Shown in pieces: positions 1 to 29,406 of a stretch of 29,406 bases of DNA. The stretch is taken from IMG/VR virus record IMGVR_UViG_3300023210_000156, positions 1 through 29,406 of that record; one strand, 5' to 3'. Below the pieces are notes generated by a model. That model saw only the letters and a program-made list of their open reading frames with translations. It ran no database searches and was not told the origin of the DNA. How positions within the stretch are numbered: the stretch's first letter is position 1; the number at the start of each line of letters is the position of its first letter. The position numbers were made by a program, and so were the translations under genes. This stretch comes from a virus.

Positions 1-67
1 AAAGCAGACAATAGGACGGGGCATATGCATAGCTAGTCTAATACTTAATTCCTTTATTTTATAATAT

Positions 68-187
68 TACTCTCATCCAATAGCAGGATATAACAGTAAT
101 GCCAAGATTGATTTCCTCTGGTTTGTTAATATTAGGTGATGTCTCTGAACAGTTAAGCAAGACTATTAAAGCAACCTTGTGAGAGTA
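68..187 (+). ncRNA. Structured RNA element A (paired with the element at 334-435)
   Basis: TACTCTCA (68-75) pairs perfectly with TGAGAGTA (180-187). The stem continues outward, ATAATAT (61-67) with ATATTAT (190-196), after a two-base bulge, giving about 15 bp. A hairpin closed by CAAG (158-161) and CTTG (176-179) abuts the terminal stem, as a T-arm abuts an acceptor stem, but its loop is 14 nt. The first 19 and last 22 bases match the element at 334-435 almost exactly while the interiors differ, which suggests one RNA family rather than a recent duplication. No ORF runs through it. The strand is assumed from the following terminator. Function is unknown. Confidence 0.5.
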
Positions 188-224
188 TAATATTATAACT
201 ATTAACCTTTAAAACTTAGAAATT

Positions 225-320
225 ATGATAAAAGAAAATGAACAAGAAACAATGGATTTCTACGGAATAACAGAAGAAGATTTAGAAATATGGAATGAAC
301 TTCAATATTCACAAGTATAA
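225..320 (+). CDS. 31-aa acidic mini-protein between two RNA elements
   Basis: This ORF runs ATG to TAA and encodes MIKENEQETMDFYGITEED followed by a short hydrophobic/acidic tail. It sits exactly between the two related structured elements. Its A-rich leader without a Shine-Dalgarno sequence resembles the leaders of the confident genes in this window. The composition is strongly acidic, amphipathic and protein-like, with no cysteines and no membrane segment. I do not recognise it. Its size makes a chance ORF possible, but the codon use (AAA, GAA, ATA, TTA) fits the neighbouring genes. Confidence 0.4.
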   Translation: MIKENEQETMDFYGITEEDLEIWNELQYSQV

Positions 321-333
321 TATTTTATAACAT

Positions 334-435
334 TACTCTCATCCAATTGCAAGTAAGTAAGGTAACACTAACAATAACGTTGGTGTTCTAACTGAAAACT
401 AGGGCAGCGCCAAGGTTTGCAACTTTGTGAGAGTA
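334..435 (+). ncRNA. Structured RNA element B, tRNA-like stack
   Basis: TACTCTCA (334-341) pairs with TGAGAGTA (428-435). A 5-bp hairpin, CAAGG-TTTGCAA-CTTTG (411-427), directly abuts the closing stem and has a 7-nt loop, the geometry of a tRNA T-arm on an acceptor stem. A second hairpin, CACTAAC-AATAAC-GTTGGTG (366-385), has 7 bp. There is no recognisable anticodon loop, D-loop GG or CCA end, and at about 102 nt it is longer than a normal tRNA. Compared with the element at 68-187, the ends are conserved and the interior is not. Probably a non-coding RNA of unknown function; a decayed or highly derived tRNA is the alternative. Confidence 0.5.
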
Positions 436-445
436 TAATACTAAT

Positions 446-491
446 CCTAGTCTGGCTTAATTAGTCAAACAACAGAAGTGTTGTGATTAGG
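446..491 (+). ncRNA. 46-nt perfect three-way-junction RNA
   Basis: Every base but one is either paired or in a hairpin loop. P1 is CCTAGTC (446-452) with GATTAGG (485-491), 7 bp including one G-T pair. P2 is TGGCT-TAATT-AGTCA (453-467), 5 bp including one G-T pair. P3 is ACAAC-AGAAGT-GTTGT (469-484). The only junction nucleotide is A468. The intrinsic terminator begins four bases downstream, so this looks like the 3' end of a transcript carrying the two upstream elements. It lacks the conserved core of a hammerhead ribozyme. A miniature cloverleaf missing one arm is a fair description; function is unknown. Confidence 0.5.
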
Positions 492-494
492 TGG

Positions 495-527
495 AACCTC
501 TACCTTATGTGTAATAAGAGGTTTTTT
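495..527 (+). terminator. Intrinsic terminator of the upstream RNA unit
   Basis: AACCTCT (495-501) pairs with AGAGGTT (517-523), and the top of the hairpin can also pair (CTTA with TAAG). A run of six T follows (522-527). It ends the segment with the two paired RNA elements, the 31-aa ORF and the three-way junction. Confidence 0.75.
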
Positions 528-537
528 ATAAGGTTAA

Positions 538-638
538 ACACTTAGCGTCCATCGGTTAAACGGTACAGGGAGGGTAATCAGTCCTCCTATTATATATACA
601 AGTTATGTATATCCGAGAATGGGTATAGTAACAAGTGT
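538..638 (+). ncRNA. Closed multibranch structure, possible RNA
   Basis: ACACTT (538-543) pairs with AAGTGT (633-638). Inside are a D-arm-like segment, a G-rich/C-rich hairpin (GAGGG with TCCTC around a 7-nt loop), and TATATCC-GAGAAT-GGGTATA (7 bp, one G-T pair, near 608-627). The order resembles a cloverleaf, but the loops do not fit tRNA rules and the closing stem is only 6 bp. This part of the 321-1035 interval has no ORF. Confidence 0.3.
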
Positions 639-668
639 CGGTATATATTCTTAGAACAAACGGCTATT

Positions 669-741
669 AAACAAGAGATAAGGTTAGCAAAGGAATAATA
701 GTGGGCGGCAATCCATTACCTTTAGCACTTATCTCTTGTTT
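669..741. ncRNA. 14-bp-stem structured element
   Basis: AAACAAGAGATAAG (669-682) is perfectly complementary to CTTATCTCTTGTTT (728-741). Two further helices stack inside: AAAGG (689-693) with CCTTT (719-723), and TAGTGG (699-704) with CCATTA (713-718), leaving an 8-nt apical loop. They are separated by asymmetric internal loops. Three nested helices in 73 nt are unlikely by chance in AT-rich DNA. TTTT follows the stem, so it could act as a terminator, but the architecture looks more like a functional RNA. The strand cannot be decided. Confidence 0.5.
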
Positions 742-754
742 TACAACATACTAG

Positions 755-842
755 TCCACGGATAATTTGAGTGATTTCTTATTATCAAGGACAGGGAGGT
801 TCCCCATGACGGCCCAGTAGCTAGTAATACTACGAATGTGGA
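755..842. ncRNA. Multibranch structure closed by a 5-bp stem
   Basis: TCCAC (755-759) pairs with GTGGA (838-842). Inside lie GATAAT (761-766) with ATTATC (781-786), a small GGG/CCC hairpin near 794-805, and GTAG (817-820) with CTAC (830-833). Individual helices are short, so this is weaker than the neighbours. It is listed because it fits an unbroken series of closed structures in ORF-free sequence. Confidence 0.25.
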
Positions 843-887
843 GCAAGTAGGTAAATAGGCTGATTTAATCACAGTCTATTTGCTTGC
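843..887. ncRNA. Long hairpin, possible RNA or terminator
   Basis: GCAAG (843-847) pairs with CTTGC (883-887). After an internal loop, AAATAGGCTG (853-862) pairs with CAGTCTATTT (872-881) over 10 bp. No T-run follows, so a terminator is unlikely. It starts one base after the previous closed element. Confidence 0.35.
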
Positions 888-915
888 TATACATTAAAAT
901 ATTAAAAGTGGAGTC

Positions 916-975
916 CTGGTGACATACTAGTTAGTCATAACCCTTAATTAGGTACATATGCAATCGCGCAACCAG
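916..975. other. Weakly supported closed structure in ORF-free DNA
   Basis: CTGGT (916-920) pairs with ACCAG (971-975), with small internal hairpins such as TGAC/GTCA near 920-937. The decamer ACATACTAGT occurs here (922-931) and also at 746-755. Apart from the elements listed separately, I see no gene in the ORF-free stretch 321-1035, although composition and stop density exclude a long protein. Confidence 0.2.
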
Positions 976-1035
976 TATCAGCTTTTATAATTAATTTCAA
1001 AATTCAATTTTAATATATATTTAAACAAAAATGTT

Positions 1036-1212
1036 ATGAAGCACAATCAATTAGAAAGAAGAAGTGGAGCATTAAGTAGACTAGAAGCTCAATTAGAGAA
1101 TGGTACTAAAAGTACTAAGGCAAATAATATTTATAATAATATGCCTTTATCTGATAAAGATATTAAAAGAATTAGTAAGGAAATAGAAATCCTTAAAAAA
1201 AGATTACTATAA
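1036..1212 (+). CDS. 58-aa basic coiled-coil-like protein
   Basis: This unrecognised small protein begins MKHNQLERRSGALSRLEAQL and ends in a second charged helix rich in Lys, Glu and Leu. Both halves look helical, separated by an Asn-rich linker, so a short helical hairpin is likely. It has no cysteines or membrane segment. The leader is very A/T-rich (ATATATTTAAACAAAA), typical for the confident genes here. An earlier ATG at 1031 meets a stop after one codon, so 1036 is the start. It lies between the upstream RNA-rich region and another structured intergenic stretch. Confidence 0.6.
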   Translation: MKHNQLERRSGALSRLEAQLENGTKSTKANNIYNNMPLSDKDIKRISKEIEILKKRLL

Positions 1213-1238
1213 TAAATTTACTGAACACATGACAACAC

Positions 1239-1392
1239 ACCTACACGGAGTGGGCACAATATGTTAGTAGGTAAATTATCAATAGAGAAATGAGTCAAGC
1301 AATACCACTGATTATTCTGTAATAGTATCAGCTGTGAAGATACGGAACCTAAGCTTTGCTTAATCCAGTAGCAGATAAGCACTTTATTGATA
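1239..1392. ncRNA. Structured intergenic region with two closed elements
   Basis: The first element is ACCTAC (1239-1244) paired with GTAGGT (1267-1272). The second is an 11-bp stem, TATCAATAGAG (1277-1287) with CTTTATTGATA (1382-1392), one G-T pair. It encloses CTGAT...ATCAG with an inner TATT/AATA, and GCTTA...TAAGC near 1358-1380. No ORF fits. The ACCTAC/GTAGGT closing stem recurs at 1774-1822. Structure is visible; function and strand are unknown. Confidence 0.4.
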
Positions 1393-1423
1393 TATATAAA
1401 TTATTAACTAAATACTAAATGAT

Positions 1424-1681
1424 ATGATAGGAAGATATGAACACACAACTATGTTGTACTTAGGAGCTGTTGTTCTTGAGGAAACAAATGACTCAGATAT
1501 TATACTTGGACATTTCAATAAGAATGGTTGCATTGTCTATGGTATTATTGAAAGATATGGAAAAGAGTATCAGCAAAAGAAATGTTACTGTTATGGTAAC
1601 ATTCTAAGAAAAGACTTTGTGCCTCAACACATCTTAGAAATATTCCAACAAAACAAAGAGTTAATAGATAGAATACTATAA
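1424..1681 (+). CDS. Small protein of unknown function (85 aa)
   Basis: I do not recognise this protein. The sequence is mixed alpha/beta in character, with a beta-rich N-terminal half (LYLGAVVLEE, DIILGHFNKNGCIVYGIIE), a YCYG motif near the middle and a helical C-terminus (ILEIFQQNKELIDRIL). Three cysteines lie between residues 36 and 56 but not in a zinc-binding pattern. The ATG at 1424 is the first usable start; an ATG six bases upstream is in another frame and stops at once. Structured RNA-like sequence flanks it on both sides. It is the first longer gene after the RNA-rich region. Confidence 0.65.
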   Translation: MIGRYEHTTMLYLGAVVLEETNDSDIILGHFNKNGCIVYGIIERYGKEYQQKKCYCYGNILRKDFVPQHILEIFQQNKELIDRIL

Positions 1682-1690
1682 ATAATATAT

Positions 1691-1767
1691 GCCATTAAGC
1701 CTCTTTATAGAGTTACATGACACGCCTAAATAATACGGCAGGGTAAGTTTGAATCTTACTAGTGGCA
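1691..1767 (+). tRNA. tRNA-like element, no canonical anticodon arm
   Basis: The acceptor-type stem GCCATTA (1691-1697) pairs with TAGTGGC (1760-1766) over 7 bp, one wobble, followed by A1767. A perfect T-arm directly precedes the 3' strand: GTAAG-TTTGAAT-CTTAC (1743-1759), 7-nt loop. A short D-like hairpin, CTC-TTTATA-GAG, lies at 1701-1712, without the usual GG. The anticodon region only forms GCC/GGC (1724-1726 with 1737-1739) around a 10-nt loop, so no anticodon can be assigned. No CCA is encoded. The total of 77 nt fits a tRNA. It could be a derived tRNA, a decayed one, or a tRNA mimic. Confidence 0.4.
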
Positions 1768-1773
1768 CTAAAT

Positions 1774-1822
1774 ACCTACAAAGTTCTTTAAGTTTTACGA
1801 GCAAAAAGTTATACAAGTAGGT
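1774..1822 (+). other. Hairpin upstream of the 169-aa exported protein
   Basis: ACCTAC (1774-1779) pairs with GTAGGT (1817-1822), the same closing stem as at 1239-1272. CTTTTTATT follows shortly after (1829-1837), so weak termination is possible, but the stem encloses 37 nt, which is long for a terminator. Confidence 0.3.
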
Positions 1823-1863
1823 GTATGACTTTTTATTAACTAACCAATTAAAAAAATCAAATC

Positions 1864-2373
1864 ATGAAAAAAATGCTAACAATACCCATAATAATAATAT
1901 TACTAAGTTTTACCCCATCTAAATCAGATAATACTTTTCAAATTAATGAAGCTATTAATACATTGGAAGATATGAAAGAATGGATGGAGTGGGACATGTA
2001 CATAGGAGATATAGACTCAATAAAAGGAGCTCTCTACATTGAAAACATTGAAAATACAATAATCAAACTTAATATGAGTAATAATGAACTAGTAGAATTA
2101 CCTATTTCTTTGGATAAAGAAGTAAAACAAATTGAATTAGCTAGTATTGTTGATGATGTACATTATGAAGTAACTTCATATACAGTGGATGATAATTTAG
2201 TTAACTTATATTTATCTCCAGGATCAGATTATCAGCTTATCATAAATGGAAAAGATTATTTTAACTTTACCATAATGGATAGAGATATCACTAATGAAGA
2301 AAATTTAAATATATCAACTGATTTAAACTATAAAATTGTTGATGAAATAATTACTTTTTATACTAACCCGTAA
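1864..2373 (+). CDS. Exported protein of unknown function (169 aa)
   Basis: The N-terminus (MKKMLTIPIIIILLSFTPSK) is a classic signal peptide: two lysines, a hydrophobic core and a likely cleavage near Ser-Lys-Ser around residue 20-22. There is no lipobox cysteine. The mature part is acidic, rich in Asn, Asp and Ile, and reads as alternating beta strands, ending in a segment with hydrophobic residues. No cysteines or recognisable catalytic motif are present. Export to the periplasm or cell surface is expected, for example for superinfection exclusion or host-envelope interaction, but that is speculation. The leader (CCAATTAAAAAAATCAAATC) has no Shine-Dalgarno sequence, like other confident starts here. 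Confidence 0.7.
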   Translation: MKKMLTIPIIIILLSFTPSKSDNTFQINEAINTLEDMKEWMEWDMYIGDIDSIKGALYIENIENTIIKLNMSNNELVELPISLDKEVKQIELASIVDDVHYEVTSYTVDDNLVNLYLSPGSDYQLIINGKDYFNFTIMDRDITNEENLNISTDLNYKIVDEIITFYTNP

Positions 2374-2385
2374 AAACCAATCCAG

Positions 2386-2592
2386 ATGAGAGTTAAAGTA
2401 GAAATTCCAAATGAACTTCTTGAAATATTACATAATAAAGGTATCCATGGCAGAAATGCTACAGAATTTTTTGAATTATATCTTTTTAATAAATTAGACT
2501 TTGATAGTCAATTTATATTAGAAGATGCAATTCAAGAAGTTCAAGAGTTACTAAATGATAAATCAGTTGATAATATAATACATAGAAAATGA
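2386..2592 (+). CDS. Small acidic protein of unknown function (68 aa)
   Basis: This unrecognised protein starts with MRVKVEIPNELLEILHNKG, a beta strand followed by a helix, then a GRNATEFFELYLFNKL segment and a long acidic helix. The strand-helix-helix order and the NATEFFELYL segment are reminiscent of ribbon-helix-helix proteins, but the rest does not confirm a DNA-binding role. It follows the exported protein by 12 nt and overlaps the next gene by four bases (ATGA), so the small genes 2386-3079 are probably translated as a coupled string. Confidence 0.6.
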   Translation: MRVKVEIPNELLEILHNKGIHGRNATEFFELYLFNKLDFDSQFILEDAIQEVQELLNDKSVDNIIHRK

Positions 2593-2753
2593 ATAAAAAA
2601 TTAACTTTTGATGCGTGGTATTGTTCATATGAAGATGAAATAAACATTGAACTTGCTGAAAATGGTGCCGATAGAGAACTTGACTTTGATTCTGAATTAG
2701 AGTTTGAAGTTAGGTATCAAGAATATTTAAACCAAAACAAAAACAATGAATAA
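2589..2753 (+). CDS. 54-aa very acidic small protein
   Basis: The reading frame runs from an ATG overlapping the previous stop (ATGA) to TAA at 2751-2753. The product begins MNKKLTFDAWYCSYEDEINI and is followed by a stretch dense in Glu and Asp. The strong negative charge resembles phage-encoded DNA mimics or small inhibitors of host proteins, but that is only an analogy. Both ends overlap neighbours (4 nt upstream, 8 nt downstream), which supports it as a real member of the gene string despite its size. Confidence 0.55.
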   Translation: MNKKLTFDAWYCSYEDEINIELAENGADRELDFDSELEFEVRYQEYLNQNKNNE

Positions 2754-2952
2754 AGAAGAAATTAACATGCACATAGCTACAAAAGCTAAAGATATCAGTT
2801 ATCCAAAACTTCCTGAATTTATCTTAAAAAGTACCAGTAAAAACTATAAGAACTTTGATAAAGGTCTTCAAGTATCTTGTATACGTGGTTTTAGATCTAG
2901 ACTTAAGAATTGGGAAAATGCCAGAAGCCAACAATTATTAAACTTGTTGTAA
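2746..2952 (+). CDS. Small basic protein of unknown function (68 aa)
   Basis: I do not recognise this protein. It is basic, with a Lys-rich N-terminal helix (NKEEINMHIATKAKDI) and a C-terminal Arg-rich segment (RGFRSRLKNWENARSQQLL) that could bind nucleic acid. The start overlaps the preceding acidic gene by 8 nt. The contrast of an acidic and a basic small protein encoded back to back could reflect a complex, although nothing else shows this. A single cysteine is present and no membrane segment. Confidence 0.6.
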   Translation: MNKEEINMHIATKAKDISYPKLPEFILKSTSKNYKNFDKGLQVSCIRGFRSRLKNWENARSQQLLNLL

Positions 2953-2953
2953 A

Positions 2954-3079
2954 ATGGCTAATGTTAAAGAAAATCATATTGAAACCATAATATTATGGTG
3001 GACAGAAAATGGCTCATTTGATTACAATCATTATATGAAAGTAATTAGAGCTAAGAGAAAATTAACGCACAGTAGCTGA
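2954..3079 (+). CDS. 41-aa ORF running into the tRNA-like element
   Basis: The ORF starts one base after the previous stop and encodes MANVKENHIETIILWWTENG and a basic tail. Its last 26 bases overlap the tRNA-like element at 3054-3127, and its TGA lies inside the anticodon-type stem. Either the ORF is a chance continuation in front of the tRNA-like gene, or the two overlap functionally. The codon use of the first 30 codons fits the neighbours. Confidence 0.4.
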   Translation: MANVKENHIETIILWWTENGSFDYNHYMKVIRAKRKLTHSS

Positions 3080-3127
3080 GAAATGAGACTCAGTATTGTT
3101 AGGGTTCAAACCCCTGCTTCTTTTCCA
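3054..3127 (+). tRNA. tRNA-like element with encoded CCA, D-arm lacking
   Basis: The 3' end is tRNA-like: a T-arm TAGGG-TTCAAAC-CCCTG (3100-3116) with a consensus 7-nt loop, then CTTCTTT, one discriminator base and CCA (3125-3127). AGAGAA (3054-3059) pairs with TTCTTT (3118-3123). A 5-bp stem, CTGAG (3076-3080) with CTCAG (3089-3093), is placed like an anticodon arm, six bases before the T-stem, but its loop (AAATGAGA) has 8 nt and no U33. Only 15-16 nt remain for a D-arm, and none folds. The specificity cannot be read. A terminator follows five bases later, as for a stand-alone RNA gene. Confidence 0.5.
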
Positions 3128-3131
3128 TATT

Positions 3132-3163
3132 AAGGGTTACAGCTATAAACTGTAGCCCTTTTT
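3132..3163 (+). terminator. Strong intrinsic terminator after the tRNA-like element
   Basis: AAGGGTTACAG (3132-3142) pairs with CTGTAGCCCTT (3150-3160) over 11 bp, one G-T pair, with a 7-nt loop. The 3' strand runs into TTTTT (3159-3163). Confidence 0.85.
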
Positions 3164-3198
3164 ATTAAACTAAATATTAATTAATTAAATAAGAAACT

Positions 3199-3342
3199 AT
3201 GATAGTAAAAGTAATTGAATTAAACGGAGAAAGAATGCCTAATGATTTTTGGAAGTATGTTATATTACATGCGCCTTGGAAAACAGAATATATGGATATT
3301 GAAATATTAACTTTTGATGATAGTATACTCTTCTTAAACTAA
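3199..3342 (+). CDS. 47-aa small protein of unknown function
   Basis: The ORF runs from ATG after an A/T-rich leader (TTAATTAAATAAGAAACT) to TAA at 3340-3342. The product begins MIVKVIELNGERMPNDFWKY, likely a beta-strand start and helix, and ends in a hydrophobic strand (DSILFLN). It follows the terminator at 3132-3163, so it probably opens a new transcript. It sits four bases before the 305-aa gene, which suggests co-translation. I do not recognise it. Confidence 0.5.
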   Translation: MIVKVIELNGERMPNDFWKYVILHAPWKTEYMDIEILTFDDSILFLN

Positions 3343-3346
3343 GTAT

Positions 3347-4264
3347 ATGGAAAAGACAGAAGATACTAAAACAACATTAATATTGTCAAATGTTGATAGA
3401 ATGTTAAGAGATAAATGTCAGAAACTATTAAAAGCTCCACTTACTGTACAAAAGTTTGAATTCTTTTCAGAAAAAGCACCTAAATTTTATCACGTAGATT
3501 TAATAGTTGATAAACCAGATAGAGTAAGTGTAATAAATAAAGTATATAGGTTAAGAATAGGTAATAGTGGTTTATTTTTAAAAGCTGATTCTTTAAAAAA
3601 GGGATTAACTTATCATAAGGTAGGCAGATCTAGTTCAAGATTAAGTATGTGGCAAGATGGACATAATGAACAGGCTAGTAACTTTCATTTATTAAAACTG
3701 TTATCTCAGTATGTTAATCCAGATGCATGTGCCTTATTAGGTAATGACATTATTAACAGTATTGCTACTAAAGGAATGCGTGGATCTATATTAGCAGGTA
3801 AAATAACCAATACAACTGAAGCTATGACTTATTTTATAAGATATAGCATGAGAGGTGTAGGTATATCTTTAGAAATGAGTGATAGTTTATATGAGTTTTA
3901 TAATTCAGTAAATCAAAATGTATATATTTTAAATAATGCTCTTAGATATAGTGATGATCCTAATGAATTGTTAAAATATTTTAAACCTTATTTTCCTCAT
4001 AATAACTTTGTAAGTAATATAACTAAAAATAAAATTATGACCAACTTAAATTCAAGCGCTATACATAGTGTTATTAAACACTGTCAGGTTTTAGATATTA
4101 AAGTTGATTTGGCCAATCCGCAAGAATTCACGGATGAAAGATTACTTAAGCTTTCCAAGAAGGAGAAAGGGATCAAAGAACTTCTGAATATTTGGGACGG
4201 AGGTCCTGTACTTAATGATCTTTCAGGTCAGATTAACAATCCAATAGCTGATTTACCATTCTGA
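3347..4264 (+). CDS. Protein of unknown function (305 aa)
   Basis: I do not recognise this protein. It looks soluble and helical in its C-terminal two thirds, with a beta-rich segment near residues 40-80 (YHVDLIVDK, VYRLRIGNSGLFLKA). There is no Walker motif, zinc finger or signal peptide. It is the longest gene between the RNA-rich region and the lysozyme. The last 160 nt (about 4100-4264) are visibly less AT-rich, with more AAG, ATC, GCC and CTG codons than the first 750 nt, hinting at a mosaic C-terminus. A structural, host-takeover or regulatory role are all possible. Confidence 0.75.
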   Translation: MEKTEDTKTTLILSNVDRMLRDKCQKLLKAPLTVQKFEFFSEKAPKFYHVDLIVDKPDRVSVINKVYRLRIGNSGLFLKADSLKKGLTYHKVGRSSSRLSMWQDGHNEQASNFHLLKLLSQYVNPDACALLGNDIINSIATKGMRGSILAGKITNTTEAMTYFIRYSMRGVGISLEMSDSLYEFYNSVNQNVYILNNALRYSDDPNELLKYFKPYFPHNNFVSNITKNKIMTNLNSSAIHSVIKHCQVLDIKVDLANPQEFTDERLLKLSKKEKGIKELLNIWDGGPVLNDLSGQINNPIADLPF

Positions 4265-4302
4265 TGCCAGATAGTAAAATATAACCAAGTAAAAACTAAG
4301 TA

Positions 4303-4479
4303 ATGGAAACAATATTAAGAAATGAACTGGAAACAGCGGACAAAAGAATAATAGTGCTAGAAAGTACTATTGAAGCCTATAAGGGTTTAGTATCTGCACA
4401 GGAAAAGCGAATAGAGATGCTAGAGAAATCACACGCTTTTGAATTAGAAAATTATTATACTAAAAACACAGAACTATGA
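4303..4479 (+). CDS. 58-aa coiled-coil protein upstream of lysozyme
   Basis: The reading frame overlaps the lysozyme start by four bases (ATGA), so the two are probably translationally coupled. The product (METILRNELETADKRIIVLE, then a second heptad-like stretch) is almost entirely one amphipathic helix with Leu, Ile and Val at heptad spacing, so a coiled coil is expected. It has no signal sequence or membrane segment, which argues against a spanin or holin. A structural or chaperone-like accessory to the lysozyme is possible. I do not recognise a family. Confidence 0.55.
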   Translation: METILRNELETADKRIIVLESTIEAYKGLVSAQEKRIEMLEKSHAFELENYYTKNTEL

Positions 4480-4874
4480 AAATATTATTAATAAGTTTAT
4501 TAATATTAGTATCAAATGATAGTATAGATTTAAGTCCCCAATCTGTTTATGAATATTGCGTGGAACAAGATATCCAACATCCTGAAATTGTGACAGCGCA
4601 AGCTATACAAGAGTCTGGATGGTTTAAATGCACACATTGTTCTTTAAATAAGAATAATATATTTGGATTCTGGTATAAAAAACAATATATAGAATTTAAC
4701 AACTGGAAAGAATCCATATTGTATTATAAAAGATGGCAAGACAGACACTATAAAGGTGGTGATTATTATCAGTTTTTAATTGATAGACATTACGCGTCAG
4801 ATATTAATTATACAAATCATATAAAAAACATAGTTAATAAGCATGCTAAAACATGGGTCACAAGCAGTGAATAA
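4476..4874 (+). CDS. Exported glucosaminidase/lysozyme-like endolysin
   Basis: This protein should cleave peptidoglycan glycan strands during lysis or DNA entry. The N-terminus (MKILLISLLILVSNDS) is a short hydrophobic export signal. The core AQAIQESGWFKC (residues 41-52) matches the helix carrying the catalytic Glu (E46) of FlgJ/GH73-like glucosaminidases. The NNIFGFWYKKQYIEF segment resembles the conserved N-x-FG-x segment that follows in that family. At 132 aa it is a minimal single domain with no cell-wall-binding module. The signal suggests Sec export, so activity may not need a holin. It overlaps a coiled-coil gene upstream (4 nt) and a small membrane-protein gene downstream (32 nt). 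Confidence 0.8.
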   Translation: MKILLISLLILVSNDSIDLSPQSVYEYCVEQDIQHPEIVTAQAIQESGWFKCTHCSLNKNNIFGFWYKKQYIEFNNWKESILYYKRWQDRHYKGGDYYQFLIDRHYASDINYTNHIKNIVNKHAKTWVTSSE

Positions 4875-4998
4875 AGAAATTATAGAATTAAAAGAAAAAG
4901 AAAATTTACCAGAGAATAACAACCAAGGTGGTTGGAAGTTCTGGGTATTTGTTGCCTTTATTTTAGGCACACTCATAGCTGTAAAGCTATACAATTGA
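4843..4998 (+). CDS. 51-aa small membrane protein in the lysis cassette
   Basis: The ORF starts within the lysozyme gene in another frame and ends at TGA 4996-4998. The N-terminal 32 residues are hydrophilic and charged (KEIIELKEKENLPE), followed by a single hydrophobic segment WKFWVFVAFILGTLIAVKLY at residues 31-50, ending just after a Lys-Leu-Tyr-Asn tail. One C-terminal membrane anchor with a cytoplasmic N-terminal part is the likely topology. Its place right after the endolysin suggests a lysis accessory such as a pinholin-like or regulatory protein, but sequence alone does not prove this. A GTG at 4867 would be an alternative start. Confidence 0.55.
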   Translation: MLKHGSQAVNKEIIELKEKENLPENNNQGGWKFWVFVAFILGTLIAVKLYN

Positions 4999-5030
4999 AT
5001 CTAATCAGTTATAATGATCCTCTTAAAGGA

Positions 5031-5074
5031 CACACTTATCTTGGCCAGTTAGGCTGTAATAGAAATGAAGTGTG
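5031..5074. ncRNA. 44-nt closed structure downstream of the lysis genes
   Basis: CACACTT (5031-5037) is perfectly complementary to AAGTGTG (5068-5074). Inside, GCC-AGTTA-GGC (5044-5054) forms a small hairpin, and TCCT/AGGA forms another just upstream (about 5019-5030). The size and 7-bp closing stem recall the 46-nt element at 446-491. The remaining 4999-5193 interval holds no ORF that I trust. Confidence 0.3.
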
Positions 5075-5123
5075 ATAAACTAATAATGTTTATTATAGCT
5101 ATATATATCAAATATATTTAAAC

Positions 5124-5174
5124 TTTACAAATGTAATCAGTAGTTTACAAAGAATATCTTAATATCTTTACAGG
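5124..5174 (+). promoter_or_regulatory. Iterated TTTACAAA sites, candidate promoter or operator
   Basis: TTTACAAA occurs at 5124-5131 and 5144-5151, exactly 20 bp apart, and TTTACAGG at 5167-5174. Between the last two, AATATCTT is tandemly repeated (5153-5160, 5161-5168). This lies 20-70 bases before the gene at 5194, where a promoter or operator is expected. Near two-turn spacing would place the first two sites on one DNA face. It could also be chance in AT-rich sequence. Confidence 0.35.
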
Positions 5175-5193
5175 TAGAATATGGAACATTCTT

Positions 5194-5451
5194 ATGTTAT
5201 ATCAATTACCTGATGGAAGAACAATTGAGTTATCCTTAAATGACTTCTTAAGCTTCTCAGATGAAGAACTTAAAAGTTTAGTGGGATACAACTATGGAGA
5301 GGTTTTAAATAACCCTCTTTATGGAAGTGCTATCACTAAGCCTGGAAGAACTTCAACAGAAGATGAACCTGATTACAGTAAATGTGATATACCTGACGTC
5401 CCGTCAGAAGAAAAGTTTAAAGACCAAGATTATATTAAAGATGAAGAGTAA
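5194..5451 (+). CDS. Small acidic protein of unknown function (85 aa)
   Basis: I do not recognise the family. The N-terminal half (MLYQLPDGRTIELSLNDFLS) looks like a compact beta-beta-helix unit with a second helix DEELKSLVGYN. The C-terminal half is disordered and very acidic (residues 50-85), rich in Asp, Glu, Pro and Ser. Such acidic tails are common in phage accessory proteins and DNA mimics. It follows the iterated TTTACAAA region and precedes the 154-aa gene by 67 nt, so both may share a transcript ending at the terminator at 6003. Confidence 0.65.
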   Translation: MLYQLPDGRTIELSLNDFLSFSDEELKSLVGYNYGEVLNNPLYGSAITKPGRTSTEDEPDYSKCDIPDVPSEEKFKDQDYIKDEE

Positions 5452-5518
5452 CTATCTTTAGTATTAAGACAATAGCTCATACCAAAAATCAATTTTTATT
5501 AATTAAAAACCAATCAAA

Positions 5519-5983
5519 ATGAACAAGTCAGTTAAAGTGACTGCTGATAAAGCAGGAATAGTAGTGAACATCTCAAAGAACAACGCAGATTACGGATACG
5601 TAAGAGTTAGTCAAGTAAGAGCCGTATTTGAGGGTGGATGGACTAGAAAGAAAACGTTAAGCGCGTTGATCTCAGGAACAGTAGAAGACCTTAAAGATTT
5701 AGGGTTTAAAGCTGGAATGGAATTACCTGGAAAAATTCAGATTGTTGAGCAGTTAGATGCATTCAATACTGATAATCCTGAAAAGGATTACAAAATTGCA
5801 GGTGATACAGGTGTTGTATGTTGTGTAGATGGGCAACCAATCTTTAGAAAAACATTTTATTCAGATGATGAACAATCTCAGGATACAATGTTAAAGCATA
5901 ATAACACAGAAGATATCAAAGCAAGATATGCTGAATTAGAAGAAGCTGAAGAAGTTTCTACTGAAGAAAAGGCTGAACTGTAG
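5519..5983 (+). CDS. Conserved-looking, likely abundant protein (154 aa)
   Basis: The protein is mostly beta in character (KVTADKAGIVVNIS, YGYVRVSQVRAVF, ALISGTVEDL) with a disordered Glu-rich tail. The fold style, size and acidic C-terminus resemble small OB-fold single-strand DNA-binding proteins, but no diagnostic motif is visible and I would not assign that function. Signs of high expression are a well-formed leader (TTAATTAAAAACCAATCAAA), a richer choice of GC-ending codons than neighbours (GTA AGC GCG), and the strongest terminator of the window 20 nt downstream. It may be a stoichiometric DNA-binding or virion-associated protein. Two adjacent cysteines occur at about residue 102. Confidence 0.75.
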   Translation: MNKSVKVTADKAGIVVNISKNNADYGYVRVSQVRAVFEGGWTRKKTLSALISGTVEDLKDLGFKAGMELPGKIQIVEQLDAFNTDNPEKDYKIAGDTGVVCCVDGQPIFRKTFYSDDEQSQDTMLKHNNTEDIKARYAELEEAEEVSTEEKAEL

Positions 5984-6002
5984 TAATTACAGTATTTAGT
6001 AC

Positions 6003-6041
6003 AGGGGGACACACGACAATGTTGTGTTCCCCTTTTTTTTT
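6003..6041 (+). terminator. Strongest intrinsic terminator in the window
   Basis: AGGGGGACACA (6003-6013) pairs with TGTGTTCCCCT (6023-6033) over 11 bp with one G-T pair and a 9-nt loop. Nine T follow (6033-6041). It ends the transcript of the gene at 5519. Confidence 0.92.
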
Positions 6042-6071
6042 GTCAATTATTAACCCATAAAGTTCCAAACA

Positions 6072-6560
6072 ATGAAATTAACACAACTTAAAGACCTTAG
6101 TGTCTTAAAAAATAACACTCTTGAGTATAATGGTGATATGTCAAAATACCAACAAAGAGGTAAAAAACAATATCAAAATCTAAACCTTAATAAATATCAA
6201 TCACTTCTATATAAAAGAGCCCTTTATGGAATCTCTGTTTATGAAGAAAAAGAAGTTAAGAAAATGCATTGGGAAAAGAAAAGAAGAATTACTAAGCTTA
6301 ATAGAAAAGCTCAAAGTTCTTTAAATATATTTAAGCAAGAAGTAGTAAATGGAATGTGTACTAAGCTTCTTAGTAATACATTTTATAAAAGTAATTTAGT
6401 TAAAAACTTATTTTCTTTGGAAAATAGTGTTACAGATCCAAAATTTATGAATACCTTAGATCTAAGAGATCTTGGTATAACAAAACATCATATTATACAT
6501 AGATTTGTAAATGAAGGTATTTTACCAAAAGATTTTTATAAGTTAAAAGAATTACTATGA
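6072..6560 (+). CDS. Basic helical protein of unknown function (162 aa)
   Basis: I do not recognise this protein. It is strongly basic, especially residues 25-85, with clusters such as QRGKKQYQNL and KKMHWEKKRRITKLNRKA that would suit nucleic-acid binding. The rest appears helical, ending with a small hydrophobic domain (DLGITKHHIIHRFVNEGILP). No zinc ligands or catalytic motifs are visible. It is the first gene after the strong terminator and overlaps the next gene by four bases, so it opens the chain that leads into the helicase and ligase genes. Confidence 0.7.
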   Translation: MKLTQLKDLSVLKNNTLEYNGDMSKYQQRGKKQYQNLNLNKYQSLLYKRALYGISVYEEKEVKKMHWEKKRRITKLNRKAQSSLNIFKQEVVNGMCTKLLSNTFYKSNLVKNLFSLENSVTDPKFMNTLDLRDLGITKHHIIHRFVNEGILPKDFYKLKELL

Positions 6561-6892
6561 GAATACAAGAATTAAATAATGAAGAGGTAGTATTTACATA
6601 TGTCTTATTGAAAGATATGTTAGATGAATATGATAAAATAATAGATGAAGGGGGTATCAGCTACGTGGCTGATAGTCCTTTTGGTTCTATTGGATTATTT
6701 AAAGAATTTAGTAATGAAGAACATAATAAGCTTAGCGGGTCTGAAAAAATAAGATTATTTAGAAGTATGACCTCTAAATTAGGTCCTATTTATGACTTAA
6801 TTGCAGAAACTAATAGCAGTTTAGTAGATAGTATTACTAAAGAATTGCACACAAAAAAAGATTCAGATGATCAAACTGAAGACTTGTTATAA
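6557..6892 (+). CDS. Acidic protein of unknown function (111 aa)
   Basis: This unrecognised acidic protein is probably helical (EEVVFTYVLLKDMLDEYDKI), with a central loop around GGISYVADSPFGSIG and a charged C-terminal tail. It overlaps the preceding basic protein by 4 nt and the following zinc-finger gene by 26 nt. The pairing of a basic and an acidic product in coupled genes may mean that they bind each other, but this is only a guess. Confidence 0.65.
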   Translation: MRIQELNNEEVVFTYVLLKDMLDEYDKIIDEGGISYVADSPFGSIGLFKEFSNEEHNKLSGSEKIRLFRSMTSKLGPIYDLIAETNSSLVDSITKELHTKKDSDDQTEDLL

Positions 6893-7280
6893 ATGTGAAG
6901 AACAAAAACCTATATGGAAAAATCATAAAGGAAATAAATATTGTAAATATTGTTGGGGTAATATTAAATATAATAATGATCCGCCAAAGTATAAACCAAA
7001 AACTCCTATAGCACCTAAGTCTAAGAAGCAAATAATTCTTGACAGGTCCTATACCCAACTAAGAAAACCATTCATGTTAAAGTATCCTATGTGTCAAGCA
7101 GCTCTGGCTGGTTGCATGCATAATGCTACTGACGTACATCATAAGAAAGGGCGTGGTCCTTATCTGTTGGTTGTTAGTACATGGATGTCAGTATGTAGAA
7201 AATGTCATAACTGGATAGAAGAACATCCGGAAGAGGCTACAGAGATGGGATTCAGGGAGTCAAAATTAACTGACTTATGA
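6867..7280 (+). CDS. HNH-like endonuclease with N-terminal zinc finger
   Basis: The likely role is DNA cleavage in phage replication or recombination. An N-terminal treble-clef-like finger has two CxxC pairs (C7/C10 and C26/C29). The C-terminal half carries the segment C-x-x-A-x-x-G-C, then DVHHKKGRGPYLL with a His-His pair, then VCRKCHNWIEEHP, which is the HNH/zinc arrangement of phage HNH-type proteins. The gene starts inside the preceding gene (26-nt overlap) and overlaps the next by 4 nt. NinG/Rap-like recombination proteins have a similar zinc-rich layout and remain an alternative. Activity is not shown by sequence alone. Confidence 0.75.
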   Translation: MIKLKTCYKCEEQKPIWKNHKGNKYCKYCWGNIKYNNDPPKYKPKTPIAPKSKKQIILDRSYTQLRKPFMLKYPMCQAALAGCMHNATDVHHKKGRGPYLLVVSTWMSVCRKCHNWIEEHPEEATEMGFRESKLTDL

Positions 7281-7765
7281 AATTAAGACATGCCCAAGGT
7301 GTTGAATGTAATCAACCTCGGAATATTGAAGTTATAATACATAAAGACATTACTTGCCCTAGATGCAGAACCATGTTAAAAGAAGATCCTAAATTAAAAG
7401 ATGCTTTTAATAAACTAATTATAGAAGCTAGAGAAAAAAGGACTATCCGTGCAAAAGCAATTCTAGAAAAAAATAATTTAATGATACATGATGTATCTTG
7501 TCCAAAATGTGGTTCTTCATTAAAAGTTAGAAAAAATAAAAGAGATGACACATCATTTTATGGATGCTCAGGTTATCCTGCATGTAAGTTTAGTAAAAAC
7601 TTTCCAGGTGCCCCTAGAAAATCAGCACTTCAAATGCCTTTTGGTAAACATAAAGGTAAATCTCTTGAAAGAATACCTATTAACTATTTAAGATGGCTTG
7701 CCCAACAGACATACTGTCCTTCAAATGTTAAAAGGTTTGTAAACAAAACTAAAGATTTAATATAA
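7277..7765 (+). CDS. Topoisomerase-type zinc finger plus DUF3820-like protein
   Basis: Three parts are visible. Near the N-terminus there is one CxxC pair (C27/C30). Residues 75-103 form a C4 finger of the type found at the end of bacterial topoisomerase I: CPKCGSSLKVR, then YGCSGYPACKF. Residues 120-155 (MPFGKHKGKSLERIP, then YLRWLAQQ) match the DUF3820 signature, a short domain often found in phage and exonuclease-related proteins. A DNA-binding accessory role in replication or repair is likely; no nuclease motif is visible. It overlaps the HNH-like gene by 4 nt and precedes the SNF2-type helicase by 10 nt. Confidence 0.75.
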   Translation: MKLRHAQGVECNQPRNIEVIIHKDITCPRCRTMLKEDPKLKDAFNKLIIEAREKRTIRAKAILEKNNLMIHDVSCPKCGSSLKVRKNKRDDTSFYGCSGYPACKFSKNFPGAPRKSALQMPFGKHKGKSLERIPINYLRWLAQQTYCPSNVKRFVNKTKDLI

Positions 7766-7775
7766 ACTAAAAATT

Positions 7776-8915
7776 ATGAAAAAGACTAAAGATCTAGTAA
7801 GGCTAGAAGCTCTAGGTGTTTTGCGCAAGCATAAACGTGCTGGTGCCGGAATATCAATGGGAGTGGGAAAGACTAGATTAGGTCTTGAACATTTTCAGTT
7901 AGTAGTAAATAAACTTAAAGAAATTAAATTAATTCCAGCTAAAGGCTTGATTGTAGCACCGACTAAGAAAATTATTCAAGGATGGAAAGATGAGGCTAAG
8001 AAATGGGACATGGAAGAGCTTTTAGATAACTTAATATTCAGTACGTACAGATCTTTATCCAAAAATACTCTTGACTATGATGTAGTATACTTAGATGAGT
8101 GTCATTCTTTAAAGATGAGTCATAATGAATGGTTAAGTTTGCATGAAGGTTATGTTGTTGGACTAACAGGTACACCACCAAAATATAAAGGTTCTGAAAA
8201 ACAAAAAATGATAAATAGATATTGTCCAATTGTTTATGAATACTTAATAGGTGATGCTGTTGATGATAAAATCTTAAATGATTATAAAATCACTGTACAT
8301 ATGCTAAGCTTAGGTTCTAGTAAAAATTACAAAGTTGAAATTAAAGATAGGCGTACAAAACAAGTAACCAAACAATGGTGGACTTCAGAACAAGAAAACT
8401 ATGATTATTGGACTGGTAGATTAAACGCAGCTTATGACTCAAAATCTAGACAGATGATGAGCATAATGAGAATGAAAGCTATGCAAGCTTATGTCACCAA
8501 GGATGACTATGGTAAGAAATTACTAGATCAATCCAAGGAGAAATGTATTCTGTTTGCAAACACTCAAGATCAAGCTGATAAGTTATGTAAACATAGCTAT
8601 CATGCTAATAATAAAGATTCTGATGATAACATGGTGTTATTTGAAGAAGGGCAAATTAAAAAGTTATCTTGTGTGCTTCAATTATCTGAAGGTGCTAATA
8701 TATCAGGATTGAAAGAGAGTATTATTTTACATGCTTATGGTAATAATAGAAAAGCATCTCAAAGAATAGGTAGAACATTAAGATTAAATCCTAATGATAC
8801 TTCTCATATTCATGTATTATGTTTTAAAAATACTAAAGATTTTGAATGGGTTAAGTCAGCTTTAGCTGATTATGACCAAAATAAAATTGAATGGTATGAT
8901 CCAGATATATTTTAA
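7776..8915 (+). CDS. Compact SNF2-type superfamily 2 helicase
   Basis: This is an ATP-dependent DNA translocase or helicase. Motif I is GISMGVGKTRLGL near residue 27-39, the G-x-GKT form typical of SNF2 proteins. Motif Ia/Ib is LIVAPTKKIIQGW, motif II is VVYLDECHSL (DECH), and motif III is GLTGTPPKYKG. In the second RecA domain, KCILFANTQDQAD is followed by LQLSEGANISG (motif V) and QRIGRTLRLNP (motif VI). At 379 aa it is shorter than cellular SNF2 proteins and lacks extra domains. It probably assists replication restart or recombination next to the DnaA-like and ligase genes. Confidence 0.9.
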   Translation: MKKTKDLVRLEALGVLRKHKRAGAGISMGVGKTRLGLEHFQLVVNKLKEIKLIPAKGLIVAPTKKIIQGWKDEAKKWDMEELLDNLIFSTYRSLSKNTLDYDVVYLDECHSLKMSHNEWLSLHEGYVVGLTGTPPKYKGSEKQKMINRYCPIVYEYLIGDAVDDKILNDYKITVHMLSLGSSKNYKVEIKDRRTKQVTKQWWTSEQENYDYWTGRLNAAYDSKSRQMMSIMRMKAMQAYVTKDDYGKKLLDQSKEKCILFANTQDQADKLCKHSYHANNKDSDDNMVLFEEGQIKKLSCVLQLSEGANISGLKESIILHAYGNNRKASQRIGRTLRLNPNDTSHIHVLCFKNTKDFEWVKSALADYDQNKIEWYDPDIF

Positions 8916-8918
8916 GCT

Positions 8919-9086
8919 ATGAATAGAGAATATGAAGAACATAAAAGTCATGAAGATAGAATTGCAGAGTATGAGTATTATATTAAAGAGCAAGAGGAGC
9001 AAGCTTACTCAATACTTTGTGATAATATTCGTGAAATGGTCAATCTTATTGAATCTACAGTGATTTCTTTAAGATATTTAAAATAA
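8919..9086 (+). CDS. 55-aa charged helical protein
   Basis: The ORF starts with ATG four bases after the helicase stop and ends with TAA six bases before the DnaA-like gene. The product begins MNREYEEHKSHEDRIAEYEY and continues as one long helix dense in Glu and Tyr, with hydrophobic residues at coiled-coil spacing in its second half. It resembles many tiny phage proteins of unknown role. Its tight fit between two confident genes supports it as real. A single cysteine is present. Confidence 0.6.
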   Translation: MNREYEEHKSHEDRIAEYEYYIKEQEEQAYSILCDNIREMVNLIESTVISLRYLK

Positions 9087-9091
9087 AACTT

Positions 9092-9445
9092 ATGGAAAAA
9101 CACAATATTGATTACCGGATTTATCCAGGATTAAGTTATAATATTTATGATACACGCAGTGCTATGAAAGCAGTATCTGAAATGTTTAATGTTTCAACAG
9201 AAGAAATTAAATCAAAAAGTAGAAAAAGAAATATAGCAGATGCAAGATTTATATACTGCTATATAACTAAAAAGAAATTGCATTACACCTTAGATGTAAT
9301 TGGAAAAACAATTAATAGAGATCATTCTTCAATTGTACATGCTATTAAAATGGTAAAAATACTTGAAGATCAAGATATTAAAATTAAAAATAGAATCTCT
9401 ATTTTAGAATCTAATGTTGTTATAGGTAAACTAAAAATAAAATAA
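9092..9445 (+). CDS. Stand-alone DnaA domain IV-like DNA-binding protein
   Basis: The C-terminal half matches the helix-turn-helix domain of the bacterial initiator DnaA: an Arg/Lys-rich helix (SRKRNIADARFIYCYI) and the signature around TINRDHSSIVHAIKMV, equivalent to the GRDHTTVxxA motif that reads DnaA boxes. The AAA+ ATPase domain of DnaA is absent and the whole protein is 117 aa. It may mark the phage origin, recruit host replication proteins, or interfere with host DnaA. No clear DnaA box is visible in the window. It sits between the SNF2 helicase and a recombination-type protein. Confidence 0.85.
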   Translation: MEKHNIDYRIYPGLSYNIYDTRSAMKAVSEMFNVSTEEIKSKSRKRNIADARFIYCYITKKKLHYTLDVIGKTINRDHSSIVHAIKMVKILEDQDIKIKNRISILESNVVIGKLKIK

Positions 9446-9446
9446 T

Positions 9447-9842
9447 ATGGATGGTATATTTAACAGTTCTCTTAAAAAAACAGGAGACAAATTAATTCAT
9501 ATAAAGTCTGGTGATGAAATCAGATATAAAGAATTTGTAAAAGCTTTAGAGCAAGGTACTGAACTTGATATCTTCTTAGAGATAGCATCAGGAGATGGTA
9601 CTTTGGCTCAATTGGCTAAAGTTCATAAATGTATTAGAATAATAGCTAGTCATACAGGCACAAGCTTTGAAGATATGAAAATGGTTATAAAAGATAGGTC
9701 TGGACTTGTTACTAAAAGAACAGTGTTAGGAAAAGAATATATGGATTGGAAGTCTTTTGGAAAAATATCAAGAGATGATTTGAACTTAGCTATTCAAGCA
9801 TGTATTGATTTAGGTGATGGATTTAGACTGAATCTTCGGTAG
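9447..9842 (+). CDS. NinB-like recombination protein, tentative
   Basis: The middle segment TLAQLAKVHKCIRIIASHTG, followed by SFEDMKMVIKDRSGL and SFGKISRDDLNLAIQACIDLG, follows the layout of NinB/DUF1367-type phage proteins: a T-x-Q-N/A turn, two helices, then the S-x-D/E-L helix before a terminal hydrophobic stretch. NinB (Orf) of lambda binds single-stranded DNA and aids RecA-independent recombination. The similarity is by pattern only. The gene starts one base after the DnaA-like gene and its end overlaps the - strand gene 9823-10143 by 20 nt. Confidence 0.5.
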   Translation: MDGIFNSSLKKTGDKLIHIKSGDEIRYKEFVKALEQGTELDIFLEIASGDGTLAQLAKVHKCIRIIASHTGTSFEDMKMVIKDRSGLVTKRTVLGKEYMDWKSFGKISRDDLNLAIQACIDLGDGFRLNLR

Positions 9843-10143
9843 GAGGTACTATGAAATCTGTATCTATTATTTTTTTTTCTTTTCCAAAACTATCTTCTAT
9901 AGTTTTTATAAGAATTAATAATGTTTGAATTGAAGTAACATCTACTATTTTATCATCAGGTAAGTCTTTTATTGTATTGGTATTAATATGTCCAATTATT
10001 TTAAGAATTTCTTCATCTTCATATTTTGACATAATATTAAAATAAAGAGCTGTAAGCTTACTATAAAAAAAACCACTAACTGTAATTTGTGTAGTTGATT
10101 CATGTTTTATTGCAGGGATAACAAATTTTTCAGGTTCACTCAT
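9823..10143 (-). CDS. Isolated antisense-oriented protein of unknown function (106 aa)
   Basis: This is the only - strand gene inside the first + strand chain. The protein looks like a real globular alpha/beta domain: a hydrophobic strand-helix start (QITVSGFFYSKLTALYFNIM), an acidic middle, and IQTLLILIKTIEDSFGKE near the end. I do not recognise it. Its start lies four bases after an exact Bacteroidota -7 box (TATATTTG), so a leaderless transcript is probable. Its own promoter and opposite direction suggest separate, perhaps earlier, expression. Transcription would run antisense into the NinB-like gene, which ends inside it. Confidence 0.7.
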   Translation of the reverse strand: MSEPEKFVIPAIKHESTTQITVSGFFYSKLTALYFNIMSKYEDEEILKIIGHINTNTIKDLPDDKIVDVTSIQTLLILIKTIEDSFGKEKKIIDTDFIVPPTEDSV

Positions 10144-10147
10144 AGTG

Positions 10148-10155
10148 CAAATATA
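10148..10155 (-). promoter_or_regulatory. Bacteroidota-type -7 promoter box
   Basis: On the - strand the sequence reads TATATTTG followed by CACT and the ATG at 10143. It matches the TAnnTTTG -7 consensus of Bacteroidota housekeeping sigma factors exactly. A clear -33 TTTG at standard spacing is not obvious. The expected start of transcription falls at or next to the ATG. Confidence 0.6.
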
Positions 10156-10182
10156 ATCAAATAAAATTAATAAATAAAAGTT

Positions 10183-11289
10183 ATGATAATAAATGAATTT
10201 TCAAAAAAAATATATAAAAAAGATTCTAAAGGTAAGATTAGAATACTTCATGTGTATACAGAAGGTAATGATGTAATTCAAAATTCTGGAGTATATGATA
10301 GTCAAAATATGGTTACCCATGTTCATACTTGTGAAGGAAAAAACATTGGTAGATCAAATGAAACTACACCAGAAGAGCAAGCTAATCTTGAAGCAGCAAG
10401 TAAAATTGATACAAAAATGACTACAGGTTATTTTAATACTATTCAAGAGGCTGAAGATGAAGTTGTCATATTACCTATGTTAGCTAAAGATTATAAAAAA
10501 GAATATAAAAAAGTAACATTTCCTTGCTATGGTCAACCAAAATTAGATGGAATGAGAGCTTTATATAATAAAAAAAGAGGTTTTATATCAAGAAAAGGTA
10601 AATTAATTGAAACAATGAATCATATTGATGAAAGTGTTCCTAATGTATCTATGATATTTAATAATGAATTTATTGATGGAGAATTATATGCGCACGGTTA
10701 TACTTTTCAAGAAAATATGAAAGCTACTAAGAAGATAAGGGCTACATCAATAGATGGAGCACCAGCTACTTCAGAAATACAATATCACGTATATGATATG
10801 GTTTTACCTGGTCCTTTTATTAAAAGATATAATATGTTAGTACAACTAGTTACTGATATAGATAATATTCATATAGTACCTACAGCTGTTATTCATAATG
10901 ATGAGCAACTTAAAGAATATCACCAAAAAAATATTGCTGATGGTTATGAAGGTACAATAATTAGACATGGTGATTCTGGATATGGTATTAACAAAAGAGA
11001 TTCACAACTATTAAAATATAAAGATTTTATTGATGAGGCTTATGAAGTTGTAGATATTGTCCCTTCTGATAAGAATCCTGAACAAGGAGTTGTTCATTGT
11101 AGTATAGGTGGAGGGTATGACAATGTAACCTTTGGATGTGGGATGAAGTTCTCTCACAAAGAAAGAGAAAACATGTTAATTAACAAAACTGATTATATAG
11201 GTAAGACTGCTGAAATAAGATTCTTTGAATATACAGATGATGGATTACCAAGATTTCCAGTATGTGTTGGATTTAGACTTGATAAATAA
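10183..11289 (+). CDS. ATP-dependent DNA ligase with WGR-like N-terminal domain
   Basis: The enzyme seals DNA nicks using ATP. Motif I is QPKLDGMRA with the nucleotidyl lysine at K120. Later motifs are FIDGELYAHG (motif III), YHVYDMVLPG, EGTIIRHGDSGYG (motif IV) and LLKYKDF (motif V). A C-terminal OB-fold region contains IGKTAEIRFFEYTDDGLPRF. The first 95 residues, with YKKDSKGKIRILHVYTEG and EGKNIGRSNETTPEEQA, resemble a WGR domain, a nucleic-acid-binding module. At 368 aa it is a compact viral ligase. Its start follows an A/T-rich gap shared with the divergent - strand gene. It overlaps the next gene by one base. Confidence 0.92.
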   Translation: MIINEFSKKIYKKDSKGKIRILHVYTEGNDVIQNSGVYDSQNMVTHVHTCEGKNIGRSNETTPEEQANLEAASKIDTKMTTGYFNTIQEAEDEVVILPMLAKDYKKEYKKVTFPCYGQPKLDGMRALYNKKRGFISRKGKLIETMNHIDESVPNVSMIFNNEFIDGELYAHGYTFQENMKATKKIRATSIDGAPATSEIQYHVYDMVLPGPFIKRYNMLVQLVTDIDNIHIVPTAVIHNDEQLKEYHQKNIADGYEGTIIRHGDSGYGINKRDSQLLKYKDFIDEAYEVVDIVPSDKNPEQGVVHCSIGGGYDNVTFGCGMKFSHKERENMLINKTDYIGKTAEIRFFEYTDDGLPRFPVCVGFRLDK

Positions 11290-11711
11290 TGAAGAAAATA
11301 GAAAATAATCCGCATTATCAAAATGGTTTATTTTGGGGAATAGATATGATAGAACATATTGATAAAACAGAATATCAAACTGTAGAAAACGCGCTTGAAA
11401 GCAAAGAACAATTAGTTAAAGATCTTAAAAAAGAATTTGGCTGGGATGAATCACATAAAGATGTTGCGGAAGTAATGGGTGTGATTGCTGCTTGTAAGCA
11501 AAAAATAATAGAAGATTTAATAGCTAACCCTAAACTTGGAATATCTATAGAAGATGTATTGAACATAGCTCAAGAAATTGGCATTGACTTTACTGAAGAA
11601 GAAGCTGAAAAGGCTTTAAGAAAATATCCTGAGTATCAAATTAATGATTCAGGAGCTACCTGGAATCTTGTAATGGAAGCTGTAATTCATAGTGTAAAAG
11701 GAGAAATATGA
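11289..11711 (+). CDS. Helical acidic protein of unknown function (140 aa)
   Basis: This unrecognised protein is probably all-helical and acidic. Segments YQTVENALESKEQLVKDLKK and ISIEDVLNIAQEIGIDFTE stand out, the second with the spacing of a small helical bundle. The stop-start overlap with the ligase (one base) and the 4-nt overlap with the next gene show that it is part of the ligase transcription unit. No catalytic pattern or zinc ligand is visible. A replication accessory role is only suggested by position. Confidence 0.7.
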   Translation: MKKIENNPHYQNGLFWGIDMIEHIDKTEYQTVENALESKEQLVKDLKKEFGWDESHKDVAEVMGVIAACKQKIIEDLIANPKLGISIEDVLNIAQEIGIDFTEEEAEKALRKYPEYQINDSGATWNLVMEAVIHSVKGEI

Positions 11712-12091
11712 TAGTAGAAGATAAAATGATTGCAATATCTGCAATACTAAAAGAAAAAGAAATAGTAAAAGTTACTGGGATACATGAAGAAAATCATAGA
11801 CCTCATCAATTTACTATAAGTGATAAGCATATAGAAGCTTCTAATAAAGACGGAAGCGGTGTTATTACAGAAAATATATTAGAAGAATATGATTGTGGAC
11901 ATCCTGGTTGTAAACTCAAATATACAGAACATGAAAATGATAGTATATTATTTTTACAACTCACAAGAGATGCTACAGATACTGAAGTGCATGATGAACT
12001 TAAGAAAATTAAGGATGAAATTATAAATCTTAAAATAAAATCAGTAGCATTTAATGATACTGAAGAAGGTTTTAAATTTTTAAAAGAATAA
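11708..12091 (+). CDS. Protein of unknown function with Cys/His cluster (127 aa)
   Basis: I do not recognise this protein. The N-terminal half looks beta-rich (IVKVTGIHEENHRPHQFTIS). A YDCGHPGCKLKYTEH segment near residue 62-76 carries two cysteines and two histidines in a C-G-H-x-G-C arrangement that could bind one zinc ion. The C-terminal part is helical (VHDELKKIKDEIINLKIKS). The gene overlaps its upstream neighbour by 4 nt. It could be a small DNA- or protein-binding factor of the replication block. Confidence 0.7.
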   Translation: MIVEDKMIAISAILKEKEIVKVTGIHEENHRPHQFTISDKHIEASNKDGSGVITENILEEYDCGHPGCKLKYTEHENDSILFLQLTRDATDTEVHDELKKIKDEIINLKIKSVAFNDTEEGFKFLKE

Positions 12092-12094
12092 GTT

Positions 12095-12250
12095 ATGAGC
12101 TGCACATTAAATTATGCATTAATAAAATGTATTGATAGAGGTATTACAGATAATAAAATTATAAGTAGATATTTAAAATTATATTATAACATTATTTTGT
12201 CAGAAGAAGCATTATGCTTACGAATAAAGCACCAACAGAAGAATAAATAG
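12095..12250 (+). CDS. 51-aa small protein, tail-to-tail with a - strand gene
   Basis: The ORF starts with ATG four bases after the previous stop and ends at TAG 12248-12250. The product (MSCTLNYALIKCIDRGITDN, then a basic helix) has three cysteines and a net positive charge. The first 33 codons match neighbouring codon use. The last 59 bases overlap, in the convergent direction, the end of the - strand gene 12192-12629, so either one 3' end is dispensable or termination happens within the overlap. No function can be assigned. Confidence 0.45.
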   Translation: MSCTLNYALIKCIDRGITDNKIISRYLKLYYNIILSEEALCLRIKHQQKNK

Positions 12251-12629
12251 CCACTTTAGATAACTTAAGTTTTCTTAAAAGCTTTTTATTGTCCTTCCTA
12301 AGTTCTTTAATCTCTTTAGATTTACCTATAATAATATCTTCTTTCTTAATAATAATAATATCTTTATTGACAATGACTGAATCTTTAGATGATAATGCGT
12401 ATTTCTTCGCGGTTAAAGCACTATCTTTTAAATTCAGTTGTTGTTCAGTAATAGATAGTAAAGAATCACATTCATGTGACCTTATTATTCTAAAAGCTAT
12501 TTTTTGTAACTCAGATCTATTATAACCAACTAAAGTATCTTCATTAACAATGAAAACATTACCAGTTTGTGCGTATGATACTGTCAAGTTGAGTAATAGT
12601 ACCATCAGGAATAGATTTATATATTTCAT
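12192..12629 (-). CDS. Exported coiled-coil protein with C-terminal anchor (spanin-like)
   Basis: Order of parts: a signal peptide (MKYINLFLMVLLLNLTVSYA, residues 1-20), a hydrophilic stretch, a long helical region with Leu, Ile and Lys heptads (residues 60-118), and a C-terminal membrane segment AIYSSVGALFVSIMLLLTK. The layout N-terminal export signal, coiled coil, C-terminal transmembrane helix is that of unimolecular spanins, which join outer and inner membranes in the last lysis step. A typical unimolecular spanin starts with a lipobox cysteine; here none is seen, so outer-membrane attachment is unexplained. The gene overlaps the upstream - strand gene by 71 nt, as spanin genes often do. 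Confidence 0.65.
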   Translation of the reverse strand: MKYINLFLMVLLLNLTVSYAQTGNVFIVNEDTLVGYNRSELQKIAFRIIRSHECDSLLSITEQQLNLKDSALTAKKYALSSKDSVIVNKDIIIIKKEDIIIGKSKEIKELRKDNKKLLRKLKLSKVAIYSSVGALFVSIMLLLTK

Positions 12630-12882
12630 GATAATGATGTTGAATGATTGGTTTAAGATTTTCTAAAGAATCACTATATTTTTCAGCATCCGTTGCTATT
12701 TGTTCCCAACCAAAAGACATATGCTGCCAATAAATAGCGGCACTGTCTGCTAGTTGGATTTCTTTTCTAAGAGTTGAATCATCAAATGTTTCAATCTCAA
12801 GAGGCGTGTTTCTAAATATAAGAACATACCCCTGTATAAGGATAATAAGTATTAGTATTAAATATGGTATTATTGATCTCAC
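12559..12882 (-). CDS. Single-pass coiled-coil membrane protein, i-spanin-like
   Basis: The first 25 residues hold one membrane anchor (MRSIIPYLILILIILIQGYV). The remaining 80 residues are acidic and helical with heptad-type hydrophobic spacing (TFDDSTLRKEIQLADSAAIY, then DSLENLKPIIQHHYHEIYKS), expected in the periplasm. This is the architecture of Rz-type inner-membrane spanins. It follows the holin gene with a 4-nt overlap and is overlapped by the exported coiled-coil gene, as in Rz/Rz1-type pairs. Assignment is by architecture and position; the sequence itself is not diagnostic. Confidence 0.65.
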   Translation of the reverse strand: MRSIIPYLILILIILIQGYVLIFRNTPLEIETFDDSTLRKEIQLADSAAIYWQHMSFGWEQIATDAEKYSDSLENLKPIIQHHYHEIYKSIPDGTITQLDSIIRTNW

Positions 12883-13058
12883 TTTCTTAGTTTAGCTACA
12901 GCATCTACTACAGCTTGGCCACCAATATAAAGTACGGCTACGTTCACCCATTCAGTAGAAGCTATCACACCAAAGCCAACAAAGAAACTAGCTACAATGA
13001 ATACACTCAATTTCTTACTTACAAAATACCCTAAAAACTTGTCTATTTTTCCTTTCAT
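12879..13058 (-). CDS. Small holin-like membrane protein (59 aa)
   Basis: I place the start at 13058, where MKGKIDKFLGYFVSKKLSVF begins. A longer frame extends upstream to 13196, but its extra 46 residues are encoded by DNA that overlaps the divergent gene at 13131 and read like non-coding sequence. Two hydrophobic stretches, SVFIVASFFVGFGVI and EWVNVAVLYIGGQAVVDAVA, flank a short loop, as in small phage holins that permeabilise the inner membrane. It heads a three-gene - strand block with two spanin-like genes. A weak promoter-like TTTTATTTG lies about 57 bases upstream. Confidence 0.7.
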   Translation of the reverse strand: MKGKIDKFLGYFVSKKLSVFIVASFFVGFGVIASTEWVNVAVLYIGGQAVVDAVAKLRK

Positions 13059-13130
13059 ATTATATTTTTTATGATTTATATTAAACTTAATATACGGATA
13101 ATTATACTTAGAAGCAAATAAAATAAAATT

Positions 13131-13565
13131 ATGCCTAGAAAACCTATTGATAACCCAAAAAGAATAAGACATCCAATTAGTGTAGCTAAAGCACAACAGC
13201 TTGAGGTATATTACTTTAGATTAGTTATGTTTACTATTAGTAAAGAATATAGCATACTAAGTAATAAAGATAAATCAAAAATAGACAAAGAAGTATCTTA
13301 CATGGGTATAGCGTTACCTATTATACAAAACCTTTTTAACATTGTAGCACAAAGAAGATCTGTTGTTGCATGGAAAAAGAAGTTTAAGTATGAAACAGAT
13401 ATTTATAAGTTTAGTTCAGCCTCTGTATTAGCAGAAGCTTTAGAAATTGAGGATTCAAATGTATATAGATGTCTTCAAAAAGATAGATTAAGTGCTAAAG
13501 GATGGTGTATAAGATATGAAGATGAATTTGAAAAAGAACAATCTAAAATAGAAAAGAATGGATGA
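13131..13565 (+). CDS. Protein with NUMOD1-like helix-turn-helix (144 aa)
   Basis: The C-terminal 45 residues (ASVLAEALEIEDSNVYRCLQ, then RLSAKGWCIRYEDEF) match the short helix-turn-helix found as repeats in homing endonucleases and phage DNA-binding proteins (NUMOD1/IENR1 type). The N-terminal 90 residues are basic and helical, with no nuclease motif (no HNH or GIY-YIG). A DNA-binding regulator or replication accessory is the safest reading. The gene is transcribed divergently from the lysis block and overlaps the next gene by eight bases. It begins the core replication block. Confidence 0.65.
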   Translation: MPRKPIDNPKRIRHPISVAKAQQLEVYYFRLVMFTISKEYSILSNKDKSKIDKEVSYMGIALPIIQNLFNIVAQRRSVVAWKKKFKYETDIYKFSSASVLAEALEIEDSNVYRCLQKDRLSAKGWCIRYEDEFEKEQSKIEKNG

Positions 13566-14142
13566 CATGTGGAAAAAGCTCATAAGAGCAAAATTAACAC
13601 CTAATCAATTTTATATGTTGCATGCAATAAGAGAAGGTGTAAGTACCCCTCTTCTTAATACAGCAATGGAATATAGGGTATTAAAAAATAAAAATTGGAT
13701 TTTAGAAGATGGTACATTATCTGCTAAAGCTGCTAAAATTATAAAAGAAATTGAAGCTTATTTTAAAAGACTTAAAGCAAAAACTGATGCATCCATAATG
13801 GGTAAAGACTTTGAAGAAAAGCTAATTTTTTATAATGATTTATGGCCTAAGAAAAAATTACCAACAGGCAAAGCTGCACGCTCAGCTAAAGGAAATTTAA
13901 CTGACCCTTTTAGATGGTTTCATTCAAATTATGAATTTGGATGGGAATTAGTAATGAAAGCTACAGCTTTATATTTAGATGAAAAAGAAGCTGATAATTG
14001 GAATTATTGCAGAACAAGTCAATACTTCATAAGAAAACAAAGTAGTGATAAGTCATGGAGTTCAGAACTTGCTGATTATTGTCAATTAATAGAAGATGGT
14101 GCAGATACTGAACCTAAATTAAAAAGTGATAAAGTTTTTTAA
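13558..14142 (+). CDS. Unknown protein next to DnaB, possible replication adaptor (194 aa)
   Basis: I do not recognise it by name. The first 70 residues look like a winged-helix type domain (KLTPNQFYMLHAIREGVSTP and a following helix-strand). The C-terminal half contains WHSN-like and YFIRKQSSDKSWSSELADYC segments that look conserved in character, rich in aromatic residues. Two-domain proteins of this size next to a DnaB-type helicase are often helicase loaders or replisome organisers, so that role is plausible, but no loader ATPase or typical C-terminal motif is visible. It overlaps the helix-turn-helix gene by 8 nt. Confidence 0.65.
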   Translation: MDDMWKKLIRAKLTPNQFYMLHAIREGVSTPLLNTAMEYRVLKNKNWILEDGTLSAKAAKIIKEIEAYFKRLKAKTDASIMGKDFEEKLIFYNDLWPKKKLPTGKAARSAKGNLTDPFRWFHSNYEFGWELVMKATALYLDEKEADNWNYCRTSQYFIRKQSSDKSWSSELADYCQLIEDGADTEPKLKSDKVF

Positions 14143-14144
14143 AT

Positions 14145-14366
14145 ATGAAAATACATTCAACTATACTAAGTATACTTTTATCTTTGTTATTATGGCAAAT
14201 GGTAAGTATATTTATAATACCAGTAACAGTAATGCAATATATTATTATTGAAATTCTTGTGGTATTCTCAATAGAATTGCATACATTAGCAATTCAAAAG
14301 TTAATCAAAAATTATGTGAGCAAGCCTGCTAACCACAATGTGGATAAGGGAAATACTCACCTCTAA
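14145..14366 (+). CDS. Small membrane protein with two helices (73 aa)
   Basis: Two hydrophobic segments span residues 8-28 (ILSILLSLLLWQMVSIFIIP) and 30-50 (VMQYIIIEILVVFSIELHTL), followed by a basic polar tail (KLIKNYVSKPANHN). There is no cleavable signal. It lies two bases after the preceding gene and five before the helicase gene. A membrane protein in the middle of the replication block is unusual; it could anchor replication to the membrane or block superinfection, but nothing in the sequence decides this. Confidence 0.65.
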   Translation: MKIHSTILSILLSLLLWQMVSIFIIPVTVMQYIIIEILVVFSIELHTLAIQKLIKNYVSKPANHNVDKGNTHL

Positions 14367-14371
14367 AAGCT

Positions 14372-15358
14372 ATGACAAGTAAACCTTGGAAACAACAAAA
14401 ACAATCTTATCTAGATGCTTTAGTTTACATGAAAGGAAGACAACAGGGAACTATTACAAGTGTAAAAACACCTTGGTCTAAATTAAATGGAGCAACAACA
14501 GATGGATTTGAATGGCATAGTATGACTGTAATTGGTGGAAGACCTGGTTCAGGTAAAACACTAATTAAAGATCAATTTATAAGAGAATGTTTCAAATTAA
14601 ACCCAGGATCTAACATAAGAGTTTTAGAATTCTCTTTAGAAATGGTGGGAAGAGCATCTGCAATGAGGGGCATGAGTGCTCACATTGATAAATCATATAA
14701 TGATCTATGTAGTGTAGGTGAAAAAATGACAGATGCTGAAATTGAAACATGCAGATTATACGCTAAAGGAATGATTGATTATCCTATAGATGTAATTGAA
14801 GAAGTAGAAAATGTAAGTGATTTTGAAAAATCTATACATGACTATATGAAAACAAATTCATCAATTGTTATGATTGATGATAAACCTAGAACACAATACC
14901 AAAATTCTATAATAACACTTGATCACTCACTATTAATCAATGAAAAAAATAAACATGATATGTTATATGCTCTTGGCGCTTGTTTAACCAAGTTAAAGAG
15001 AAGATATCCTATTATATTTATAATACTAAGTCAACTCAACAGAAATATGGATCATCCTGATAGAAATGAAGATGGTAAATATGGAAATTATGTACTGGAA
15101 TCAGACATCTTTGGCTCAGACGCCTTACTGCAACATGCAGATTTTGTAATAGGTTTGAATCGTCCAGGTAAAGCTAAAATCCGTCTTTACGGTCCTGACA
15201 AATACATTGTAGAAGATAATAACCTTCTTGTAATGCATTTCTTAAAAGCCAGAAATGGTGAGACTGGTTTAAGTTTCTTTAATGCTATGTTCAGAAAAAT
15301 GAAAATAGAAGAAAGGGAACCACCGCCTCAACAACAAGGCAGATCAAGTAGATTCTAA
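14372..15358 (+). CDS. dnaB: DnaB-type replicative helicase, C-terminal domain only
   Basis: This hexameric helicase opens DNA at the fork. The RecA-like core is complete: Walker A GGRPGSGKTL (residues 55-64), the H1a-type LEFSLEM motif that follows, Walker B-like IVMIDD, and the H3 region with YPIIFIILSQLNRNM. Next are FGSDALLQHADFVIGLNRPG and the final LKARNGETG loop, equivalent to the arginine-finger/H4 region. The N-terminal primase-interacting domain of cellular DnaB (about 150 residues) is missing. At 328 aa this is the short form known from phages. The TOPRIM primase is encoded 2 kb downstream, so helicase and primase are separate proteins. Confidence 0.88.
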   Translation: MTSKPWKQQKQSYLDALVYMKGRQQGTITSVKTPWSKLNGATTDGFEWHSMTVIGGRPGSGKTLIKDQFIRECFKLNPGSNIRVLEFSLEMVGRASAMRGMSAHIDKSYNDLCSVGEKMTDAEIETCRLYAKGMIDYPIDVIEEVENVSDFEKSIHDYMKTNSSIVMIDDKPRTQYQNSIITLDHSLLINEKNKHDMLYALGACLTKLKRRYPIIFIILSQLNRNMDHPDRNEDGKYGNYVLESDIFGSDALLQHADFVIGLNRPGKAKIRLYGPDKYIVEDNNLLVMHFLKARNGETGLSFFNAMFRKMKIEEREPPPQQQGRSSRF

Positions 15359-15402
15359 AACAACAACCAACTCTAAGTAATTAACTAAGTAAATTAAAAA
15401 AA

Positions 15403-15942
15403 ATGACAACAAAAAAACCAACACCTGAAGAAAGGAAAGATATTACTGTCAATTTAAGACAAAAACATCAACCTATCTTTAATGCACTTGGTATTTCTGA
15501 TGCTATATTTATTCCTAAAATGGCACATTATCAAAAAGGTCTAACAGGATTACATATGGGATTTTTTGAAAGTGAATTGGAAAAAGGTACAGATCTATAC
15601 ACTGAAAAGGTAAGTATGGAACTTGAATCTGAAGACCCTAACCGTACACTTTACAAAGTAAAGCATAATCCTCACTTTAAAGAAGAATATGCTGCATCTG
15701 AACCAATGCCTAATGGTCACTGTAGATACTTTATCCCAGTTGATGAACTGATTGAAGTAACTAAACCAATTGAGTCAGCTAAAGAAGCTGATGACTTAAT
15801 TATCCCTAAAGATCCTAATTTAGATCTTCCTATGGACCAAATGACAATAAGAGATTATGCTGCCATCCATATGAGAGAACCTATTAGCTTTAAGCTTTGG
15901 CTTAATGATGTAATAACGGATGCAAATCAAAAACCATTTTAA
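15403..15942 (+). CDS. Protein of unknown function (179 aa)
   Basis: I do not recognise this protein. It is acidic and probably mixed alpha/beta, with no cysteine-rich motif except one cysteine, no P-loop and no membrane segment. It starts from a good leader (TTAACTAAGTAAATTAAAAA) after a 44-nt gap, so it may have its own start site or processing. It ends two bases before the Sak4-like gene. Position between DnaB and the Sak4/SSB pair suggests a replication or recombination role. Confidence 0.7.
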   Translation: MTTKKPTPEERKDITVNLRQKHQPIFNALGISDAIFIPKMAHYQKGLTGLHMGFFESELEKGTDLYTEKVSMELESEDPNRTLYKVKHNPHFKEEYAASEPMPNGHCRYFIPVDELIEVTKPIESAKEADDLIIPKDPNLDLPMDQMTIRDYAAIHMREPISFKLWLNDVITDANQKPF

Positions 15943-15944
15943 CT

Positions 15945-16628
15945 ATGGCAACAAGTGTATTAATAATAGCAGAATCTGGTTCTGGTAAAACTACATCAGC
16001 AAGAACCCTTAAACCTGAGGAAACTTTCTTTATCAATGTAGCTAATAAACCATTACCATTTAAAGGATGGAAAGCTAACTATCCAATGGTTAGCAAAGAG
16101 AATCTTGAAGGTAGAATGTCGGGCGTTAATACTCCAGTAGGAATATTAAAAGCAATGAAGTATGTTAATAATGACAGACCTGACATTAAAACCTTAATAA
16201 TAGATGACTGGCAATACATGTCAGCCTTTGAATTTTTTGATAGAGCTGATGAAAAAGGCTTTGAAAAATTCACTGATATAGGTAAATGGTTAGCTAAAGT
16301 AGCTAAAGAACCTATTAACATGAGAGACGACTTGACTATTTTCTTTATGACTCATTCAGAAGAAACTACAGACGCAAGTGGCAAAAGAAAACAGAAAGCA
16401 AAAACTATTGGAAAAATGGTTGATGAAAAATTAACTCTTGAAGGTTTATTTTCCATTGTGCTTTATGGAAAAGTAAAGAAAGGTAAAGATGGTAAAATGC
16501 AATATGTTTTTGAAACTCAAACAGATGGCGCAAATACCTGTAAATCACCAATGGGAATGTTCAAGGAAAATGACATACCAAATGACCTTAATTTAGTAAA
16601 AGAAGCAATAACAAAGTTTGAACAATAA
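15945..16628 (+). CDS. Sak4-like RecA-fold ATPase
   Basis: This protein probably promotes single-strand annealing together with an SSB. The start is directly a P-loop: SVLIIAESGSGKTTSAR with K15/T16. Walker B is KTLIIDDWQYMSAFEF near residue 86. A later strand ends with TIFFMTHSEETTD, the position of the RecA/Sak4 sensor. At 227 aa it contains a single core and no DNA-binding extensions. Sak4 proteins form a known phage family of minimal RecA-like ATPases that act with a co-encoded SSB. The next gene fits that partner. It follows the unknown protein by two bases. Confidence 0.85.
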   Translation: MATSVLIIAESGSGKTTSARTLKPEETFFINVANKPLPFKGWKANYPMVSKENLEGRMSGVNTPVGILKAMKYVNNDRPDIKTLIIDDWQYMSAFEFFDRADEKGFEKFTDIGKWLAKVAKEPINMRDDLTIFFMTHSEETTDASGKRKQKAKTIGKMVDEKLTLEGLFSIVLYGKVKKGKDGKMQYVFETQTDGANTCKSPMGMFKENDIPNDLNLVKEAITKFEQ

Positions 16629-16641
16629 CAAAAATAAGAAT

Positions 16642-17355
16642 ATGATAAGTACAAAAGACATCCCTACAGGTGGGAAAGGAGCAGGAGTTCCAAAGACGTT
16701 ACAACCAGGTAATAGAGTTGTAAAAATTAATTCTATTTATTTAGATAAATACCCATGGGGAGATGAAGCATATAATCTTATGCTTGACTGTGAAGGTACA
16801 GATTTAGGTAAAGATTTTGAAGGGTTTTTTATTAATAAGACCAATGAAGAATTAGGACGTCACAAAGGACAAGTAGGTAGAGTAAGAGTAAGTGAATGGG
16901 CTTATCAGGATAAAGAACTTCCTGGTGGAATCATAATCAACAGAGACCTTGAGATTGTAAAAATGTTAAAAAACATTTGTGTAGCAACAGGTTGTCTTGA
17001 TTGGTTTGAAACTGAAGATGGCAAACATGACACTATTGAAGGTTTAATATCTCATATGAATGAACAGTCTCCTTATAGAGATGTGTTTATAAATTCATGC
17101 TTAGGAGGTAAAGAATATCAAAACAAAGGAGGTTATACTAATTATGATTTATTTTTTCCTAAGTTTTCTAAAGCTGGTATTCCATTTGAAAGTACTGAGA
17201 TAGATTCAACATTAAGTCAAGTTTATACATTTACTGAGAATGATCATATCCGTAAAAAAAAAGTGAAAGAAGTTGAAAGCTTTGAAGCTGATGATGACGG
17301 AGGATTTCCTTCTGCTACTGATATAGGAGCAGATACTCAAGAATTTGAATTATAA
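16642..17355 (+). CDS. Probable single-strand DNA-binding protein, Sak4 partner
   Basis: I take the ATG at 16642 as the start; a TTG 24 bases upstream is in frame but would add only an Asn/Lys-rich stretch overlapping the preceding gene. The core is beta-rich (RVVKINSIYLDKYPWGDEAY, LMLDCEGTDLGKDFEGFF), consistent with an OB-type domain. The C-terminus (SFEADDDGGFPSATDIG, then EFEL) is an acidic disordered tail ending in hydrophobic residues, as in SSB proteins that recruit partners. Its place directly behind Sak4, with a terminator just downstream, supports the role. Sequence similarity to known SSBs is not obvious. Confidence 0.65.
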   Translation: MISTKDIPTGGKGAGVPKTLQPGNRVVKINSIYLDKYPWGDEAYNLMLDCEGTDLGKDFEGFFINKTNEELGRHKGQVGRVRVSEWAYQDKELPGGIIINRDLEIVKMLKNICVATGCLDWFETEDGKHDTIEGLISHMNEQSPYRDVFINSCLGGKEYQNKGGYTNYDLFFPKFSKAGIPFESTEIDSTLSQVYTFTENDHIRKKKVKEVESFEADDDGGFPSATDIGADTQEFEL

Positions 17356-17358
17356 AAT

Positions 17359-17381
17359 AAAAGGGGTTAATAGCCCCTTTT
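17359..17381 (+). terminator. Intrinsic terminator after the SSB-like gene
   Basis: AAAAGGGG (17359-17366) pairs with CCCCTTTT (17374-17381) around the 7-nt loop TTAATAG. The T-run is short. The same loop is used by the terminator at 26186-26213. Confidence 0.8.
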
Positions 17382-17393
17382 AAATAAATTATT

Positions 17394-18344
17394 ATGATTA
17401 GAACAAAACTATCAATTAATAAAATTCCAGTACCTTGGATATTTGAACATTATTGTAACCTACAGGAAAGATTACATGGACAAGAGGTTTCATTATTATC
17501 TATGTTTAACAGCAAAGACTCTAAACCTTCAATGACAATATACTTTAGTACTATGAATAATAAATATATGTTTAAAGATTTTTCATCTGGTAAAGGTGGT
17601 GATGCTGTTAATTTAGTAGCAACATTGCATAACCTGCCTTACCGTGAAGCAATTACTAAAATAATTGATGATTATGGTAATAGAGGTATAAAGGAATATG
17701 AAGAAGTAGAATTAATAGAACAAGCTAAATTTAAAATAACATCACATACTACAAGAAAATGGAATGAATTAGATGCTAAATTTTGGAAACAATTTGGATT
17801 TGGTTCTAAAATGCTTTCTAAATATAATGTTAAGCCTTTAGATAGTTATAGTATGACTAAGAATTCTAAATCAGGAATAGATGAAATAGTAATAAACGGT
17901 TTATACATGTATGGTTATTTTAAATCTAATGGTGAATTATATAAACTATATCAACCCAAAAGAAGTGAGTATAAATTCTTTAATGTTTTACCTTATGTAC
18001 AAGGGTCAGAACAATTAGAATATAAACACCCTACATTAATACTTTGTTCTTCTCTTAAGGATATAATGTCTTTAAATTCACTTAACCTTAATGTTGAGTC
18101 TGTTGCACCTCCTAGTGAAAATACAATGTTATCAAAATCAGTTTTATCTTCTTATGCTTTAAAGTATAAAAAAATAATGACTTTATTTGATAATGATGCT
18201 GCTGGTAAAATAGCAATGAATAAGTATGATGAAAAGTATGGTATACCTGGAATATATTTAAATCTTTCAAAAGATTTATCTGATTCTATTAATGAATATG
18301 GTAAGCTTAAAACTAAAAAGTGTTTACAACCATTAATATTATAA
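17394..18344 (+). CDS. DnaG-like primase with zinc-less N-terminus
   Basis: It should synthesise RNA primers. Residues 34-90 follow the CHC2 zinc-binding domain of DnaG in layout (SMFNSKDSKPSMTIYF, then YMFKDFSSGKGGDAVNLVA), but the zinc cysteines are all replaced. The C-terminal half is a TOPRIM domain: IMTLFDNDAAGKIAMNKYD carries the DxD pair D266/D268, and the equivalent of the usual catalytic Glu motif reads LCSSLKDIMS, so the Glu is a Ser. At 316 aa it lacks a helicase-binding domain. It starts after the terminator at 17359, so probably a new transcript begins here. The next gene follows after one base. Confidence 0.8.
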   Translation: MIRTKLSINKIPVPWIFEHYCNLQERLHGQEVSLLSMFNSKDSKPSMTIYFSTMNNKYMFKDFSSGKGGDAVNLVATLHNLPYREAITKIIDDYGNRGIKEYEEVELIEQAKFKITSHTTRKWNELDAKFWKQFGFGSKMLSKYNVKPLDSYSMTKNSKSGIDEIVINGLYMYGYFKSNGELYKLYQPKRSEYKFFNVLPYVQGSEQLEYKHPTLILCSSLKDIMSLNSLNLNVESVAPPSENTMLSKSVLSSYALKYKKIMTLFDNDAAGKIAMNKYDEKYGIPGIYLNLSKDLSDSINEYGKLKTKKCLQPLIL

Positions 18345-18345
18345 T

Positions 18346-18795
18346 ATGATTTGGACTTATAAAGGAAAACCAGTACATGATGTAAAAAGTATGCCTAAAG
18401 ATACAATTGGATTTATATATAAAGTAATAAATCTTAAAACGGGTAAGTTTTACATAGGTAAAAAATCTGTAGCACATAAAAGAAAAACAAGAATAAGCAA
18501 AAGAGAAAAAACTAAGACTGGTACAAGAAAAACTTTTAAAATTGTGATTAAAGAATCAGATTGGAAAAGTTATACTGGATCCTGTAAAGAGCTAAATGAA
18601 GATATTAAAAAACAAGGTGAAAAGGCATTTGTCAAGTTCATAGTTGAGTATTGTTTTAGTAAAAAATATTTAAACTTTGCAGAATTATCATACCAAATAA
18701 AAGAAGATGTTCTTAAAGTAGAATCCTATAATGGCAACATATTAGGTAAATTTTACAGAAAAGACATGGAATTAAAAACTAAGAAAAATAAATAA
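18346..18795 (+). CDS. GIY-YIG-like endonuclease, tentative
   Basis: The segment GFIYKVINLKTGKFYIG near residues 27-43 matches the GIY-(about 10)-YIG module of this nuclease family, with Phe in place of Ile in the first motif. Later, DWKSYTGSCKELNEDIKKQG resembles the phage Seg-type variant in which W-x-x-Y-x-G-S follows. The catalytic Arg is expected in the basic segment around residues 48-65 (KRKTRISKREKTKTG), and a Glu near residue 122 (NFAELSYQIKE) is in the right place for the metal site. It could be a resolvase-like or homing nuclease. It lies one base after the primase gene. Confidence 0.65.
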   Translation: MIWTYKGKPVHDVKSMPKDTIGFIYKVINLKTGKFYIGKKSVAHKRKTRISKREKTKTGTRKTFKIVIKESDWKSYTGSCKELNEDIKKQGEKAFVKFIVEYCFSKKYLNFAELSYQIKEDVLKVESYNGNILGKFYRKDMELKTKKNK

Positions 18796-18799
18796 GAAA

Positions 18800-19240
18800 A
18801 TGAATGATTTAATAAAACAAGCCGTAGTATCGTCAGATAACTATACAGAACTTAAAACAATGATGATATCTAATGATGTCTTATCTGTAAATTTAGCTTT
18901 AACAATTTTAGAACAATCAGACTTTGAAAAATCTCAAATTTACATTTTATGCTTATTAAAAGAAACATCTAAAGAAGACTTTTTTAATAATAGTTCAAAA
19001 TTTAAAAAAGAATGCCCTTTGTTACATGAAAAAGTAACAGAGAAGCTGTTAGATCATGATACTAACATAGCAAGCTTATCTTTCAGAAAGATATATGAAA
19101 TTGCAGTAAGTAGAAAGAAAAAATTAGAATTATCATTTATGCTTAATGTATTTAAAAAAGAACTGATGTCTTTATTAGGAGATTATGGATTTACTTTTTT
19201 AGAATATATTGACATAGAACTTAAACCAAAGAAAATATGA
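18800..19240 (+). CDS. All-helical protein of unknown function (146 aa)
   Basis: I do not recognise it. The whole protein reads as alpha-helical repeats with regularly spaced Leu, Ile and Phe (LALTILEQSDFEKSQIYILC, FRKIYEIAVSRKKKLELSFM), which suggests a small helical-repeat scaffold. The C-terminal half of the tandem paralogues at 21792 and 22930 has a similar character (small acidic turn followed by a helix pair), so a shared partner is possible. It overlaps the metalloprotease/VWA gene by four bases and lies five bases after the nuclease-like gene. Confidence 0.65.
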   Translation: MNDLIKQAVVSSDNYTELKTMMISNDVLSVNLALTILEQSDFEKSQIYILCLLKETSKEDFFNNSSKFKKECPLLHEKVTEKLLDHDTNIASLSFRKIYEIAVSRKKKLELSFMLNVFKKELMSLLGDYGFTFLEYIDIELKPKKI

Positions 19241-20577
19241 CAAATCATGAAACTTTATCAAAAGCAACAAAACAGTTAATGCTAAAAGAGCCTTTTTACG
19301 GGCTCTTTCTTATTACACTAAACAAAGTATGGAGAAAAGATCTTGATACAGCAGGTGTAAGTAAAAACGGCATGAATGCTCAATTAGCTATTAATCCAAC
19401 ATTCTGGGAAAATTTATCTCAAGAATACAAGATTGGTATTTTAAAGCATGAAGTATTACATATAGCGTTTCAACACCTATTATTAAGAGATTCTTATAAA
19501 AATAAGAGACTTTTTAATATAGCAGCTGATTTAGAGATTAATCAATATATTGATAGATCTTATATGCCTGGTGGCAGTTATCCAGATAAAAAATCTTATA
19601 CAGATGATACTAAAATCTTTATAGATGAGATTAAAAGAAAACTTGACGCAGGAGAATATACTACTGAACAAGCAAGAGATGAATCTCTAAAGATACCAAT
19701 GAGAGCATTATTTCTTGAGGACTTTGAAGATGAGCATGGTAATTCATTACAAACCAGAATGGGAACTGACTATTACTATAAGACATTGGAAAAAACAATG
19801 GATCAAAATGGTAAAAGTACATGTGAAAGTCTTAATGAAGCTATGGGTAACGGTTGTGATGGAAACACTGCTGGACATCCAGGAGAAAATCATTGGGAAC
19901 ATTCTACTTGGAATGAATTTGACGGACTTAATGAAGCTGATAAGAAGTTAATCCAAAAACAGATTGACTATCAGTTAAAGGAAGTAAGTAATCAAGTAAG
20001 TAAAACTAGAGGAACACTACCTGGAGAGATTAAGAACTACATAGACATGCTTAACCAAGAAGAACCTGCCAAATTTGATTGGAAAGGGTACTTAAGAATG
20101 TTTACAGGAGGTTCTAGTAAAACTTATACTAAGAAGACCAGAAGAAAACCTAGTAGAAGGTTTATTGGATCACCAGGTCTTAGAATAAAACAAAAGAAAC
20201 ATATTCTTGTTGCGATTGATACCTCAGGGTCTGTAAGTAGTGATGAATTAGTGGAGTTTTTCCATGAAATACATCATATGCATAAAACAGGTGCTGATGT
20301 GACAGTGATTCAGTGTGATACTGCTATCAGTCATATAGGTAAATACAAGAAGCCAGAAGATGGTCAAATCAAAGTACACGGAAGAGGAGGTACTAGCTTT
20401 CAACCAGTGATAGATTATTATAATGAGCATTCAAGAGATTTCTCATGTATAGTATATTTCACAGATGGAGAAGCTCCTAATCCAGATCCTGTAGCAAAGG
20501 GAAGAATGCTATGGGTATTATCAGAATGTTCGTCTATGAATGACAGTCTTCCAGGATCAGTAATACAGTTAAACTAA
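19237..20577 (+). CDS. Metallopeptidase-like/VWA protein (DUF2201 type)
   Basis: An HExxH metal site (HEVLH, residues 71-75) is followed by a conserved IAADLEINQYI helix, as in the putative metallopeptidase domain of DUF2201. The C-terminal third is a von Willebrand A domain with an intact MIDAS start D328-T-S-G-S332 (VAIDTSGSVSSDEL), a GRGGTSFQPVI loop and a final YFTDGEAPNPDP. The middle has a disordered, GN-rich segment. Such proteins work with a MoxR-type AAA+ ATPase, which is encoded next. A hairpin with terminator-like form lies inside codons 17-24 (19285-19308). Role in the phage cycle is unknown; remodelling of a protein complex is likely. Confidence 0.85.
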   Translation: MTNHETLSKATKQLMLKEPFYGLFLITLNKVWRKDLDTAGVSKNGMNAQLAINPTFWENLSQEYKIGILKHEVLHIAFQHLLLRDSYKNKRLFNIAADLEINQYIDRSYMPGGSYPDKKSYTDDTKIFIDEIKRKLDAGEYTTEQARDESLKIPMRALFLEDFEDEHGNSLQTRMGTDYYYKTLEKTMDQNGKSTCESLNEAMGNGCDGNTAGHPGENHWEHSTWNEFDGLNEADKKLIQKQIDYQLKEVSNQVSKTRGTLPGEIKNYIDMLNQEEPAKFDWKGYLRMFTGGSSKTYTKKTRRKPSRRFIGSPGLRIKQKKHILVAIDTSGSVSSDELVEFFHEIHHMHKTGADVTVIQCDTAISHIGKYKKPEDGQIKVHGRGGTSFQPVIDYYNEHSRDFSCIVYFTDGEAPNPDPVAKGRMLWVLSECSSMNDSLPGSVIQLN

Positions 20578-20592
20578 ATTAATTTAAAAAAA

Positions 20593-21792
20593 ATGAGCAA
20601 CGCAGTAAGTTTAAACATTGATGAGTTAAAAGAATTTTTAAGCCACATCATAAAGACAAATAAACAATTACAAATAGACGGTAAAAACCCTATATCTACA
20701 GAGGTTGTAGGTGAATCAGGTATTGGGAAAACAAGTACAATGCTTCAATTAGCAAAAGAGGAGAATTTAAACTATGTAAAGTTAAATTTAGCTCAAATTG
20801 AAGAATTAGGTGATTTAGTTGGATATCCAATTAGACAATTTCAAATGGCTAAGAATATGGCTAAAGAAGGTGAAGTAGCTAAATGGTCAATGAAATGGGC
20901 AGATGAGCATTTACTTGAAGATTATAGAAATAAAGGTTATAAATCAACAGGTAAATCACAAATGGGATATTGTCCACCAGAATGGATAGCAGACAAAGCA
21001 GAAGGTGGCATATTATTATTAGATGATTGGAATAGAGCAGATGTAAGATTTATTCAAGCTGTGATGGAACTAGTTGATAGACAAGAATATATTTCTTGGA
21101 AGTTACCTAAGAACTGGCATATTATATTAACAGCAAATCCAGATAATGGTGATTACTTAGTACAATCAATAGATTCAGCACAAAAAACAAGATTTGTTAG
21201 TATTAATCTTAAGTTTGATGCTGAAGTATGGGCTAAATGGGCAGAATCTGAAGATATTGACAGCAGATGTATTAATTTCTTATTATTACATCCTGAGACA
21301 GTAACTCAAGAGACTAATGCAAGAAGTATTACTACTTTCTTTAATGCTATTTCTAGTTTAGATAGTTTTGAAGATGATTTGCCTTTAATCCAAATGATTG
21401 GAGAAGGATCAGTAGGAGAGGAGTTTTCAAATTTATTTACTTTATTTATTAATAATAAATTAGATAAGTTAGTACATCCTAAAGTAATGTTAACACATGC
21501 TTCAGATGACCATGTTGTTAAACTTCTTACAGAAGCAATCGGAATAGATAATAACTATAGAGCAGATATTGCTTCTGTATTATGTACCCGTTTTGCTAAT
21601 TATGCTCTACACCATGCTGAAAGCAACACAATCAATCAACCTATAATTGATAGAATTACTAAATTAACTACTGATGATGTATTTGGAAATGATCTTAAGT
21701 ATTATGCTGTAAGAGAAATTTTAAATGGTAATAAGCAAAAATTTCAAAAGCTTATGATGAATCCTGAAGTAGTAAAAATGGCAACTAAATAA
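20593..21792 (+). CDS. MoxR-type AAA+ ATPase
   Basis: It is the partner of the VWA protein. Walker A is VVGESGIGKTSTML near residue 39-52, Walker B is GGILLLDDWNRADVRF, and sensor 1 is WHIILTANPDNGDY, with the following SIDSAQKTRFVSI segment carrying the arginine of the next AAA+ motif. This order is typical of MoxR/CbbQ-type chaperone ATPases. The C-terminal 150 residues form a helical lid. At 399 aa it has the usual length. The leader TTAATTTAAAAAAA precedes the ATG. The last base overlaps the next gene, so the VWA, ATPase and paralogue genes form one unit. Confidence 0.88.
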   Translation: MSNAVSLNIDELKEFLSHIIKTNKQLQIDGKNPISTEVVGESGIGKTSTMLQLAKEENLNYVKLNLAQIEELGDLVGYPIRQFQMAKNMAKEGEVAKWSMKWADEHLLEDYRNKGYKSTGKSQMGYCPPEWIADKAEGGILLLDDWNRADVRFIQAVMELVDRQEYISWKLPKNWHIILTANPDNGDYLVQSIDSAQKTRFVSINLKFDAEVWAKWAESEDIDSRCINFLLLHPETVTQETNARSITTFFNAISSLDSFEDDLPLIQMIGEGSVGEEFSNLFTLFINNKLDKLVHPKVMLTHASDDHVVKLLTEAIGIDNNYRADIASVLCTRFANYALHHAESNTINQPIIDRITKLTTDDVFGNDLKYYAVREILNGNKQKFQKLMMNPEVVKMATK

Positions 21793-22946
21793 TGACATAT
21801 AAGCTTAAATCAGCTTCTATAACAGATATTACAAGGCTTCCTTTTCCTAAGGAGCCTTGTAATTATGTTTATAAAAAAGAAGGACACGGAAATTTATTAT
21901 TTACAGGATTAGTATATTCTGTAGATGGAGAAACTTATAGTAAAATAACAAATATATTTAAAGGTAGTGATAAACACACTATAGTTAAAGGAGATAAGGT
22001 ATACGTATTACCTGGTCATTCATTATCCAAATCAAGGATAAAAGAATATCTCAAATTAAATAATGCAACTCTTACTGATGACATTACTAAAGCTACAGCA
22101 ATTGCTGGACTTGATGAACCAGCTGAAGATGTAAATATGTATGGTACACCAAAGTTAAATAGTTTATTTTTTGAACTTTCTAAATCAGGTTCATTTTGGG
22201 TTAAAGATCTAGAAGTTGATTATCTTGATAATTATTTTACAGAGTTAACACTTGGATTAGACTTAACACTTAGGACTGTATCAACTAATGATGCTTATAG
22301 TAATTTAAAACAATATGATGCTAATGGTGGTATATTTACTTATTATGATAAAGAGTTCATTACAGGTAAAGCAATGGAAATAATGTATTATATTCTTACT
22401 AACAAAGTAAAAGTTCTTACTGAAGATTACATTGGTGCTAATGCAAATTCAACAGTTAAGCTTGAAGATGATGAAGTTTATGAAAGTATTTATGCAATGC
22501 TAGATAGTAGTGATAGAAATACTAATAACATGGGTATAGAACTTTTAATACATGCTGATCTTAGAGGTAAAACTTTATATAAGCTATTTAAAATAGCACA
22601 AGATCATGGTTGGGTAGTAAATAGACACACTAAAAGTAAAAGTGTTAAACATTTTTTAAACACAACTGATTGGAACACTCTAATGAATTTAGATGAAGAA
22701 GGATTACTTGATTATATGAAAAGTAATGATAAATTAGAGTTAAAAGCAATTAAAGAATTAATCCCTACTATATATAGTAGTAACTTATATAGACTTGAAC
22801 GTTCTAATAATGATGAATTCTTTACTATAAGTCCTAAATCTACTACTGAAAAAGTAACTATAGTTCTTAATGAAGAATGGAATAAATACTTAGAGATTGA
22901 AGAAGATGAATTTATAAAAATAAAAGAAGATGAATATCACAAATAA
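21792..22946 (+). CDS. Paralogue 1 with BRCT-like segment (384 aa)
   Basis: I do not recognise a named family. Residues 67-106 (GDKVYVLPGHSLSKSRIKEY, then a KATAIAG strand) align with residues 55-94 of the next protein and have the shape of a BRCT-like core: strand, G/P turn, helix, strand. Both also share a C-terminal helical part (YAMLDSSDRNTNNMGIELLI here). It starts one base after the ATPase stop and overlaps its paralogue by 17 nt. A hairpin of 12 bp lies inside codons 14-23 (21831-21860). Position suggests a partner of the VWA/ATPase pair. Confidence 0.7.
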   Translation: MTYKLKSASITDITRLPFPKEPCNYVYKKEGHGNLLFTGLVYSVDGETYSKITNIFKGSDKHTIVKGDKVYVLPGHSLSKSRIKEYLKLNNATLTDDITKATAIAGLDEPAEDVNMYGTPKLNSLFFELSKSGSFWVKDLEVDYLDNYFTELTLGLDLTLRTVSTNDAYSNLKQYDANGGIFTYYDKEFITGKAMEIMYYILTNKVKVLTEDYIGANANSTVKLEDDEVYESIYAMLDSSDRNTNNMGIELLIHADLRGKTLYKLFKIAQDHGWVVNRHTKSKSVKHFLNTTDWNTLMNLDEEGLLDYMKSNDKLELKAIKELIPTIYSSNLYRLERSNNDEFFTISPKSTTEKVTIVLNEEWNKYLEIEEDEFIKIKEDEYHK

Positions 22947-24045
22947 ATTTGATGACAACATAATTATAACAAATATACCTGTAAGAAATGTACTTGCTGA
23001 TAGTTTTACATGGAGTATTGATAAGTTATCTCATGACTGGGTATCTTTTAAAGAAAGTAGTATTTCTAAAATATATACACCTAATCCTAAAGATAAACTT
23101 TATTTTTATCCTGGATGTAACGTTCCTAGATTTAAAGTAAGAGAATGGGGTAAGAAAAATAAAATAACTGTAACTGTAACTGAAGATAAAGCAAATGCAA
23201 AATTTGCATCTTCTAAAAGTTTCTATAAATATGTATCAGATGAATACTATACTAAAGTAAGTTTACCTGCTTTTATAAAATTTATAGAAATCAATTATGA
23301 TAATCACTATACCAATTATGATGAGCTAATATCAACTCTTGACACTTATAATAAAGATTATATACTGTTAAAAAGTCACATATCTGGTGTACATGTAATG
23401 CTACACAATACTTATAACAATAGAGAGACCTTGTATGATAAAACTATAGAAGATTTAGATCCTAATTATACACAGTATATGCGTTATCAAAAAGTAAATA
23501 TGAATGATTGGGTTCATTTTTATAATTTATGTACAGATCCAAATGTCTACTCACAACAATCTATCATTGGTTTAATTAATGAAGATTCAACAATAATCAA
23601 CTCAGAACTATATGAAGAATTAAAAACTATGCTTCAAGCAGATGACAGAAAAAATATAGTAATGGCTATGGAAATAATGGCTAGTTCTAATCTTAATCTT
23701 TCATGTCATTATGTAATGTTGCTACTAAGGGAATGTGGTGAAATTATGTACAGTTATAAAGAAAAAAATCATGTTAACTTTAAAAGCATGATAGAATTCT
23801 TAAACATCAAAAACCATTGGACTAATATTACAGAAGATATTATGATTCAAACTTTAATGGATAAAGAAGTTTTAACTATGGAGACTCTTACTGAAACATG
23901 TGAAGCTGTAAAAGCTGTAATGGAAAGAGAATCAAATACTAAACATTTTATTATAAGTAAAATAACAGTATCTGATGAAGTTAAAAACTATTTTAAAGAA
24001 CAAGCAATTCAACAAACAACTCAATTAGAAACTCAAGACTCTTAA
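22930..24045 (+). CDS. Paralogue 2 with BRCT-like segment (371 aa)
   Basis: This gene encodes a second copy of the same architecture as the preceding gene. The N-terminal segment DKLYFYPGCNVPRFKVREWG followed by EDKANAKFASSKSFYKY matches the paralogue, and the LQADDRKNIVMAMEIMASSN segment matches its C-terminal helical part. Overall identity is low, so the duplication is old. Like its partner it has no catalytic motif. BRCT-type domains bind phosphopeptides or DNA ends, so a bridging role in replication or repair is conceivable. The 17-nt overlap with the preceding gene supports stoichiometric expression. Confidence 0.7.
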   Translation: MNITNKFDDNIIITNIPVRNVLADSFTWSIDKLSHDWVSFKESSISKIYTPNPKDKLYFYPGCNVPRFKVREWGKKNKITVTVTEDKANAKFASSKSFYKYVSDEYYTKVSLPAFIKFIEINYDNHYTNYDELISTLDTYNKDYILLKSHISGVHVMLHNTYNNRETLYDKTIEDLDPNYTQYMRYQKVNMNDWVHFYNLCTDPNVYSQQSIIGLINEDSTIINSELYEELKTMLQADDRKNIVMAMEIMASSNLNLSCHYVMLLLRECGEIMYSYKEKNHVNFKSMIEFLNIKNHWTNITEDIMIQTLMDKEVLTMETLTETCEAVKAVMERESNTKHFIISKITVSDEVKNYFKEQAIQQTTQLETQDS

Positions 24046-24056
24046 AAAAATAAAAA

Positions 24057-25100
24057 ATGATAGATACAAAAACAATAAACACAAGTAGTCCTATAGAAAA
24101 GTTTTATGAAGATTACTTTTGCTTTAGTTATTCTAGCTTAAACAAACTAATCCACTCTGCTCAAGCTTTTTATAACTGGTACATTTTAAAAGAAAAAGAG
24201 GATTCTTTAGCAACTTATTTAATAGATGGGAAAGTAATTCACTGTTTAATTTTAGATAAAAAAATGTTTGATGACCAATTTTCAGTAATGCCAAGTGATG
24301 TACCTGGCGTTAGTAACAAAAAGGTAATTGAATTTATTTACAGGTTATGGCAAGAAACAAATGATCCATTAAAAGATCTTCATGATTATGAAGATGAAGT
24401 ACTTCAATGGCTTAAAAATAATGACTTACATCAAAAATTAAAAGATGATAAAGATTTAAAAAAAGTTGATGCTTTAACAGGAGACACTAAACGCTTAAAT
24501 AAAGTGTTTACTTCTAAAAGTATTAACTACTTTTCATATCTTAAACAATCAGAAAACAAAGATGTTATAGATCAAACAACTCTTGATAGATGTGAAGAAG
24601 CAGTAAATGCTTTGAAAACTAACAGAAAAGTTAGAGAACTTCTTAGAATGGGTGAAGAAACTTTTGAGTTAACTGAAGTACATAATGAAAAACCTCTTGC
24701 AGCTCAATTGCAAGAGTATCCGTTTGGGATAAAAGGTATAGTTGATAATTATATAATAGATCATGCTACTAAGAAAGTCTATATTAATGACTTGAAAACT
24801 ACAGGTAAAACCCTGAAAGAGTTTAAAGATAGTGTTGATTATTATAAATACTGGATGCAAGCTGCTATATATATGAGAATGGTTAAAGCTAACCATACTG
24901 ATACAGCTGATTACGAGTATGTCTTTCACTTTATTGTGATAGATAAATATAACCAAGTATACTCTTTTCCCGTTAGTGTTGAATCAATGCTTGACTGGCA
25001 ATCTCAACTAGATGGCATATTAAAAATAGCTAATTATCACTATACTAAGAAAGATTATACACTACCATATGAGTTCGCTTTGGGTCAAGTAACTTTATAG
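24057..25100 (+). CDS. PD-(D/E)XK nuclease (RecB/Cas4-like)
   Basis: The catalytic core is visible: GIKGIVDNYIID with D230, then VYINDLKTTGKTL with D245-L-K247, the D...DxK signature of RecB-type nucleases. A QAAIYMRMV segment follows, equivalent to motif Q/Y of that family. The first 200 residues are helical and contain SYSSLNKLIHSAQAFYNWYI, the usual helical substrate domain. No iron-sulfur cysteine cluster is present, so it differs from Cas4. In tailed phages such proteins act as exonucleases in recombination or genome processing. It lies 11 bases after paralogue 2 and 12 bases before an unknown gene. Confidence 0.85.
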   Translation: MIDTKTINTSSPIEKFYEDYFCFSYSSLNKLIHSAQAFYNWYILKEKEDSLATYLIDGKVIHCLILDKKMFDDQFSVMPSDVPGVSNKKVIEFIYRLWQETNDPLKDLHDYEDEVLQWLKNNDLHQKLKDDKDLKKVDALTGDTKRLNKVFTSKSINYFSYLKQSENKDVIDQTTLDRCEEAVNALKTNRKVRELLRMGEETFELTEVHNEKPLAAQLQEYPFGIKGIVDNYIIDHATKKVYINDLKTTGKTLKEFKDSVDYYKYWMQAAIYMRMVKANHTDTADYEYVFHFIVIDKYNQVYSFPVSVESMLDWQSQLDGILKIANYHYTKKDYTLPYEFALGQVTL

Positions 25101-25112
25101 TTACATAAAACC

Positions 25113-25694
25113 ATGGCAGTAAAAAAAATAAAAGATATATACCAGGGGTACTTTCAAAAAAGTAAAGTCTTTCTCTACCCGGTATTAGGATTAAAAAGAG
25201 GAAGCATATCTCCTATAAACACATATTTCTCATGGGAGGAAAATGTAACTATAGAAGATATTAAGTTGGTATGTTTGCACTATTTAAGAGATGATGATGA
25301 ATTTTTAAATTTTGAAGATAAGGGTTTATTAGGAAACTCTTTGTATGAAGATTACAAAGAAGTTGATCATGATAAAGCAGTATACATATTTAATTTATCA
25401 GAACATGAAAAAGATTTTAATCATGTAATAGCAGGAAGGTATTCAAAGATATCTAACTCATTGAAAAACAAGATTAAAAATTATTATGGACCAAGTACAG
25501 CTAACTATGCATTTATTGATAGTTACTTGTATCCTGAGAATTATTATGATACTTATGCTAAGTTCCTAACTACAAATAATGTTGATTTTCCAGGAATGGT
25601 TAATCTTCTAAAAGAAGTTGGTGAACTATGCAGTAAACCTAATTTTAAAAAAGAGGAATTAAAAATGTCAGTAAATGCTTTGAATTTAAAGTGA
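25113..25694 (+). CDS. Protein of unknown function (193 aa)
   Basis: I do not recognise this protein. The N-terminal half has a beta character and conserved-looking hydrophobic pieces (YFQKSKVFLYPVLGLKRGSI, VTIEDIKLVCLHYL). An acidic middle (RDDDEFLNFEDKG) is followed by KAVYIFNLSEHEKDF and a C-terminal helical domain. No nucleotide-binding or zinc motif is visible. It sits between the nuclease and polymerase genes, which suggests a DNA-metabolism or assembly role, but position is the only hint. Confidence 0.7.
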   Translation: MAVKKIKDIYQGYFQKSKVFLYPVLGLKRGSISPINTYFSWEENVTIEDIKLVCLHYLRDDDEFLNFEDKGLLGNSLYEDYKEVDHDKAVYIFNLSEHEKDFNHVIAGRYSKISNSLKNKIKNYYGPSTANYAFIDSYLYPENYYDTYAKFLTTNNVDFPGMVNLLKEVGELCSKPNFKKEELKMSVNALNLK

Positions 25695-25732
25695 TTATAT
25701 TTAATTTCGTAAACTAATCAAAATCAATAAAT

Positions 25733-26167
25733 ATGTCAAAAACCAACTGGCCTGAGCCAAACATGATGCTTGCAAAAAGTGAATGGGCTAAAATACCTTC
25801 ATTTAGTTTATTACCAATTACAGAGAATTGCCCTTTTGTAGAATGTCTCTATAATCCAATGGCTAAAACTTTAGCTATTATAGGTAAAAGTAAAAAGGAT
25901 ACTTTCCATATGATTCCAAGATTGGATGATAATGGTCATCCTCAAAAACTAAAAATAGGAGCTACTCAAGAAGAACCTTTTAAGAAACAAAGGGTTCAAC
26001 AGGAAAGTTATAGTGAATACTATCTTACTGATAAATCTGACGTAGAAACATTCATTAAGAATTTTGCAATCAATCATGAAGACTTTGATTATTCTACAGC
26101 TTTAGATATGGAAACAATGTCTAATCCTGATAAAGTAGCTAAAGGGCCTCAGATTATCAAACAATAA
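25733..26167 (+). CDS. Small acidic-ended protein of unknown function (144 aa)
   Basis: This unrecognised protein follows a well-formed A-rich leader and ends 18 nt before the terminator hairpin. The N-terminal half looks compact and beta-rich (SFSLLPITENCPFVECLYNP, TLAIIGKSKKDTFHMIPRLD). The C-terminal 45 residues are acidic and partly helical (KSDVETFIKNFAINHEDFDY). Two cysteines lie four residues apart but without a zinc pattern. Its own leader and terminator suggest that it may be expressed at a level different from its neighbours. Confidence 0.7.
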   Translation: MSKTNWPEPNMMLAKSEWAKIPSFSLLPITENCPFVECLYNPMAKTLAIIGKSKKDTFHMIPRLDDNGHPQKLKIGATQEEPFKKQRVQQESYSEYYLTDKSDVETFIKNFAINHEDFDYSTALDMETMSNPDKVAKGPQIIKQ

Positions 26168-26185
26168 ATTTTATTAATAGTCAAG

Positions 26186-26213
26186 AAAAGCAGATTAATA
26201 GTCTGCTTTTTTT
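26186..26213 (+). terminator. Intrinsic terminator in front of the 89-aa gene
   Basis: AAAAGCAGA (26186-26194) pairs with TCTGCTTTT (26202-26210) around loop TTAATAG, and T-rich sequence continues to 26213. The loop is identical to that of the terminator at 17359-17381. Downstream genes, including the polymerase, would need read-through or a new start. Confidence 0.85.
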
Positions 26214-26232
26214 GGCACTAATTTTTAAAAAT

Positions 26233-26502
26233 ATGAGTAAAAAAACATTTGTGCTTGTATCATATGTAGGTACACACCGTGAATATGATGCAACACTTGA
26301 ACCTGATGACATGCCTGATGAGAAAAGAAAACTCGTAACAGAAATGTATAATGAAAAAATAGATTTTAGTGAAAAACCTAAACTTATGCCTAAGGGTAAC
26401 GAATTATACTTGACATGTGTGAAACTATGTAAAGAACAGCATAGTAAAAATCATGGAAGATATGCTCAAATATGCAGAGTGCTTACAATAAGTAAACTTT
26501 AA
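26233..26502 (+). CDS. Small protein of unknown function (89 aa)
   Basis: I place the start at the ATG at 26233, 20 bases after the terminator; an in-frame TTG at 26212 would lie in the terminator T-run and is less likely. The product begins MSKKTFVLVSYVGTHREYDA, a hydrophobic strand followed by an acidic loop, and has a LYLTCVKLCKEQHSKNHGRY segment near the C-terminus with two cysteines and two histidines. Zinc binding is possible but not certain. It ends ten bases before the polymerase gene and is probably co-transcribed with it. Confidence 0.65.
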   Translation: MSKKTFVLVSYVGTHREYDATLEPDDMPDEKRKLVTEMYNEKIDFSEKPKLMPKGNELYLTCVKLCKEQHSKNHGRYAQICRVLTISKL

Positions 26503-26512
26503 AAACTACTAT

Positions 26513-28684
26513 ATGAATCATTGGGTAATGGATTATGAAACTATGATTAATTTCTTTTGCGGAGTCTTTGAAGATTATAAGACAGGAGAGAAGAAAATCT
26601 TTGTTGTCCATGATCTAAGAAATGATTTTGATGAACTTGTTAAGTTTCTACAAACAAATATAGATAATAAAGAAAGACACATTTCATATAATGGTCTTGC
26701 TTTTGATGCACAAATAACAGAGTACATCTTAAGACATGCTGATAATTGGTCCCATTTAAAAGGCTGCTTATTAGCACATAATATATATGAAAAAGCACAA
26801 GATACAATTGAAAGATCTAGAAATAGAGAATGGTTAGAATTTTATGAATCACGTATGCGCATTCCTCAATTGGATGTATTTAAACTAAATCATTGGGATA
26901 ACCCTGCTAAGAGATCATCTCTTAAATGGATACAATTTTCAATGGATTGGAAAAATCTTCAAGATATGCCTATACATCATGCGGAAGCAATTACAACTCA
27001 AGATGAAATTGATATGATTGTTAACTATTGTATTAATGATGTAAAATCAACTAAAGAAATACTTTTCCTAAGCAAAGAACAAATTAACCTAAGAAAAACA
27101 TTAACTAATGAGTATGGAATCAATTTATATAGTGCATCAGAACCAAAAATCTCCAAAGAACTCTTTCTCCACTTTCTCTCTGAGAAAACAGGAAGGGAGA
27201 AAAAGGAGATCAAATATGCGCAAACAAAGAGAACTAAGATCATTGTCAAAGACATCATCTTACCTTACATCAAATTCAATACACCAGAACTACAGAACTT
27301 GCATGAGAAATTCAATGACTCTATTATAGATCCTCTAAATACTAAAGGAAGTATAAAATACTCTGTTAAAACAGATGGTGTAAAAATTGACTTTGGTCTA
27401 GGTGGAGTTCATGGAGCTAGAAAAAGTGGAGTTTATGAGGCTAATGAAGGTATGACTATTATGACTAGTGACGTCAAAAGTTATTACCCTAATCTAGCTA
27501 TTAAAAATAAATGGTCACCAGCTCATATAAACAGTGATGTATTCTGTGAACTATATTCTTGGTTTTATGATGAAAGGGTTAAGATCCCTAAATCAGATCC
27601 TAGAAACTATGTATATAAAATTATACTAAATAGTACATATGGTTTATCAAATGATAAGTTTTCATTCTTGTATGATCCTCAATTTACTATGCAAATAACT
27701 ATTAATGGTCAATTAAGCCTTATGATGTTATATGAAATGATAAAGGAGGGAATTCCCGGAGCAATACCTTTGATGCAAAACACAGATGGTGTTGAGACTA
27801 TGATACCTACAGAATATATTGATAAGTATATTGATATATGTAACCAGTGGGAAAAGCTAACTATGTTAGAATTAGATCATGATGAATACCAAAAGTTAAT
27901 TCTTGCTGACGTTAATAATTATATTGCTATTAACAAATTTAAAGAAGTGACTAAAGAAAAGATGGATAAAATTCTATCTGATGCTCCTCATGCTCTAGTA
28001 AAAGAAGAGAATGATAAGTATTATTACGCACCTACTAAATGTAAAGGGCGCTTTGAATTTAATGGACTTGCTCTACATAAGAATAAAAGCAACTTAGTAA
28101 CTTCTAAAGCACTGTTTTACTTTTTTGTACACAATGTATCACCTGAAGCTTATCTTGCCACTAACAATAACATATTTGATTATTGTATAGGTAAGAAAAT
28201 AAAAGGTAACTGGGAGTTTAGAGAGAGATTTGTTGAGAAAAATTTATATAATCCTAATGTACCTTTAGCTGAAAAGATAAAATGCATTAAGAAATATGGT
28301 TTTTATGAAGTTCATGTTGATGGTTTTTGGAGAACGCCTGATATGCAAGGTGAAATGGCAGGAGCTTATACAGAGCAAGCTTATATGATAGCTAAAAAGG
28401 CTGAAATTAAAGCAGATCCAAGGGGTTACTATAAAGAAAAATCTTTACAACCTACTATTAGATATTACATAAGTAACAAAGGGTCTAAGATCTATAAGTG
28501 TAATAAAGGAGATACAAGGGAGATACAAGTAGAAAGTGGTAAGTGGTTGATTAATATCATGAATGACCACAAAGAGAAAAAATGGGAAGACTATGGAATC
28601 AATGATCAATATTATATTCAAGCAATATATAGAGAAATTGATAATGTAGCAGGTCCCGCATTACAACAATTAAGTTTATTTTAA
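26513..28684 (+). CDS. Family B DNA polymerase with proofreading exonuclease
   Basis: This is the replicative polymerase. Exonuclease motifs: ExoI MDYET (D7/E9), ExoII YNGLAFDAQI (N60/D65), ExoIII Y172-x3-D176 in YCINDVKS. Polymerase motifs: A SDVKSYYPNLA (D320), B YKIILNSTYGLS (K369, NSxYG), C QNTDGVETMI (D425). Motif C has T-D-G in place of the common D-T-D-S, as in some phage enzymes. At 723 aa it is short, with little between motifs A and B. Codon use changes sharply around 27148-27320 (residues 212-270, more GAG, AAG, ATC, CTC), between exonuclease and polymerase domains. The gene is near the end of the replication block. Confidence 0.9.
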   Translation: MNHWVMDYETMINFFCGVFEDYKTGEKKIFVVHDLRNDFDELVKFLQTNIDNKERHISYNGLAFDAQITEYILRHADNWSHLKGCLLAHNIYEKAQDTIERSRNREWLEFYESRMRIPQLDVFKLNHWDNPAKRSSLKWIQFSMDWKNLQDMPIHHAEAITTQDEIDMIVNYCINDVKSTKEILFLSKEQINLRKTLTNEYGINLYSASEPKISKELFLHFLSEKTGREKKEIKYAQTKRTKIIVKDIILPYIKFNTPELQNLHEKFNDSIIDPLNTKGSIKYSVKTDGVKIDFGLGGVHGARKSGVYEANEGMTIMTSDVKSYYPNLAIKNKWSPAHINSDVFCELYSWFYDERVKIPKSDPRNYVYKIILNSTYGLSNDKFSFLYDPQFTMQITINGQLSLMMLYEMIKEGIPGAIPLMQNTDGVETMIPTEYIDKYIDICNQWEKLTMLELDHDEYQKLILADVNNYIAINKFKEVTKEKMDKILSDAPHALVKEENDKYYYAPTKCKGRFEFNGLALHKNKSNLVTSKALFYFFVHNVSPEAYLATNNNIFDYCIGKKIKGNWEFRERFVEKNLYNPNVPLAEKIKCIKKYGFYEVHVDGFWRTPDMQGEMAGAYTEQAYMIAKKAEIKADPRGYYKEKSLQPTIRYYISNKGSKIYKCNKGDTREIQVESGKWLINIMNDHKEKKWEDYGINDQYYIQAIYREIDNVAGPALQQLSLF

Positions 28685-28695
28685 TAAGAAAAATT

Positions 28696-29406
28696 ATGCC
28701 AATAAATGTTATTACAACAGATGCTCAAGGTTTAGCATCTGTACCACTTCCTACACATGGAAGTACCTACACGCCAGTAGGACATAAATTAATTATTGAT
28801 GAAGTTATAGCTGAGTTAAGTGCTAACAACTTCACATTAAATAATACAGAATATAGAAAAAATGTTAATGGAGAAATTGCTCAAGGTATTTATCACCTGA
28901 ATTATGGTAATGACTCTGATATGGGACTAATGTTTGCTTGGGCAAACTCCTATGATAAAACAATGCGCTTTAGATGCGCAATAGGAGCATACGTATTTGT
29001 ATGTGGAAACGGATTAATAGCAGGGGACATGAGTAATTATGGCCGAATCCATAAAGGAGATGCTGTTAAAGAAGTTAAAGATCATATCAAATCTCAAATA
29101 GGTAATGCTAATGTATACTTTAAAGAGCTTATACAGGATAAAGAAGAGATGAAAGATATTACTATAACTGATGAGCAAACTGCAGAACTTATGGGTCTTT
29201 TATACTTTAAAGAAGGTATAATATCAAGTTCTCAACTTATAGTTATTAAAGAACAATGTAAAAAACCAGCGCATAGTTATAATGCACCGCTTGATTCATT
29301 GTGGACAGTATATAACCATATTACTTTTGCACTTAAAAAATCTCATCCTAAAAGTTGGATGGAACAACAAAAGAATCTTCATAGGATCATTAAGAAGAAG
29401 TACATG
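28696..29406 (+). CDS. DUF932/phage-plasmid-like protein, 3' end beyond window
   Basis: The frame is open from the ATG at 28696 to the window edge (237 codons, no stop seen). The protein contains segments such as THGSTYTPVGHKLIIDEVIA, GNDSDMGLMFAWANSYDKTM, RFRCAIGAYVFVCGNGLIAG and SYNAPLDSLWTVYNHITFAL, the layout of the DUF932 family found in many phages and plasmids. The biochemical role of that family is not established. It follows the polymerase stop by 11 nt with an A-rich leader and is probably co-transcribed. Only the N-terminal part can be judged. Confidence 0.8.
   Translation, partial: MPINVITTDAQGLASVPLPTHGSTYTPVGHKLIIDEVIAELSANNFTLNNTEYRKNVNGEIAQGIYHLNYGNDSDMGLMFAWANSYDKTMRFRCAIGAYVFVCGNGLIAGDMSNYGRIHKGDAVKEVKDHIKSQIGNANVYFKELIQDKEEMKDITITDEQTAELMGLLYFKEGIISSSQLIVIKEQCKKPAHSYNAPLDSLWTVYNHITFALKKSHPKSWMEQQKNLHRIIKKKYM

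Follow-up and report, generated by a model that had tools for sequence, protein, structure and literature searches.

The window, i.e. the whole stretch of DNA analysed, is the 29,406-base virus record IMGVR_UViG_3300023210_000156 of IMG/VR. The closest relative of its phage DNA polymerase is that of Cellulophaga phage phi14:2 (Crassvirales), at 32%. The first-pass annotation had placed two structured RNAs with conserved ends and divergent interiors at 68-187 and 334-435, and both elements are present exactly there. The constant part of the elements is called the frame; it consists of an outer stem (P1), a conserved strand (J1/2) and a hairpin (P3), and encloses a variable interior. Designations such as L014, L095 or L238 are labels of fetched loci. 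The features are given below in order of position, with their basis in brackets where it is specific.

68-187, plus strand: element 1, 120 nt; frame with its own interior.
68-75, plus strand: element 1, P1 5′ strand TACTCTCA, pairs with 180-187 (sequence and family covariation).
76-87, plus strand: element 1, conserved strand J1/2 TCCAATAGCAGG (family alignment).
158-179, plus strand: element 1, hairpin P3, CAAG 158-161 and CTTG 176-179, 14-nt loop (sequence).
180-187, plus strand: element 1, P1 3′ strand TGAGAGTA, followed by the tail TAA at 188-190.
225-320, plus strand: 31-aa ORF, between the elements.
334-435, plus strand: element 2, 102 nt; frame with an interior that differs from that of element 1.
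334-341, plus strand: element 2, P1 5′ strand, pairs with 428-435 (covariation).
342-353, plus strand: element 2, J1/2 TCCAATTGCAAG; UUGCA 347-351 is able to pair with loop UGCAA 418-422 (alignment, covariation).
354-410, plus strand: element 2, variable interior (cargo); no alignment with the L014 and L104 interiors despite a homologous downstream flank.
411-427, plus strand: element 2, T-arm-like hairpin P3, CAAGG 411-415, loop TTTGCAA 416-422, CTTTG 423-427.
428-435, plus strand: element 2, P1 3′ strand, followed by the tail TAA at 436-438.
436-994, plus strand: non-coding array continuing past element 2; its modules are common to L095, L104 and L014, in shuffled order.

The ends described as near-identical are so: the 5′ blocks (55-85 and 321-351, 31 nt) are 94% identical and the 3′ blocks (171-195 and 419-443, 25 nt) 92% identical, and the interiors of the two elements are unrelated by sequence. 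The 8-bp closing stem is found in both elements, as is the adjoining CAAG/CTTG-type hairpin, which has 4 bp and a 14-nt loop in element 1, longer than the family norm, and 5 bp and a 7-nt loop in element 2. With up to 3 mismatches allowed, the 3′ motif, GCAACYTTGTGAGAGTA, is found in the window only at the two elements; 0.14 sites are expected, and none of 100 shuffles gave two. The likeness of the element ends is thus far above chance. Element 2 folds better than its shuffles (z -4.0) and element 1 does not (z 0.3); single-sequence folding by itself could therefore not have established the pair. The 31-aa ORF does lie between the elements, as had been noted, but no copy of it was found in L095, L104, L014, L157 or L158, so that this ORF is probably unrelated to the RNA elements.

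The elements belong to a family of about 125 distinct members, found in IMG/VR phage contigs. In IMG/VR, exact matches to TACTCTCATCCAATNGCA occur in 39 contigs, most of them with a complete frame; a hairpin scan returned at least 120 stretches, and 57 came from a scan in which both helices could largely vary. These scans were seeded with exact frame patterns; they therefore overstate frame conservation, and the numbers of members are minimum values. A family detector (score: frame similarity, maximum 26) was run over all fetched loci. It gave 127 elements at 18/26 or above, nearly all other matches scoring 13 or less, which sets members sharply apart from noise. Two over-long parses were removed, leaving 125 elements for later counts. 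Contigs of 84-123 kb carry one or two frames apiece. The elements are intergenic: no ORF of at least 60 aa overlaps 107 of the 125. They have the orientation of the nearest upstream ORF in 101/108 cases and of the nearest downstream ORF in 103/107; the medians for the distance to the nearest ORFs are 241 and 277 nt.

The exact hairpin 17-mer was matched 91 times in 84,980 prokaryote genomes, and none of these matches was a confident family member in later scans. The full frame was not found in cultured phage records, where a 32-nt frame query gave weak partial matches only, and window positions 1-2000 showed no DNA similarity to cultured phages. A 305-aa protein used for a neighbour search had no relatives found. 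No Rfam 15 family matches the elements. Relaxed thresholds gave chance matches only (e.g. SAM-II, 14.7 bits against a cut-off of 44); at these thresholds too, neither tRNA (RF00005) nor tmRNA nor any riboswitch matched. ARAGORN called no tRNA, and neither ARAGORN nor Rfam gave a tmRNA match at any element tested. No description of the family was found in the open-access literature. The family has thus not been catalogued before and falls in none of the known families tested; its layout is nearest to that of a tRNA-like RNA with an insert (tmRNA-like).

The frame consensus is TACTCTCA-TCCAA(TT)GCAGG-(interior)-CAAGG-RTTGCAA-CCTTG-TGAGAGTA-C. It comprises the 8-bp P1 (TACTCTCA/TGAGAGTA), the conserved strand TCCAA(TT)GCAGG and a 5-bp P3 with a 7-nt loop adjoining P1. 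The loop reads GUUGCAA (89) or AUUGCAA (31), and a GCA/UGC pairing between it and the conserved strand is possible. Covariation was analysed in 48 distinct frames, counting changes on both sides of a pair against 500 shuffles and against controls with slid partners. In this set, 98.4% of cells are paired. Both-side changes occur in 8 of 18 pairs and 28 cells (shuffle mean 4.5; 28 reached by none of the 500), and the slid-partner controls have at most 6 double-changed cells; kinship alone can lift such counts above shuffles, so that these are strong but short of a formal R-scape test. The changes include CG to UA at P1 pair 7 (9 rows), UA to AU at P1 pair 1 (7 rows) and AU to GC in P3 (2 rows). 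Both stems are strongly supported by covariation, the loop-strand pairing weakly. For the loop-strand pairing there is one compensatory change, GCA/UGC to GUA/UAC (L257), together with near-universal complementarity; this pairing is accordingly graded as likely, but unproved. The variant frames of L266:5469-5560 and of the second L453 element depart from the consensus in two parts, J1/2 having AATAG and the P3 loop ATTAGAA.

The first-pass annotation had preferred a processed RNA family to a simple repeat, and had named the lack of homologues with compensatory changes as one observation that would count against it. Such homologues exist: more than 100 phage contigs carry them, the compensatory changes affecting P1 as well as P3, and they are the decisive support for an RNA family that has no Rfam 15 match. 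Conserved ends with free interiors, as it described them, are the defining trait of the family. Its picture was right on the RNA family, but was drawn without the loop-strand pairing, the cassette exchange and the connection with tRNAs.

The interiors fall into 61 sequence classes among the 127 elements and are 5 to about 160 nt long, the near-empty frame L453:2600-2648 having a 5-nt interior. They are conserved inside a class, and both classes tested have covarying helices of their own: class 0 has 11 pairs with both-side changes across the whole element, the majority within the interior, and class 2 has several. The interiors therefore resemble folded cargo rather than drift. They are also exchanged at constant sites. 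The same slot, a small constant hairpin RNA, lies upstream of 11 elements whose interiors are of 10 classes; a second upstream slot has 11 elements with interiors of 8 classes. The downstream flank is common to 6/190 same-class pairs and to 120/7,560 different-class pairs. The window aligns well with its near relatives L014 and L104 over the 3′ frame (GTGAGAGTATAATACTAATCC) and about 80 nt beyond it, while the interiors of the three are unalignable. L014 is 67-85% identical to the window elsewhere and 92% identical over 586 nt in the array just downstream. L095 has, arranged in a different order, a 242-nt block 100% identical to the window and a copy of element 1 (L095:1123-1242, 1 mismatch; window 57-192 is 98.5% identical to L095) with other neighbours. 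Arrays and cargo are therefore shuffled among phages.

Several features of the frame are those of a tRNA. P1 is stacked without linker on the 5-bp, 7-nt-loop P3, as an acceptor stem abuts a T arm; a U stands at the U8 position, and the D loop has its counterpart in the conserved strand, which can pair with the P3 loop. Covariation is also seen at the -1:73 pair (U-A to A-U). The stack of acceptor and T arm, with the elbow, is what RNase P measures (PMC4919913). The T-loop consensus UUCRANY is absent from the 7-nt loop (RUUGCAA), and neither a D stem nor an anticodon arm is present in the frame.

The frame is followed by C-N-A in 88/125 elements, against a background of 5.3%. The 3′ ends of the elements resemble those of tRNAs of the same phages: C-N-A ends 17/23 tRNA genes of the frame-carrying phages (CCA, 1/23) and CTA ends 6/6 tRNA genes of their PolB relatives, whereas CCA ends 27/45 tRNA genes of other viral contigs. 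The 3′ end of the tRNA genes in frame-carrying contigs and PolB relatives is mostly A-C-T/A-A rather than A-CCA. An encoded CCA at the end of all elements was considered and rejected, position 2 of the tail being variable. The window's own copies and their clade have A-UAA, not A-CNA. In phage T4 pre-tRNA-Ser, UAA replaces CCA (PMC11143913); the tail of the window is therefore compatible with a tRNA-like model, although it is not that of the family majority.

Frame elements and tRNA genes also occupy the same slots. The slot of tRNA-Leu in L275 is that of a frame element in L238 (upstream identity 92% over 66 nt); L285 has tRNA-Arg where L316 carries a frame element; and in L260, tRNA-Met is followed by the module that elsewhere trails frame elements. 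Only these three exchanges were seen. In-register flank matches were found for 3/29 tRNAs, against 14/4,000 (0.35%) and 28/2,000 (1.4%) in controls. Because of the tRNA-type 3′ tail and of the slot exchange with tRNA genes, processing of the elements is likely.

The preferred explanation, to which about an even chance is given, is a constant tRNA-like frame that would be matured by host tRNA-processing enzymes around an exchangeable folded cargo RNA. Maturation enzymes read one half of a tRNA, and the frame would mimic this half: an acceptor-like stem of 7 bp plus the -1:73 pair, with U at position 8; a conserved strand that would replace the D loop and pair with the loop of the T-arm-like 5-bp hairpin adjoining the acceptor; and a 3′ tail that is mainly A-C-N-A, and A-U-A-A in the clade of the window. 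From transcripts of the gene-codirectional non-coding stretches and arrays in which the elements lie, host RNase P and tRNA 3′-processing enzymes would most likely excise the element, as they do phage tRNAs. The product would be a short stable RNA whose specific job is presumably done by the cargo, and the element may also keep neighbouring RNAs apart. A wider reading is put forward more tentatively, at about one chance in three: that large environmental phages possess a modular platform for RNAs, in which at least 60 cargoes are swapped in a universal tRNA-like frame and the host tRNA machinery would make fast-evolving effector or decoy RNAs. Counting against the tRNA-like model are the non-canonical loop, the missing D stem and anticodon arm, the failure to match tRNA or tmRNA models, the A-UAA tail of the window's clade, the small number of slot exchanges and the outer stem, the sequence of which is conserved well past pairing needs, something that tRNA maturation enzymes would not require.

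The outer stem also bears on a second explanation, the main rival, in which the elements would be a new small self-cleaving ribozyme with P1, P3 and the loop pairing as its core and the interior as a free peripheral domain, the array transcript being cut apart. An almost fixed outer stem is unusual in a ribozyme P1. A compact fold and conserved bases outside the helices would suit a ribozyme, and the same phages carry hatchet ribozymes detected by Rfam at 82-87 bits, as follows.

L152:1709-1846, minus strand: hatchet ribozyme.
L276:2069-2206, minus strand: hatchet ribozyme.
L139:8591-8727, plus strand: hatchet ribozyme.

Other framed RNAs and the hatchet core motif lie within 1.5 kb of the elements: frame B accompanies 48 of them, frame C 15, frame D 13 and the hatchet core motif 10. 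Frame B has 39 copies (L259:7108-7199 and 38 more), a conserved frame of its own and 33 interior classes. Its layout is TAATGCACC-(hairpin, loop TTCCCAAGG)-GCAGTTGTA-(variable)-TACAACTGAGTGCAGAGGG. By eye it is twister-like, but a twister assignment was rejected since the Rfam twister models give no match to it. Known ribozyme classes cluster near each other (PMC10085705), and it is this clustering, together with the hatchet neighbours, that keeps the ribozyme explanation alive. No Rfam ribozyme model matches the elements themselves: hatchet RF02678 (cmscan) matches elsewhere in the same contigs and at none of the elements, and twister, pistol and twister-sister give no match to them. The tRNA-type tail and the slots held by tRNAs would be left unexplained. 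A ribozyme is regarded as unlikely, at between one chance in four and one in five.

Somewhat less probable still is a trans-acting sRNA, in which a protein of the phage or of the host would bind the frame, the interior would confer specificity and the likeness to tRNA would be incidental. The near-fixed sequence of the outer stem, beyond what pairing or tRNA maturation explains, may point to a specific binding protein; the frame is extremely conserved although PolB is only about 54% identical (window against the L122/L176 contig, where both were seen), and interiors are hypervariable. Flanks vary among copies of one interior class, which makes cis-regulation of one gene unlikely. Yet no one gene was found to accompany the elements consistently, and the tail and slots in common with tRNAs would again be unexplained.

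The free reassortment of interiors and flanks, and the fact that both ends start with TACTCTCA when read inwards, would also suit a mobile cassette acting as DNA, with frame ends as terminal inverted repeats or recombination sites and a secondary RNA fold. This is improbable, at less than one chance in ten: no target-site duplication of the kind left by a miniature inverted-repeat transposon was seen by eye in a flank table of 117 elements, the elements are codirectional with genes (101/108, see above), helices in the internal hairpin and in the interiors show covariation, and the slots held in common with tRNA genes suggest a role as RNA. Least probable, and hardly tenable, is a cis-acting terminator, riboswitch or leader of adjacent genes, for which the intergenic, co-directional position of the elements would speak, against their distances from the ORFs, the flanks that change for the same interior class and the failure to match any riboswitch.

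The tRNA-like frame with exchangeable cargo is best compared with tmRNA. In tmRNA, an acceptor stem, a stemless D-loop region and a T arm adjoining the acceptor are found, and a large insert replaces the anticodon arm. The frame elements share this layout of acceptor and T arm with an insert; they differ in that they have no canonical T-loop, match no tmRNA model and carry an insert of 5-160 nt that is wholly different among members. The 3′ tRNA-like structures of plant RNA viruses contain a pseudoknot that imitates part of a tRNA; these are RNA virus genome ends, whereas the frame elements are predicted small RNAs of DNA phages. Hatchet RF02678 resembles the frame elements in occurring in the same phages and arrays and in having a conserved core and a variable internal region, but its core sequence and helices differ and the elements fail its model.

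To our knowledge, there is no precedent for a frame that is fixed nearly letter for letter and whose cargo is replaced wholesale at the same site. We likewise know of no such constant-frame, variable-cargo organisation in C4, M3 or the T4 tRNA precursors. Host RNase P does cut C4 (antisense, P1/P7) and M3, which are non-tRNA phage RNAs, and also T4 tRNA precursors, of which pre-tRNA-Ser has the UAA tail of the window's elements (PMC11143913). The tmRNA precursor, a tRNA-like structure, is also a substrate of RNase P (PMC4919913, PMC11143913).

The family is an abundant, unlisted one among phage RNAs, and offers a direct test of why tRNA genes are exchanged for other RNAs in phages. If the tRNA-like reading is true, these phages would exploit host tRNA maturation to produce many different small RNAs, and the collection of cargoes would already amount to a list of phage RNA functions that change fast.

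Some observations concern sequences inside and beside the frames. Interiors of the present frame (frame A) and of frame B were compared and no convincing sharing was found. Free movement of interiors outside frames was rejected, with a single clear case (L245 and L260). In that case, the only clear cargo sharing between frames, the frame-A interior of the L245 element (minus strand, 797) has a 35-nt stretch in common with a stem resembling frame B at L260:1411-1444, its hairpin showing a compensatory change. A canonical-looking tRNA T arm (GTGGTTCAAATCCAC / TAGGTTCAAATCCTA) is found within a frame-A interior and a frame-B interior (L237:9033-9151, L139:10125-10243). In the window, positions 541-590 resemble the 5′ portion of a tRNA (GCGTCCATCGGTTAAACGGTAC); a corresponding 3′ portion is not obvious, and the stretch recurs in L014 and L104. 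Positions 1690-1771, which are not called by ARAGORN, resemble a degenerate tRNA (GCCATTA ... GTAAG-TTTGAAT-CTTAC-TAGTGGC-A-CTA), in which the T arm looks canonical and the tail is CTA.

Follow-up and report, generated by a model that had tools for sequence, protein, structure and literature searches.

AAA+ rings that act together with a VWA/MIDAS domain in remodelling protein complexes are known from NorQ-NorD, RavA-ViaA, and midasin (Rea1), the targets of which are cellular, namely, NO reductase, respiratory complexes, and pre-60S particles. In NorQ-NorD and midasin, the MIDAS and a VWA finger are located in the AAA+ pore (PMC13036017). Multicellular bacteria possess MoxR-vWA ternary systems (VMAP, iSTAND, FtsH, beta-propeller), which are predicted conflict systems (Kaur et al. 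2020, PMC7159879). Among phages, the group 2.2 jumbo phages encode a pair of MoxR and metallopeptidase-vWA proteins, for which a role in virion assembly or maturation has been proposed (Iyer et al. 2021, PMC7824862), and some N4-like phages encode homologues of N4 gp24/gp25 close to a second structural module (PMC4193335).

The window, i.e., the entire stretch of 29,406 nucleotides analyzed here, encodes a related pair together with additional partners. The features are as follows.

18800..19240, plus strand: gene of a 146-amino-acid protein, a stand-alone copy of the C-terminal helical domain of the paralogues (profile-profile match)
19237..20577, plus strand: gene of a 446-amino-acid metallopeptidase-VWA protein, DUF2201_N plus DUF2201 (Pfam, PHROG)
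19447..19461, plus strand: zincin motif HEVLH, residues 71-75 of the VWA protein (invariant columns)
20218..20232, plus strand: MIDAS motif DTSGS, residues 328-332, VWA domain (invariant columns)
20392-20394 and 20464-20466: further MIDAS residues of the VWA protein, T386 and D410, respectively (invariant columns)
20593..21792, plus strand: gene of a 399-amino-acid MoxR-type AAA+ ATPase (phrog_1297, AAA_5 below its cut-off)
20710..20733, plus strand: Walker A motif GESGIGKT, residues 40-47 of MoxR (invariant columns)
21022-21027: Walker B residues DD144-145 of MoxR (invariant columns)
21792..22946, plus strand: gene of paralogue A, 384 amino acids, a derived copy (window's clade only)
21981..22448, plus strand: BRCT-like domain of paralogue A, residues 64-219 (sub-threshold PF00533, VIA-align)
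22930..24045, plus strand: gene of paralogue B, 371 amino acids, which keeps the family consensus and adjoins the exonuclease gene
23077..23586, plus strand: BRCT-like domain of paralogue B, residues 50-219 including an insertion (structure model, VIA-align)
23587..23931, plus strand: ARM/HEAT-like helical domain of paralogue B, residues 220-334 (structure model, VIA-align)
24057..25100, plus strand: PD-(D/E)XK (exonuclease VIII-like) gene, the constant downstream neighbor (phrog_412, 2.5e-19), which we do not count within the proposed machine

A comparison with the known systems revealed the following. (i) Like NorQ-NorD, RavA-ViaA, and midasin, the locus combines a AAA+ ATPase with a VWA/MIDAS protein, to which the phage system adds a peptidase domain and BRCT-ARM partners. 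(ii) As in the group 2.2 jumbo phages, the phage-encoded MoxR ATPase has as its neighbor a vWA protein whose N-terminal domain is of the metallopeptidase type; in contrast, the present pair is found in crAss-like contigs of ~100-120 kb, in a replication block, and with constant BRCT-ARM partners that are absent from the text on the jumbo phages (PMC7824862). No adaptor homologues were found in PA5oct, AR9, Moorella MTATph1, AD45, pVa5, and Pollock; in three of these (the Moorella phage, AR9, and AD45), the genes that follow the VWA-MoxR pair showed no detectable homology to the adaptors. (iii) In the N4 gp24/gp25 pair of N4-like phages, the ATPase likewise adjoins a DUF2201-type protein (RefSeq name HNH endonuclease; the two are annotated as N4 gp24-like and gp25-like), but the N4-like phages are a different group, and no BRCT-like partner was found there. 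(iv) The systems of Kaur et al. share the MoxR and vWA core and a third conserved gene, and their effector-associated domains are comparable to the adaptor domain that is copied here onto separate proteins (PMC7159879). In contrast, the third component is here BRCT-like and ARM-like, the vWA protein lacks fused effector domains, and the system is phage borne. The VMAP and EAD Pfam models gave no match at E<=1 for the 15 adaptors tested, a distant relation being still possible. A literature search found no text that describes a BRCT-ARM third component of a MoxR-VWA system; the adaptors thus appear undescribed, whereas the motor is of a known kind.

We propose, with a probability of about 0.5, that the locus encodes a ternary remodelling system of the phage, in which BRCT-ARM proteins join MoxR and VWA as adaptors or dedicated substrates. 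The MoxR AAA+ ring, a predicted hexamer, would form a complex with the VWA co-chaperone, which bears a putative N-terminal zinc metallopeptidase, and the BRCT-ARM proteins and the stand-alone helical domain would serve as adaptors or dedicated substrates. Through the adaptors, the motor would reach a target, either a nucleoprotein or a phosphoprotein, that arises while the phage DNA is replicated. An acidic residue of the adaptor or of the target would be held by the MIDAS site, and the protein thus gripped would be twisted or pulled upon ATP hydrolysis and may be cleaved by the peptidase. If so, the logic of MoxR and VWA plus a third protein, seen so far in bacterial conflict systems, extends to a core phage locus.

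The sequence-only reading had recognized a remodelling pair of a VWA/metallopeptidase and a MoxR ATPase, an assignment supported by DUF2201 Pfam and PHROG matches. The VWA protein matched DUF2201_N (1.1e-21) and the DUF2201 VWA domain (3.2e-16), with PF13203 and PF09967 both over their gathering cut-offs (78.1 versus 23.2 and 60 versus 26.4 bits, respectively), as well as phrog_1314 (9.5e-64). HExxH and DxSxS are kept in 69/69 distinct homologues, and H71, E72, and H75 of the zincin motif and the DxSxS...T...D columns of the MIDAS are invariant in their alignment. The MoxR-type protein matched phrog_1297, an ATPase family (1.2e-33), while its Pfam scores lay below the cut-offs (AAA_5, 21.1 bits versus 22; AAA_3, 16.5 versus 27); its profile also matched the AAA modules of midasin. 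The features of the MoxR family are present, namely, Walker A and B motifs and a VWA-protein gene as partner: G40, G43, G45, K46, T47, D144, and D145 are invariant, with Walker A found in 64 of 65 homologues and Walker B in all 65. In several relatives, mobile inserts split the VWA gene exactly at HExxH and also at the MIDAS Thr, and an insert is also found beside Walker B of the MoxR gene, a placement at active-site motifs that is typical of conserved essential genes. An Rfam search for introns gave no match.

Sequence conservation differed among the components. Over 21 lineages, the median identities were 52.6% for VWA, 57.3% for MoxR, and 58.0% for the DNA polymerase, but the adaptor and the stand-alone domain had medians of 25.8% and 23.3%, respectively; VWA and MoxR are about as conserved as the polymerase, whereas the adaptors are ~31 identity points lower. 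Such a deficit relative to the polymerase, which the stand-alone domain shares, is consistent with a host-takeover or counter-defence module, in which the motor and peptidase would dismantle or inactivate host assemblies, the fast-evolving BRCT-ARM proteins would recognize the targets, an arms race maintaining their diversity, and the replication site would be an exchangeable cargo slot. In agreement with this alternative, the adaptor duplication is lineage specific, cellular MoxR-VWA ternary systems are predicted to function in conflict (PMC7159879), and in other Crassvirales, the interval between primase and exonuclease is occupied by JAB-ThiF or ATP-grasp/amidoligase cassettes, ThiF and VWA not co-occurring in the small sample available. 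However, the motor genes are conserved like the polymerase, the position and order of the genes are nearly fixed over ~100 contigs, which differs from the patchy distribution typical of counter-defence genes, and PADLOC returned no match except weak ATPase ones, so that we consider this explanation a possible but rather unlikely one. Since unrelated protein-modifying cassettes occur in the same interval, the replication neighborhood provides weaker support for a replisome target than the sequence-only reading had assumed.

The evidence on the adaptors comes largely from alignments and structure models. Paralogues A and B, ~16-18% identical overall, align over their full length within one family, and the models of both align to the BRCT domains of PARP1, REV1, and XRCC1, among others, in agreement with the BRCT-like paralogue family proposed initially; that description had left unmentioned an additional ARM/HEAT-like domain. 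For the PARP1 BRCT domain 7scy, VIA-align gave a Z score of 5.7 (rmsd, 2.5; 75/96 residues) with paralogue A and, as the top match, 6.1 (rmsd, 3.1; 77/96 residues) with paralogue B, both below the confident range; the pLDDT of the paralogue B model is ~83-95 across the core. PF00533 matched the window once, in paralogue A (21987-22121; E value, 0.0037), and since the 12.7 bits of this match are under the cut-off of 21.3, we term the modelled N-terminal domain BRCT-like rather than BRCT. Two basic positions are kept where BRCT helix 1 begins (K/R in 66/66 adaptors). The ARM/HEAT-like domain of paralogue B contains the motifs MAMEIMA and HVNFKS, and the conserved columns of the helical domain among adaptor homologues are E (65/66), N, and F.

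Several searches gave no result. Pfam, PHROG, and NCBIfam scans of both paralogues returned nothing usable, PF00533 had no match in the contigs of eight relatives, profile searches against PDB sequences yielded no BRCT match, and Foldseek of the paralogue models against the PDB gave no E value below 0.1. There was no tblastn match of paralogue B and one divergent homologue in annotated phages, and no relative was found in bacterial genomes scanned with a single peptide pattern. A single-protein search of viral contigs with paralogue A found none, but an alignment-based search succeeded. It is conceivable that the BRCT resemblance is superficial, the proteins being generic scaffolds with another three-layer alpha/beta fold: the PF00533 match is confined to one protein, Z scores of 5-6 are in the middling range, and the fold requires the skipping of an ~85-residue insertion. 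In paralogue A, a poorly conserved insertion is located between the third strand and the second helix. We judge this explanation unlikely, since paralogues less than 20% identical independently yield BRCT chains as the leading alpha/beta matches, over ~75 of 96 residues, and the weak PF00533 match coincides in place with the structural match. The BRCT assignment, sub-threshold by sequence and with a Z score of only ~6 by structure, also counts against the proposed remodelling system. The domain is offered as a BRCT-like one in phage proteins other than DNA ligase. That the BRCT-ARM adaptors recognize DNA ends or phosphorylated proteins, with the motor stripping or maturing nucleoprotein complexes on replicating phage DNA, is a doubtful extension of the remodelling system; if true, nucleoprotein stripping would be a midasin-like job previously undescribed for phage.

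Few known phages are more abundant than the crAss-like ones, and much of their replication block lacks annotation; one widespread uncharacterized protein family from it gains here a fold hypothesis, a candidate partner machine, and a five-gene definition. The order DnaB, Sak4-like ATPase, DnaG primase, and PD-(D/E)XK exonuclease in the window is that of cr1_1, and searches with the exonuclease among annotated phages return Crassvirales records. The contig of the nearest relative has PHROG matches to TerL, portal, and MCP, the crAss specificity of which is not proven; single-protein searches with the cr1_1 structural proteins against large relatives were negative or marginal, these proteins being too diverged. 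The crAss gene ATP_43b (Yutin et al. 2021) was considered as the identity of the MoxR gene, an idea dropped without proof; the Sak4-like ATPase between DnaB and the primase fits that place better. The proposed position in a replication block, with a primase on one side and a nuclease on the other, is supported. A virion assembly or maturation chaperone-peptidase, as suggested for the jumbo-phage pair of identical architecture (PMC7824862) and for an archaeal-virus tail-assembly ATPase system, and as the site of the N4 gp24/gp25 homologues would allow (PMC4193335), is quite improbable here, because the unit lies within the replication block on the strand opposite to the structural genes and BRCT-like partners suggest DNA or phosphoprotein work.

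The sequence-only reading had described VWA, MoxR, and paralogues A and B as a tightly coupled four-gene unit. The four ORFs lie at the coordinates claimed, and their spacings (+15, -1, and -17 nt) were verified, but the packing is equally tight from the primase to the gene of a 193-amino-acid protein, so that spacing alone cannot delimit the unit. Conservation of the gene order in related phages, the check that it had suggested, was found in ~100 related environmental contigs from a large group of uncultured crAss-like phages, which were retrieved with the locus genes as queries and many of which are close relatives. The order VWA-MoxR-paralogue-exonuclease is nearly invariant in these contigs, indicating that the association is not due to chance. 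Wherever a contig has both VWA and MoxR, the two genes are neighbors (29/29 and 72/72); MoxR is directly upstream of a paralogue in 93/96 (19/19 and 74/77), and a paralogue directly precedes the exonuclease gene in all 96 relatives with both (19/19 and 77/77). The unit comprises five genes, one having been overlooked: the 146-amino-acid gene, whose last 4 nt are shared with the start of VWA, belongs to it, as in a profile-profile comparison its product aligned with 127 columns of the paralogue family (probability, 98.1; E value, 1.4e-13) and a homologue is located directly upstream of VWA in 72 of the loci examined. The duplication, also part of the initial description, holds for the clade of the window, to which it is limited and in which paralogue A is the derived copy; most relatives have a single paralogue.

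The products of neighboring phage genes need not interact physically for the gene order to be kept within a lineage. The whole helicase-to-polymerase block is syntenic, and not these genes alone, but that the genes form no functional unit and are merely kept together by the stable gene order of the lineage is very improbable, given that the VWA-MoxR partnership is known in general, that the gene before VWA and those after MoxR have a domain in common, that VWA and MoxR are joined as one 786-amino-acid ORF in contig L069, and that all parts are retained in contig L037, the one dispersed case with enough sequence, in which the 146-amino-acid gene, VWA, and MoxR lie ~7 kb upstream of the paralogue pair. 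L037 belongs to the one clade in which the paralogue pair lacks adjoining VWA-MoxR genes.

The four open reading frames (ORFs) that the sequence-only reading had joined into one unit within the 29,406-base IMG/VR virus record were recovered at exactly the same coordinates and with the same spacings (+15, -1, and -17 nt). Gene packing upstream and downstream of them is as tight as within, so that spacing alone cannot delimit the unit. The family of the gene directly upstream aligned, in a profile-profile comparison, with the C-terminal domain of the paralogue family over 127 columns (probability, 98.1; E value, 1.4e-13). As judged from sequence, this 146-aa gene and the C-terminal domains of the two paralogues are homologous. 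The four genes thus stand, but as part of a five-member unit:

18800-19240, stand-alone helical-domain gene, 146 aa, 4-nt overlap with the VWA gene
19237-20577, VWA gene (DUF2201 metallopeptidase-VWA protein)
20593-21792, MoxR-type AAA+ ATPase gene
21792-22946, paralogue A
22930-24045, paralogue B

The VWA protein exceeded both Pfam DUF2201 cut-offs, and the ATPase matched phrog_1297 (1.2e-33), with AAA_5 slightly below the cut-off. Neither paralogue had a usable match in Pfam, PHROG, or NCBIfam. AlphaFold2 models were built from 12 sequences for paralogue B (pLDDT, 76.4) and from 66 for paralogue A (pLDDT, 76.7); both predict an alpha/beta domain at the N terminus and a helical domain after it, the former modeled with confidence apart from a variable insertion. 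After realignment of Foldseek candidates, the top row for paralogue B was the PARP1 BRCT domain (7scy; Z, 6.1; 77 residues; rmsd, 3.1), to which paralogue A also aligned (Z, 5.7; 75 residues; rmsd, 2.5), with further BRCT rows from XRCC1, REV1, RFC1, PARP4, and TopBP1. These alignments are in keeping with the earlier BRCT-like assignment; since PF00533 matched at one place only in the window, below threshold (paralogue A residues 66 to 110), the label "BRCT-like" is preferred. The helical part resembles ARM/HEAT repeats, such as those of importin-alpha and beta-catenin, an arrangement so common that the modeled likeness implies nothing specific. Among these adaptors, two basic residues (K/R) at the start of BRCT helix 1 are kept in 66/66 sequences, a glutamate is kept in 65/66, and most have an HxNF motif.

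Related viral loci were obtained in two scans, one using the VWA protein (29 loci) and one using the paralogue alignment (best 80 of 322 confirmed stretches); they include many close relatives, and a few contigs are common to both scans. Profile annotation of all ORFs gave the consensus order primase, (GIY-YIG), stand-alone helical domain, VWA, MoxR, paralogue(s), exonuclease, 193-aa gene, 144-aa gene, and polymerase. The gene order, whose conservation in relatives the sequence-only reading had named as a check, largely persists: VWA adjoins MoxR wherever a contig has both (29/29 and, among the best 80, 72/72), MoxR lies immediately 5' of a paralogue, or of a helical-domain gene and then a paralogue (19/19 and 74/77), and the exonuclease follows the paralogue (19/19 and 77/77). 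The three exceptions have a RuvC-like gene at the usual VWA-MoxR place, between the primase and the paralogues:

L034, 6147-6590, RuvC-like ORF, 147 aa
L035 and L037, 6225-6668, RuvC-like ORF, 147 aa

In L037, the only one of these contigs that is long enough, the 146-aa gene homologue, VWA, and MoxR lie ~7 kb upstream; in L035, MoxR is truncated by the contig edge, and neither VWA nor MoxR is visible in the L034 fragment. The linkage between VWA-MoxR and the paralogues is thus breakable, yet the set is retained in L037.

The duplication described earlier holds for the window but is not general. Among the loci examined, the full-length pair is confined to the window's clade (the window, L002, L005, L032, L034, and L035/L037); most relatives have a single paralogue, and some others have one paralogue plus a stand-alone helical domain. 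Several conserved adaptor motifs are gone from the A copies, indicating that A is the derived copy. L009 (1739-4645) has two more helical-domain-like ORFs (218 and 265 aa), both 5' of VWA; the helical domain has therefore multiplied in some lineages.

The catalytic motifs of both motor proteins are invariant alignment columns: HExxH and DxSxS occur in 69/69 distinct VWA sequences, and Walker A and Walker B occur in 64/65 and 65/65 MoxR homologues, respectively. In several relatives, insertions of 0.3 to 1.1 kb split VWA (at HExxH, near residue 98, and at the MIDAS threonine) or MoxR (near residue 74 and beside Walker B); the loci are L002 (8180-9105), L050, L058, L063, L092, L095, L047, L039, L042, L056, and L071. 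An Rfam search gave no intron match in the loci scanned; the ORF in the L002 insert, read from its motifs, appears to be LAGLIDADG-type homing endonuclease-like. Conserved positions within essential genes are where self-splicing elements usually lodge. Some crAss-like phages are reported to have introns in core genes (Yutin et al.). A single 786-aa ORF in L069 (2593-4953) comprises VWA and MoxR and is either a natural fusion or a sequencing/frameshift artefact. In some MoxR homologues, the stretch from Walker A to Walker B holds a long insertion at about residue 95 (L008, 8131-9717, rich in charged residues; L006, 8201-9481; L028, 8209-9552; and L077, 515 aa).

To the observed parts, motifs, order, and shared domain, a contrast in rate can be added. 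With polymerase identity held below 90%, 21 lineages had the complete set; median pairwise identities were 58.0% for polymerase, 57.3% for MoxR, 52.6% for VWA, 47.5% for primase, and 42.9% for exonuclease, against 25.8% for the exonuclease-adjacent adaptor and 23.3% for the stand-alone domain. By adaptor region, the medians were 39.1% (first BRCT core), 34.5% (helical domain), and 15.6% (insertion). Most simply described, the motor is conserved and the recognition parts change quickly.

The interactions, activities, and target of the five-gene unit we infer from known systems. The window ATPase profile matches midasin, which in eukaryotes forms a ring and, by way of its MIDAS, pulls on ribosome-assembly factors. 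In NorQ-NorD, the VWA domain inserts a finger into the AAA+ pore, ATP hydrolysis twists a linker, and the final target is thought to be bound by the MIDAS via a sixth ligand (PMC13036017). By analogy, the BRCT-ARM proteins would recruit a complex, MoxR and VWA would remodel this complex, and the metallopeptidase could possibly cleave it. The sharing of a helical domain among separate proteins is reminiscent of the effector-associated domains proposed to bridge components of bacterial MoxR-vWA ternary systems (PMC7159879).

The window order DnaB, 179-aa gene, Sak4-like ATPase, 245-aa gene, primase, cassette, and exonuclease is that of Crassvirales phage cr1_1. The exonuclease search of annotated phages retrieves Crassvirales, the best polymerase record is Cellulophaga phage phi14:2 (Crassvirales), and a protein named from a crAss-like virus is among the paralogue's only clear structural neighbours in BFVD. 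The 99-kb contig of the nearest relative has very long ORFs and structural genes on the opposite strand, both of which are features of crAss-like genomes. VWA and a detectable adaptor were each found in 0/6 named Crassvirales genomes, where the primase-exonuclease interval has JAB and ThiF genes in three and ATP-grasp/amidoligase genes in others. Intervals with JAB and ThiF (ubiquitin-like) or ATP-grasp/amidoligase genes are as follows:

L135, 3101-6331
L152, 2663-6341
L153, 2600-6214
L136, 588-7644
L137, 22025-24048

In a small sample, ThiF and VWA never occurred together. These data suggest that the interval is an address for alternative protein-modifying cassettes, so that location alone is weak ground for a replisome target.

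A MoxR and metallopeptidase-vWA pair has been described in phages (PMC7824862), and the pair is present in N4-like phages too. Subscription papers aside, no literature was found joining crAss-like phages with MoxR, or BRCT with bacteriophage and MoxR. The apparently new elements are the constant third component, the combination in it of a BRCT-like and an ARM-like part, the stand-alone copy, and how widely the component occurs among uncultured crAss-like phages.

A SegE-type GIY-YIG gene (window 18346-18795; PF19835, 2.7e-27) lies between the primase and the five-gene unit, and most relatives have a homologue at this position. Such constancy is unusual in a mobile homing endonuclease; it may now be a resident gene. 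Two names are apparent propagated misannotations: "HNH endonuclease," which is widespread on DUF2201 metallopeptidase-VWA proteins, and "NAD synthetase," the name of a PHROG to which GIY-YIG proteins match (phrog_1314, phrog_447, and RefSeq phage records such as NC_021532.1 gp051 and NC_049379.1 gp050).
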